In this document: positions 1 through 46,406 of the stretch, piece by piece
How positions within the stretch are numbered: position 1 is the first letter of the stretch
Layout: each line of letters starts with the position of its first letter
From: Candidatus Shapirobacteria bacterium
Lineage (GTDB): Bacteria > Patescibacteriota > Microgenomatia > UBA12405
DNA: 46,406 nt
NCBI GenBank assembly: GCA_028700625.1
Contig: JAQVSI010000004.1
Coordinates: 1 to 46,406 of the forward strand
Direction of reading: 5' to 3'
Notes under the pieces: generated by a model
Databases searched by the model: none
What the model saw: only the letters and a program-made list of their open reading frames with translations
What the model was told of the DNA's origin: nothing
Program-made: the position numbers and the translations under genes

Positions 1-253
1 ATTTTTCCGAACCCTTTTGTACCTTCTTTTCAATAAAACCAGTAATTTTATTTAACTGTCTTATTTTTTTCATCCAAGCAAAAATTTTATTAAACAACAA
101 ATATATAAATGGTGCTGGCAAAAAACTTCCAATCAAACTAACTAAAAAAACTAAATATGGATTAATATGATAACCAATAACTCCTACTGGAATTGCCCCT
201 CGCTGTTCAATTAAAGGCACCATTGAAATCAAAAATATGTATAGCAATTGCAT
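1..253 (-). CDS. Small multidrug export/COG2426-like membrane protein, partial (runs off window start)
   Basis: Reverse frame from ATG at 253 reads MQLLYIFLISMVPLIEQRGAIPVGVIGYHINPYLVFLVSLIGSFLPAPFIYLLFNKIFAWMKK..., open to the window edge; 'PLIEQRGAIPVG' resembles the Sm_multidrug_ex family. Confidence 0.7.
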   Translation of the reverse strand, partial: MQLLYIFLISMVPLIEQRGAIPVGVIGYHINPYLVFLVSLIGSFLPAPFIYLLFNKIFAWMKKIRQLNKITGFIEKKVQKGSEK

Positions 254-262
254 TTTAGAAGT

Positions 263-1171
263 TTACTGTCTTTTTAAAAACATTTCCACCACCAATTTTG
301 CCACATTAATCCCTGTTGATTTTTCAAAACCTTGAAACTGACATTGTCTGTTCACTTCTAAAACAAAACTATTTCCATCGTCATCTTTCATAATATCCAC
401 ACCGCAATAATCAAGACCGCAAACCTTAGCTACTTTTTTGGCAACTTCTCTTTCTTCATTTGACAAATTCCAAGTTTCCACATTCCCGCCCAAACTAAAA
501 TTACTTCTAAATTCATCTCCCACTGCCGATCTTTTCATAGCTCCAACCACCTTTCCATCCAAAACAATAATTCTCAAATCCCATTTAGTCGGTAAATATT
601 TTTGCCACAAAAACATTCCCACATTTTTCTCGTTAATTTTTCTCACAAATCTTCTTAGTTCTCTAAAAGTTTCAAACTTTCTCACCGATTTTCCTTGATA
701 ACCTCTTTCATGTTTAGCAATCACTGGCCAATCAAATTCTCGCCAAAATTTACTTTCCATTACCTGTTTTTTAGTATAAAAAATTCTAGTTGGAATTATC
801 GGAATCTCGTTTTCTAAAAAAACTCCATGTTGAGAAATTTTTCCCATTCTTGTCCAACCTAAATAACCACCATGATTAGCCGCAAAAACCTGCTCACTTA
901 ACAAGCGAATTGCTAAATTCCTAGCCTCAGTATATTTCCCCGATCTTGTCCCTGCCACTCTAAACCACATTCCCAGAGTATTATCACCATTGATTTCTTC
1001 TCCTTTAACAAAAACCCTTGTTTTACCATTTTCCAAATTAAAAGTTAAGTCTTTATATAAAGCTCTATTAACTTCAACTCCCAAATTTTTAGCTTCAAAT
1101 TCCAACCTGTCAACTTCAAATTGGCTTTGTCGTAAAGACATTGTAAACGTAACTATTTTTTTATTATTCAT
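263..1171 (-). CDS. RimK-type ATP-grasp ligase (ATP-grasp 1)
   Basis: ATP-grasp features: WPVIAKHERGYQGKSV, WDLRIIVLDGKVVGAMKR, CGVDIMKDDDGNSFVLEVNRQCQFQGFEKSTGI. Confidence 0.85.
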   Translation of the reverse strand: MNNKKIVTFTMSLRQSQFEVDRLEFEAKNLGVEVNRALYKDLTFNLENGKTRVFVKGEEINGDNTLGMWFRVAGTRSGKYTEARNLAIRLLSEQVFAANHGGYLGWTRMGKISQHGVFLENEIPIIPTRIFYTKKQVMESKFWREFDWPVIAKHERGYQGKSVRKFETFRELRRFVRKINEKNVGMFLWQKYLPTKWDLRIIVLDGKVVGAMKRSAVGDEFRSNFSLGGNVETWNLSNEEREVAKKVAKVCGLDYCGVDIMKDDDGNSFVLEVNRQCQFQGFEKSTGINVAKLVVEMFLKRQ

Positions 1172-1183
1172 ATTTATTCAAAA

Positions 1184-1269
1184 GATGACGAAATAATATT
1201 TTTAAGCGCGCAGCATCCAAGGTGCATTACCGCAGGGGTCGAGCACTGCAAAAATATTGTTGAGTCATC
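1184..1269. repeat. Structured intergenic element, family F2 copy A
   Basis: Core aagcgcgcagcatccAaggtgcattaccgCaggggtcgagcactgc, enclosed by AATATTTTT/AAAAATATT and GATGAC/GTCATC inverted repeats; near-identical core at 2270-2356. Confidence 0.8.
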
Positions 1270-1277
1270 ATAAATTA

Positions 1278-2255
1278 TTAATTTTTTAAACTTACTAAAA
1301 ATTTAACTATTTCAGCTGGCACATCAATTCCAGTTGCCTGCATAAATCCTTTAAATTGAGGTCCTTTATTAACTTCCCAAATTATTGGTTTTTTTAAATC
1401 ATTGTTTCTAAAAGCTACATCAACTCCAGCCACAGCCAATCCACAAATTCGAGCCGCTTTAACTGCTAATTGTTTAATCTCTTCTGGTAAATCAGCCACT
1501 TCCACTTTTCCTCCAGCCGAATAATTATTTTTAAATTCATCCTTACTTTGACTACTTCTCTTCATTACTCCCAAAACTTTTTCTCCTAAAACCAAAACTC
1601 GATAATCCCCATTATTAGGAATAAATTCTTGCAACATATACCTTCTTCCTTCTTCAGTCTCACTTTTTCTCAAATCTTTAACTAATTTTTCCATTTCATC
1701 TAAATTATCAACTTTATAAACCCTCATCCCCCTATCTCCTCCGCTTCCTTTTACAATAACTGGAAAATCAAATTTTATTTTGTTTTCCTGAGATCTGAGA
1801 TATGAGATCTGAGATCTCATTTGCTCATACAAATACCATAAACTTCCATAAATTGTCTTTGGTACTTCTATTCCTGCTGTTTTTAAAACTAACATTTGCC
1901 AAGCCTTACAAGCCATTGATGGTTTTCCTGTTCTAACTAAAGGATCAACCACCACCATGTCTTCTTTTTTTATACTATTTAATATCAAATCAACTTCTTC
2001 CCAATGTTTTCCTGTAGTTCTAAAAAACAAAACATCATAATCATTTACATTTTTATAATCATCAAATTGTTTAATTTTACTTTCACCAGCAAAATTTGGC
2101 CTAATCAAAATTTCTCTTTTTTCTGTATTAAAACAAATTTTATTATAAGAAATTAAATCCAAAGATACACCTAATTTTTTAGCTGCCTTTTTTACCAACA
2201 CTAAATGTTGGCTAATTTTCCCTCCAAAAAATACTGCTATTTTTGTATTTTTCAT
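1278..2255 (-). CDS. RimK-type ATP-grasp ligase (ATP-grasp 2)
   Basis: FDFPVIVKGSGGDRGMRVYKV, GDYRVLVLGEKVLGVMKRSS, AGVDVAFRNND..IIWEVNKGPQFKGFMQATGIDV. Confidence 0.85.
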   Translation of the reverse strand: MKNTKIAVFFGGKISQHLVLVKKAAKKLGVSLDLISYNKICFNTEKREILIRPNFAGESKIKQFDDYKNVNDYDVLFFRTTGKHWEEVDLILNSIKKEDMVVVDPLVRTGKPSMACKAWQMLVLKTAGIEVPKTIYGSLWYLYEQMRSQISYLRSQENKIKFDFPVIVKGSGGDRGMRVYKVDNLDEMEKLVKDLRKSETEEGRRYMLQEFIPNNGDYRVLVLGEKVLGVMKRSSQSKDEFKNNYSAGGKVEVADLPEEIKQLAVKAARICGLAVAGVDVAFRNNDLKKPIIWEVNKGPQFKGFMQATGIDVPAEIVKFLVSLKN

Positions 2256-2269
2256 ATTTAATTAAAAAA

Positions 2270-2356
2270 ATAACGAAGTAATGTTTTTTTAAGCGCGCAG
2301 CATCCGAGGTGCATTACCGAAGGGGTCGAGCACTGCAAAAAAATATTACGAGTTAT
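2270..2356. repeat. Structured intergenic element, family F2 copy B
   Basis: Same core as copy A with 2 substitutions; outer stem ATAAC/GTTAT replaces ATGAC/GTCAT (compensatory), plus GTAAT/ATTAC and T7/A7. Confidence 0.8.
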
Positions 2357-2363
2357 CATAATT

Positions 2364-3728
2364 TTATTTTTTAGCTGAAACTAAAAACCCTCCTAAATCT
2401 TTTCTACCTAATAAAAATTTAGTTCTTAGTTTATTTCTATCAGCAACATTAACTGCTGTCACTACTTTGCTTTCATTAAGCCAAAAAGTAATTCCAATAA
2501 CTGGTCTGTCATGGTGTTTTCCTAAACTTGATTTATAATTTCGATAATACAAAATTCTGTCTTTACTCAAAAGCCCCAACTTCTCTGCCAGGTTTCTATC
2601 AATTGAACTTCTAAATGCTCCCGTATCAACCTTAGCTCTCACCTCAACTACTCTGTGTTTTCCTTGTTTAATAATTGGACTTTTTTGCAAAAACGGCTTA
2701 AATCCTTTTGGAATTTTAACTTTAATCACTTCAATTGGCGAAACTGTTTGTTTTTTTTCTTTTTCTTCTATCTTTTCAAAAAAACTTTCCCCAAACAAAT
2801 ATTTAGATAAAGTAATTGCATGATCCACACTTCTAACCATAATTTCGTCAACCTTTTCCATTCTAAGTTTTAAACCAGCTTTATTGCAAATTTGAATTGA
2901 AAGTCCAGGTCTAGCATTTACTTCCAAAACCATTGGTCCTTTTTCTTTATCCAAAACCACATCAACTCCCATAAATCCTAAACTCGGAATGGCTTTTTGA
3001 CAATTAATAGCTGTTTCCAAAATTTCTCTCCAAAAAGGAATTTTTATTCCATTAACTTTTCTTTTTTTCTTTTTTCCATAATCATGAATTCTATAAACTT
3101 CTTCTCCTTTTCCTTCAATTCCAAAAGTTGTAATTCCACTTGCCAAATCAATTCCAAGCCCCATTGCTCCTTGTTGCAAGTTTGCCTTACCTCCACTCTT
3201 TTCAGTTGGAACTCTAAACATCGCCATCACTGGCACATTGTTATAGACGATTACTCTAATATCAGGAGTCCCTGCCTTTGTTAAAGACAAAAACATTGGA
3301 TGAATTTTAATTCTTTCTTCTACTAAAACCCTATCTGGCATTGCATGTAAACTATATTTACCAGCCAAAATTTCTTGACAATGTAAATTCAAATCATAAC
3401 TTTTTACAATTTCCCCATTCATTTTTTGCCATTCACCAGCCCACTTTCCTCTCTTTCGGACAATTATAATTCCTTCTCCACCATAACCAGATTCAGGTTT
3501 AATTACAAAATTTCCCTCTAAATCTTCCCATCTAAATTTAGCCAAATCTTGCTCTGTCTTAAATCTGGCAATTAATTTTGGTACCGACACTCCAGCCTTA
3601 GAAATTGTTCTTTTAGTTCTAAATTTACTATCCGCAATAGCCTTACCACTTGCACTATTTTTTCTCAAATAGATTTTATTTCTCTCATTCTTGGTCAAAA
3701 ATTGTCGATATTTTTTTAAATTAAACAT
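2364..3728 (-). CDS. ATP-grasp ligase (alpha-L-glutamate ligase-like) fused to C-terminal retropepsin-like (RimB/ATP-dependent zinc protease-type) domain
   Basis: N-terminal ATP-grasp: NFVIKPESGYGGEGIIIV, TPDIRVIVYNNVPVMAMFRV, MGVDVVLDKEKGPMVLEVNARPGLSIQ. C-terminal HRVVEVRAKVDTGAFRSSIDRNLAEKLGLL with DTGA motif. Confidence 0.85.
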   Translation of the reverse strand: MFNLKKYRQFLTKNERNKIYLRKNSASGKAIADSKFRTKRTISKAGVSVPKLIARFKTEQDLAKFRWEDLEGNFVIKPESGYGGEGIIIVRKRGKWAGEWQKMNGEIVKSYDLNLHCQEILAGKYSLHAMPDRVLVEERIKIHPMFLSLTKAGTPDIRVIVYNNVPVMAMFRVPTEKSGGKANLQQGAMGLGIDLASGITTFGIEGKGEEVYRIHDYGKKKKRKVNGIKIPFWREILETAINCQKAIPSLGFMGVDVVLDKEKGPMVLEVNARPGLSIQICNKAGLKLRMEKVDEIMVRSVDHAITLSKYLFGESFFEKIEEKEKKQTVSPIEVIKVKIPKGFKPFLQKSPIIKQGKHRVVEVRAKVDTGAFRSSIDRNLAEKLGLLSKDRILYYRNYKSSLGKHHDRPVIGITFWLNESKVVTAVNVADRNKLRTKFLLGRKDLGGFLVSAKK

Positions 3729-3746
3729 ATTAGTTTTACTTTAATT

Positions 3747-3796
3747 AAGGCCTCCCTTCTTCAAGGGAGGCTCCCGATTTATCGGGTGGTGGGTTT
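3747..3796. repeat. Double-hairpin palindromic repeat (R1)
   Basis: aaggCCTCCCttcttcaaGGGAGGctCCCGATttATCGGGtggtgggttt; supplies the C-terminus and stop of the neighbouring 7TM gene. Confidence 0.85.
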
Positions 3797-4654
3797 AGAA
3801 CGAATAGCCCCTTTAAACCTCTTAATTTCAGTTAGTCTTATTCCTGAATAATTCCCAATCAATAAATTTGACACTATTACTATTAGTACAACTAATTCTG
3901 GATATTTTAAAACTAACCCTTGAACAGAATCAAAATTCATCACAATTGCTCCACTTATTGCCAAAACAATAGTTCCTGCCATTAAGTTTTTGGCTTCATT
4001 TTTACTTTTAACTAATTGTGTTCTCACAAATTCTTCAGCCAAAAGAATCATAAATAAAATTGGAAAAATAGAAATTTTACTAATATCAATTACTTGGATA
4101 TAGCTAGTTATCAACATTAATCCAAAAACAGCCGCTGAAATAAACATTAAATTAATAGCCCTAGCTGGCCAAAAGTGGATTTTAAGTTTCTTCAAAAACA
4201 TATTACCCAAAAGAGAAATTATCAAAATCAAAGCAAACAATAACAATCCTCCAAAAAATCCAGTTGCTAAAAAAGCCACAGCAATCATCGTTGGCATAAA
4301 AATTCCATAACCCGAAAAACCTACAATATAATGTAAAAATGAAGCCAAAGTGGCAATTAATGGCAATAATAAAAGCAAAACTATAGTGTTTGTTGAAACC
4401 CCTCTTTCACTAGCTATTTTAATCATCCACTTAAAACTATTAAATCCATTCCATTTCCCCGTTTCATAATTAACCTTATTACTCTTTGCTTCAGTAATAT
4501 TAACAGTCGGAGTTTCGGTTGGCATCAAAATAGCTGTCGGAATTGCTGTTGTGATTGGAGTAACTATAGGTGTCTTAGCATTTACAGTATTAATACTAAA
4601 TACTAAATACAAAATACCAAATACTATTAATAGTGGGGCAACTATTTTTTTCAT
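3779..4654 (-). CDS. 7TM membrane protein resembling the 7TM domain usually fused to inactive transglutaminase (7TM_transglut-like)
   Basis: N-terminal signal, then a multi-TM region with SGYGIFMPTMIAVAFLATGF...FWPARAINLMF; adjacent to alpha-L-glutamate ligase-like ATP-grasp and retropepsin domains. Confidence 0.7.
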   Translation of the reverse strand: MKKIVAPLLIVFGILYLVFSINTVNAKTPIVTPITTAIPTAILMPTETPTVNITEAKSNKVNYETGKWNGFNSFKWMIKIASERGVSTNTIVLLLLLPLIATLASFLHYIVGFSGYGIFMPTMIAVAFLATGFFGGLLLFALILIISLLGNMFLKKLKIHFWPARAINLMFISAAVFGLMLITSYIQVIDISKISIFPILFMILLAEEFVRTQLVKSKNEAKNLMAGTIVLAISGAIVMNFDSVQGLVLKYPELVVLIVIVSNLLIGNYSGIRLTEIKRFKGAIRSKPTTR

Positions 4655-4744
4655 ATGTTTATTTTACTTTATTAATCGACGATCGACCATCGATGATCGA
4701 CAATCTAATTTGTGGCGTATTATAACACCATTATTATTAAATTT

Positions 4745-4838
4745 ATTAATAAATTCGAAGTTATAATTTTTTATGGCCTTGAACGTGCGACGCACATTCA
4801 CCAGACATAAAAAATTCGTGACGAGAATTTATAAATTT
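4745..4838. repeat. Structured intergenic element, family F1 copy 1
   Basis: aaattcgaagttataattttttatggccTTGAACGTGCgacGCACATTCAccagacataaaaaattcgtgacgagaattt; nested inverted repeats. Confidence 0.8.
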
Positions 4839-4900
4839 AACTAGAAATTGGAAATTAGATGTTAGAAATTCTCTCTATTTAATAGTATAATTTGACAGAT

Positions 4901-5239
4901 ATGAAACAATTGTTAGCTTTTAATCTTGATAACATCAAGATGGGTAATACCAATCAAACTCTCGGTACAACCTATGGAAATGGCGGCGTTAGTATTCTTG
5001 TTTCTATTATTCTCAAAAATTCCCTCATTATTGCCAGTATTCTTCTTTTGGCCCTTTTGATTTTTGGAGGAATTAGCCTTATAATGAACGCAGGCAATAG
5101 TGATGCTAAAAAAACTCAACAAGGCAAATCAGCTATCACCAGTGCCGCAATTGGATTTGCAATAGTGCTTCTTGCCTATTCCATAATTCAAATTATTCAA
5201 GTTATTACTGGGCTTAATATTTTAAATTCAGGTTTATAA
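4901..5239 (+). CDS. TrbC/VirB2-like pilin subunit 1 of 6
   Basis: Two TM segments around a short polar loop (NAGNSDAKKTQQGKSAITSA); TATAAT at 4886-4891 favours ATG 4901 over the track's TTG 4892. Confidence 0.7.
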   Translation: MKQLLAFNLDNIKMGNTNQTLGTTYGNGGVSILVSIILKNSLIIASILLLALLIFGGISLIMNAGNSDAKKTQQGKSAITSAAIGFAIVLLAYSIIQIIQVITGLNILNSGL

Positions 5240-5246
5240 ATAAATT

Positions 5247-5567
5247 ATGATTGCAATTTTTGGAACTATTTCAAATCCAACCAAATTCGCAGACGGCCCT
5301 GCTGGTTTTTTCAATTTTTTAAGTACTATTTTTAAACTAGCTGGCACTGTCGCTGGACTCTATTTTGTTGTTCAAATTATCATCGCTGGCTACGGATATC
5401 TTTCTGCTAATGGCGATGAAAAAAAAGTTGCCGCTGCTTGGGCCACTATCTGGCAAAGCGCTATGGGTTTTGTCATTGTTGCTGGTGCTTTTGTTCTTGC
5501 CACCGTTATTGGCAAAGTAACAGGCATCAACCCTACTAATCCAACTCTCTATGGTCCAAATAACTAA
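5247..5567 (+). CDS. TrbC/VirB2-like pilin subunit 2 of 6
   Basis: Two TM segments; loop SANGDEKKVAAAWATIWQSAMGFVIV. Confidence 0.7.
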   Translation: MIAIFGTISNPTKFADGPAGFFNFLSTIFKLAGTVAGLYFVVQIIIAGYGYLSANGDEKKVAAAWATIWQSAMGFVIVAGAFVLATVIGKVTGINPTNPTLYGPNN

Positions 5568-5907
5568 CAAAATCTTAGCTGCTCAAAGTTACCAACTCAC
5601 TGGTCCTGGCATCCAGCCAACTTCCAATTCTGTTGGTCAGCTTGAAAAAATCATTAGTTCCGTTATTGGTATTCTAACTATTTTTGGTGTCATTTATTTC
5701 ACTATTCAAATAATTCTCGCTGGTTTTACTATGATTTCCTCCCAAGGCGATCCAAAAGAGCTTGAATCTTCAAAAAAAAGATTAACCACAAATGTCCTTG
5801 GTTTAGCTATCATTATTCTTGCCTACGGAATTGGCGCATTGTTAGCTAAGCTTCTTGGTATAAATAGTATTTTTGATTTATCAACTGTTTTTGTCCAGAT
5901 AAAATAA
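5551..5907 (+). CDS. TrbC/VirB2-like pilin subunit 3 of 6
   Basis: Loop SSQGDPKELESSKKRLTTNVLGLAIIILAYGIG; start overlaps the preceding gene. Confidence 0.7.
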   Translation: MVQITNKILAAQSYQLTGPGIQPTSNSVGQLEKIISSVIGILTIFGVIYFTIQIILAGFTMISSQGDPKELESSKKRLTTNVLGLAIIILAYGIGALLAKLLGINSIFDLSTVFVQIK

Positions 5908-5908
5908 T

Positions 5909-6256
5909 ATGAAATTAATTAAACCAGTCCAAGCCATAGTCAATAATCCTGTTTTAAAAAACCAAAACATAAGTAACAATTCTACTGGTTATATGAACAG
6001 TGTTATTCAATCTCTTATCTCCGTTCTCTTTATTTTTGGTTTAATCTATTTTGTTTACCATTTCATTTTAGCTGGTTATAAGATGATTTCTTCTCAAGGT
6101 GATCCAAAAAAATACGAAGAAGCTCAACATGCTCTTCTTTATTCTCTTATTGGTATTGCCATTATTTTTTCCGTCTTTGCCCTTCTCCGATTAATTGGTA
6201 ATCTTTTTGGCATTGATGGCCTAGGTAAATTAGAAATTAATTGGCCATCCCTTTAA
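5909..6256 (+). CDS. TrbC/VirB2-like pilin subunit 4 of 6
   Basis: Loop MISSQGDPKKYEEAQHALLYSLIGIAIIF, shared with subunit 3. Confidence 0.7.
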   Translation: MKLIKPVQAIVNNPVLKNQNISNNSTGYMNSVIQSLISVLFIFGLIYFVYHFILAGYKMISSQGDPKKYEEAQHALLYSLIGIAIIFSVFALLRLIGNLFGIDGLGKLEINWPSL

Positions 6257-6303
6257 TATTTCAAATTTACTGTTAAAATTAGTTAATAATTATTAAATAA
6301 AAA

Positions 6304-6681
6304 ATGATCAAAGAAATAACAAACAAAATCAAATTCGCTGCCATCGCAGCCCCAGTCTATGCCGCTGACAGTTTAAAATTAACCACAGGCGGTGGAAGTT
6401 TTACTAATCTTGAAGGATTAACCGTCAATCGTATGGTTTCTGGTGCTATTAGTTTAGTTTTAATCGTCGTTTCTTTAATCTTTTTCTTTATTCTTGTCGT
6501 TGGTGGTCTTAGGTGGATTACTTCCGGTGGTGACGAAAAGAAAGTTGCTGCTGCTCGTGCTCAAATTACCAATGCTCTAATTGGTTTAGTCATTGTTTTC
6601 GCCGCTTGGGCAATAATGCAACTAATAGGAACAATCTTCGGTATCAATATCCTTGGTGATTTAACCATCAAGCCTTTTTAA
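6304..6681 (+). CDS. TrbC/VirB2-like pilin subunit 5 of 6
   Basis: Signal-like N-terminus (AAPVYAAD), then two TMs with TSGGDEKKVAAARAQITNALIGLVIVFAAW. Confidence 0.75.
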   Translation: MIKEITNKIKFAAIAAPVYAADSLKLTTGGGSFTNLEGLTVNRMVSGAISLVLIVVSLIFFFILVVGGLRWITSGGDEKKVAAARAQITNALIGLVIVFAAWAIMQLIGTIFGINILGDLTIKPF

Positions 6682-6699
6682 TAAAAAAAATGTTTTTGT

Positions 6700-6728
6700 A
6701 AGGGCGGACCGATGTGTTCGCCCTTTTT
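6700..6728 (+). terminator. Intrinsic-terminator-like hairpin between pilin 5 and pilin 6
   Basis: AAGGGCG(6700-6706)...CGCCCTT(6719-6725) followed by T tract. Confidence 0.6.
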
Positions 6729-6781
6729 CGTGTAAATAGGCAAAATTTGAACCGTAGGGCCAAATTTTACCTATTTACACG
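6729..6781. repeat. Long hairpin, two 21-bp arms with 11-nt loop
   Basis: cgtgtaaataggcaaaatttg / caaattttacctatttacacg, complementary at 20 of 21 positions. Confidence 0.85.
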
Positions 6782-6822
6782 ACCCCGATTTATCGAGGCA
6801 TATTTTATAGTATAATATCCAT

Positions 6823-7185
6823 ATGAATCTGCTCACCAAATTATTTCTACCTTCCCCTGTTTACGCCCAAAACGCCTGGTCTGGTAGTTGTGTTTCTGGT
6901 AGTGGCAACGAAGCTGTCGCCACTATTCAAGGTTTTGGCTGTCTTTTTCAAAATATTGCCCAAGTTATAGTCTATTTCGCCGGCCTCGCCTTTTTCATTA
7001 TGTTCATTAAAGGTGGTTTTGAATACTTAACCTCCAGTGGTGATCCAAAAAAAACCGCCAAAGCCACTTCCACTCTAACCGTAGCCATAATTGGACTAGT
7101 TGGAGTTATTGCCTCTTTTTTAATTCTCAAATTTATTCAATCTTTCACCGGTGCCAACGTCACCGACTTCATCATCCCTAATTAA
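6823..7185 (+). CDS. TrbC/VirB2-like pilin subunit 6 of 6
   Basis: Signal-like LPSPVYAQN; loop TSSGDPKKTAKATSTLTVAIIGLVGV; own TATAAT at 6811-6816. Confidence 0.75.
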   Translation: MNLLTKLFLPSPVYAQNAWSGSCVSGSGNEAVATIQGFGCLFQNIAQVIVYFAGLAFFIMFIKGGFEYLTSSGDPKKTAKATSTLTVAIIGLVGVIASFLILKFIQSFTGANVTDFIIPN

Positions 7186-7991
7186 TGAAAAAAATAATCT
7201 TTTTTTTATTATTTTTATCGCTTCCTTTTTTAAAACCAGTTTTCATTTTTTCCCAAACTCCTACCCTAATTGCCACTCAAAGTTCAAACACTAGCCCTCA
7301 ACCAAATATTTTTACTTTATTCCTAAATTGGGTTTTAGGTCTCTTTGTCAAAACCGACTATAACATCAGCAGTAGAGAAATATCAAAAATAAATTCAGAT
7401 ATGACTGATTATGGTGATGTTAATAATCCAGATGAATATAAAACTAAACATTCTTTTGCCGGTTCTCGTTCGACCAGTTCCAATAGTCAAAATTGTCTTA
7501 AAGGCAATATTATTAAAAAAGTAATATTAGGAACCGATTCAAACAACACTTCTCTTTCAAAAATTTGTTTCGATTCTTCAAATAAATGTTTTATAGATTC
7601 CTCTTCTACTGATTCAATTTGTAAGACGATCACTATCAAAGATCTTGCTCATTATTTTGTCCAACAAAATAAACCATTCTATTGTGATTCTAACGACAAT
7701 TCAGTTGAAATAGAACAAAATATCATCGATAAAACTAATCAAAGCTATTCCACTGCTATTCCTCAAAATGAATTAAGTTGTTATCAACAAATCTACGATG
7801 ATTTTTATTTAACCCCAAAACAAACTTCCGATACAGAAGAAAACACTAATAAAATAATAAAAACCCCAATTTCAGACAAAGATCAAAAAGAAGGAGCCTC
7901 CAACTCTGATCTTCAAAAACAATTAGATCAAAATTTTTCTCCAGACGGATCTTCTGCTGGTCTTTATGGTCTTCGTCCTGCTAGTTGGTAA
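7185..7991 (+). CDS. Secreted/membrane-anchored hypothetical protein in pilin cluster
   Basis: N-terminal hydrophobic signal MKKIIFFLLFLSLPFLKPVFIFSQ; polar Ser/Asn-rich remainder; start overlaps the stop of pilin 6. Confidence 0.6.
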   Translation: MKKIIFFLLFLSLPFLKPVFIFSQTPTLIATQSSNTSPQPNIFTLFLNWVLGLFVKTDYNISSREISKINSDMTDYGDVNNPDEYKTKHSFAGSRSTSSNSQNCLKGNIIKKVILGTDSNNTSLSKICFDSSNKCFIDSSSTDSICKTITIKDLAHYFVQQNKPFYCDSNDNSVEIEQNIIDKTNQSYSTAIPQNELSCYQQIYDDFYLTPKQTSDTEENTNKIIKTPISDKDQKEGASNSDLQKQLDQNFSPDGSSAGLYGLRPASW

Positions 7992-8016
7992 ATATCTTTT
8001 ATGCTAAAATTATTCA

Positions 8017-9660
8017 ATGTCCATCGTTAATATTCTTAAAAAAATCAATTCCCGCGACACTCGCCTTTTCCCTACAGTAAACACTCTAACTAAAATAATT
8101 TTTATCGCCTTAATCACCATAACTGCCACTTTTTTTGTCAAAAATATTCTCGCTGCCACCAATACTAATATCATTAAACAAACCCAAGATGCCCAAATAA
8201 AAAGCAATAATGCTGAAAGTTGGCAATTAAATTCTTGGAATACCACCGCTGTTAATGCCCTTACCACTTTAACAGGACCTCTCCCTTTCAACGAAGATGG
8301 TTCCATCGACGAATCAAAATACCAATTATCTGGTCTTTTGGGTACTTCAGCAAAAATGGCGACTGCTTTTTATCAACCACAAGCTTCTGGAGTTGAATAT
8401 ATTGCTCAAGTTAAAAATACTTTTTTAGGTAAACCAACATATGCTCAAGGAGTTTCCTTTAAAGCAGGACAAAGTCTTCAACCTCTTCTTCCTTTATGGA
8501 AAATTTTAAGAAATGTTGTTTATGCAATATCTTCAATTGTTTTTATTATTATTGGAGTTATGATTATGCTTCGAGTTAAAATTAGTCCTCAAGCCGTCAT
8601 TACCGTACAAAATAGTATTCCAAAGTTGATCACCACTTTAATTCTTGTAACTTTTTCTTACGCAATTGCCGGTTTGATAATAGACCTAAGTTACTGGATT
8701 CAAGGAATGGTTCTTATGATCTTTTTTTCAGCTAAAGGAGTGGCTTTAGATTCATCTCTTTTTACTGATCACAGATGGTCTAGTCTGATTCCACTTTTTG
8801 GAGGAACTGGCGCTAGTGTATTATTTAAATTTAAAAACCTGGCTACTGCTGATTTTGCTACTCTTTCAACTTTAGCCAATGCTACTGTCCCCGCTGGTTC
8901 AATGTTAGCTCTTAGTGGACTTGTTGGTCAAATAGTTTTAGGTAGTATAATCGGTGGTGTTGGTGGTCTTTTAGGTACTGGTGCTGGTTGGGCTTTAAAT
9001 TGGGGCGGTGGCGCAATTGGTTGGGCAATTGGAGCTGTGGGTGGATTGATTTTTGGCATAATCTTATTCATTTTTGTTGCAATTTGGTTGATTAAATTAT
9101 TTTTCGGTCTGCTTACTGCCTATGTAACTATTATTATTCAAATAATTACTGCTCCCATTGTTATCGGTATGGGTACTTTTCCAAACAGTAAAGTGGGTTT
9201 TTCTTCTTGGATTATTGATTTAATTTCCAAAGTTACTATTTTTCCAGTTGTATTAATAACCGTTGTCTTTATTAATTATATTATTGATAATGTTGCTGGA
9301 ATGGATCTTTGGAGACCATCATTACTAGATACTGGTGTTCTTGGGGGTGGAGCTGTAATCAAAGCTGCAATTGGCCTTGCTGGCCTTGCCATGATATCTA
9401 AACTTCCCAAATTAGTCCCAGAAGCTATATTTATGCTCAAAGCATCTCCATTTGGCAAAGCTATCGGTGAAAACCTTAGTAATATGCCTGGAAGCAAAAC
9501 TGCTCAGCAAGGACTTAGTATGGCAAAAGAAGCTGGATTTAAAGCAGCTGGCACTAGAATAAAAGAAATTCGTGATCTTAATAAGAAAAAGAATACTTCT
9601 AAACCAGGTACAAACGAAAATCCACCAACTGGAGAAAGTCTAGATAGTGCTCAACTATAA
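8017..9660 (+). CDS. Polytopic VirB6/TrbL-like T4SS membrane protein
   Basis: 547 aa with many TM segments, Gly-rich central region and charged C-tail; in operon order after pilins; TAAAAT 8005-8010. Confidence 0.6.
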   Translation: MSIVNILKKINSRDTRLFPTVNTLTKIIFIALITITATFFVKNILAATNTNIIKQTQDAQIKSNNAESWQLNSWNTTAVNALTTLTGPLPFNEDGSIDESKYQLSGLLGTSAKMATAFYQPQASGVEYIAQVKNTFLGKPTYAQGVSFKAGQSLQPLLPLWKILRNVVYAISSIVFIIIGVMIMLRVKISPQAVITVQNSIPKLITTLILVTFSYAIAGLIIDLSYWIQGMVLMIFFSAKGVALDSSLFTDHRWSSLIPLFGGTGASVLFKFKNLATADFATLSTLANATVPAGSMLALSGLVGQIVLGSIIGGVGGLLGTGAGWALNWGGGAIGWAIGAVGGLIFGIILFIFVAIWLIKLFFGLLTAYVTIIIQIITAPIVIGMGTFPNSKVGFSSWIIDLISKVTIFPVVLITVVFINYIIDNVAGMDLWRPSLLDTGVLGGGAVIKAAIGLAGLAMISKLPKLVPEAIFMLKASPFGKAIGENLSNMPGSKTAQQGLSMAKEAGFKAAGTRIKEIRDLNKKKNTSKPGTNENPPTGESLDSAQL

Positions 9661-9731
9661 AACAAATGAAAAAAATAACCCCAAATCCTAATCCACCAAC
9701 TACTAATCCTCCTATTTCTCCTTAATTTAAA

Positions 9732-12053
9732 TTATTTTCCTTTCTTTCCGCCGTTAGCAAAATAATCCCAAAAATAATCAGTAAATTTTGATTTTCTATT
9801 CAACCTCATTGCTTCTATATATGTCAAACTATTACCTTTATTGTCATGGGCAATTTTTTGTTCAAGTATCCACTTCCATTGAGTTTCATTTATAAAAGAT
9901 TTTTTTGTCTCTGATAACTGAGTGTCTAAAACAACTTCTTTAAATTTACTCATTGCGTTAGTATCCCAACCTATGTTCTCTTTGGTTGCAAATATTTCCA
10001 ATAAGCCCAACACATAAAAAGCTTTCATATTATAAACACCACCACGACTTTTATTTTCACTATTAGCATCCTTTTCTGCCGGTGTCTCTGCTTTTCTCCA
10101 GCCAGTAGTTGTTTTTACCATTTCATAAGGTGGATCAACCTTGTCGAAACTACCAACTAACTCCTGAAAATTAGATAAATTTAATATCTTCTTTGGATCT
10201 GGATCAGATTCCATTAATGCATTTTTAACCGACAAAGTATAAGACGACAATACTTTTCCAAAATACATTGAAGAATTCTTTTTTCCAATTGCTTTATCTA
10301 CCAATACCTCTTCCGCCTTTATCGGACCCATTTTATCAGTCAAATCAGTAGACCTAGAAAAATATCTTAACCACCCATGAGCCAAACTTTCAATTCCTCT
10401 CGTTGCAAAAGGACCCATCTTTTTTCCCTTGGAAGCATCATCATTTCGATAATCTCTAAAATAAATAACTTCACAATTATTATCACCATTAATAAAACCA
10501 AAATTAAAAGTTGATGTTTCTGCTGTCGCATCAGCCAACTCATTAGCTAATTCATAAGCTTTTTTCCCATTATTACCAAGTTTACTAATTATATATTTAT
10601 CAACGATTCCTGCTCTTTCCGGATCATAACCATTACCATCCATAAATAATCCACCGTCTTGACCTTTAACAGAAGACATTTTAGGATCAATTTTTAAAAA
10701 TTTATCACGGCCACCACTATAATCTTTAGCATAACCACTTTCCCAAATTTCTCCTAATATTTTTTTATAATTAAAATTAGCTTCCTGGATATAATTCCAA
10801 GCACCAGCAATATTAAAACCAACCTCAGCAGACTCCTTAAAACAAAATTTTAAAACTTCCGTGTCCATTGTTCTGTCTATTTTAGATGCCTGATCAATCA
10901 TGTCACCAATACCACCCCTACCACTTTCGGTTATTCTAAAACTCACATCTCCTAAAAATTTACCGATATCAAAAATAGTTAATCTCGCTCTTATTTCTTT
11001 TCTTAATAACTCATATTCTTTTAAATTAACCCCAGTTTTTTCTGCTTCTGGAATTAATTCTGTCTTTAATTTATTAGTAATATGATCCAAAATATCTGTA
11101 GGTTGACCTGTTAAACGATATCTATTTGAAGCGTCTTCTAATCCCTCAATATAATCCAAATTTTTTCTGGCTATATTAGTTAAAACATTAACATCTGTTT
11201 CTTTCTTGATTAGATTTAAAAGTTCATATCCACCAATATCATCTATATCCTTTTGACTATTATCTTTTCCATCAGAATTTATTTTCTTTACCACTTTAGC
11301 CATTTTTTCTGCCGCAGCACTTATTTTTTCTACTGCTTGACCTAATACCGCTGCCACATCTAATTTATCAGCTGACCCATCAGCAGTGCCTTGCTCACCG
11401 TCAAGAATTCCTACTTCCATTTTTAAATATTCTTTAGCTTGTATCCATTCTTGTCTTTGATCATCAGAAATAATTTCTTTTCTCAAAGATAAAAGTCCTT
11501 TTCTTTGTTCAGCAATTTCATCAGCCGCTTGTTTTCTTTCAAAAGAATCTGTTAGATCATAGCTATCTCTAATATCACTAATTTCACGATAAATCTCTCT
11601 TATTTTTGGACTAGTTATTGTTATTTCCATTATTCCTCTTTCTAAATTTAACTCAGAATGACCACCATTATCATATTTAGTTGTTTTTGGTAAAATATCC
11701 CTCAATCCACCCACATTTAAACTAGTTTGTAATTCTTGATCATTATTTATTGCTAATGAACTAGATCTTCTCAAAATATCAAAAGTTTGATTTATTAATG
11801 TTTGATCAAGATGGTCATCACAACTTTTATCAATTAAATCTTTATAAGAATTAATAACATCTCCACTTGCAAATCTCACTACTTCGTCCACTTTGTTAGT
11901 TCTCTTTTGTTCTGTTTCAGAATTATCTTTCTTAAAAATTCCACTTTTTTTTATTTGTTCAGCCACGCTCAATATTTTTTGTTCAACTGGCTTTTCAACT
12001 TTACCCACGGTAAAACTTTTTTCCATATTACTAATTGGTTGAAATTCACTCAT
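9732..12053 (-). CDS. Large hypothetical protein, 773 aa, predicted cytoplasmic
   Basis: Long intact ORF with no obvious TM segments; TATAAT at 12060-12065 (minus) exactly 6 bp before ATG. Confidence 0.65.
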   Translation of the reverse strand: MSEFQPISNMEKSFTVGKVEKPVEQKILSVAEQIKKSGIFKKDNSETEQKRTNKVDEVVRFASGDVINSYKDLIDKSCDDHLDQTLINQTFDILRRSSSLAINNDQELQTSLNVGGLRDILPKTTKYDNGGHSELNLERGIMEITITSPKIREIYREISDIRDSYDLTDSFERKQAADEIAEQRKGLLSLRKEIISDDQRQEWIQAKEYLKMEVGILDGEQGTADGSADKLDVAAVLGQAVEKISAAAEKMAKVVKKINSDGKDNSQKDIDDIGGYELLNLIKKETDVNVLTNIARKNLDYIEGLEDASNRYRLTGQPTDILDHITNKLKTELIPEAEKTGVNLKEYELLRKEIRARLTIFDIGKFLGDVSFRITESGRGGIGDMIDQASKIDRTMDTEVLKFCFKESAEVGFNIAGAWNYIQEANFNYKKILGEIWESGYAKDYSGGRDKFLKIDPKMSSVKGQDGGLFMDGNGYDPERAGIVDKYIISKLGNNGKKAYELANELADATAETSTFNFGFINGDNNCEVIYFRDYRNDDASKGKKMGPFATRGIESLAHGWLRYFSRSTDLTDKMGPIKAEEVLVDKAIGKKNSSMYFGKVLSSYTLSVKNALMESDPDPKKILNLSNFQELVGSFDKVDPPYEMVKTTTGWRKAETPAEKDANSENKSRGGVYNMKAFYVLGLLEIFATKENIGWDTNAMSKFKEVVLDTQLSETKKSFINETQWKWILEQKIAHDNKGNSLTYIEAMRLNRKSKFTDYFWDYFANGGKKGK

Positions 12054-12146
12054 GACCCAATTATACCTTCCCCTACTTTTTTCTGCAATCTACAGTCTTA
12101 ATTAATTTTTCTGAGATCTGAAATCTGAAATCTGATAAACTTTTAC

Positions 12147-13844
12147 ATGTCTTCTCTTCTACCAACTTCCAATATTTCTTCCATCGAAAATCATATTCGT
12201 TTCTACCGCACCGCCCTAAAATCAAATCTCGAAGTAACTATTCACTCACTATCTGCCTCCCATCTCAAAATGCATTCCCTTCTCCATCCTTTTGGTGCCA
12301 ACCAAAAAGAAGTCGATTTTTCCGCTCTTATTTACTCTCTCAATCGCCTTCCAAAAATCATTGATGAAGCTGAAAAAATAATTCTTGGCCAAAGTCCAGA
12401 GGTTTTTGAAAAGGCCGGTTATAAAAATGTTGCCAATTGGAAAGAAGTCAAATCAAAAAGTCGCCGCCGAGTTGCCCATTTTAATTCTCAAAAAAATATT
12501 TTAGCCTATTTTATTGCTTCAGTTTCCGACATTGATGATATTACCAATACTCTAATTGCTCTTCAAACTGAATGGAATAAATTTAATCAAATTTTTCACA
12601 AATATTATTCTCTTTATTCTCTTTTTAAAAAAGATCTAGAATCTGATAATTTTTATAAAAAATTAAAAGTTAGCCCTAAAGACTGGCAAACTTTTATTTC
12701 TTCTCTTGGTCCAAATTGGGACAGAAAGCTAAAAAAAATCTATAAATCACCTCTCAACCTAAAAATTCAACTTCTTTCCGCTTCTTGGCTAAACTACACC
12801 AAATCCACCCAAAAATGGTGGAAAAACATTGCCACTATTGTTGCCCCTGTTTTTCACATTTCTCGCCAAGAAATCTATTTTGTCTCCAGCAACAACCACA
12901 GTCTTTTAAATGCCTTCACTGGTTTTCCTCTGGCTCATCAATTTGAAATTTTATCTAATCTCAAAACAGAACATCCATCTCTCTATCAAATTTGGAATCA
13001 AATCCAATCCAAAGAATCTCTTTTAAATCCAAACGATTTTATTTATTTTGTTTCGAAATACTTCTTATCAGATCCACAGGTTAAAAAAGAATATTTATCT
13101 TTTCAAAAAAAATTAGGCATTCTAACTATTCCAAATGCCAATTATCTCGACATCACTGCTCAAATATTCCCCATAAAAAATTTAGTTAAATCAAAATATC
13201 TCGATTCTCGACTAAAAATCAAAAACCATTTAAAAATCGACAAATCCAATTCTTTAATTTTCAATGTTGATTATCCTCTAGGTTTTGCTGCTTATCATCT
13301 TCTTACTGAAGTCATGGAAAATGTCAAAAATATAAAAGGGGTCTATATTCTTGGTAAAGCTGCTGCACTCAACAGCGAAGTCGGAGATATTCAAATTCCT
13401 CGTTTAGTTTTTGATGAACATACTCAGAATTCTTATCTTTTCAAAAATTGTTTCAGTGATTTTTTTCCATATATCAACAATCAAGGATCAATTTTAACCA
13501 ACCAAAAAGCCGTTTCTGTTCTTGGTACTTTTCTAGAAAACAAATCCTTATTAAATTATTATTTCAAGAACAATATTACTGTTATAGAAATGGAGTCCGG
13601 TCCTTATTTAAGCGCCGTCACTGAAAGTTGTTATGATCAACAATCTCCAAAAAACACTATTGTAGACCTTAACAGTTGTCCTTTTGACCTTGGAATTATC
13701 AATTACACTTCCGACACTCCCTATTCCAGTCTTCAAAATTTAGGCGACAGCAATCTTGGTATCAGCGGTATCGAACCTGTTACTCTCGGTTCTCTCGCGA
13801 TATTACAACGAATAATAAATCTTGAGGAATCAAAATCCCTCTAA
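12147..13844 (+). CDS. Large helical protein with C-terminal nucleoside-phosphorylase-like region
   Basis: C-terminal GVYILGKAAALNSEVGDIQIPR and SVLGTFLEN...ITVIEMESGPYLSAV resemble PNP/MTAP-type phosphate- and nucleoside-binding signatures. Confidence 0.5.
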   Translation: MSSLLPTSNISSIENHIRFYRTALKSNLEVTIHSLSASHLKMHSLLHPFGANQKEVDFSALIYSLNRLPKIIDEAEKIILGQSPEVFEKAGYKNVANWKEVKSKSRRRVAHFNSQKNILAYFIASVSDIDDITNTLIALQTEWNKFNQIFHKYYSLYSLFKKDLESDNFYKKLKVSPKDWQTFISSLGPNWDRKLKKIYKSPLNLKIQLLSASWLNYTKSTQKWWKNIATIVAPVFHISRQEIYFVSSNNHSLLNAFTGFPLAHQFEILSNLKTEHPSLYQIWNQIQSKESLLNPNDFIYFVSKYFLSDPQVKKEYLSFQKKLGILTIPNANYLDITAQIFPIKNLVKSKYLDSRLKIKNHLKIDKSNSLIFNVDYPLGFAAYHLLTEVMENVKNIKGVYILGKAAALNSEVGDIQIPRLVFDEHTQNSYLFKNCFSDFFPYINNQGSILTNQKAVSVLGTFLENKSLLNYYFKNNITVIEMESGPYLSAVTESCYDQQSPKNTIVDLNSCPFDLGIINYTSDTPYSSLQNLGDSNLGISGIEPVTLGSLAILQRIINLEESKSL

Positions 13845-14273
13845 ATCTCCCTTTGACTTAAAGGGAGACCTGAAAATCAATTCTCTTTCTTTTATTATTT
13901 TTTTCAAATCAATTTTAACTTTTTCAATATTATTTAATACTTCTCCATTTTTAAATCTCACTGTTTTTATTTTTCTTTGTTCTAAATATAAATCTCTTTG
14001 TTTATCTAAATATTTTTTATTATCATGTGAATCACCATCTATTTCTATACATAATAACAATTTAGAACAATAAAAATCTAAAATAAATTTACCAAGTGGT
14101 TTTTGTCTGAGAAATAAATAATCTATTTTTCTATTTTTTAAAACAGAATTCCAAATCAATGATTCTGATTTTGTTGGATTGTTTCTATTTTGCCTGGCTA
14201 ACTGTCTCAACTCATTTAAATACTTAAAATTGCCAATTTTAGTCATAGCTTCCATTGGACTAATATGTTTCAT
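13830..14273 (-). CDS. DUF559/Vsr-like endonuclease-domain protein
   Basis: LARQNRNNPTKSESLIWNSVLKNRKIDYLFLRQKPLGKFILDFYCSKLLLCIEIDGDSH...RDLYLEQRKIKTVRFKNGEVL. Confidence 0.85.
   Translation of the reverse strand: MKHISPMEAMTKIGNFKYLNELRQLARQNRNNPTKSESLIWNSVLKNRKIDYLFLRQKPLGKFILDFYCSKLLLCIEIDGDSHDNKKYLDKQRDLYLEQRKIKTVRFKNGEVLNNIEKVKIDLKKIIKERELIFRSPFKSKGDLEGF
13833..13871. repeat. Palindromic repeat (R2), shared by the 3' ends of two convergent genes
   Basis: aaatccctctaaatctccctttgacttaaagggagacc; encodes both ESKSL* (+) and RSPFKSKGDLEGF* (-). Confidence 0.85.
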
Positions 14274-14315
14274 AGATTAATTATAAGTAATTTAAATTAC
14301 ATTACAATTAACAAT

Positions 14316-14354
14316 TCCCTCCTTTAAGTCAAAGGAGGGGTAGGGGTGGATTTT
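14316..14354. repeat. Palindromic repeat (R3)
   Basis: cCCTCCTTTaagtcAAAGGAGGggtaggggtggatttt. Confidence 0.8.
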
Positions 14355-14363
14355 GAAAAAGGA

Positions 14364-16301
14364 TTATTTAACTATCTCTTCAAACTCTTCCTGATTCAAG
14401 CTTTCTTTTTCCATCAAAGCTTTAGCTACTTTTTCTAATTTAATTTTATTTTTTGTTATTACTTTTTTAGCTTCAGTAAAAGCAGTATCCACAAATTTTT
14501 TAATCTCTTCATCAACTTTTCCTTGCATATTATCAGAAATTTTAGCTGGTTCCATATAGGCTTTACCCCAATCTCCAACATCAATTTGTGGTCCCAAATT
14601 AATTGGTCCAAGTTCACTCATCCCCCATTCCACCACCATATTTCTCGCCATATTAGTGGCATTGGAAATATCCGACGAGGCTCCAGTTGTAATATCACCA
14701 AAAATAATTTCCTCAGCAGCTCTACCACCCATTACCATTGCCATTTGTTTAATTAATTTTGATTTTGTATAGTGAATAATATCTTTTTGAGGCGGTATCA
14801 AAGTAAAACCAAGTGCTGATCCTCGAGAAATTATAGAAATTTTCGACACTGGATCAAGCCCTTCCACATAATTTACTAATGCATGACCAGCTTCATGATA
14901 AGCTGTCATTAATTTATCCTCATCAGTTTGACTCCTTCTTTTTTCTGCGCCCAATTTAACTTTTAAACTAGCATCATCAATATCTTTCATATTAATTTTA
15001 GTTTTATTAATTCTAGCTGCTCCAATTGCTGCCTCATTCAACATATTTTCCAATTCAGCTCCCGAAAATCCCACTGTCGACTTTGCCACTCTCTCCCAAT
15101 TAACATCTTCTTCAAAAGGCTTACCTTTAGCGTGAATTTTTAAAATTTCTTGTCTGGCTTCCAAATCTGGCAATTCCAAAACCACCCGTCTGTCAAATCT
15201 ACCAGGTCTAAGTAATGCCGGATCCAATAAATCTCCCCTATTTGTTGCTGCTAAAACCACTACAGCGGTATTTGCTTCAAATCCATCCATTTCTACTAAA
15301 ATTTGATTTAAGGTTTGTTCTCTTTCACCATGACCACCATCCATTCCCCCTCTAATTCGGCCAATAGCATCAATTTCATCAATAAAAATAATTGCTTTTC
15401 CAGCTTTTTTTGCAGTTCCAAATAAATCACGAACACGACTTGCCCCAACCCCAACCAACATTTCCATAAATTCAGATCCAGCCATACTATAAAATGGCAC
15501 TCCAGCCTCTCCAGCCACTGCTTTTGCCAATAAAGTTTTACCAACTCCGCTTGGTCCTACTAGAAGCACTCCTTTAGGGGCTCTAGCTCCCATTTTATGG
15601 TACTTTTCAGGGTGTTTTAAAAAATCTACCACTTCTACTAAATCATTCTTAGCTTCTTCAACTCCCGCCACATCTTTAAAAGTCAAGCTTTGTTTACCTT
15701 TTATAAAAAGTTTAGCCGTCGATTTTCCAAATCCAAACATTCCACCGCCAGCTCCTCCACTTTGTTTTTTAAATAACCATAAAATCAAAAGTACTGGTAA
15801 TCCAATGGTTAACACTACACTCAAAATCTCCCCTATCATTTTCCATCCTTGTCTGTTTTCTATCTGTAAATTAAATTTAGATAAATCAACCCCCTCCTTT
15901 TGCAAAATCTCCGTCATTGAAATAGCCGTTTCTTTAGAAGCCACTAAAATTTTATCGCTATCTTTCAAATTCGCTAAAATTTGATTATCAGCCACAATTA
16001 TTTTTGCCACTTCATCTTTTTTAACTGCTGTTATTACCTCCGAAATTGACACATTAGAAATAGATTCTGGCACTAAAGCCTGTTTTAAAGTCGACAAAAC
16101 CCAATAACCCAAGATCAACCAAATTATCAATTTAACAATCTGTTTTGGTCCAATTTCAATTTTTGTAATTTTTACTCCTGGTGGCAATTTATTCAAAATA
16201 TCCTTAGGAATGGTATTTTTTTCCTCTTTTTTATCAGTCTTTTTGTCTTTTTTCAAACTAAAACCTTTTATTTTTTTAATTAAATCAATCAAATTTTTCA
16301 T
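14364..16301 (-). CDS. ftsH: ATP-dependent zinc metalloprotease FtsH
   Basis: AAA+ module ([32 protein letters not shown], second region of homology) and HEAGH zinc motif; N-terminal TMs. Confidence 0.95.
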
Positions 16302-16340
16302 CTCAACATTATACCATTATACAAAGCTAATTTAGACTGA

Positions 16341-16432
16341 AATTTAAAATTCGAAGTTATAATTTTTGTGTCCTTGAACGTGGGCGACCACATTCACCAG
16401 ACACAAAAAATTCGTAACGAGAGTTTTAAATT
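16341..16432. repeat. Structured intergenic element, family F1 copy 2
   Basis: aaaattcgaagttataatttttgtgtccTTGAACGTGGgcgaCCACATTCAccagacacaaaaaattcgtaacgagagtttt. Confidence 0.85.
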
Positions 16433-16479
16433 GAAATAAAAGGTTCAAAAAATCAAAATTTACCGTAAATTAACCGTTT

Positions 16480-16800
16480 TTATTCCGCAACCGAATAAGG
16501 ATTTTTATTTAATTCCAAAAGCAACTCCCTATTATCCTTTTTACCTCTATCATCTTCGGCGGCCTTAACCCAAAATTCATGATTACATTTTTCACATTTA
16601 TAAAATATTTTAAAACCTTCATTTCGATACTCTGCCGCTTCTGGTCTCATTAACCCTCCACAACCACTAGCCCTATCTCCAGGAACCGCTTCATCAACAT
16701 GTTTTCCCCATAAACAATTTGGGCAATGATCAGTTGTTCCATTCCCAGTCACTTTTTCCCCACAAACTTCACAAACAAAATCTTCCACCACTTTTTTCAT
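16480..16800 (-). CDS. RNHCP domain zinc-ribbon protein
   Basis: FVCEVCGEKVTGNGTTDHCPNCLWGKHVDEAVPGDRASGCGGLMRPEA...YKCEKCNHEF. Confidence 0.85.
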   Translation of the reverse strand: MKKVVEDFVCEVCGEKVTGNGTTDHCPNCLWGKHVDEAVPGDRASGCGGLMRPEAAEYRNEGFKIFYKCEKCNHEFWVKAAEDDRGKKDNRELLLELNKNPYSVAE

Positions 16801-16802
16801 AA

Positions 16803-17381
16803 TTAATTATACCTAACTAATTTTGCCATCAATACACACTGATAATTATCAAAACCATAATATTTAACCTTTGGCGATATGGCTATTTTTTTAAATCCTA
16901 ATTTTTTATGAAACTTTAATGAAGCCAAATTCTTTATTGGGTTAAATGCTATTGAAGAAACTAAATATTTAATTGATTTATCAAGTAAATAATTATCTAA
17001 ACTTTCTAACAATTTACTTCCCAAACCTTGACCTAATTTATTTTTTTCCACCCCAATCCCTTTAATTTTATAAATCTTTCTATTAAAAATTTCTTTTTTT
17101 ATCTCATCATTAATCCATTTATTATATTTATGATCATCAACCACCACACTAATCCAAATATAAGCTAAAACTTTATCTTTTTCCTTTATTCCTAATAATA
17201 TTTTATTTTTATCTTTTTTAAATTCATCAAAACTATATGGTGCAATAAAAAATCCCTTTTTATTAATTTCATCAACATAACTCGACTCATCAATTTTAGA
17301 AAAATCCAACAAACTATCTTTTTGAATTTCTATTACTTGTTTTAGATCTAAATCGCTTAAAATTTCCACAACTTTTTTCAT
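16803..17381 (-). CDS. GNAT-family N-acetyltransferase
   Basis: IKGIGVEKNKLGQGLGSKLLESLDNYLLD...NLASLKFHKKLGFKKI. Confidence 0.8.
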   Translation of the reverse strand: MKKVVEILSDLDLKQVIEIQKDSLLDFSKIDESSYVDEINKKGFFIAPYSFDEFKKDKNKILLGIKEKDKVLAYIWISVVVDDHKYNKWINDEIKKEIFNRKIYKIKGIGVEKNKLGQGLGSKLLESLDNYLLDKSIKYLVSSIAFNPIKNLASLKFHKKLGFKKIAISPKVKYYGFDNYQCVLMAKLVRYN

Positions 17382-17402
17382 TATTAATTATATTTAATTT
17401 TT

Positions 17403-17457
17403 AAGCCCTCCTTTTTCAAGGGAGGGTGCTCCGATGTCCATCGGAGCAGGTGGGTTT
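17403..17457. repeat. Double-hairpin palindromic repeat (R4)
   Basis: aagCCCTCCtttttcaaGGGAGGGtGCTCCGATgtccATCGGAGCaggtgggttt. Confidence 0.85.
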
Positions 17458-17460
17458 AAT

Positions 17461-20400
17461 TTATTTCCCCAACTCCACTCCCATCTTAATATCTTTATCC
17501 AACTTTTGATTAAAAAGTAATTTTCCTCCCACCATACTTGCCTGCGGTTCCACTTGTAAAGGTTGCCAATCATTAGGAAACGACACCAAAGTAACCAAAC
17601 CTGTATCCCCAAACCCTGATTGTTTTTGAATGTAATTTAAATAAGAAAATTGATTACTTTTAGTCAAATTATTTTCACTAGAATATCTAATCTCTAATGT
17701 TTTTTTACTCAAAACCGGAACCGTCACTAAAAATCCAATTTCTTTCTTTCCATCGATATCTCTAATTCTAAGTTCATCAAAAGAATAAACTTTTTTCAAA
17801 CTACTATTATTTCCATCAATTAAACTAATTTGTGACAAATTAATATTTATTGGCAAATAAACCCTCAAATAATTTTTATAATCACCACCTGAAAGTTTGT
17901 TATCTTTGGCTGTATTTTCATAATTAATTTTTAAAACTCTACCAACAGAATTTGCACTAATATCCACCATTTGCTCCATATCTCTATACAAGAAATAATT
18001 TGATTTATTTACCCCAAAATTTGACTCAACCACAAATAAATAATCAGAAAAACAATTTTCTTTAGAACATTTTCCGTTATAAATAGACCCATTCCAACCC
18101 AAATTTTCAGTTATTAAAGCTGTATTTTTATCATTAAAAGCCAATTGAATTTCATTCTTTTCCAATAAATCAATCAACACCACCACTAAATTTAATTGCT
18201 CTTTAACTTTTAATTCTTTTATATCTTCAAACAATTGTCTTCCTACTGAACCTAAAAAACTAGCTTTCTGGTTTGAACCAGGAAAAAATTTATCTTCTGA
18301 ATAAAATTCAGCTTCTTCATATAAATTTTCTTTATTAATATTTTCTTTAAAATCTGGCACATAAATTTCTCCGACGACCCCCAAAATCGATTTTGCCACT
18401 GCCAAATTAATCCCAAAAACTCCATCTACCTTTCGGTTTATTTCTTTATCCAAGAACCATTGAATATCAGCTGAGGCTTTAGGAAAATTAGGATTCCAAT
18501 TGGCATCTCTCATAAACCATTTAGCTTCGTTTAAATAAGTTTTTATTTCCATTGGTGGCTCCACATGACCTTTAAGTTGACCATCAGCTTCATAAACATC
18601 TTTTATTTCAAAATTTAAAAGTCTTCCTCCTTGAAAACTTAATATCCCATAACTACCAATAAAACCACCTGTTGCTCTTAATTCTGTTTCATTTTGAAAT
18701 AAAACCAAATATTCCCTTTTTTTTCCATCAATTCCCAGCATTTCTGGTAGTATTTTCATTCCTTTAGAAATCAAGTCTATTTTTATTTTTATATCTTTCA
18801 TTTGTTGAGCCTGTTTCTGCAAAGACAGTCTCCATCTTGCTGGTAACCAATCATAATCCCCGTTTAATCTAGCCAAAATCAAACCCATTTCATTTTCAAA
18901 ACTAGTCAAGTTTTCTTCCCCTTTTTTTAATTCTTCTGAAAAATTTATTTTTCTTTCTTTAAAAATTGCTTGACTAATTAAATCCGCTCCTTGACTTAGT
19001 TCTATCGATTTTTTCTCCAATTTTAAAACATCTTCTCCTATTTTTAATAAACTTTGATAATTTCTAATTATCTTTATTTTATTAAGCCCCCAATCGTCAA
19101 TATTTTGATCAATTTTTCTAATTCTTAATAAGTTTTTTTCTGACAATCTCTCGACTTCCTGATATTTTTTTGCCTCAATCAAGGTTAAATTGTTCTTTAT
19201 GTTTTTAACTGCTAACACGGTCGATATTGTCCAATTTATTGGCACCACTAAAACTATAAAAATAGTTAAAAACAACAACACCAACCTCCATTTAAACTTT
19301 CTCGGAATTTTTGTTTCTTTAACAACAGGATTTTTAAGCCCTCCATTTTCAAGGGAGGGTTGGGTGGGTTTCGTTTCTTCTTTTTTTTCTGAAATCTTAT
19401 CTATTATTTCTTCTTCAAAAGATTCATCTACTAAATCTTCTTTTAAAGCCTCCCTGTCAAGGAAGGTGTCCCGATCCATCGGGACGGAGGGTTTTTCCAC
19501 TCGTAAAGTTGTTTTCTTCTGCTTATAAAAACTCTCTATTTCCTCTATCTTTTCCTCTTTTTTAATCTCATCTTCTTTATCTTCCTCTATTACCACCTCC
19601 ATTCTTCTTTTTGATTTTAAGACCTCCCCTTCATCAATAATAGGATTTTTAAGCCCTCCATTTTCAAGGGAGGGAAATTCCGATTTATCGGAATGGGTGG
19701 GTTTTACTTTTTTCTTTCTATTTTCTTCATCCGCTTTCGAAAAAAAATACTGCAAAGTTTCCACTATTCCTTCTTTAAAATCAACCCTTGCTTCCCATCT
19801 AAGTTTTTTATTACTTTCTGTCAGTTTTTCTTCATTTATATCTTCAATTTCAATCTCTTTTTGCAAAACCTTATATCTAGTCATTTTTGCTTCTTCTATC
19901 AAAACTTTTGCTATTTCCTGACTATTTGTTTTTTTTCCCAGCACTAGAAACTTTTCTCTATCTGTCCCCGACAAAAAACTTGCCCTCAAAATAGCCTCAA
20001 CCAAATCCTCTATCGCTAAAATCCTAAACTCACTTTTTAAACTTGGTAAGACTAAATTTTTATTAACTACCGCCAATTTTATAGCTTGGGCCAAAAAATT
20101 GTCTTCATCCATCCCTGGCCCGTAAACTCCCTCTGCTTCTACAAACCTCCAATTCAAATCTAATTCTTTTAATTCTTTTTTTGTTTTAACTGCTTTTTCT
20201 TTGTCGTTAACAGAAACTAAGGTTATTTTTTCACCTTTAAATTGATCCATTTTCCACAAATCTTTATCACCTTTAAAATCAAAAACATAGTTAAATTTTC
20301 CATTAACCTCCGACAAATCCATCAACCATTCAAAGTTTTTAATATCACTTAGACCGGCCACATATTCCCCCACTCCAATCACATTTATATCTTTATTCGA

Positions 20401-20475
20401 CAATTCTTCAGCCAATTTTTTAGCCGCAAAATGTTCAATTCCAATAATTAAAGCGAAAGGCAATGCTGAATTCAT
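17461..20475 (-). CDS. DUF4012-like surface protein with N-terminal NAD-epimerase-like domain and repeat-derived linker
   Basis: N-terminal Rossmann/epimerase-like region; central TM; C-terminal ELRATGGFIGSYGILSFQGGRL..FEIKDVYEADGQLKGHVEPP typical of DUF4012 proteins. Confidence 0.75.
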   Translation of the reverse strand: MNSALPFALIIGIEHFAAKKLAEELSNKDINVIGVGEYVAGLSDIKNFEWLMDLSEVNGKFNYVFDFKGDKDLWKMDQFKGEKITLVSVNDKEKAVKTKKELKELDLNWRFVEAEGVYGPGMDEDNFLAQAIKLAVVNKNLVLPSLKSEFRILAIEDLVEAILRASFLSGTDREKFLVLGKKTNSQEIAKVLIEEAKMTRYKVLQKEIEIEDINEEKLTESNKKLRWEARVDFKEGIVETLQYFFSKADEENRKKKVKPTHSDKSEFPSLENGGLKNPIIDEGEVLKSKRRMEVVIEEDKEDEIKKEEKIEEIESFYKQKKTTLRVEKPSVPMDRDTFLDREALKEDLVDESFEEEIIDKISEKKEETKPTQPSLENGGLKNPVVKETKIPRKFKWRLVLLFLTIFIVLVVPINWTISTVLAVKNIKNNLTLIEAKKYQEVERLSEKNLLRIRKIDQNIDDWGLNKIKIIRNYQSLLKIGEDVLKLEKKSIELSQGADLISQAIFKERKINFSEELKKGEENLTSFENEMGLILARLNGDYDWLPARWRLSLQKQAQQMKDIKIKIDLISKGMKILPEMLGIDGKKREYLVLFQNETELRATGGFIGSYGILSFQGGRLLNFEIKDVYEADGQLKGHVEPPMEIKTYLNEAKWFMRDANWNPNFPKASADIQWFLDKEINRKVDGVFGINLAVAKSILGVVGEIYVPDFKENINKENLYEEAEFYSEDKFFPGSNQKASFLGSVGRQLFEDIKELKVKEQLNLVVVLIDLLEKNEIQLAFNDKNTALITENLGWNGSIYNGKCSKENCFSDYLFVVESNFGVNKSNYFLYRDMEQMVDISANSVGRVLKINYENTAKDNKLSGGDYKNYLRVYLPININLSQISLIDGNNSSLKKVYSFDELRIRDIDGKKEIGFLVTVPVLSKKTLEIRYSSENNLTKSNQFSYLNYIQKQSGFGDTGLVTLVSFPNDWQPLQVEPQASMVGGKLLFNQKLDKDIKMGVELGK
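19336..19371. repeat. Palindromic repeat (R5) in frame in DUF4012-like gene
   Basis: aagCCCTCCattttcaaGGGAGGGttgggtgggttt; encodes KPTQPSLENGGL. Confidence 0.85.
19445..19494. repeat. Double-hairpin repeat (R6) in frame in DUF4012-like gene
   Basis: aaagcctccctgtcaaggaaggtGTCCCGATccATCGGGACggagggttt. Confidence 0.8.
19651..19703. repeat. Double-hairpin repeat (R7) in frame in DUF4012-like gene
   Basis: aagCCCTCCattttcaaGGGAGGGaaaTTCCGATttATCGGAAtgggtgggttt. Confidence 0.85.
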
Positions 20476-20652
20476 ATTTTATTTTAACTTAAAAACATCG
20501 TGTTTTATCTACGATCTATCATCTACGATCTAATCCTTAAGTGTGTGCGGTTATATTTCGGTTATTATGCGGTTATTGCCAATCAAAAATACGTCCTAAC
20601 CTTGAGTTTGTTGTGGTAGGAACGTGAAAAAACGTCATAACCAGATTAAAGA

Positions 20653-20700
20653 GAATCGCCCTATCAAGAGAGATGGTGAGCGAAGCGAGACAAAGGATTT
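20653..20700. repeat. Palindromic repeat (R20), gcGAAgc hairpin subtype
   Basis: aatcgccctatcaagagagatggtgagcgaagcgagacaaaggattt; compare R14 and R18. Confidence 0.6.
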
Positions 20701-20804
20701 GTACCTATAAAAAACCTAAAAAATAGTCCGAACCCGATTCCAAGTGGCTAAAATTTTATTAAAAATCTGTACTAATTTTAAACAGGGGAATATATCATTT
20801 TAAT

Positions 20805-20902
20805 AAATATTTTAATTTTAAAAATGCAATTTTTTGTGTCCTTGAACGTGGGCGACCACATTCACCAGACATAAAAATTTGTATTGAGAAATTAAAATAT
20901 TT
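20805..20902. repeat. Structured intergenic element, family F1 copy 3
   Basis: Conserved core ttttgtgtccTTGAACGTGGgcgaCCACATTCAccagacataaaa with perfect 14-bp outer arms AAATATTTTAATTT/AAATTAAAATATTT; abuts the stop of the flippase gene. Confidence 0.85.
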
Positions 20903-22163
20903 AAATACTCGTTTTTCTTTTCAAAAAGAAAACCATCAATCCACAAGCCAAAGCCTCACTAAATCCAGTCACCCAGGCTGCTCCAATAATTCCAAACCTT
21001 GGAATCATAAAAAGATTACCTATAAAATTAAAAACTAAAGTTATTAAACCTAACATTAAGATTTGTTTTTGCCCACCTTTAGCTATTAAAGTAAAGCCAA
21101 ACAGGTGACTAAGATAAGCAAAAAATAAAGCTACTAAAAGAATTCTTAAAACTTTTATCGACATTTCAAAACCACTTCCAGCTAATACGTTTATCATCAA
21201 AGGAGCAAATAAATAGGCGAGGGGAATTAGTAGTAATAATGTTCCTAAAACAATTAATATCGACCATTTAAATAAACTTCTCTTATTCTCTGACTTACCG
21301 GAAAGTAATGGAAAAATACTATTTACAAAATAATAGGCTGGTTGAATCATGTTTGAATAAATTTTATAAGCCAAACCATAAAAAGCCACTTCTTTTATAC
21401 CCACAAATTTGTCAATCATCAATGAGTCTATAGCCCGATCATAACCAGTAAAAACCAACATATAAACACCCATTGGCCAAGATTCTTTTAAGAATTTAAA
21501 AATAAACTCTTTATCTAAAACCCGTAATTTAAATGAAGCCAAAACTCTTTTCAATAACTTCCACCCAATACTCAAACTCAAAATTCTAGCCGCTAAATAA
21601 ACCCCAAAGACCCACATTAAACTAATTGGTCCACCCCAACCCAAAAGAACTATTAAAAATATTAAAGGAAAAAGGACATCCATTATTACTTTCAATCCCA
21701 TTCTCATTTCTGTTTGAAAAATTATTTCCAAACTTCCTGCTACTGAAGTAAACCAAATCATCATCAAAGCCACCACTGCTTCGCTTTTAATTAAAGCAAA
21801 ACCGTTCCAAGTAAAAATTAAAACTATCCCCAATATAAATGCAAACAAAGTCGTCAAAAGCCTAGTCCAGGCCACTTGCATAAATAATCTATTTCGGGTT
21901 TCACTTTCTTGTTTAGAAGCCTCTCTTACTCCTATAACTTTTGTTCCAAAATCAGAAATCGAATCTAAAAGTAAAAAAACTGAAATTACTAAAGTATAAC
22001 TACCGTAAACACTTGCTCCCAATTTTCGAGTCAATAATCCAGTAGTTACCAAACTTATTAAAATAGTTATTGCTTTAGCTACAATTTGAACCCAAGTATT
22101 AAAAATCGATTTCTTCAACATAAACCATTTTAAACAATTCCCAAGACTAATACTAACAACCAA
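20901..22163 (-). CDS. Polysaccharide flippase (Wzx/MATE-like)
   Basis: Multi-TM; LTRKLGASVYGSYTLVISVFLLLDSISDFGTKVIGVREASKQ... typical of oligosaccharide flippases. Confidence 0.85.
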   Translation of the reverse strand: MVVSISLGNCLKWFMLKKSIFNTWVQIVAKAITILISLVTTGLLTRKLGASVYGSYTLVISVFLLLDSISDFGTKVIGVREASKQESETRNRLFMQVAWTRLLTTLFAFILGIVLIFTWNGFALIKSEAVVALMMIWFTSVAGSLEIIFQTEMRMGLKVIMDVLFPLIFLIVLLGWGGPISLMWVFGVYLAARILSLSIGWKLLKRVLASFKLRVLDKEFIFKFLKESWPMGVYMLVFTGYDRAIDSLMIDKFVGIKEVAFYGLAYKIYSNMIQPAYYFVNSIFPLLSGKSENKRSLFKWSILIVLGTLLLLIPLAYLFAPLMINVLAGSGFEMSIKVLRILLVALFFAYLSHLFGFTLIAKGGQKQILMLGLITLVFNFIGNLFMIPRFGIIGAAWVTGFSEALACGLMVFFLKRKTSI

Positions 22164-23395
22164 ACATTTTGAGGTAGTGTTAACCAGTAGTGATCCATCA
22201 TTCCAGTTATTATCATAATTCCAAAAATTATTTTAAAAATAAAATTTAATTTTTTATTTTTATTAGAAATTAGAAATTGTAAATTTAAAGTTAAAAGCAT
22301 TAGTCCCAAAATACCTATCTGACTCCAGGCTAAAATTAAAATATTGTGCACTGGTTGCAACCAAAAAACTCCATTATTTTTTTGAAACTCTGGCAATCTT
22401 ACTAAAAAATTTCCCAAACCAATTCCAAACCAAGGAGATTCTTTAATCATTTTTAAACCAGATATATTTAACTGAATTCTTTTTTCAATTCCGTCCGAAT
22501 CCCATCCACCTAAAAAATTAGACATTTGATATTCATTGTTTACGATTCTTAGTCCAAACACCAAAATTCCCAAAAACAACAAAATCAAACCTATTTTACT
22601 AAAGTTATTTTTTCTCTTTACTAAAACCATTACTAAAATTAAAATCAAGGTTAAACCCCAAATTGTCCTACTCCCAGATATTAATATTCCCAAAAACCCA
22701 AACCAAAATACCAACCACCACCAAGTGTTATTTATTAGTCTCCCTTTTGTCAAAGGGAGAAGCGGCGTAGCCGAGAGGGATTTTATCCACCACCATAATA
22801 ATAAACTTACCAATAAAAATCCTGCCAAACTATTTGGGTGAGAAAAAGTCCCGTAAGCTCTAATTAAACCTTGTCCAAAAACCGACATCTGAGCGATTCC
22901 AATCGTATTAAAACTAAAACTTCTTTCCCCAAACCAATAAAAAATTCCACCCAAACTTCCATTGTTAATTATCTGAGCCAAAGCCAATAAACTTTCAAAA
23001 ACAATCCAACAGGGAATAATTTTTTTAAAAAAACTTTTAATTAATTCTTTATTTTTTCTAAAATAGAAAAATGTTATTAAAATTTGAACAACCCTTAGCC
23101 ACTTATAAATCGCAACCATCGGGTTTACCGCCACTAAAATATTTACTCCCACAAATCCTAATATCAAAAGATTTTTAAAATTAAAAAATTTTTTTATATT
23201 GGAAATTGAAAATTGGAAATTAGAAATTACAAACCCAATCCAAACAACATCTATCAAATACAAAGTAGGGGATAAATAATCAACTCTAATTCCCAAAACA
23301 TAACTCCATTCCGGCCAAAAATGTCTCCCCAATTGAGTTGGAATTAAAAGTAAAAATAAAAACAATAAAATATTTATTAATTTAGAAACAAACAT
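22130..23395 (-). CDS. O-antigen ligase/Wzy-like membrane protein
   Basis: Polytopic; GLIRAYGTFSHPNSLAGFLLVSLLLW, SGSRTIWGL, MIKESPWFGIGLGNF...QPVHNILILAWSQIGILGL. Confidence 0.85.
   Translation of the reverse strand: MFVSKLINILLFLFLLLIPTQLGRHFWPEWSYVLGIRVDYLSPTLYLIDVVWIGFVISNFQFSISNIKKFFNFKNLLILGFVGVNILVAVNPMVAIYKWLRVVQILITFFYFRKNKELIKSFFKKIIPCWIVFESLLALAQIINNGSLGGIFYWFGERSFSFNTIGIAQMSVFGQGLIRAYGTFSHPNSLAGFLLVSLLLWWWIKSLSATPLLPLTKGRLINNTWWWLVFWFGFLGILISGSRTIWGLTLILILVMVLVKRKNNFSKIGLILLFLGILVFGLRIVNNEYQMSNFLGGWDSDGIEKRIQLNISGLKMIKESPWFGIGLGNFLVRLPEFQKNNGVFWLQPVHNILILAWSQIGILGLMLLTLNLQFLISNKNKKLNFIFKIIFGIMIITGMMDHYWLTLPQNVWLLVLVLGIV
22736..22784. repeat. Double-hairpin repeat (R8) in frame in O-antigen ligase-like gene
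   Basis: tagtCTCCCTTTtgtcAAAGGGAGaagCGGCgtaGCCGagagggatttt; encodes KSLSATPLLPLTKGRLIN. Confidence 0.85.
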
Positions 23396-23456
23396 TCAAC
23401 CGAATAATACCATTTCTCTAAATTTATTTTAAAAATTAGAAATTTAGATTTGGAAA

Positions 23457-23924
23457 TTAAGCTTTTTTTATCACTATATGTCTTTCTTCACCTTCACCCT
23501 CAGATTCACCAACCAATCCTTCTATTTCAGTCAAAACCATATGGCAAATTCTTCTTTCGTAAGAACTCATATTAGCCAAAGACACAGGGTTTCCAGTTGT
23601 TAAAACTTTTTCTGCCAAATTTTTTACCATTTCTTCTAATCTTATCTTTTGTTCAGATCGATAATTATTTACGTCTAAAAGAACTCTAATTCCTTCACCA
23701 ATTTGTGATCGCACCATCAAAGACAAAACAAACTGAATTGAAGCCAAATTTCGACCCCTAAAACCAATTAATCCAGCTGGGTTGCCGACCGTAATTCCCA
23801 CCAATACTTGATTTTCTTCACTGTCAGTATCTTCCACAAAGGCTTTTTCTACCTCAAAATTCATTTTCTCTAAAAGTTCACAAGTAAGTTTTAAGATAGT
23901 TTCGTTTCTTTTTTTGTTATCCAT
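23457..23924 (-). CDS. jag: Jag/KhpB-like KH-R3H RNA-binding protein
   Basis: KH loop PAGLIGFRGRNLASIQFVLSLMV plus R3H-like SSYERRICHMVLTEIEGLVGESEGEGEERHIVI; syntenic with yidC. Confidence 0.85.
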   Translation of the reverse strand: MDNKKRNETILKLTCELLEKMNFEVEKAFVEDTDSEENQVLVGITVGNPAGLIGFRGRNLASIQFVLSLMVRSQIGEGIRVLLDVNNYRSEQKIRLEEMVKNLAEKVLTTGNPVSLANMSSYERRICHMVLTEIEGLVGESEGEGEERHIVIKKA

Positions 23925-23948
23925 AGTGGCTATTTTAACATGAAGGAT

Positions 23949-24725
23949 TTATTTCTTATTGATCTTATTAAATACTACTTGTTGAGCTATCATCAAAGCT
24001 GAAGTTGTAAACCAATAGAGTAATAATCCTAAAGAAAAACTCCATCCAATAAAAATCGTCATTAATGGCATAAAATAAGTTGATTGAGTTCTCATTGCCG
24101 ACATCATATCGTCTTCTTTATCTTTAGTTTCTTTAACAATTGATTTATCAACTGTTGGTGCTGGCATCATCAATTTAGCACTCCAATATTGCAAAGCTCC
24201 GGAACCAATCAAAAGAACAAAAGGGAGTATCCATCCCATATTAAACCCTTGAGAAAATAACTTTGATGGAGTTTCTAACAGATTAGAGCCAATAAAATTC
24301 AAATCAAACTTAAAATTTTGATCAATTCTTAAAGGTTGAGCTAAATAACTATTAATTTGTTCTAATGGTAATTTCCCTTCAGAAAAAGAAGTCACCTTGT
24401 TAAAAGCTGAAAAAAACAACAACAACACTGCTATTTGTACAATTTGAGGCAAGCAACCAGACATTGGGTTAACACCTTCCACTTTATAAAGTTCCATTTG
24501 TGCTTTAGCCAAAGCTTGTTTATCCTTTCCAAATCTCTCTTTTAATTTATTTAATTTAGGCTGTAATTCTCTAATTCTTTGGGCTGACTTTAAACTTGGC
24601 ATCACCAACGGCAACAAAATCACTTTAATTAAAATAGTTACTAAAATAATGGCTAAACCAAAATTACCCACCAAATTGTAAACCGCAAACAAAGCATTAA
24701 CAAATGGAGCTATAAATAAATTCAT
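23949..24725 (-). CDS. yidC: Membrane protein insertase YidC/Oxa1
   Basis: NFGLAIILVTILIKVILLPLVMPSLKSAQRIRELQPKLNKLKERFGKDKQ...GVNPMSGCLPQIVQI. Confidence 0.95.
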   Translation of the reverse strand: MNLFIAPFVNALFAVYNLVGNFGLAIILVTILIKVILLPLVMPSLKSAQRIRELQPKLNKLKERFGKDKQALAKAQMELYKVEGVNPMSGCLPQIVQIAVLLLFFSAFNKVTSFSEGKLPLEQINSYLAQPLRIDQNFKFDLNFIGSNLLETPSKLFSQGFNMGWILPFVLLIGSGALQYWSAKLMMPAPTVDKSIVKETKDKEDDMMSAMRTQSTYFMPLMTIFIGWSFSLGLLLYWFTTSALMIAQQVVFNKINKK

Positions 24726-24778
24726 TTAATTTAAATAAAAAATAATTAATCTACGATCTACGATCGAAAACCTAAGAT

Positions 24779-24985
24779 CTATTGTACCAAATCAATACCA
24801 CCTTTGGAAAAGCGATTACACTTTAAAACTCTTTTAAAACCCAAAAACAATCCTTTTAAGACTCCATATTTATTTACTGCCTCATAAGTATATTCTGAAC
24901 AAGTCGGCACAAACCGACAGTAACTTCCCCTTGAAATATATTTTTTATAAAACACCAATAATTTTAAAATTACTTTTTTAGTCAT
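24779..24985 (-). CDS. yidD: Membrane protein insertion efficiency factor YidD
   Basis: FYKKYISRGSYCRFVPTCSEYTYEAVNKYGVLKGLFLGFKRVLKCNRFSKGGIDLV. Confidence 0.93.
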   Translation of the reverse strand: MTKKVILKLLVFYKKYISRGSYCRFVPTCSEYTYEAVNKYGVLKGLFLGFKRVLKCNRFSKGGIDLVQ

Positions 24986-25310
24986 TAGAAATTAGAAATT
25001 TCTTAACCTCTTTCTCCACTTCAATCATTTTTTTACCCAAAATTTCCTGTTTAGTTAAAAAAATAACTCTAGTTCCGTTTTTAAACCGATCTAAATTTTT
25101 TCTAACAACTTCCGACAAAACTCGTCTAATTTTGTTTCTCTCAACTGCTTTTTTAGAAATTTTTTTAGAAACAATAAAACCAAATTTTTTCAAATCATCA
25201 TTTTCTTGGCAAGTTAAAAAACCAAAAAGAGGGGAATATAAAATTTCCCCTTTATTTTTAATTTCAGCAAATTCCTTTTTAGATCTAATTCTGTTTTCTT
25301 TTTTCAACAC
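24978..25310 (-). CDS. rnpA: Ribonuclease P protein component
   Basis: KENRIRSKKEFAEIKNKG...FGFIVSKKISKKAVERNKIRRVLSEVVR. Confidence 0.93.
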   Translation of the reverse strand: MLKKENRIRSKKEFAEIKNKGEILYSPLFGFLTCQENDDLKKFGFIVSKKISKKAVERNKIRRVLSEVVRKNLDRFKNGTRVIFLTKQEILGKKMIEVEKEVKKFLISND

Positions 25311-25356
25311 AACTCAATTATAACTGATATCTGAGAACTGAAATCTGAGATCTAAT

Positions 25357-25497
25357 CTAAGCTGTTATTTTTGCTCTACCTTTATTTCTTCGTCTTTTAA
25401 GAACATTTCTACCGTCATGATCCATCATTCTTTTAAGAAATCCATGAACACGAGCATGTTTTTTTGCTTTTCTTTGTAGTGTTTGTTTTGTTGCCAT
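25357..25497 (-). CDS. rpmH: 50S ribosomal protein L34
   Basis: MATKQTLQRKAKKHARVHGFLKRMMDHDGRNVLKRRRNKGRAKITA; true start at 25497, not 25602. Confidence 0.92.
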   Translation of the reverse strand: MATKQTLQRKAKKHARVHGFLKRMMDHDGRNVLKRRRNKGRAKITA

Positions 25498-25540
25498 AGC
25501 TGATATTTTATCATGAAAAATATCAATAAGCTTAATAAAA

Positions 25541-25632
25541 AGGAAATTTTGAAGTTGCAATTTTTGTGTCCTTGAACGTGGGCGACCACATTCACCAGAC
25601 ATAAAAAATTCGTAACGAAAATTTAAATAAAT
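25541..25632. repeat. Structured intergenic element, family F1 copy 4
   Basis: aaattttgaagttgcaatttttgtgtccTTGAACGTGGgcgaCCACATTCAccagacataaaaaattcgtaacgaaaattt. Confidence 0.85.
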
Positions 25633-25822
25633 AATTTTAAAACTAGTAAAATTTGATATCTTTCATTTTGTGGAAAACTCATTTAATATAGACATTACCT
25701 AATCGATTTTTCCACAATTTCGATTTCTAATTCCTGCCTATTTAACTGTTATTTATTATGATTTTAATCTCCCTTTCATCAAAGGGAGAAAACTCCGCGA
25801 CAGCGGAAAGAGGAATTTAAAA
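25633..25822. promoter_or_regulatory. rpmH-dnaA intergenic region with DnaA-box-like sites (candidate oriC part 1)
   Basis: TGTGGAAAA 25669-25677 and TTTTCCACA 25708-25716, AT-rich; conserved rpmH-dnaA context. Confidence 0.55.
25765..25818. repeat. Double-hairpin repeat (R9) immediately upstream of dnaA
   Basis: ttaatCTCCCTTTcatcAAAGGGAGaaaaCTCCGCgacaGCGGAaagaggaattt. Confidence 0.85.
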
Positions 25823-27160
25823 ATGGATATTGAGAGAATTTGGAAAAACACTCAAGAAGAGTTAAAAATTAGCCTAGCTCCAGCTATTTTTCAAACTTTT
25901 GTTTTAAAAACCCAGCTTATTAGCCTTGAAAATAATATTGCTGCCATTGGTTGTCCTAACACTTATTCCGTTGATTTCAATCGTAAACGTCATTATGACA
26001 TTATTAAAAATGCTCTTGATAATCAAACTAAAAACAACAACACCTTAACCTTTATTGTTCAAGAAAGCTTAAAAACAGAAACCGACACTAGCAACACTCC
26101 TCTTTTTTCCTACACTCAAAACAAAGTTTCTAATTCTTCTCTCCATCCTAAATACACTTTTGATACCCTTGTTGTTGGAAACAGTAATAATTTTGCTTTT
26201 GCTGCTGCCCAAGGTATTGTCAAAAACCCAGGTCTTTCCTATAATCCCTTTTTCATTTGGGGTGGGGTAGGTGTAGGTAAAACTCATCTTATGCAAGCTA
26301 TTGGTCACGAACTTCTCAAAAAAAATCCTGATTTAAAAATAAAATATTTTTCTGCTGAAACTTTTGGCAATGAATTAGTTAATGCTCTTAAAACTAAAAA
26401 TATGAACCAATTTAAAGACAAATATCGTAATTTAGATTGTATTTTAGTTGATGATATTCAGTTTATTGCCGGCAAAGAATATACCCAAGAAGAATTTTTT
26501 CACACCTTTAATTCTCTTCACATGAATGGAAAACAAGTTATTTTAACTTCCGACCGTAAACCCAGTGAAATTAACCACCTTGAAGATCGTCTTGTTTCTC
26601 GTTTTATGGGAGGATTAACAGTCGATATTCAACTTCCAGATTATGAAATGCGTATCGCTATTATTAGTAAAAAAATAGAAGAAAAAGGAATTAAAATTAC
26701 CCCAGAGGCTGTTGAATTTATTGCTAATAATGTCGAATCAAATATTCGTGAAATAGAAGGTAAGCTTCAACAAATAATGGTTCAGTCTTTAGCTAACCAA
26801 ACAGAAGAAATTGATCTTTTTTTTGTCCAAAACTTCTTCAACCCCAACTTACGATCTAACACCTACGACCTAACCCCTAAACTAAATCCTCGTCATATTA
26901 TTTCTGTTTGTGCTAAACATTTCAATATAAAAACTAGTGAACTTTGTGGAAAAAGTAGAAAAAAAGAATTAGTCACCGCTCGACATATTACTGCTTATTT
27001 ACTCTTAACTCAAATAAACTTACCTTTAGAAGAGGTTGGACATCTTCTTGGTGGTCGAGATCATACCAGTATTATGCATGCTCGAGACAAAATTCTAAAT
27101 GACTTTTCCACTAATTCACAAACACGACAACTTATTAACCAAATTAAAAGTGCTTTTTAA
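25823..27160 (+). CDS. dnaA: Chromosomal replication initiator DnaA
   Basis: AAA+ (WGGVGVGKTHLMQAIGHEL, LVDDIQFIAGK) and domain IV (EVGHLLGGRDHTSIMHARDKI). Confidence 0.97.
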   Translation: MDIERIWKNTQEELKISLAPAIFQTFVLKTQLISLENNIAAIGCPNTYSVDFNRKRHYDIIKNALDNQTKNNNTLTFIVQESLKTETDTSNTPLFSYTQNKVSNSSLHPKYTFDTLVVGNSNNFAFAAAQGIVKNPGLSYNPFFIWGGVGVGKTHLMQAIGHELLKKNPDLKIKYFSAETFGNELVNALKTKNMNQFKDKYRNLDCILVDDIQFIAGKEYTQEEFFHTFNSLHMNGKQVILTSDRKPSEINHLEDRLVSRFMGGLTVDIQLPDYEMRIAIISKKIEEKGIKITPEAVEFIANNVESNIREIEGKLQQIMVQSLANQTEEIDLFFVQNFFNPNLRSNTYDLTPKLNPRHIISVCAKHFNIKTSELCGKSRKKELVTARHITAYLLLTQINLPLEEVGHLLGGRDHTSIMHARDKILNDFSTNSQTRQLINQIKSAF

Positions 27161-27471
27161 ATCCCAAAAAGTTTTCCACTTTCCAAAACCACTTATCCAC
27201 AAAATTATTCACATTTTATTTTCTCTTTTTCCCCCGAATTTTACCCAAACCTCAAACAAAAATTATAAGACAAAAAACAAAATTATTACTATTTTTCAAT
27301 CAAAAACAACCAATTCACATAATTATTAATTATTAATTCTTAATTCTTCCATTAAATATTTAAACTTAACCACTTATCAACACTCTCTACTAACCATTAC
27401 TACTATTTTGATTATTAATATCTTTATTTAGAAACCTTTAAATTCAAATTAAATTTTGATAATATAAGTCA
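27161..27471. promoter_or_regulatory. dnaA-dnaN intergenic region with DnaA boxes (candidate oriC part 2)
   Basis: Consensus TTATCCACA 27193-27201 and TTATTCACA 27205-27213; near-match TTATCAACA 27374-27382; very AT-rich. Confidence 0.75.
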
Positions 27472-28590
27472 ATGAAACTTTCCCTTTTACAAGAAAATTT
27501 AAACACTGCTTTAACTAATGTTTCTCGTTTTGTCTCTGTAAAAAATCAGTTACCTATATTAAATAATATTTTAATATCAACCGATAATGGCCGTCTTAAA
27601 CTTTCCGCTACTAATTTAGAATTAAGTATTAATTATTGGATTGGTGCCAAAATAGAAGAAGAGGGAAGTATTACTATTCCGTCTCGAGAAATTACTGAAT
27701 TTGTTTCTTATTTAACTCCTGGAAAAATTGATTTATCTTTAAAAGGAGACAATCTTTTAAATTTATCTTCTTCAAAAACTGAATCAACTTTTACCACTAA
27801 TCCTTCAACTGATTATCCAGATTTTCCTTCTTTAAATCCAGAAACTTGTTTTGAATTAGATTTAAATATTTTAACCGAGGCTGTTTCTCAAATTGCTTTT
27901 TCTGCCGCTGCCGATGATACTCGTCCTGTTTTAACCGCCATTCTTTGTCAATTTACTTCAGAAAGTTTAAAACTAGTTGCCACAGACGGTTTTCGTTTAT
28001 CTTTTAAAGAAATCAAATTAATTAATCCTATTAATTTAAAAACTGATCAAATTACTTTTTTAATTCCCGCCAAAAGTCTTTTAGAAGTTACTAAACTCGC
28101 TAAAACTAATACAAAAATTAAAATAGGTCTTACAGTCGATGAACACCAAGTAGTCTTCATTCTAGACGATGTAGAGCTAGTCTCTCGCCTCATAGAGGGA
28201 GAATATCCAAACTATCAAAGAATAGTTCCAGAATCTTTTTCTACAAAAATCTTTTTAAACAAAGACGAATTTATCCAAGCTGTTAAAATTGCTTCTGTTT
28301 TTGCCAAAGAATCAGCTAATATTGTTCGCTTTAATATCAAATCAAACTCATTAGAATTAACCGCCAATGCTCCTCAAATTGGTCAAAACAAAGCTAATAT
28401 TGATATTAAAATAGAAGGAGAACCTTTAGAAATTGCTTTTAATTATAAATTTTTAATGGATTTTTTAAATGTTTGCAAAAGCCAGGAAATCATTATTGAA
28501 TTAAACGAATCTCTAACTCCAGCTCTTTTTCACGACCAATCTGATTCAAATTTTTCTCACATAATCATGCCTGTTCGTCTTCAAGATTAA
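27472..28590 (+). CDS. dnaN: DNA polymerase III beta sliding clamp
   Basis: 372 aa with beta-clamp pattern (FVSVKNQLPILNNILIST, KLVATDGFRLSF, EGEYPNYQRIVP, IIMPVRL). Confidence 0.95.
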   Translation: MKLSLLQENLNTALTNVSRFVSVKNQLPILNNILISTDNGRLKLSATNLELSINYWIGAKIEEEGSITIPSREITEFVSYLTPGKIDLSLKGDNLLNLSSSKTESTFTTNPSTDYPDFPSLNPETCFELDLNILTEAVSQIAFSAAADDTRPVLTAILCQFTSESLKLVATDGFRLSFKEIKLINPINLKTDQITFLIPAKSLLEVTKLAKTNTKIKIGLTVDEHQVVFILDDVELVSRLIEGEYPNYQRIVPESFSTKIFLNKDEFIQAVKIASVFAKESANIVRFNIKSNSLELTANAPQIGQNKANIDIKIEGEPLEIAFNYKFLMDFLNVCKSQEIIIELNESLTPALFHDQSDSNFSHIIMPVRLQD

Positions 28591-28591
28591 A

Positions 28592-28987
28592 TTATTTCCA
28601 AACTATTTTATGTTTTTCGGCCGTTGATCCGTTTTTATTTATCCATTCTACAACCTCTTTTTCTACTAAAACTTGGTCTGAGTTCAAAGCTTCAACTTCT
28701 ATTACTAAGGGTTTAGTATATCTTTCTATTTTAAAATTTTCAGTCGAATAAGGAAGTATTTGGGCTAAAGGGTAGTTGTAATTAATTTCCTGGCCAATTT
28801 CAGTTTTAAATTCTTCTACGGAAACCGTTGGTTCAATTAAAACAGTTGGAGTTGGTGTAATTACAGGGACAATTATTTCTTTTTTATCTTCTCCTCTATA
28901 AAGGAACTTAACTATAATCAACACAACAACTAAAAAACTTAAAATTAAAACTAATTGGTATTTTTTTATAAATTCTATTAACTTCAT
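28592..28987 (-). CDS. Hypothetical single-TM protein downstream of T4SS-like cluster
   Basis: N-terminal TM then a Pro/Thr-rich stalk and small C-terminal domain; TATAAT 6 bp before ATG. Confidence 0.6.
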   Translation of the reverse strand: MKLIEFIKKYQLVLILSFLVVVLIIVKFLYRGEDKKEIIVPVITPTPTVLIEPTVSVEEFKTEIGQEINYNYPLAQILPYSTENFKIERYTKPLVIEVEALNSDQVLVEKEVVEWINKNGSTAEKHKIVWK

Positions 28988-28994
28988 ATTTTAA

Positions 28995-31004
28995 TTATAA
29001 ACTTTTGGCACCCTCCAGTGTTAAATCAACCGGATTATATTCCCAATGCCAAGGTTCAACTTCATAATTGTAAAAACCAAAATCAGAGGCATTGTTTTTT
29101 AACCATTGAAAAGTTTCTGACTTTTTTTGATTTTCAACCCCACCACAAGCCGCAGATCCTCCACAAACCACAATATCAACCGTTCTTCCTGTTGCATGTG
29201 ATGATAAACCATTTGCTGGATTAGAGGCCCATATTCCTGCTGTTTCTGCATTTCCATGTTTTGCCAATGCTTCTTCCCAGAGTCGTTTTTGTATTGCCGA
29301 ATCTCTATACCCACTAATCAAACTTAATTCAGGATAAGAAATTCCATCTTTTCTTGCTTTTTGAATCATTGCTTCATAGGCTATATTAACTCTTTTATCT
29401 AAATAACCTCCGTTAATTTTTTCTAAATAACTCCTATCTACTGTTGATAAATCATATCTTTGTGTCATCCTTCCTCCTTCAGATCCTTTTTCAAAAACAT
29501 AAAGAGTAATTCCATTTTTTGGATTTATATAAGTCCCCACAGTTCCCGAGTAATTTCCAAAAAGAACCACACTATTTTCACTATAATCAATCTTTTCTAC
29601 AGAATATTGATCTTTAGGGGGAACTATCATAGACACTAGATTATTTTGAAACATTTGGTAAAAAAATATTCCCCCAAAAACAGCAATCAAGATAGGTCCG
29701 ATAATCGCCACCGAGACAGCTCCAGATATTAAAGTTGGTAAAGCCAATATTGGGCCTATAAATCCTATTATTTTTGCTCCAACTTTACCAAAATTCTTTT
29801 CTAAACCTCTTTTAAGCCCAATTCCTAATTTTTCTGCAACATTACTACCAATATCTTTTATTTTTTTCTTTATTTGGATTGCTAAAACAGCAGCTGCTAC
29901 TATCCACCCTGGAGGCCCAGTTGCTGCTCCAGCCGCAATTGCTCCTCCAGTTGCTCCCGCCGCTGCTCCACTCGCTGCTACACTTGTTCCAGCTGCTTTA
30001 ACCCCACCACTCATTATTCCTTTTAAAACAGTTTGAAATCCTTTTTGAAAACCTTCTTTAGCTAAAACATTTAATGAATTTGTGGCAAATTCTTGAACAG
30101 CTTGATTTCCAATTTTACTAACTATTTTTACTCCAGCTTCAGTTACTGTTTTGTTTAACCATCCACCAGTCAATTTATCCACCCTATCTGCCCAACCCAA
30201 ATACTTTTGAGTTTCAGAGAATAAACCATTTTCACCATTTCTATTAAAAGTGGCAGTAATTTTTTCAAAAGATCTTAATTCTCTAGAATTTGGCAACTTA
30301 ATATCTTTTAATTTTTCTTTAATTGATTTAACTGTCTCTATTTTTTCTTTTATTTCTTCAGGAGATTTTTTTAAAAATTGAACAATTCCTTTTAAGTCAG
30401 TCAAACTATTTTGCAATTGTCCAGGACTAAACTGACTATTTTTTTCTAAAATTTCATTTTTGCAGTCATCAATTTCATTGTTTTTGGAAAAAATCGCTGC
30501 AATTTCTTCAGCATATTTTTTAACACTACTTACTTCTTCTTCTTTTAAGTCAGTATTTAATTTTTTAGTCTCTTCTATAAACTTGTTTTTAAATTCTTCT
30601 TTTTTAAAATCCTCAATCTCTTTAATCTTTTCTTTTTTCCATTTATCAAGTTCTATCCATATCTTTTTAGCTTCAATTTTAGTTTCACTATTATTTTCTA
30701 TTCCTAAATTTTTTGAAATTGTCGAAGCTAAATCATTTATTTCTTCATTGCTTGTTTTTATTTGTTCCTCATTAATTATTGATCTAATTTCAGACCTTAT
30801 TTGGTCCTCTAAGATTTTATTTCCATTAAGATTTTTTGCACTTTTCAAGGCAATATCTTCAATCTTTTCTTCAACCACGTTCTTTTTGTTTCTAAAATCA
30901 TCCAGATTCACTATTTTTGCCTTGGAATGTATTTTTCCAGAAACATCCACATCATAAAAATTACTATCTTTTAAAGCTGAACTGCCATCTGTTCTGTATG
31001 CCAT
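28995..31004 (-). CDS. Large coiled-coil/TM protein with C-terminal VanY-type D-Ala-D-Ala carboxypeptidase domain
   Basis: C-terminal SGYRDSAIQKRLWEEAL...SSHATGRTVDIV...NNASDFGFYNYEVEPWHWEYNP; start set to ATG 31004 (TATAAT 31011-31016). Confidence 0.8.
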   Translation of the reverse strand: MAYRTDGSSALKDSNFYDVDVSGKIHSKAKIVNLDDFRNKKNVVEEKIEDIALKSAKNLNGNKILEDQIRSEIRSIINEEQIKTSNEEINDLASTISKNLGIENNSETKIEAKKIWIELDKWKKEKIKEIEDFKKEEFKNKFIEETKKLNTDLKEEEVSSVKKYAEEIAAIFSKNNEIDDCKNEILEKNSQFSPGQLQNSLTDLKGIVQFLKKSPEEIKEKIETVKSIKEKLKDIKLPNSRELRSFEKITATFNRNGENGLFSETQKYLGWADRVDKLTGGWLNKTVTEAGVKIVSKIGNQAVQEFATNSLNVLAKEGFQKGFQTVLKGIMSGGVKAAGTSVAASGAAAGATGGAIAAGAATGPPGWIVAAAVLAIQIKKKIKDIGSNVAEKLGIGLKRGLEKNFGKVGAKIIGFIGPILALPTLISGAVSVAIIGPILIAVFGGIFFYQMFQNNLVSMIVPPKDQYSVEKIDYSENSVVLFGNYSGTVGTYINPKNGITLYVFEKGSEGGRMTQRYDLSTVDRSYLEKINGGYLDKRVNIAYEAMIQKARKDGISYPELSLISGYRDSAIQKRLWEEALAKHGNAETAGIWASNPANGLSSHATGRTVDIVVCGGSAACGGVENQKKSETFQWLKNNASDFGFYNYEVEPWHWEYNPVDLTLEGAKSL

Positions 31005-31049
31005 CACTAAATTATATCAATCTACGACCTAACATCTACGGTTTATTAA

Positions 31050-33581
31050 CTAAACTATCCCGTCTCCAAATAATTTATCGTAATCCATTTTTCCATCATC
31101 TGTTTTTTTAATCTCGTTTATGTTATTTTGCCCACCCTTTTCAATGGAGGGTGTTTCCGATTTATCGGAAACAGGTGGGTTTGGTTCAAAAACAGGTTGG
31201 GGATTTCTGTTTAATTGTGGAGGTTGAGGGATATGTTCTTCTTCTGTTTTAATAAAAATTGGTTTTTTAATTTCATTTTTAACTTCTTCAACTTTAATTT
31301 CAATCGGTTTATTAATTTCTAATTTTACAGGTTCACTTTTATTTGTCTGTCCAAATTTAGAAGCTGTTGACAGATTAGAAGGAGATTCTTTAATAGTGGG
31401 AGGGGAATTTTGATTATCATTTTGTAAAACTACCACCTCTGGTTTTTTAAATAAAACAGATTCATTTGAAATTAGTTTATTTTGTTGAACTTCTTCAGTT
31501 TTCAAGTCTCCCTTTAAGTCAAAGGGAGATTTAGAGGAATTTTGAACAGTTGATTTATCTTGAGATTTGACATCTGAAAGCTGAGATCCTATTGGCGTTT
31601 TAATCTCCACAGCTTTCATTTCTGGAATATTAATTTTTGGCACAGTTTCCGCTTTTAAGTCTCCCTTTAAGTCAAAGGGAGACTTAGAGGGATTTTGAAT
31701 TACAGGCTCTTTTTTATCAAAAGAAACTGTTCCCACTCCAGTTGAAGCAGAAAGATTTTCAATTGGTTTTATTGGTGGCTTAAATCCATTATTTGCTATA
31801 TTTTGTTTCTTTAATATATCTTCAGGATTTGAAGTAATCATTTTATGTTCATCTTCAGAAGCAATTACTCGTATTGCTACATGATTTTGTCCAGCAAAAA
31901 AGATTCCTTCTCCTTTATTTGCCGACAATAATAATTGTTTTTCTCCTTGACTTAGATAAAAAACTTCACCAATTTGTTCAATAGCCGCACTATGTTGTTT
32001 TAATAAAATTTGGATTGCACTATTAGTTACAATTTCTTTCCCATAAGCAGTTCCCAAGAAATCGTCGACATCTTGAGTTATGGTAGTTACTCCTAAATAA
32101 TACTTTCTTCCTCTTTTAACAATTCCTCTCAAAAACGCTGCCGAATCCTCATGTTGCATCAAATACCAAGCTTCATCAACAACTAATATCCTCTTTTTTA
32201 ATGTCTTTTTAACTACTGTCCAAACATAATCCAAAATAATTTGCATTGCCACTGGTCTAAGAACTTCTTCTAAGTTTTTAATTCCAAAAACCACAAATTT
32301 GTTATTTAAGTTAACTGTTGTTTTTTGATTAAATATTCCAGAAAAAGACCCCTTAATATATTTTTCTAATCTTGCAGCGAGATTTTTAGCTTTTTCATCT
32401 TCCATACCAATTAATGATTTATACAAGTCTTCGATTAAAGGTGGTTCTTTATCTTGAGTTGCTGGATCTGGTGTAATCCCTTTCATTTTGTAAGCATCCA
32501 TCATTGCCTTATCCATAATAGATTCTTCAATTGGATCCATTTCTCCAAGCATTACCTTTAATAGTTTATGTAAAGACAAAATTTTAGTATTTAAACCGTT
32601 TTCTCCTTCTTCTTCGGCCAATGTTAAATCAAAAGGATTGATTTTAGACTCTTCTCCATAACCAAAGGCAATATATTGACCACCAGACCCAACACACAAT
32701 TCACGATACTCATTTTCAGGGTCAATAACAATAATCTCTGTTTCCATCATTAAAGATCTAAGAACTTCTAGTTTAATCAAATAAGATTTACCAGCACCAG
32801 CCGTGGCAAAAACAACAGAATTATAATTTGGCATTGAAAACCTATCAAAAATCACCAAGGATCCGTTATGCATATTAATTCCATACATAATACCCTTATC
32901 ATCTGATAAATCTGAAGATACAAAAGGAAAAGTGGTTGCTAACGATGTTGTATCCATGTTTCTACTAATAGCCAATTTGTCTTGGCAAATTGGTAAAGTT
33001 GAAACGAAGCCTTCTTCCATTTGCAAGGTTGCTTTTTTGCTTACAATTAAAAGAGATCCTAAAGCCGCCTCCAGATTTTTATTGGTCCTATTTAAGTCTT
33101 CAATTGAATCAGCTGTTATTGTTATATAAAGTCCAAACTGGAAAAATCTTTCTTCTCCCTTAACCAAATTAGCTTGAAGATTTAAAGCGTCTTCCAGTTT
33201 TGCTTGGGTTGCTGGATTTATTAGTCTTCCTCTTTGAATATCTGTACTAAGTTCAGCCTCCATTTCTGTAATTTTTCTTCTTAAATCATCTAAAACTTCT
33301 TTTCCGTCAGTGGGATAAATAAACATTGAGATATTTAAAGAAGAATCAAAATTAATTAGAGACGATAACCAATTTATTCCCACAAATCTAGGATAAGCAG
33401 CCACAAATAAAGTTCGATAATACTTATTGTCTATTCTAATATGATTGAAATCTACTTCTAAAGAGGAAGGGGCAATAATATCTTTAGTTGTTACCAATCC
33501 AGAAGTAAAATCTCTTTTACTAGGTTCCTCTTTTAAGGGAGCACTGTTTACCGTTGGTGTTTTTTTCTTAAATAAATTCAA
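31050..33581 (-). CDS. virB4: VirB4-family T4SS ATPase with repeat-bearing disordered C-tail
   Basis: Walker A ATAGAGKSYLIKLEVLRS, IDPENEYRELC, Walker B RILVVDEAWYLMQ, TTITQDVDDFLGT. Confidence 0.92.
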   Translation of the reverse strand: MNLFKKKTPTVNSAPLKEEPSKRDFTSGLVTTKDIIAPSSLEVDFNHIRIDNKYYRTLFVAAYPRFVGINWLSSLINFDSSLNISMFIYPTDGKEVLDDLRRKITEMEAELSTDIQRGRLINPATQAKLEDALNLQANLVKGEERFFQFGLYITITADSIEDLNRTNKNLEAALGSLLIVSKKATLQMEEGFVSTLPICQDKLAISRNMDTTSLATTFPFVSSDLSDDKGIMYGINMHNGSLVIFDRFSMPNYNSVVFATAGAGKSYLIKLEVLRSLMMETEIIVIDPENEYRELCVGSGGQYIAFGYGEESKINPFDLTLAEEEGENGLNTKILSLHKLLKVMLGEMDPIEESIMDKAMMDAYKMKGITPDPATQDKEPPLIEDLYKSLIGMEDEKAKNLAARLEKYIKGSFSGIFNQKTTVNLNNKFVVFGIKNLEEVLRPVAMQIILDYVWTVVKKTLKKRILVVDEAWYLMQHEDSAAFLRGIVKRGRKYYLGVTTITQDVDDFLGTAYGKEIVTNSAIQILLKQHSAAIEQIGEVFYLSQGEKQLLLSANKGEGIFFAGQNHVAIRVIASEDEHKMITSNPEDILKKQNIANNGFKPPIKPIENLSASTGVGTVSFDKKEPVIQNPSKSPFDLKGDLKAETVPKINIPEMKAVEIKTPIGSQLSDVKSQDKSTVQNSSKSPFDLKGDLKTEEVQQNKLISNESVLFKKPEVVVLQNDNQNSPPTIKESPSNLSTASKFGQTNKSEPVKLEINKPIEIKVEEVKNEIKKPIFIKTEEEHIPQPPQLNRNPQPVFEPNPPVSDKSETPSIEKGGQNNINEIKKTDDGKMDYDKLFGDGIV
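31129..31182. repeat. Double-hairpin repeat (R10) in frame in virB4 tail
   Basis: gcccacccttttcaatggagggtgTTTCCGATttATCGGAAAcaggtgggttt. Confidence 0.8.
31504..31543. repeat. Palindromic repeat (R11) in frame in virB4 tail
   Basis: aagTCTCCCTTTaagtcAAAGGGAGAtttagaggaatttt; encodes QNSSKSPFDLKGDLK. Confidence 0.9.
31656..31697. repeat. Palindromic repeat (R12) in frame in virB4 tail
   Basis: Near-identical to R11; encodes QNPSKSPFDLKGDLK. Confidence 0.9.
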
Positions 33582-34300
33582 TTTGTTTGTCCTCCTGTTA
33601 CTACAGGTGCTTGATAATTTACATTTTGGATTTTTTGGCTAACAGCCGTTTCTTCATTGTAGGTTCTATAAAAAAGATCTATTAACTCTTTGTTATTTAA
33701 AACTTCTATTTCCAATCCCAGTCTGGAGAAAAGCCTCATTAGATGATCTCTTTTTGGTTCCAAACTTGCTTTTGCTTTTTCTAATATATATTCCTTAGTA
33801 AAAGGTAATTCTTGATTTTTATTTTTTTGTAAAAACATTTTAGCGGCATTAACACTACCGCTTTTAATTCCTAGTTCTAAAGATGAAAAGGTTACTGCAA
33901 TATAAAAAGATTTTGATAAAACATCATTTTTCTTTACTGTTTCTTCTATAAATTTTCTATATTGTTTAATTCTTTCTTTAAGTTGAGGATTAACCTGTTT
34001 CTCTTCCATATTTTGCAGATTTTTTAAATAAGAGCTTACATCTTTAGAATGAGATTGAATAATAATTTGAATTGGAAAGTTTAAAGAGTTTATAATTCCT
34101 CCATAAGCGAAAACTAAAGAAGATTGTTCTTCTTCAGAGAGTAAATCAAAATTAACAGAAGATACACTTAAAACAACAGAACAAGACCCGTCTTTCATCA
34201 TCACAATTCCATCTACAACATCTTCTATTGGTAAGTGTTCTTGAGTGCTTCCTTTAATAGCAATTTTTAGAATATCTGTTGGCATTTTAGTTGTTAGCAA
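33578..34300 (-). CDS. VirB4 N-terminal/TraC-like domain protein (stand-alone)
   Basis: STQEHLPIEDVVDGIVMMKDGSCSVVLSVSSVNFDLLSEEEQ resembles VirB4/TraC N-terminal regions; 4-bp overlap with the VirB4 start. Confidence 0.6.
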   Translation of the reverse strand: MLTTKMPTDILKIAIKGSTQEHLPIEDVVDGIVMMKDGSCSVVLSVSSVNFDLLSEEEQSSLVFAYGGIINSLNFPIQIIIQSHSKDVSSYLKNLQNMEEKQVNPQLKERIKQYRKFIEETVKKNDVLSKSFYIAVTFSSLELGIKSGSVNAAKMFLQKNKNQELPFTKEYILEKAKASLEPKRDHLMRLFSRLGLEIEVLNNKELIDLFYRTYNEETAVSQKIQNVNYQAPVVTGGQTN

Positions 34301-35201
34301 TTATTTTGACTGGTTGAACTATCTGTCCATTTAAGTCTATATTAACTCTATCAAAATTATAACCATCTTTCTCTGCAATTATCAGATATCTGCCACTTGC
34401 TAACGGGGTGGTGGTTTTAAACTGGCCCAACGAGTTTGTTTTTAAAACTCTTGAAGGGTTTCCATTTTCATCTTGAATTTCAATAATAACTCCATCAATT
34501 ATTTTTCCTTCATTATTGGTTGCCATTCCTACCACAACATTAGCAACATCTGGAATATCAGGCATTGGAATTGCTCCAAAAACAACACTGCCAGTAGCCT
34601 CTAATCGTTCTGTCTTTAAGTTTAAATCCGTTTTTTGATCTCTCCAATCATTAGTCAATATGGTTTTTTCCTCAGTTTTAATTTCTATTGTTTTTAAATC
34701 TCCCTTTAAGTCAAAGGGAGATTTAGAGGGATTTTGAGAAATTGGTTTTACTTCCTCTTTTTTGGCAGTTTTTGCCCCCATTACGCTTATTGAATCTTTT
34801 ATTTTTTCCCCAAAAACAGACATTTTTCTTTTTTCTCTAATATTTTGCACCACTAAATCTTCCTCATTTTCATTGGTATTTTTTGATAGATCTAAATCAA
34901 GCCAGTTTTTATTGGCTTTTCTTTTGTAGATATAAACTGTTGGTGAGTAAATTGCCTTAATAAAAGATATTATCCAAGATTCTAAAGGCCTATCTTCAAA
35001 TGGAATAAAAGCTAAAGCCAATCCTCCTGCGCCAAACAAAAACATTAAAGGCCATTTTACTAAAACAACCATCTTCGTTGAATTGATTATTATTGCCAAA
35101 ATTATTCCTCCAGCTGCCTTTAAAAATTGTTTCAAAGTCATGTCTCCCACGAGTTTAAATTCGTAAGATGATATTTGCTGTGGAATTGCATGCTGTTCCA
35201 T
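34287..35201 (-). CDS. PrgI-family T4SS protein with C-terminal carboxypeptidase-regulatory-like domain
   Basis: MEQHAIPQQISSYEFKLVGDMTLKQFLKAAGG with two TMs; C-terminal GMATNNEGKIIDGVIIEIQDENGNPSRVLKTNSLGQFKTTTPLASGRYLIIAEKDGY. Confidence 0.8.
   Translation of the reverse strand: MEQHAIPQQISSYEFKLVGDMTLKQFLKAAGGIILAIIINSTKMVVLVKWPLMFLFGAGGLALAFIPFEDRPLESWIISFIKAIYSPTVYIYKRKANKNWLDLDLSKNTNENEEDLVVQNIREKRKMSVFGEKIKDSISVMGAKTAKKEEVKPISQNPSKSPFDLKGDLKTIEIKTEEKTILTNDWRDQKTDLNLKTERLEATGSVVFGAIPMPDIPDVANVVVGMATNNEGKIIDGVIIEIQDENGNPSRVLKTNSLGQFKTTTPLASGRYLIIAEKDGYNFDRVNIDLNGQIVQPVKIIANN
34694..34737. repeat. Palindromic repeat (R13) in frame in PrgI-like gene
   Basis: Encodes QNPSKSPFDLKGDLK, same peptide as in VirB4. 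Confidence 0.9.
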
Positions 35202-35246
35202 TAATTAATTCTATCAGTAAACAACCTAATTTTAAAACAAAAATAA

Positions 35247-35287
35247 AATCGCCCTGTCAAAGGAGATGTCCGAAGGACAGAGGGTTT
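35247..35287. repeat. Palindromic repeat (R14), ccGAAgg hairpin subtype
   Basis: aaatcgccctgtcaaaggagatGTCCgaaGGACagagggttt. Confidence 0.75.
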
Positions 35288-35306
35288 TCATTTGGTAAAA
35301 TACCAT

Positions 35307-36251
35307 ATGTCTAAACTTGTTATCGTCGACGGTCACGCTATTATTCATCGTGCTTATCATTCTATTCCACCTCTAACTTCCAATGGTCGACAAGTCAACG
35401 CTCTTTATGGTTTTTATTCCATGATTCTTACTGCAATAAACACTCTTAATCCAGAATATTTAATTGTCTGCCTAGATTCTCCAGGCCCAAACTTTAGAAA
35501 TCATGAGTTTTTAGGATATAGAGCCAAACGCAAACCAGCCGATCATGACTTAATTTCTCAACTACCTTTATTAAAATCAACCCTAGAAGAAGCCAAGATC
35601 ACCAACTTTTCCATGGGTGGTTTCGAGGCTGATGATTTAATTGCTACAGTTGCCTTAAAAGCTTTAAGAAAATTCAAAAAAACTAAATCTGGTCAAAAAA
35701 AATTAGTTGATGAAGTTGTTATTATCACTGGAGACAAAGATTTAATGCAATTAGTTAATCCAAAAATTTCTCTTTTTGTTCCCGTTCGTGGTCTTTCTGA
35801 AACTAAAATTTTTAACATAAAAGACGTTCAAGAAAAATTAGGAGTTCTTCCTTCTCAAGTAATCGACCTAAAAGCTTTAATGGGAGATATGTCCGATAAT
35901 TATCCTGGTGTTGCAGGAATCGGTCCAAAAGTAGCTATAGATTTACTTTCTGAATATCAAAACTTAGAAAATATTTATAAAAATTTAGGTAAGATAAAAC
36001 CATCAATTAGAGAAAAACTAGAAAAAAGCAAAGAAAATGCCTATCTTTCACAAAAATTAGCTACTCTTGTTAGTAATATTCCCCTTGAATTCAAAATTTC
36101 TTCTTCAAAATTTAATAATGATTCTTTTTCAAATTTAATTTCTCTTTTTAAAACTTTTAATTTCAAATCACTCATTCAACGAATAGAAAAACAAAACCTA
36201 AGCGGAGTTAAAATTAACAAACTAATTTCAAACCAAACCAGTTTATTTTAA
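35307..36251 (+). CDS. Stand-alone 5'-3' exonuclease (Pol I N-terminal type)
   Basis: LVIVDGHAIIHRAYHSIP, ITGDKDLMQLV, LKALMGDMSDNYPGVAGIGPKVAIDLL; start ATG 35307 preferred (TAAAAT 35296-35301). Confidence 0.92.
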   Translation: MSKLVIVDGHAIIHRAYHSIPPLTSNGRQVNALYGFYSMILTAINTLNPEYLIVCLDSPGPNFRNHEFLGYRAKRKPADHDLISQLPLLKSTLEEAKITNFSMGGFEADDLIATVALKALRKFKKTKSGQKKLVDEVVIITGDKDLMQLVNPKISLFVPVRGLSETKIFNIKDVQEKLGVLPSQVIDLKALMGDMSDNYPGVAGIGPKVAIDLLSEYQNLENIYKNLGKIKPSIREKLEKSKENAYLSQKLATLVSNIPLEFKISSSKFNNDSFSNLISLFKTFNFKSLIQRIEKQNLSGVKINKLISNQTSLF

Positions 36252-36253
36252 AT

Positions 36254-37396
36254 ATGACCAAAAACTTAAAAATCGCTATTGTTCAAGATTATATAAAAGA
36301 ATTTGGTGGTGCCGAGTCAGTTTTGGAAACCTTGTCTGAAATTTTTCTCGATGCTCCAATTTTTACTACACTCTATAAACCAGAGTTTTTTGGCCCTCAC
36401 CAAAAACGTTTAGAAAAAAAATGGGGGAATAGAATTCATCAAAGTTTTTTCCAATATATTCCTTTTGCACATAAAATAATTAGCCCTCTTCGTCTTTTGT
36501 CTCCTTTAGCTTTTAAATCTTTCGATTTTTCTAAATTTGACATCATTATTACTTCCGCCACCGGTGCTTATTTTCCAAATTTAATTAATAAAAATAAAGC
36601 CAAATTAATTTGTTATTGTCACACTCCACCCCGCTATCTTTATGGCCTTCCAACTGCCAGAAATTTCACTAAAAACAAAATTATTTATGCTTTTATTCAA
36701 TTTTTGAATCACTTTTTAAGAATTTTCGATTTTAAGTCATCTCAAAATGTTGACCAATTTATTGCCAATTCTCAAACCACGGCCGATCGTATCAAAAAAT
36801 TCTATCGTCGCGACTGCGTGGTTATTAATCCACCTATCGAAATACAAAAAATAAAAAATAAAGCCTCCCTGTCAAGGAAGGATGTCGATTTATCGACAGG
36901 TGGGTTTTTTTTAGCCGGTGGAAGATTGGCCCGAGCCAAGCGTTATGATATTGCCATTAAAGCTTGTAATAAATTAGGTTTAAAACTAAAAATATTTGGT
37001 CGTGACTTTGCTAATTTTGAAAAAGAATTAAAGAATATGTCAGGTCCAACTATTGAATTTTTAGGTGAAGTTACTCAAGAACAAAAAGATCAACTTTATT
37101 CACAAGCTAAAGCTTTTATTTTTTGTTCAGATAACGAAGATTTTGGTATGGTTCCAGTCGAGTCTATGGCCCATGGTTGTCCAGTTATTGCTTACAAAAG
37201 CGGAGGAACCACTGAAACTGTTATTGATGGTAAAACCGGCATATTTTTTAGTGAATTAACTCCAAATTCTTGTGCTTCTGCCATTCAAAAATTTCAAAAA
37301 CTAAAAATCAATTCCAAAGATTGCATTTCCCGCGCCGCTGATTTCTCCACTGATAAATTTATCTTCAAAATAAAAAAATTAATATTTGAGATCTGA
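36254..37396 (+). CDS. GT4-family glycosyltransferase
   Basis: GGAESVLETLSEIF, CYCHTPPRYLY, EDFGMVPVESMAHGCPVIAYKSGGTTETVIDGKTGIFF. Confidence 0.9.
   Translation: MTKNLKIAIVQDYIKEFGGAESVLETLSEIFLDAPIFTTLYKPEFFGPHQKRLEKKWGNRIHQSFFQYIPFAHKIISPLRLLSPLAFKSFDFSKFDIIITSATGAYFPNLINKNKAKLICYCHTPPRYLYGLPTARNFTKNKIIYAFIQFLNHFLRIFDFKSSQNVDQFIANSQTTADRIKKFYRRDCVVINPPIEIQKIKNKASLSRKDVDLSTGGFFLAGGRLARAKRYDIAIKACNKLGLKLKIFGRDFANFEKELKNMSGPTIEFLGEVTQEQKDQLYSQAKAFIFCSDNEDFGMVPVESMAHGCPVIAYKSGGTTETVIDGKTGIFFSELTPNSCASAIQKFQKLKINSKDCISRAADFSTDKFIFKIKKLIFEI
36861..36907. repeat. Double-hairpin repeat (R15) in frame in glycosyltransferase
   Basis: aagcctccctgtcaaggaaggaTGTCGATttATCGACAggtgggttt; encodes ASLSRKDVDLSTGG. 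Confidence 0.85.
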
Positions 37397-37406
37397 AATC
37401 TGAGAT

Positions 37407-38405
37407 CTATAATCTATTCAACCAAGATTGCATTTCTAAAGCCGCTAAACAGCCTTGTCCTGCCGCAATAATTGCTTGTCTATGATGTTCATTTACGCAA
37501 TCACCAGCTGCAAAAATTCCCTCAATATTTGTCATGGTTGATAATATTTCATTTTTACCAGTAATAATTTGTCCAGTTTCTCTTAGTTCCACTAATCCTT
37601 CCAAAAATTTTGTTGCTGGAGAGTAACCTACTGCCACAAATAATCCATCTATTTCCAATATTTTTTCCTCATTAGTTTTATTATTAAAAATCTTAATTGA
37701 ATTTAATTTATTCCCCTCCTTTAAGTCAAAGGAGGGGTCAGGGGTGGATTTAGAGGGGTTTATCTCTTTAACTTCACTACTCCACAAAATCTCTATTTTA
37801 GAATTTTCAAAAACCTTTTTTTGTTCTGCCACGCTAGCTCTAAATTCTTCTCTTCTGTGAATCATATAAACTTTTTTTGTAAATTTAGACAAAAAACTAG
37901 CATCTTCACAAGCCGTATCTCCACCTCCCACTACCGCCACTGTTTTATCTCTAAAGAACATTCCATCGCAAGTAGCGCAACCACTAACTCCGTGTCCAAT
38001 TAATTCTTTTTCTTTAGGTAAACCAAGCCATTTAACCGCTGCTCCAGTGGCCACAATTATAGATTTTGTTTCCAAAATTTCTCCACTTTCCATTTCCACC
38101 TCAAAAGATCTGACATTTGACATCTGACATCTGACATTTTTAACTACACCTTGCCTAATTTCCACTCCAAAGTTTTTAACTTGAGTTTGCATATCCATCA
38201 TCAATTTAAATCCACCAACTCCATTTGGAAAACCAGGATAATTATCTACCATTGGTGTAATAGTTAGTTGACCCCCGGGGTGGTTTCCAGCAATAACCAT
38301 CGTTTTAATATCTGCTCTAGCATTATAAATAGCAGCCGTTAATCCTGCTGGCCCCGAACCTATAATAACTGAATCGTATTTAATATTTTCATTCATACCC
38401 ATCAT
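37407..38405 (-). CDS. trxB: Thioredoxin-disulfide reductase
   Basis: SVIIGSGPAGLTAAIYNARA, redox motif CATCDG, VVGGGDTACEDA, GIFAAGDCVNEHHRQAIIAAGQG. Confidence 0.92.
   Translation of the reverse strand: MMGMNENIKYDSVIIGSGPAGLTAAIYNARADIKTMVIAGNHPGGQLTITPMVDNYPGFPNGVGGFKLMMDMQTQVKNFGVEIRQGVVKNVRCQMSNVRSFEVEMESGEILETKSIIVATGAAVKWLGLPKEKELIGHGVSGCATCDGMFFRDKTVAVVGGGDTACEDASFLSKFTKKVYMIHRREEFRASVAEQKKVFENSKIEILWSSEVKEINPSKSTPDPSFDLKEGNKLNSIKIFNNKTNEEKILEIDGLFVAVGYSPATKFLEGLVELRETGQIITGKNEILSTMTNIEGIFAAGDCVNEHHRQAIIAAGQGCLAALEMQSWLNRL
37711..37761. repeat. Palindromic repeat (R16) in frame in trxB
   Basis: ttcCCCTCCTTTaagtcAAAGGAGGGGtcaggggtggatttagaggggtt; encodes NPSKSTPDPSFDLKEGN. Confidence 0.85.
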
Positions 38406-38486
38406 TTTAACAGACCAGTTTTATATTGGTCATTAGAAATTAGAAATTGAGATTTAGTTTTATTTTGCTTTATACTTAAATGTCTT

Positions 38487-39407
38487 ATGTCAAAAAAAAC
38501 CTATCAAGTTGTTAAATTAATTTTTCAAATTATTCAAAATAAATCACGTTTTATTTTTTGGGTCACTATTCGTTTTATTTCTGCTATTTTCCCCTTAATT
38601 ACTATTTATCTCTTTTCCAAAACCATTAATTTAGTAGAGACTAAATCTGATTTTTCCACCATTTTTTTTTCAATCGTCATAATTTTTATTATTAGAATTA
38701 TTGATAATTTCACTCGAATTAAATCGGTTACTAAACTAGATGAATGTATTAGTGATATTGGTTTTGATGTTCATAATTATTTTATTGGTGATATTAAACC
38801 AGAAAATAAATTAGAAAGACATGAAAGTATTCAAGCTATTCTCAATTTTGCCGAAGCTACCAGCTGGACTCTTAGACTTTTTCGCCAACCTGGAATTGAC
38901 AGTATTATTTCTTTAATTTCTATTCCAATAATTATTCTTTTTGTTGATTTTAAGGTTTTTATTTTAGTAATTGCCTACATTATTGTTTACTACACGATTG
39001 ACTATTACACCACCCAGCATTATGTCAATTTTAAAGACATCCAAAATACTAAAACTGAAACTTATTATGCCAAACTCCAAGAAACAAATGATGTTGATCT
39101 GGAACAAAAAACTTTCAGTCGTCATTTCTCCCGTCTATCTAATTGGTGTTTTACGGAATGGTTTACTCTTCAAAATACAGCTGTCTTCTTTTATGTTTTA
39201 ATTTTTGCTTACCTTATTCTTTCTGTTTCCGGTGGCACTAAATTAATTTCTGAATTAGTTTTAATAATGAGTTATATTGGTTCTACTCAAACTTATTTAA
39301 ATTCCTTTTCAGAAATCAAAGACAGCCTAGCTGATATGTCTGTAGCCGTTGATCATCTTGCTAAAAATAAAGCTATCTCCGCCATCGATTTCGACGATCT
39401 AGTATAA
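38487..39407 (+). CDS. ABC-exporter transmembrane-domain-like protein lacking an ATPase domain
   Basis: 306 aa polytopic protein with exporter TMD-like layout; ends before any Walker motif. Confidence 0.5.
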   Translation: MSKKTYQVVKLIFQIIQNKSRFIFWVTIRFISAIFPLITIYLFSKTINLVETKSDFSTIFFSIVIIFIIRIIDNFTRIKSVTKLDECISDIGFDVHNYFIGDIKPENKLERHESIQAILNFAEATSWTLRLFRQPGIDSIISLISIPIIILFVDFKVFILVIAYIIVYYTIDYYTTQHYVNFKDIQNTKTETYYAKLQETNDVDLEQKTFSRHFSRLSNWCFTEWFTLQNTAVFFYVLIFAYLILSVSGGTKLISELVLIMSYIGSTQTYLNSFSEIKDSLADMSVAVDHLAKNKAISAIDFDDLV

Positions 39408-39414
39408 TTATAAT

Positions 39415-40347
39415 ATGCCAGAACTTCCGGAAGTTGAAGTTGTTCGACTTTTTCTAAACAGCCATTTAATTGGCAAAACCATTTCTAATTTGGAAATTAT
39501 TAGTCCTAAATCTTTTTCCGGTGACCCAAAAAAAATAATTAACCAAAAAATCATCAAAACATCTCGTATCGGTAAACAACTTTCTCTGCATTTAGCCAAT
39601 AATTTTATTTTACTTTTTCATCTAAAAATGACCGGACAGATAATATATAGTCCCCCTTCTTCAAGGGGGACCCCGAACCTTCGGGAGGGGGTTTCAACAC
39701 TCGGTCACCCGACACCACTCCATAGCTTTAGCGAAGGATGGCCCAATAAATCAACTCGTCTTGTTTTTACTTTTTCCAATAAATCTCAGTTATTTTTTAA
39801 CGATCAGCGCAAATTTGGCTGGGTTAAACTTTTAACTCCAGATGAGCTTTTTGATTATCAAAAAAATCTCGGACTAGACGTTTTAAGTTCTAAATTTACT
39901 TCCAAATATTTTTATAACCAGATTGAAAACACGTCCAGACCAATTAAAACAGTATTGCTCGATCAAAATAAATTTGCTGGCATTGGTAATATTTATGCCA
40001 ACGATGCTCTTTTTTTGGCCAAAATTAATCCTTCTACCTCTTCAAACAAAATTAATTTAAAAAAATCAGAATTACTAGTCCATTTTTTAAAAAAAATTAT
40101 GATGGATTCAATAAAAGCTGGTGGTTCTACTGCTAAAGATAATAAGTATATTCATCCAGATGGTTCAGCTGGTACCCATCAATTCAGTTTTCAGGTTTAT
40201 CAGCGAAATAATGAGCCTTGTTTAGTTTGCCAAACTCCCATTAAAAGAATTAAAATCGGCGGCCGTGGCACTTTTTATTGCCCTAAATGCCAAAAATATA
40301 ATCGTTCTGTCAAGAGAGATGCCCGAAGGACAGAGGGTTTAATTTAA
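39415..40347 (+). CDS. mutM: Formamidopyrimidine-DNA glycosylase with internal and C-terminal repeat-derived peptides
   Basis: N-terminal (M)PELPEVEVVR, FNDQRKFGWVKL, FAGIGNIYANDALF, zinc finger CLVCQTPIKRIKIGGRGTFYCPKC. Confidence 0.95.
   Translation: MPELPEVEVVRLFLNSHLIGKTISNLEIISPKSFSGDPKKIINQKIIKTSRIGKQLSLHLANNFILLFHLKMTGQIIYSPPSSRGTPNLREGVSTLGHPTPLHSFSEGWPNKSTRLVFTFSNKSQLFFNDQRKFGWVKLLTPDELFDYQKNLGLDVLSSKFTSKYFYNQIENTSRPIKTVLLDQNKFAGIGNIYANDALFLAKINPSTSSNKINLKKSELLVHFLKKIMMDSIKAGGSTAKDNKYIHPDGSAGTHQFSFQVYQRNNEPCLVCQTPIKRIKIGGRGTFYCPKCQKYNRSVKRDARRTEGLI
39649..39695. repeat. Double-hairpin repeat (R17) in frame in mutM
   Basis: agtCCCCCTTcttcAAGGGGGacCCCGAAccTTCGGGagggggtttc. Confidence 0.85.
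40301..40340. repeat. Palindromic repeat (R18) forming the C-terminus of mutM
   Basis: atcgttctgtcaagagagatgcccgaaggacagagggttt; compare R14. Confidence 0.8.
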
Positions 40348-40350
40348 CAA

Positions 40351-40389
40351 TTGACAAATTTTTTAATTCGGACTAAAATTGTCCAATAT
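40351..40389 (+). promoter_or_regulatory. Sigma70-type promoter with overlapping IscR-like dyad
   Basis: TTGACA 40351-40356, 17-bp spacer, TAAAAT 40374-40379; dyad GGACtaaaattGTCC 40370-40384 over the -10. Confidence 0.75.
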
Positions 40390-41917
40390 GAATTTGTCAA
40401 CCAAGTCTCGCTATGGTCTCATGGCTTTAGCTAATCTTCTAAATCAAGATTGTTGTTGTTCTGTCAAGAAAATTTCCGAAGCAGAACATATTTCTAGTGA
40501 TTACCTTGAAAAAATTTTTTCTAAATTAAAAAAAGCTGGAATTTTAAAAGTCGAAAGAGGAGCTTGTGGTGGTTATTCCATTAACGGTGACCCTAAAAAA
40601 ATTACATTAAGTAAAGTTGTAAATGCCCTAGAAAAGGCAGAATTTACTTGTCCAGATTTTTGTACTTGTCAAAGTAAATCAGTTTGGCAAAAAATTCAAT
40701 CTGGGTTTGGTTATGTTTTAAGTTCTATTACCCTCGATCAACTGTCTAATTTCAAAAACAAATCAATTTATCTCGATTATGCTGCTTCTACTCCGGTTGA
40801 CTCTGAAGTTTTAGCCACCATGTTACCTTATTTTTCTCAAAATTATTCTGGTAACACTATGTCTCTTCATAAATACGGCAACAGTGCTTCTCAAATAGTT
40901 GAATCTTGTCGTCAAACTTTTGCTGATATTTTAAAAGTTAAATCTTCAGAGATTATTTTCACCAGTTCGGCCACTGAAAGTAACAATACCGTTCTAAAAG
41001 GAGTTGCTTTTGCCAACAAGTCCAAAGGTAAACACATTATTATTTCTTCAATTGAACACGATTGTGTTTTAAACAGTGCCAAATGGTTAGAAACTCAAGG
41101 TTTTGAAATCAGTCAAATTTCTGTCGATAAATTTGGTCTTTTAAATTTAGATGAGCTTAAAAAAACTATCCGCCCCGACACTATTTTAGTTTCTATAATT
41201 CACGGTAACAATGAAATCGGCACTATTCAAGATCTCGCTAGTATTGGTCAAATTTGTCACGATCGCGGAGTTTATTTTCACACCGATGCTTCTCAAAGTT
41301 TTACCAAAACTCCTATTAATTTATCTAAATTAAATATAGATTTATTAACTGCCTCTTCTCATAAAATTTACGGTCCCAAAGGAAGTGCTCTTCTCTACAT
41401 TAAAACCGGCACTAAAATTACACCTCTTCTTCATGGTGGCGGTCATGAGTTTGGTTTTCGTTCTTCCACTGTCAATCTTCCTGCCATTGTTGGTTTTACT
41501 AAAGCAGCCGAAATTGCCATCAAAAATTTTGATCAAGAAAAAGAAAAACTAACCAAAATTAGGGATTATCTAATTAATAATATTTTAAAAACTATTCCCG
41601 ATTCTCATCTTAATGGTCATCCTACTAAACGTCTTTTTAATAATATTAATATTTCTTTTGATCGAGTTGAAGGGGAGTCTCTTCTTTTAGAATTAGATTT
41701 TTTTGGAATTGCCGCTTCCACTGGTTCAGCTTGTTCATCTATGTCTCTCGAACCAAGTCATGTCCTACTAGCCACGGGTTTAAAATCAGAACAAGCTCAT
41801 GGCTCTCTTCGTTTTAGCCTTGGTCGTTTTTCTACCAAAGCCGAAGCGGATTATCTTTTAGAAGTTTTACCTCAAGTTATTAATAAATTTAGGGCACTTT
41901 CGCCTTTTAAAGGATAA
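40388..41917 (+). CDS. Rrf2-family regulator fused to cysteine desulfurase (IscR-IscS-like fusion)
   Basis: N-terminal MNLSTKSRYGLMALANL..ISSDYLEKIFSKLKKAGILKVERGACGGYSI, Cys cluster CPDFCTC; C-terminal IYLDYAASTPVD, ATESNN, HTDASQSF, SSHKIYGPKGSALLYI, STGSACSS. Confidence 0.93.
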   Translation: MNLSTKSRYGLMALANLLNQDCCCSVKKISEAEHISSDYLEKIFSKLKKAGILKVERGACGGYSINGDPKKITLSKVVNALEKAEFTCPDFCTCQSKSVWQKIQSGFGYVLSSITLDQLSNFKNKSIYLDYAASTPVDSEVLATMLPYFSQNYSGNTMSLHKYGNSASQIVESCRQTFADILKVKSSEIIFTSSATESNNTVLKGVAFANKSKGKHIIISSIEHDCVLNSAKWLETQGFEISQISVDKFGLLNLDELKKTIRPDTILVSIIHGNNEIGTIQDLASIGQICHDRGVYFHTDASQSFTKTPINLSKLNIDLLTASSHKIYGPKGSALLYIKTGTKITPLLHGGGHEFGFRSSTVNLPAIVGFTKAAEIAIKNFDQEKEKLTKIRDYLINNILKTIPDSHLNGHPTKRLFNNINISFDRVEGESLLLELDFFGIAASTGSACSSMSLEPSHVLLATGLKSEQAHGSLRFSLGRFSTKAEADYLLEVLPQVINKFRALSPFKG

Positions 41918-41919
41918 TT

Positions 41920-42372
41920 ATGTATTCCAAAAAAGTTTTCGAACACTTCAGAAATCCTCATAATTTCGGTTCTATGGACAATCCCACCGTCGTTGGTCAA
42001 GTTGGAAATTTGGCCTGTGGTGATGTTATGAAACTTTATTTAAAAATAGCCAAAAACAAACAAGGACAAGATTTTATTAAAGATATAAAATTTGAAACTC
42101 TTGGTTGTGCCGCTGCTATTGCCACTAGTAGCGTTGTTACCGATCTAACTAAAGGGAAAACTCTAACTGAAGCTTTAAAAATCACCAATAAAGACGTTGT
42201 TAAAGCTCTCGATGATCTTCCAACTATCAAAATTCATTGTTCTCTTTTGGCCATCGATGCTTTAACTGAAGCCATTTATTCTTTTTACAAAAAAACCAAT
42301 CAGCCTATTTCAGCTGATTTTGAACAAAAACATAATCGCATTATTAATTGCCAAACTCGTTTAAAACATTAA
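41920..42372 (+). CDS. iscU: Iron-sulfur cluster scaffold IscU/NifU-like
   Basis: HFRNPHNFGSMDNPTVVGQVGNLACGDVMKL, ETLGCAAAIATSS, KIHCSLLA. Confidence 0.93.
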   Translation: MYSKKVFEHFRNPHNFGSMDNPTVVGQVGNLACGDVMKLYLKIAKNKQGQDFIKDIKFETLGCAAAIATSSVVTDLTKGKTLTEALKITNKDVVKALDDLPTIKIHCSLLAIDALTEAIYSFYKKTNQPISADFEQKHNRIINCQTRLKH

Positions 42373-42391
42373 AAATTGATAGAATAAATTT

Positions 42392-42850
42392 ATGTTTTTA
42401 GTAAAAACAGTCTACGCTCAATGTCCCGTCTGCATCGTTACTGTTGGTGGTGGCATGCTCATTGCTCAAAAATTAGGAGTAGATGACTTTTTGGTCTCTC
42501 TTTGGATTTCTGCTTTAAATACTGCCATTTCTTTTTGGTTAGCTCCTAAAATAAAAAATCGAATTTTAGGCAGTCCAATTATTCTTTCGCTTTTAATGCT
42601 TGGGTTTACTCTTTTTTATTTTTATTACACTAATCAAATTGGTGTCGTTACTAATAAAATTTTAGGTTTAGATAAAATTATTTTTGGTCAAATTTTAGGT
42701 CTTTTTGTTATGTTTTTTGGTATATTCATAGATCGCAAATCACGCAAATTAAATAGTGACAAAATTCTTTTCCCTTACCAAAAAGTTGTTTTTCCAGTTG
42801 GTTTATTAATTATTTTTACTTTACTATTTAAATTAATTTTAAAATTATAA
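42392..42850 (+). CDS. Hypothetical membrane protein with N-terminal CPVC motif
   Basis: VKTVYAQCPVCIVTVGGGMLIAQKLGVDD followed by four TM-like segments. Confidence 0.65.
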   Translation: MFLVKTVYAQCPVCIVTVGGGMLIAQKLGVDDFLVSLWISALNTAISFWLAPKIKNRILGSPIILSLLMLGFTLFYFYYTNQIGVVTNKILGLDKIIFGQILGLFVMFFGIFIDRKSRKLNSDKILFPYQKVVFPVGLLIIFTLLFKLILKL

Positions 42851-42853
42851 ATT

Positions 42854-42905
42854 AAAATCTCTCCCTTTATTAAGGGGAGATACCGGTTTATCCGGAGAGA
42901 GAATT
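42854..42905. repeat. Double-hairpin repeat (R19)
   Basis: aaaatctCTCCCTTtattAAGGGGAGatACCGGtttatCCGGagagagaatt. Confidence 0.75.
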
Positions 42906-42911
42906 AAAACT

Positions 42912-43439
42912 ATGATTTCAAAAGACATCGAAAAATTTATTAATAACACTAAAAAATTAGAAAAAGGTCACCAACTAGACCTTTCTTCTGGTGAAGATTT
43001 ATCCTTAGCTATCATGAATTTAATTGGTATTGAGGAACATATGTTTTTTACTTCTCAAAAATTAGGTAACACTAAATATATTGACGTTTTAAACACTGCT
43101 CGTGAGATGCGAAAAGAATTAATGAAAAAGATTGTTAAAGAAGGTCAAGGTGAAGTTTGGTGTACCAGTAAACATCTTTTGTCAGCCTCCATGCGACTTA
43201 TGGAAGTCGGCACTAAAAGTTTAACTAAAGGTGACAAAAGAGAAGCTAATGATTATTTTAAAAAATCTTTTGATCTTTACAATCTTTTTTGGGGTTTAAA
43301 TCTAGGCCTAATTGATTCCAATATAGGAACACATCATGATGCGTTTGTATCAAAAAAAGAAAAACCTCTGGCTCAAAAAAGTTTAATGGGAACAATTGGT
43401 AAAACCATCAACAAAATTCTAGATTGTTGCCGAGAATAA
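42912..43439 (+). CDS. Hypothetical helical protein
   Basis: 175 aa intact ORF following the Isc cluster; C-terminal DCCRE. Confidence 0.6.
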   Translation: MISKDIEKFINNTKKLEKGHQLDLSSGEDLSLAIMNLIGIEEHMFFTSQKLGNTKYIDVLNTAREMRKELMKKIVKEGQGEVWCTSKHLLSASMRLMEVGTKSLTKGDKREANDYFKKSFDLYNLFWGLNLGLIDSNIGTHHDAFVSKKEKPLAQKSLMGTIGKTINKILDCCRE

Positions 43440-43444
43440 TAAAA

Positions 43445-43894
43445 TTATTTCTTAAACATTATAAAAATTCCAATCAAGATTAATAATCCTGGCCAGAAAA
43501 AATTCCACTCAATTATAATTGGCGATATTTGATTCCAAATAGCCACTAATCCTATTAATATTAAAATAATTCCTAAAATATTAATTTTTTTCATCTTCTC
43601 AATTTTAACATCCGATTTAATTTCTTTTGCTATCGTTTTCGCTTTATTTTTAACATCTTCAGTAAACTCTTTTACTTTTTCCTCTCTTTTAAATTCTTTT
43701 TCAGTACCAACTTCTTTTGGAACAACAAACCATAAAATTAGATAAATCAAAATTCCACTACCTCCACCTATTGCCAATAATACAAAAATTATTCTAATTA
43801 ACGAACTGTCTATTTTAAAATAATCAGCTAGACCACCACAAACTCCTGCAATCATATAATTTTCAATTGATCTAAAAATTTTTCTGTTATTCAT
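43445..43894 (-). CDS. PspC-domain protein with C-terminal TM (LiaF-like) region
   Basis: KIFRSIENYMIAGVCGGLADYFKIDSSLIRIIFVLLAIGGGSGILIYLILWFVVPKE. Confidence 0.88.
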   Translation of the reverse strand: MNNRKIFRSIENYMIAGVCGGLADYFKIDSSLIRIIFVLLAIGGGSGILIYLILWFVVPKEVGTEKEFKREEKVKEFTEDVKNKAKTIAKEIKSDVKIEKMKKINILGIILILIGLVAIWNQISPIIIEWNFFWPGLLILIGIFIMFKK

Positions 43895-43896
43895 AA

Positions 43897-44553
43897 TTAA
43901 ATTCTAGCAATCTCTTTAATTTTTTCAATATTTTTTATAACTATCTTTCTACTTTTATTATAAAGATATCCTTGTTTTTGTAATTTTAAAATTTGTAAAG
44001 TTACTGTTTCTCTTGTTAAACCAGCCATGCTAGCCAAAACTCTATGTGGAGTATTGAAATTAATCAAAATTTCATCTCCCTTTTTTTCTCCAATTTCTCT
44101 AGCTACCATACAGATTAACCCTGCCACTTTACTAGCTGCGTCGCCAGCCACAATCTGTTGCCAGCTATTAGACAAATCGATTAAGTCCTCAATTAATTTT
44201 TCATTAACAGCTTTAAGTATTTCAGTGTCTTTTTCTATAAATTTTACAAATTCACTCATTGGCACTGCCCAAAGCTCAACTGAAGTTATTGCTTCCACAA
44301 AATATTTATTAGTCTTCTTATGAAGACCATTTAAGGCTGCACAAAAGAACAATGGTTTTAAACTGGGTAAACTTGCCTCTTTTCCATTATTAATCACATA
44401 GGCTCTTAAAAAGCCACTCTTTTCTATATAAGCAGTGTTTAAATTTTCTCCTGGTCTAAACAATACTTGCCCTTTTTTATATTTAATTAACTCAAATTGA
44501 CCAAAAAATGTTTCCAATTGTTTTTTTATTTTTTCGTTCATAAAAATTTCCAC
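43897..44553 (-). CDS. Crp/Fnr-family transcriptional regulator
   Basis: cNMP-binding-like beta-barrel (YKKGQVLFRPGENLNTAYIEKSGFLRAY) and HTH (TPHRVLASMAGLTRETVTLQILKLQKQGYL). Confidence 0.88.
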   Translation of the reverse strand: MEIFMNEKIKKQLETFFGQFELIKYKKGQVLFRPGENLNTAYIEKSGFLRAYVINNGKEASLPSLKPLFFCAALNGLHKKTNKYFVEAITSVELWAVPMSEFVKFIEKDTEILKAVNEKLIEDLIDLSNSWQQIVAGDAASKVAGLICMVAREIGEKKGDEILINFNTPHRVLASMAGLTRETVTLQILKLQKQGYLYNKSRKIVIKNIEKIKEIARI

Positions 44554-44641
44554 GTTATTTAAAATTTAATTTGGGGGTATGCAAGAATTATATCATTTAT
44601 TTTTTCAAGTTTATTTACCTCTATTAATGTATACTATTCCC

Positions 44642-45325
44642 ATGGAAAAAGGTCAAAATGAAAGATTTACAGACAATCTCATTCCCCACTCTACCAAGGG
44701 AGAAGGTATTCGCCCTGAAAATGAACTAACTTATTTGCTTAAAACAGGTACTTTTACTGGATGTGGTACTTTAGACGCCTGTCTTAAATTTGATAGAAAA
44801 AGGCAAGAAGACCTTAATAAAATGTATAAAGATAAATTAACAGGTCTTTATAATCGCAATTTTTTAGAAGAAACCATTGAAAATTTTAAAATTAAAGACG
44901 AGTTGTCAGCTTTCATTTCTATTGATGTTAATGGTTTTAAAGAGACTAACGATCTTCATGGCCACAGAGTTGGAGATCTTTTATTAAAAAAAGTTTCTAA
45001 TGTATTAATTCAAAGTTTTAGGAAAGATGATCTCATTTTTAGAATGGGTGGTGATGAATTTGGAATTTTATTAGAAAATCTTAATTTTGAAAACAAATCA
45101 GACGATGATATTGAAAAATTTTTTATTGAAAGAATTAGAACAAATTGTCAAAAAGTTAACCAAGAAATAGAAAAAGAACAACATTCTCCTTTTTCAATCA
45201 ATGTTGCTATTGGTTTTTCTTTTATTGACCCAAAAACAGACACTAGTTTAACCGAAGTAATTGATCGATCAGATGTTTTAATGTATGAAGACAAAGAAAA
45301 ATCTAAATCATTTAAAAAATCTTAG
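44642..45325 (+). CDS. GGDEF-domain protein (putative diguanylate cyclase)
   Basis: DKLTGLYNRNFLEE, FISIDVNGFKETNDLHGHRVGDLLLKKVS, FRMGGDEFGILLENL; TATACT 44630-44635 supports start at 44642, not 44579. Confidence 0.88.
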   Translation: MEKGQNERFTDNLIPHSTKGEGIRPENELTYLLKTGTFTGCGTLDACLKFDRKRQEDLNKMYKDKLTGLYNRNFLEETIENFKIKDELSAFISIDVNGFKETNDLHGHRVGDLLLKKVSNVLIQSFRKDDLIFRMGGDEFGILLENLNFENKSDDDIEKFFIERIRTNCQKVNQEIEKEQHSPFSINVAIGFSFIDPKTDTSLTEVIDRSDVLMYEDKEKSKSFKKS

Positions 45326-46406
45326 TTTTTTATCTTTTCTAATTCATAAAAAATAATATTTTTTGATATCTCAATTTTTTGATTTATCTTAAATTTCCCC
45401 AAACTAGACACCTCCCAAACAGTTTCTGTCTCTAGCGGTCTGTCTGTTGGTGCAATTAAAAACAACTTTTCTGCTTTTGGATAGTCTTCTACTCCCATCG
45501 GTGGACAGCTTTTAGCTGTTAATAAAAATCTCAAATCATAAGCTCTAGTATCCCCACTGTTAGTACTTGCTACATTAAAATTATTTGGGCATCCATTTTC
45601 TAATATTTTTTTTATTGTTTCTTGTTGTAAAACATAACTCCAACCATTTGGCATTCCCAAAGCCTCTTTTTGATTAATTTTTATATAAAAAGAATACCCA
45701 ACCAACCCAATTAACAATAAAATCAAAATCAATTTATTTTTTATTTTATTTATTAACCAAGCTAGTCCCATACAAAGAAAAGGTACAAAAGATAGAAAAT
45801 AATATATTGGAGTAGCTATTTTTTCATCTCCTCCAAACCTAAACCACTCTATTATTGTTGTTATATTGTAGAAGTTATTTCTTAGGTCAAAAATCAATAG
45901 TGGTGAGTATCCTATTAAAGCCCCAACTGGAAACAATAATATATTTTTTATTTCTTGTTTTTTAAATATTAAAAATAAAAAAGCAAAAAACAATATTAAA
46001 ACAAATTGAAAATGAAATTGAAAACATATTCCCCCAAAAATTCCCCAAATTAAATACCACCATTTTTTTTCAATTAATGCTTTCGATCCTAAAAAGATAA
46101 AAATAGGGGTTAGAATCAATAAAAAATTTGGATTCCATAAAAAATTAGAAAAATTAATCGAAATTGGTAAAAAAACAAAAATTACAGATGTTATTATCGC
46201 TATTTTTTTATTAAGTATTCTTTTGGTTGATAAGTATAAAAATATTAATGCTAAAAAATTAAAAAAAACCAAAAAATACGAGGCCACTATTACATTCCAA
46301 TTAGACATTAGCATTACCAGAATTAAAGAATAATAAATAAGTGGGCCTTGAAAAAACTGATGTCCATGAACAATTGGGGAAGCAGTCGGTCCAATTAATG
46401 TAATTT
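45322..46406 (-). CDS. Polytopic PMT/ArnT-like glycosyltransferase, partial (5' end beyond window)
   Basis: Frame stays open upstream of the track's start to the edge: ITLIGPTASPIVHGHQFFQGPLIYYSLILVMLMSNWNV...; multi-TM. Confidence 0.7.
   Translation of the reverse strand, partial: ITLIGPTASPIVHGHQFFQGPLIYYSLILVMLMSNWNVIVASYFLVFFNFLALIFLYLSTKRILNKKIAIITSVIFVFLPISINFSNFLWNPNFLLILTPIFIFLGSKALIEKKWWYLIWGIFGGICFQFHFQFVLILFFAFLFLIFKKQEIKNILLFPVGALIGYSPLLIFDLRNNFYNITTIIEWFRFGGDEKIATPIYYFLSFVPFLCMGLAWLINKIKNKLILILLLIGLVGYSFYIKINQKEALGMPNGWSYVLQQETIKKILENGCPNNFNVASTNSGDTRAYDLRFLLTAKSCPPMGVEDYPKAEKLFLIAPTDRPLETETVWEVSSLGKFKINQKIEISKNIIFYELEKIKN

Follow-up and report, generated by a model that had tools for sequence, protein, structure and literature searches.

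An Rrf2-type regulator fused to a cysteine desulfurase and followed by iscU in Candidatus Shapirobacteria: a probable self-regulating enzyme

Here we have examined a stretch of 46,406 nucleotides (the window) from contig JAQVSI010000004.1, part of an 813-kb genome which is about 97% complete; among named lineages, it is closest to Candidatus Shapirobacteria. An earlier note had proposed that one uninterrupted polypeptide joins an Rrf2/IscR-type regulator to an IscS-like enzyme and is followed by iscU, and this is borne out by the reading frame, the Pfam and NCBIfam matches and the catalytic motifs (Table 1). The first start in the ORF listing is a TTG at 40379, but it lies within the predicted promoter and operator and the ATG is common to the relatives, so we take ATG 40388 as the start. 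Pfam assigns residues 3-120 to Rrf2 (PF02082, 89.6 bits against a cut-off of 30) and residues 127-490 to Aminotran_5 (PF00266, 275.5 bits), both above the gathering cut-offs by a wide margin, and the NCBIfam model rrf2_super also matches the regulator half (84.1 bits, cut-off 73.3). NifS is the top NCBIfam match of the enzyme half; the NifS and IscS models are covered over their full length and score best, but below their equivalog cut-offs (491 against 531 and 428 against 643), while the subfamily model NF002806 is above its own (354 against 304). The PLP-binding Lys326 (SSHKIYG) and the catalytic Cys449 (STGSACSS) both lie in this half, and in an alignment of 45 sequences their columns are nearly invariant. 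A Foldseek search found human Nfs1, E. coli IscS and A. fulgidus IscS, and solved IscS/Nfs1 structures match by sequence as well as by fold. By these features the enzyme half is classified as a group I cysteine desulfurase (IscS/NifS) with all its catalytic residues. The nearest solved relatives of the Rrf2 half are 3lwf, 4cic, CymR (2y75) and IscR (4hf0). In the AlphaFold monomer model both domains are formed (mean pLDDT 84), with pLDDT below 50 at residues 84-104, which hold the Cys loop, and only a few residues link the domains. Could a separate IscS still be made from an internal start? We rejected this, as there is no suitable codon: ATG, GTG and TTG are absent from residue 91 up to about residue 142, where the IscS domain has its first helix, the earliest internal start codon being at residue 145 in the window and 142 in L032, one of the two other fused loci. 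Ordinary initiation would thus be unable to yield an intact stand-alone IscS.

Table 1. Features of the fusion locus (positions are those of the window)
Feature	Position	Strand	Details
Predicted sigma-70-type promoter, TTGACA-N17-TAAAAT	40351..40379	+	-35 at 40351-40356, -10 at 40374-40379
Putative Rrf2/IscR operator	40365..40389	+	core dyad GGACTAAAATTGTCC at 40370-40384, overlaps -10
Rrf2-IscS fusion gene	40388..41917	+	509 aa; uninterrupted between ATG 40388 and the stop at 41917
Rrf2 winged-HTH regulator domain	40388..40747	+	residues 1-120; PF02082 E 2.5e-25
Altered Cys loop, CPDFCTC	40649..40669	+	Cys88, Cys92, Cys94; from alignment; invariant in the three fusions
IscS/NifS-type cysteine desulfurase domain	40766..41914	+	residues 127-509; Lys326, Cys449; PF00266 E 8.3e-82, TIGR03402 (NifS) E 1.5e-147
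iscU scaffold gene	41920..42372	+	150 aa; NifU_N PF01592 E 2e-42; 2 bases past the fusion stop

The earlier note had been wary of an assembly error and had looked to relatives for an answer. The identical fusion, free of stops, is present in two other species of the same genus, STF2_89 (85% identity) and STF2_116 (77%); these two fused loci are L031 and L032, the three fusion genomes are G000, G003 and G007, and iscU has the same position and length in all of them. Synonymous divergence among the three fusions is near saturation (dS about 0.7-0.9, and about 0.76-0.85 over the whole gene), with a dN/dS of 0.11-0.22 for the regulator half and of 0.12-0.18 for the enzyme half, which indicates that purifying selection acts on both halves and across the whole reading frame; conservation is lowest at the junction. 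Since the frame stays open in three separately assembled contigs at this dS, chance or error is excluded, and although a close relative, AMAZON02, has separate ORFs, the shared fusion and the selection along its entire frame leave practically no room for two genes merged by a missed frameshift.

The earlier note had also held that close relatives with the two domains as separate ORFs, together with read evidence of a frameshift or missing stop, would count against the fusion. The first half of this applies, as AMAZON02 (L033), of the same genus, is indeed such a relative, but the implied sequencing fault does not follow: its rrf2 and iscS lie in different frames with an 8-bp overlap, the iscS start falling within the 3' end of rrf2 (ATGAATAA), and this arrangement in a sister lineage documents the fusion event. 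In the enzyme tree the three fusions are grouped with an SH-aLRT of 99 and AMAZON02 is their sister, also with 99, which indicates that the fusion arose once. We infer that the split, overlapping pair is the ancestral state, and a small indel in such a pair would explain the fusion most simply. mutM upstream and iscU directly downstream are common to the fused and split arrangements, although in AMAZON02 mutM is separated from rrf2 by additional genes.

How widespread is this architecture? Our scan of genome contigs was based on a set of six short peptides and gave a list of 80 loci. Other patescibacterial rrf2-iscS pairs are adjacent or overlapping and are parted by a stop or a change of frame. 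In-frame rrf2-iscS pairs are many in Bacillota and Patescibacteria, but each full-length match listed outside the clade has a stop between the two genes, and we rejected the idea of a widespread fusion. The long 'open frames' of some Bacillota entries proved to be two ORFs, and a candidate from Acetoanaerobium was likewise discarded because of a stop in between. No stop-free fusion outside the clade was seen among the higher-scoring matches from about 720 Patescibacteria and 399 Bacillota genomes, so that independent fusions in distant groups may exist. In the open-access literature that we found, no natural IscR-IscS fusion is described. On this evidence we regard the fusion as real, of single origin and restricted to its clade.

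The TTGACA-N17-(-10) arrangement predicted ahead of the fusion is also found upstream of the gene in L031, L032 and L033. The four upstream regions, those of the three fusions and the split sister, share a single dyad, GGAC-N7-GTCC. The -10 box lies within it in the window and L031, and in L032 and L033 the dyad is closely 3' of the -10. Among 5000 Markov simulations, any common dyad arose in one and a dyad with at least two G/C per arm in none. Against the Type-1 consensus of E. coli IscR, as quoted in PMC6599224, the window site matches at 18 of 25 positions, L031 at 22 and L033 at 20; L032 gave no match, but a perfect 10-bp inverted repeat of its own occupies the same position. The 18 matches of the window are unexceptional when taken alone, being reached by 10 of 600 simulations and equalled or exceeded by several other 25-mers of the window, and the case for an operator therefore rests on conservation. 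Together, the consensus matches and the four-locus dyad identify, at the level of sequence, a putative Rrf2-type operator on the gene's own promoter which resembles the Type-1 sites, known as sites of repression by IscR (PMC6599224). Its conservation in the fused species and the split sister points to autogenous repression, and repression of its own gene by the fusion protein is probable and is the best-supported mechanism. Zero-mismatch matches to the dyad in the three fusion genomes occur at the fusion gene only. One-mismatch sites elsewhere appear at about the rate of a reversed control pattern, and we rejected a regulon beyond the gene's own operon. The ATG is only 8 nt 3' of the predicted -10 box in the window and in L031, so the fusion mRNA is probably leaderless or nearly so. 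Unfused patescibacterial rrf2 genes (L045, L042, L010, L127, L128 and L025) also have dyads like the IscR Type-1 site near the -10, that upstream of L045 being ATATCAGACTAAAATAGTCTGATAT, and several other patescibacterial rrf2 promoters match the E. coli consensus at 19-22 of 25 positions. Such dyads may form a putative operator class common to the rrf2 genes of these uncultured bacteria, which would supply a recognisable operator for the rrf2-iscS modules of several other patescibacterial genomes.

The regulator half differs from IscR in its cysteines. The cluster pointed out in the earlier note is there, as the stretch CPDFCTCQSKSVW, but differs from the canonical IscR triad. We aligned the fusions with about 20 patescibacterial and clostridial relatives and with an E. 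coli IscR sequence, which serves as a guide only; in this alignment Cys88 and Cys94 of the fusion correspond to Cys98 and Cys104 of IscR, the equivalent of IscR Cys92 is lost through a deletion of roughly ten residues, and Cys92 in the fusion numbering is a new cysteine between the other two. The position of IscR His107 is a Lys in the fusions, and most unfused relatives also have no His there. The IscR ligand set (Cys92, Cys98, Cys104 and His107) is thus incomplete, and the NCBIfam IscR equivalog scores 69.1 bits against a cut-off of 207.55. In P. aeruginosa IscR, loss of either Cys92 or His107 singly abolished binding to Type-1 sites (PMC6599224). With both equivalents absent, a cluster would have to be held by other ligands, unless DNA can be bound without one, and it may be that the fusion binds no cluster or binds DNA in a cluster-free form. 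Cys22 and Cys24 are kept in all three fusions, as are Cys88, Cys92 and Cys94, despite a protein divergence of 15-23%, which suggests that these five cysteines are used.

PF02082 matches only the fusion protein in the window genome, and a search of that genome with the fusion as query found no second cysteine desulfurase. The SufB/SufD core (PF01458) had no match in G000, G003, G007 or a fourth genome, G004. Five radical-SAM proteins in the window genome imply that Fe-S clusters are needed. With the only detected desulfurase, no SufB/D and such clients present, the fusion and IscU are probably the sole Fe-S route in this nearly complete genome. Among the genes after the fusion we recognised none of hscBA, fdx or iscA. 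Within the window's genus, SufB/D is present in G002, G005 and G006, which have a SufS-like and no IscS-type enzyme, and the IscS-type enzyme is present in G000, G003, G004 and G007, which have no SufB/D; the less complete G001 has neither. The two systems look mutually exclusive between congeners, which suggests a replacement of one by the other within one genus. In all three fused species, and not in AMAZON02, iscU is immediately followed by an ORF (42392-42850 in the window) for a hydrophobic protein of 152 aa which starts MFLVKTVYAQCPVCIVTVGGG, has a CPVC motif and no Pfam match, and is possibly redox or Fe-S related. Two further large ORFs of the window, 9732-12053 (773 aa) and 8017-9660 (547 aa), have no Pfam match.

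We propose, with a probability of roughly 70%, that the gene encodes a self-regulating cysteine desulfurase. The protein would dimerise through its IscS half, and the two Rrf2 domains of the dimer would bind the putative GGAC-N7-GTCC operator and keep the fusion and iscU from being transcribed. As repressor and enzyme would be the same molecule, the amount of enzyme would directly set the repression. The Rrf2 Cys loop could modulate this, most likely through an Fe-S cluster bound by the rearranged set Cys88/Cys92/Cys94 and possibly Cys22/Cys24, so that repression would fall when clusters are scarce, while the enzyme half would still serve IscU as the only known source of Fe-S sulfur in the cell.

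Is the covalent link itself of any consequence? It could be a structural accident, a neutral loss of stop and start in a shrinking genome which left the domains as independent as they were before. The 8-bp overlap of the sister is one small indel away from a fusion, the junction is poorly conserved, and operator and gene order were unchanged by the event. However, the fusion has been kept through a dS of about 0.8 and never re-split, and this lineage also has an altered Cys loop, a hint that the protein has adapted to being fused; we consider an accident a real possibility, but not the favoured one. Alternatively, the feedback could be plainly stoichiometric: the Rrf2 domain, attached to the enzyme, would repress its own gene constitutively, and the altered Cys loop would hold no cluster. 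The loss of the Cys92 and His107 equivalents fits this, as does the presence of CymR, which is not known to hold a cluster, among the better NCBIfam matches and the best PDB matches of the Rrf2 half, but the five cysteines kept in the diverged fusions speak against it, and we hold it to be somewhat unlikely. More doubtful still is a single-molecule Fe-S gauge, in which Rrf2 would read the state of its own desulfurase in cis via the rewired cysteines, the state being the persulfide load or the cluster assembled on the attached IscS-IscU. A further reading is a role of the PLP half solely as an effector-binding and dimerisation domain without desulfuration, as in MocR/GabR regulators, whose order of winged HTH and fold-type I PLP domain is similar: Lys326, Cys449 and their surrounding motifs are intact and the gene is coupled to iscU, and in a genome with radical-SAM clients we found neither a second desulfurase nor a SUF scaffold, so that we think this very improbable.

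In the self-regulating reading, most elements of the fusion have counterparts elsewhere. The iscR-iscS-iscU operons of E. coli and P. aeruginosa have both families in the same order with iscU next, as do the unfused rrf2-iscS(-iscU) pairs of Patescibacteria and Bacillota, and the autoregulatory Type-1 operator of the IscR operons has its putative counterpart here; what differs is that regulator and desulfurase are one polypeptide and that the regulator has an altered ligand set. As in the minimal IscS-IscU systems (MIS; Archaeoglobus 4eb5), a desulfurase and a U-type scaffold are the only recognised machinery, but here a regulator is fused on, and in contrast to A. fulgidus IscS, the closest PDB sequence to the enzyme half, which PDB titles call unusual, the catalytic Lys326 is present. 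The winged HTH with its conserved wing and recognition helix (YLE...RG..GGY) is that of the CymR, NsrR, RirA and IscR branches; the fusion adds a C-terminal enzyme to it, and its CPDFCTC spacing and Cys22/Cys24 pair match none of the aligned Rrf2 relatives. In MocR/GabR proteins, too, an N-terminal winged HTH is joined to a fold-type I PLP domain, which is a similar architecture but not a homologous fusion, since the HTH here is Rrf2 and not GntR and the enzyme a class-V and not a class-I/II aminotransferase (Pfam gives Rrf2, class-V and weak DegT and Beta_elim_lyase matches only), the linker is short and the enzyme appears, from its residues, to be active. PutA and BirA are trigger enzymes that bind DNA, metabolic enzymes which repress their own genes. 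The proposed role of the fusion is alike, although folds and pathway are different. The parts and the circuit logic are known; what is new is that the two proteins are covalently coupled and that the cysteines are rewired.

IscR-type feedback normally acts at a distance: clusters are made by the enzyme and the scaffold, and the regulator, a separate protein, either receives one or does not. The fusion locks regulator and enzyme at one to one and joins them physically. The event is a clean one, the unfused sister is available for comparison, and the genome is a reduced one in which no other desulfurase was detected. Does such a regulator read the cellular supply of clusters, or its contact with the assembly machine? 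This question, a long-standing one, can be addressed here in one protein. If the gauge were true, doubtful as we consider it, the enzyme would switch its own operon directly, with no separate sensor to be matured.
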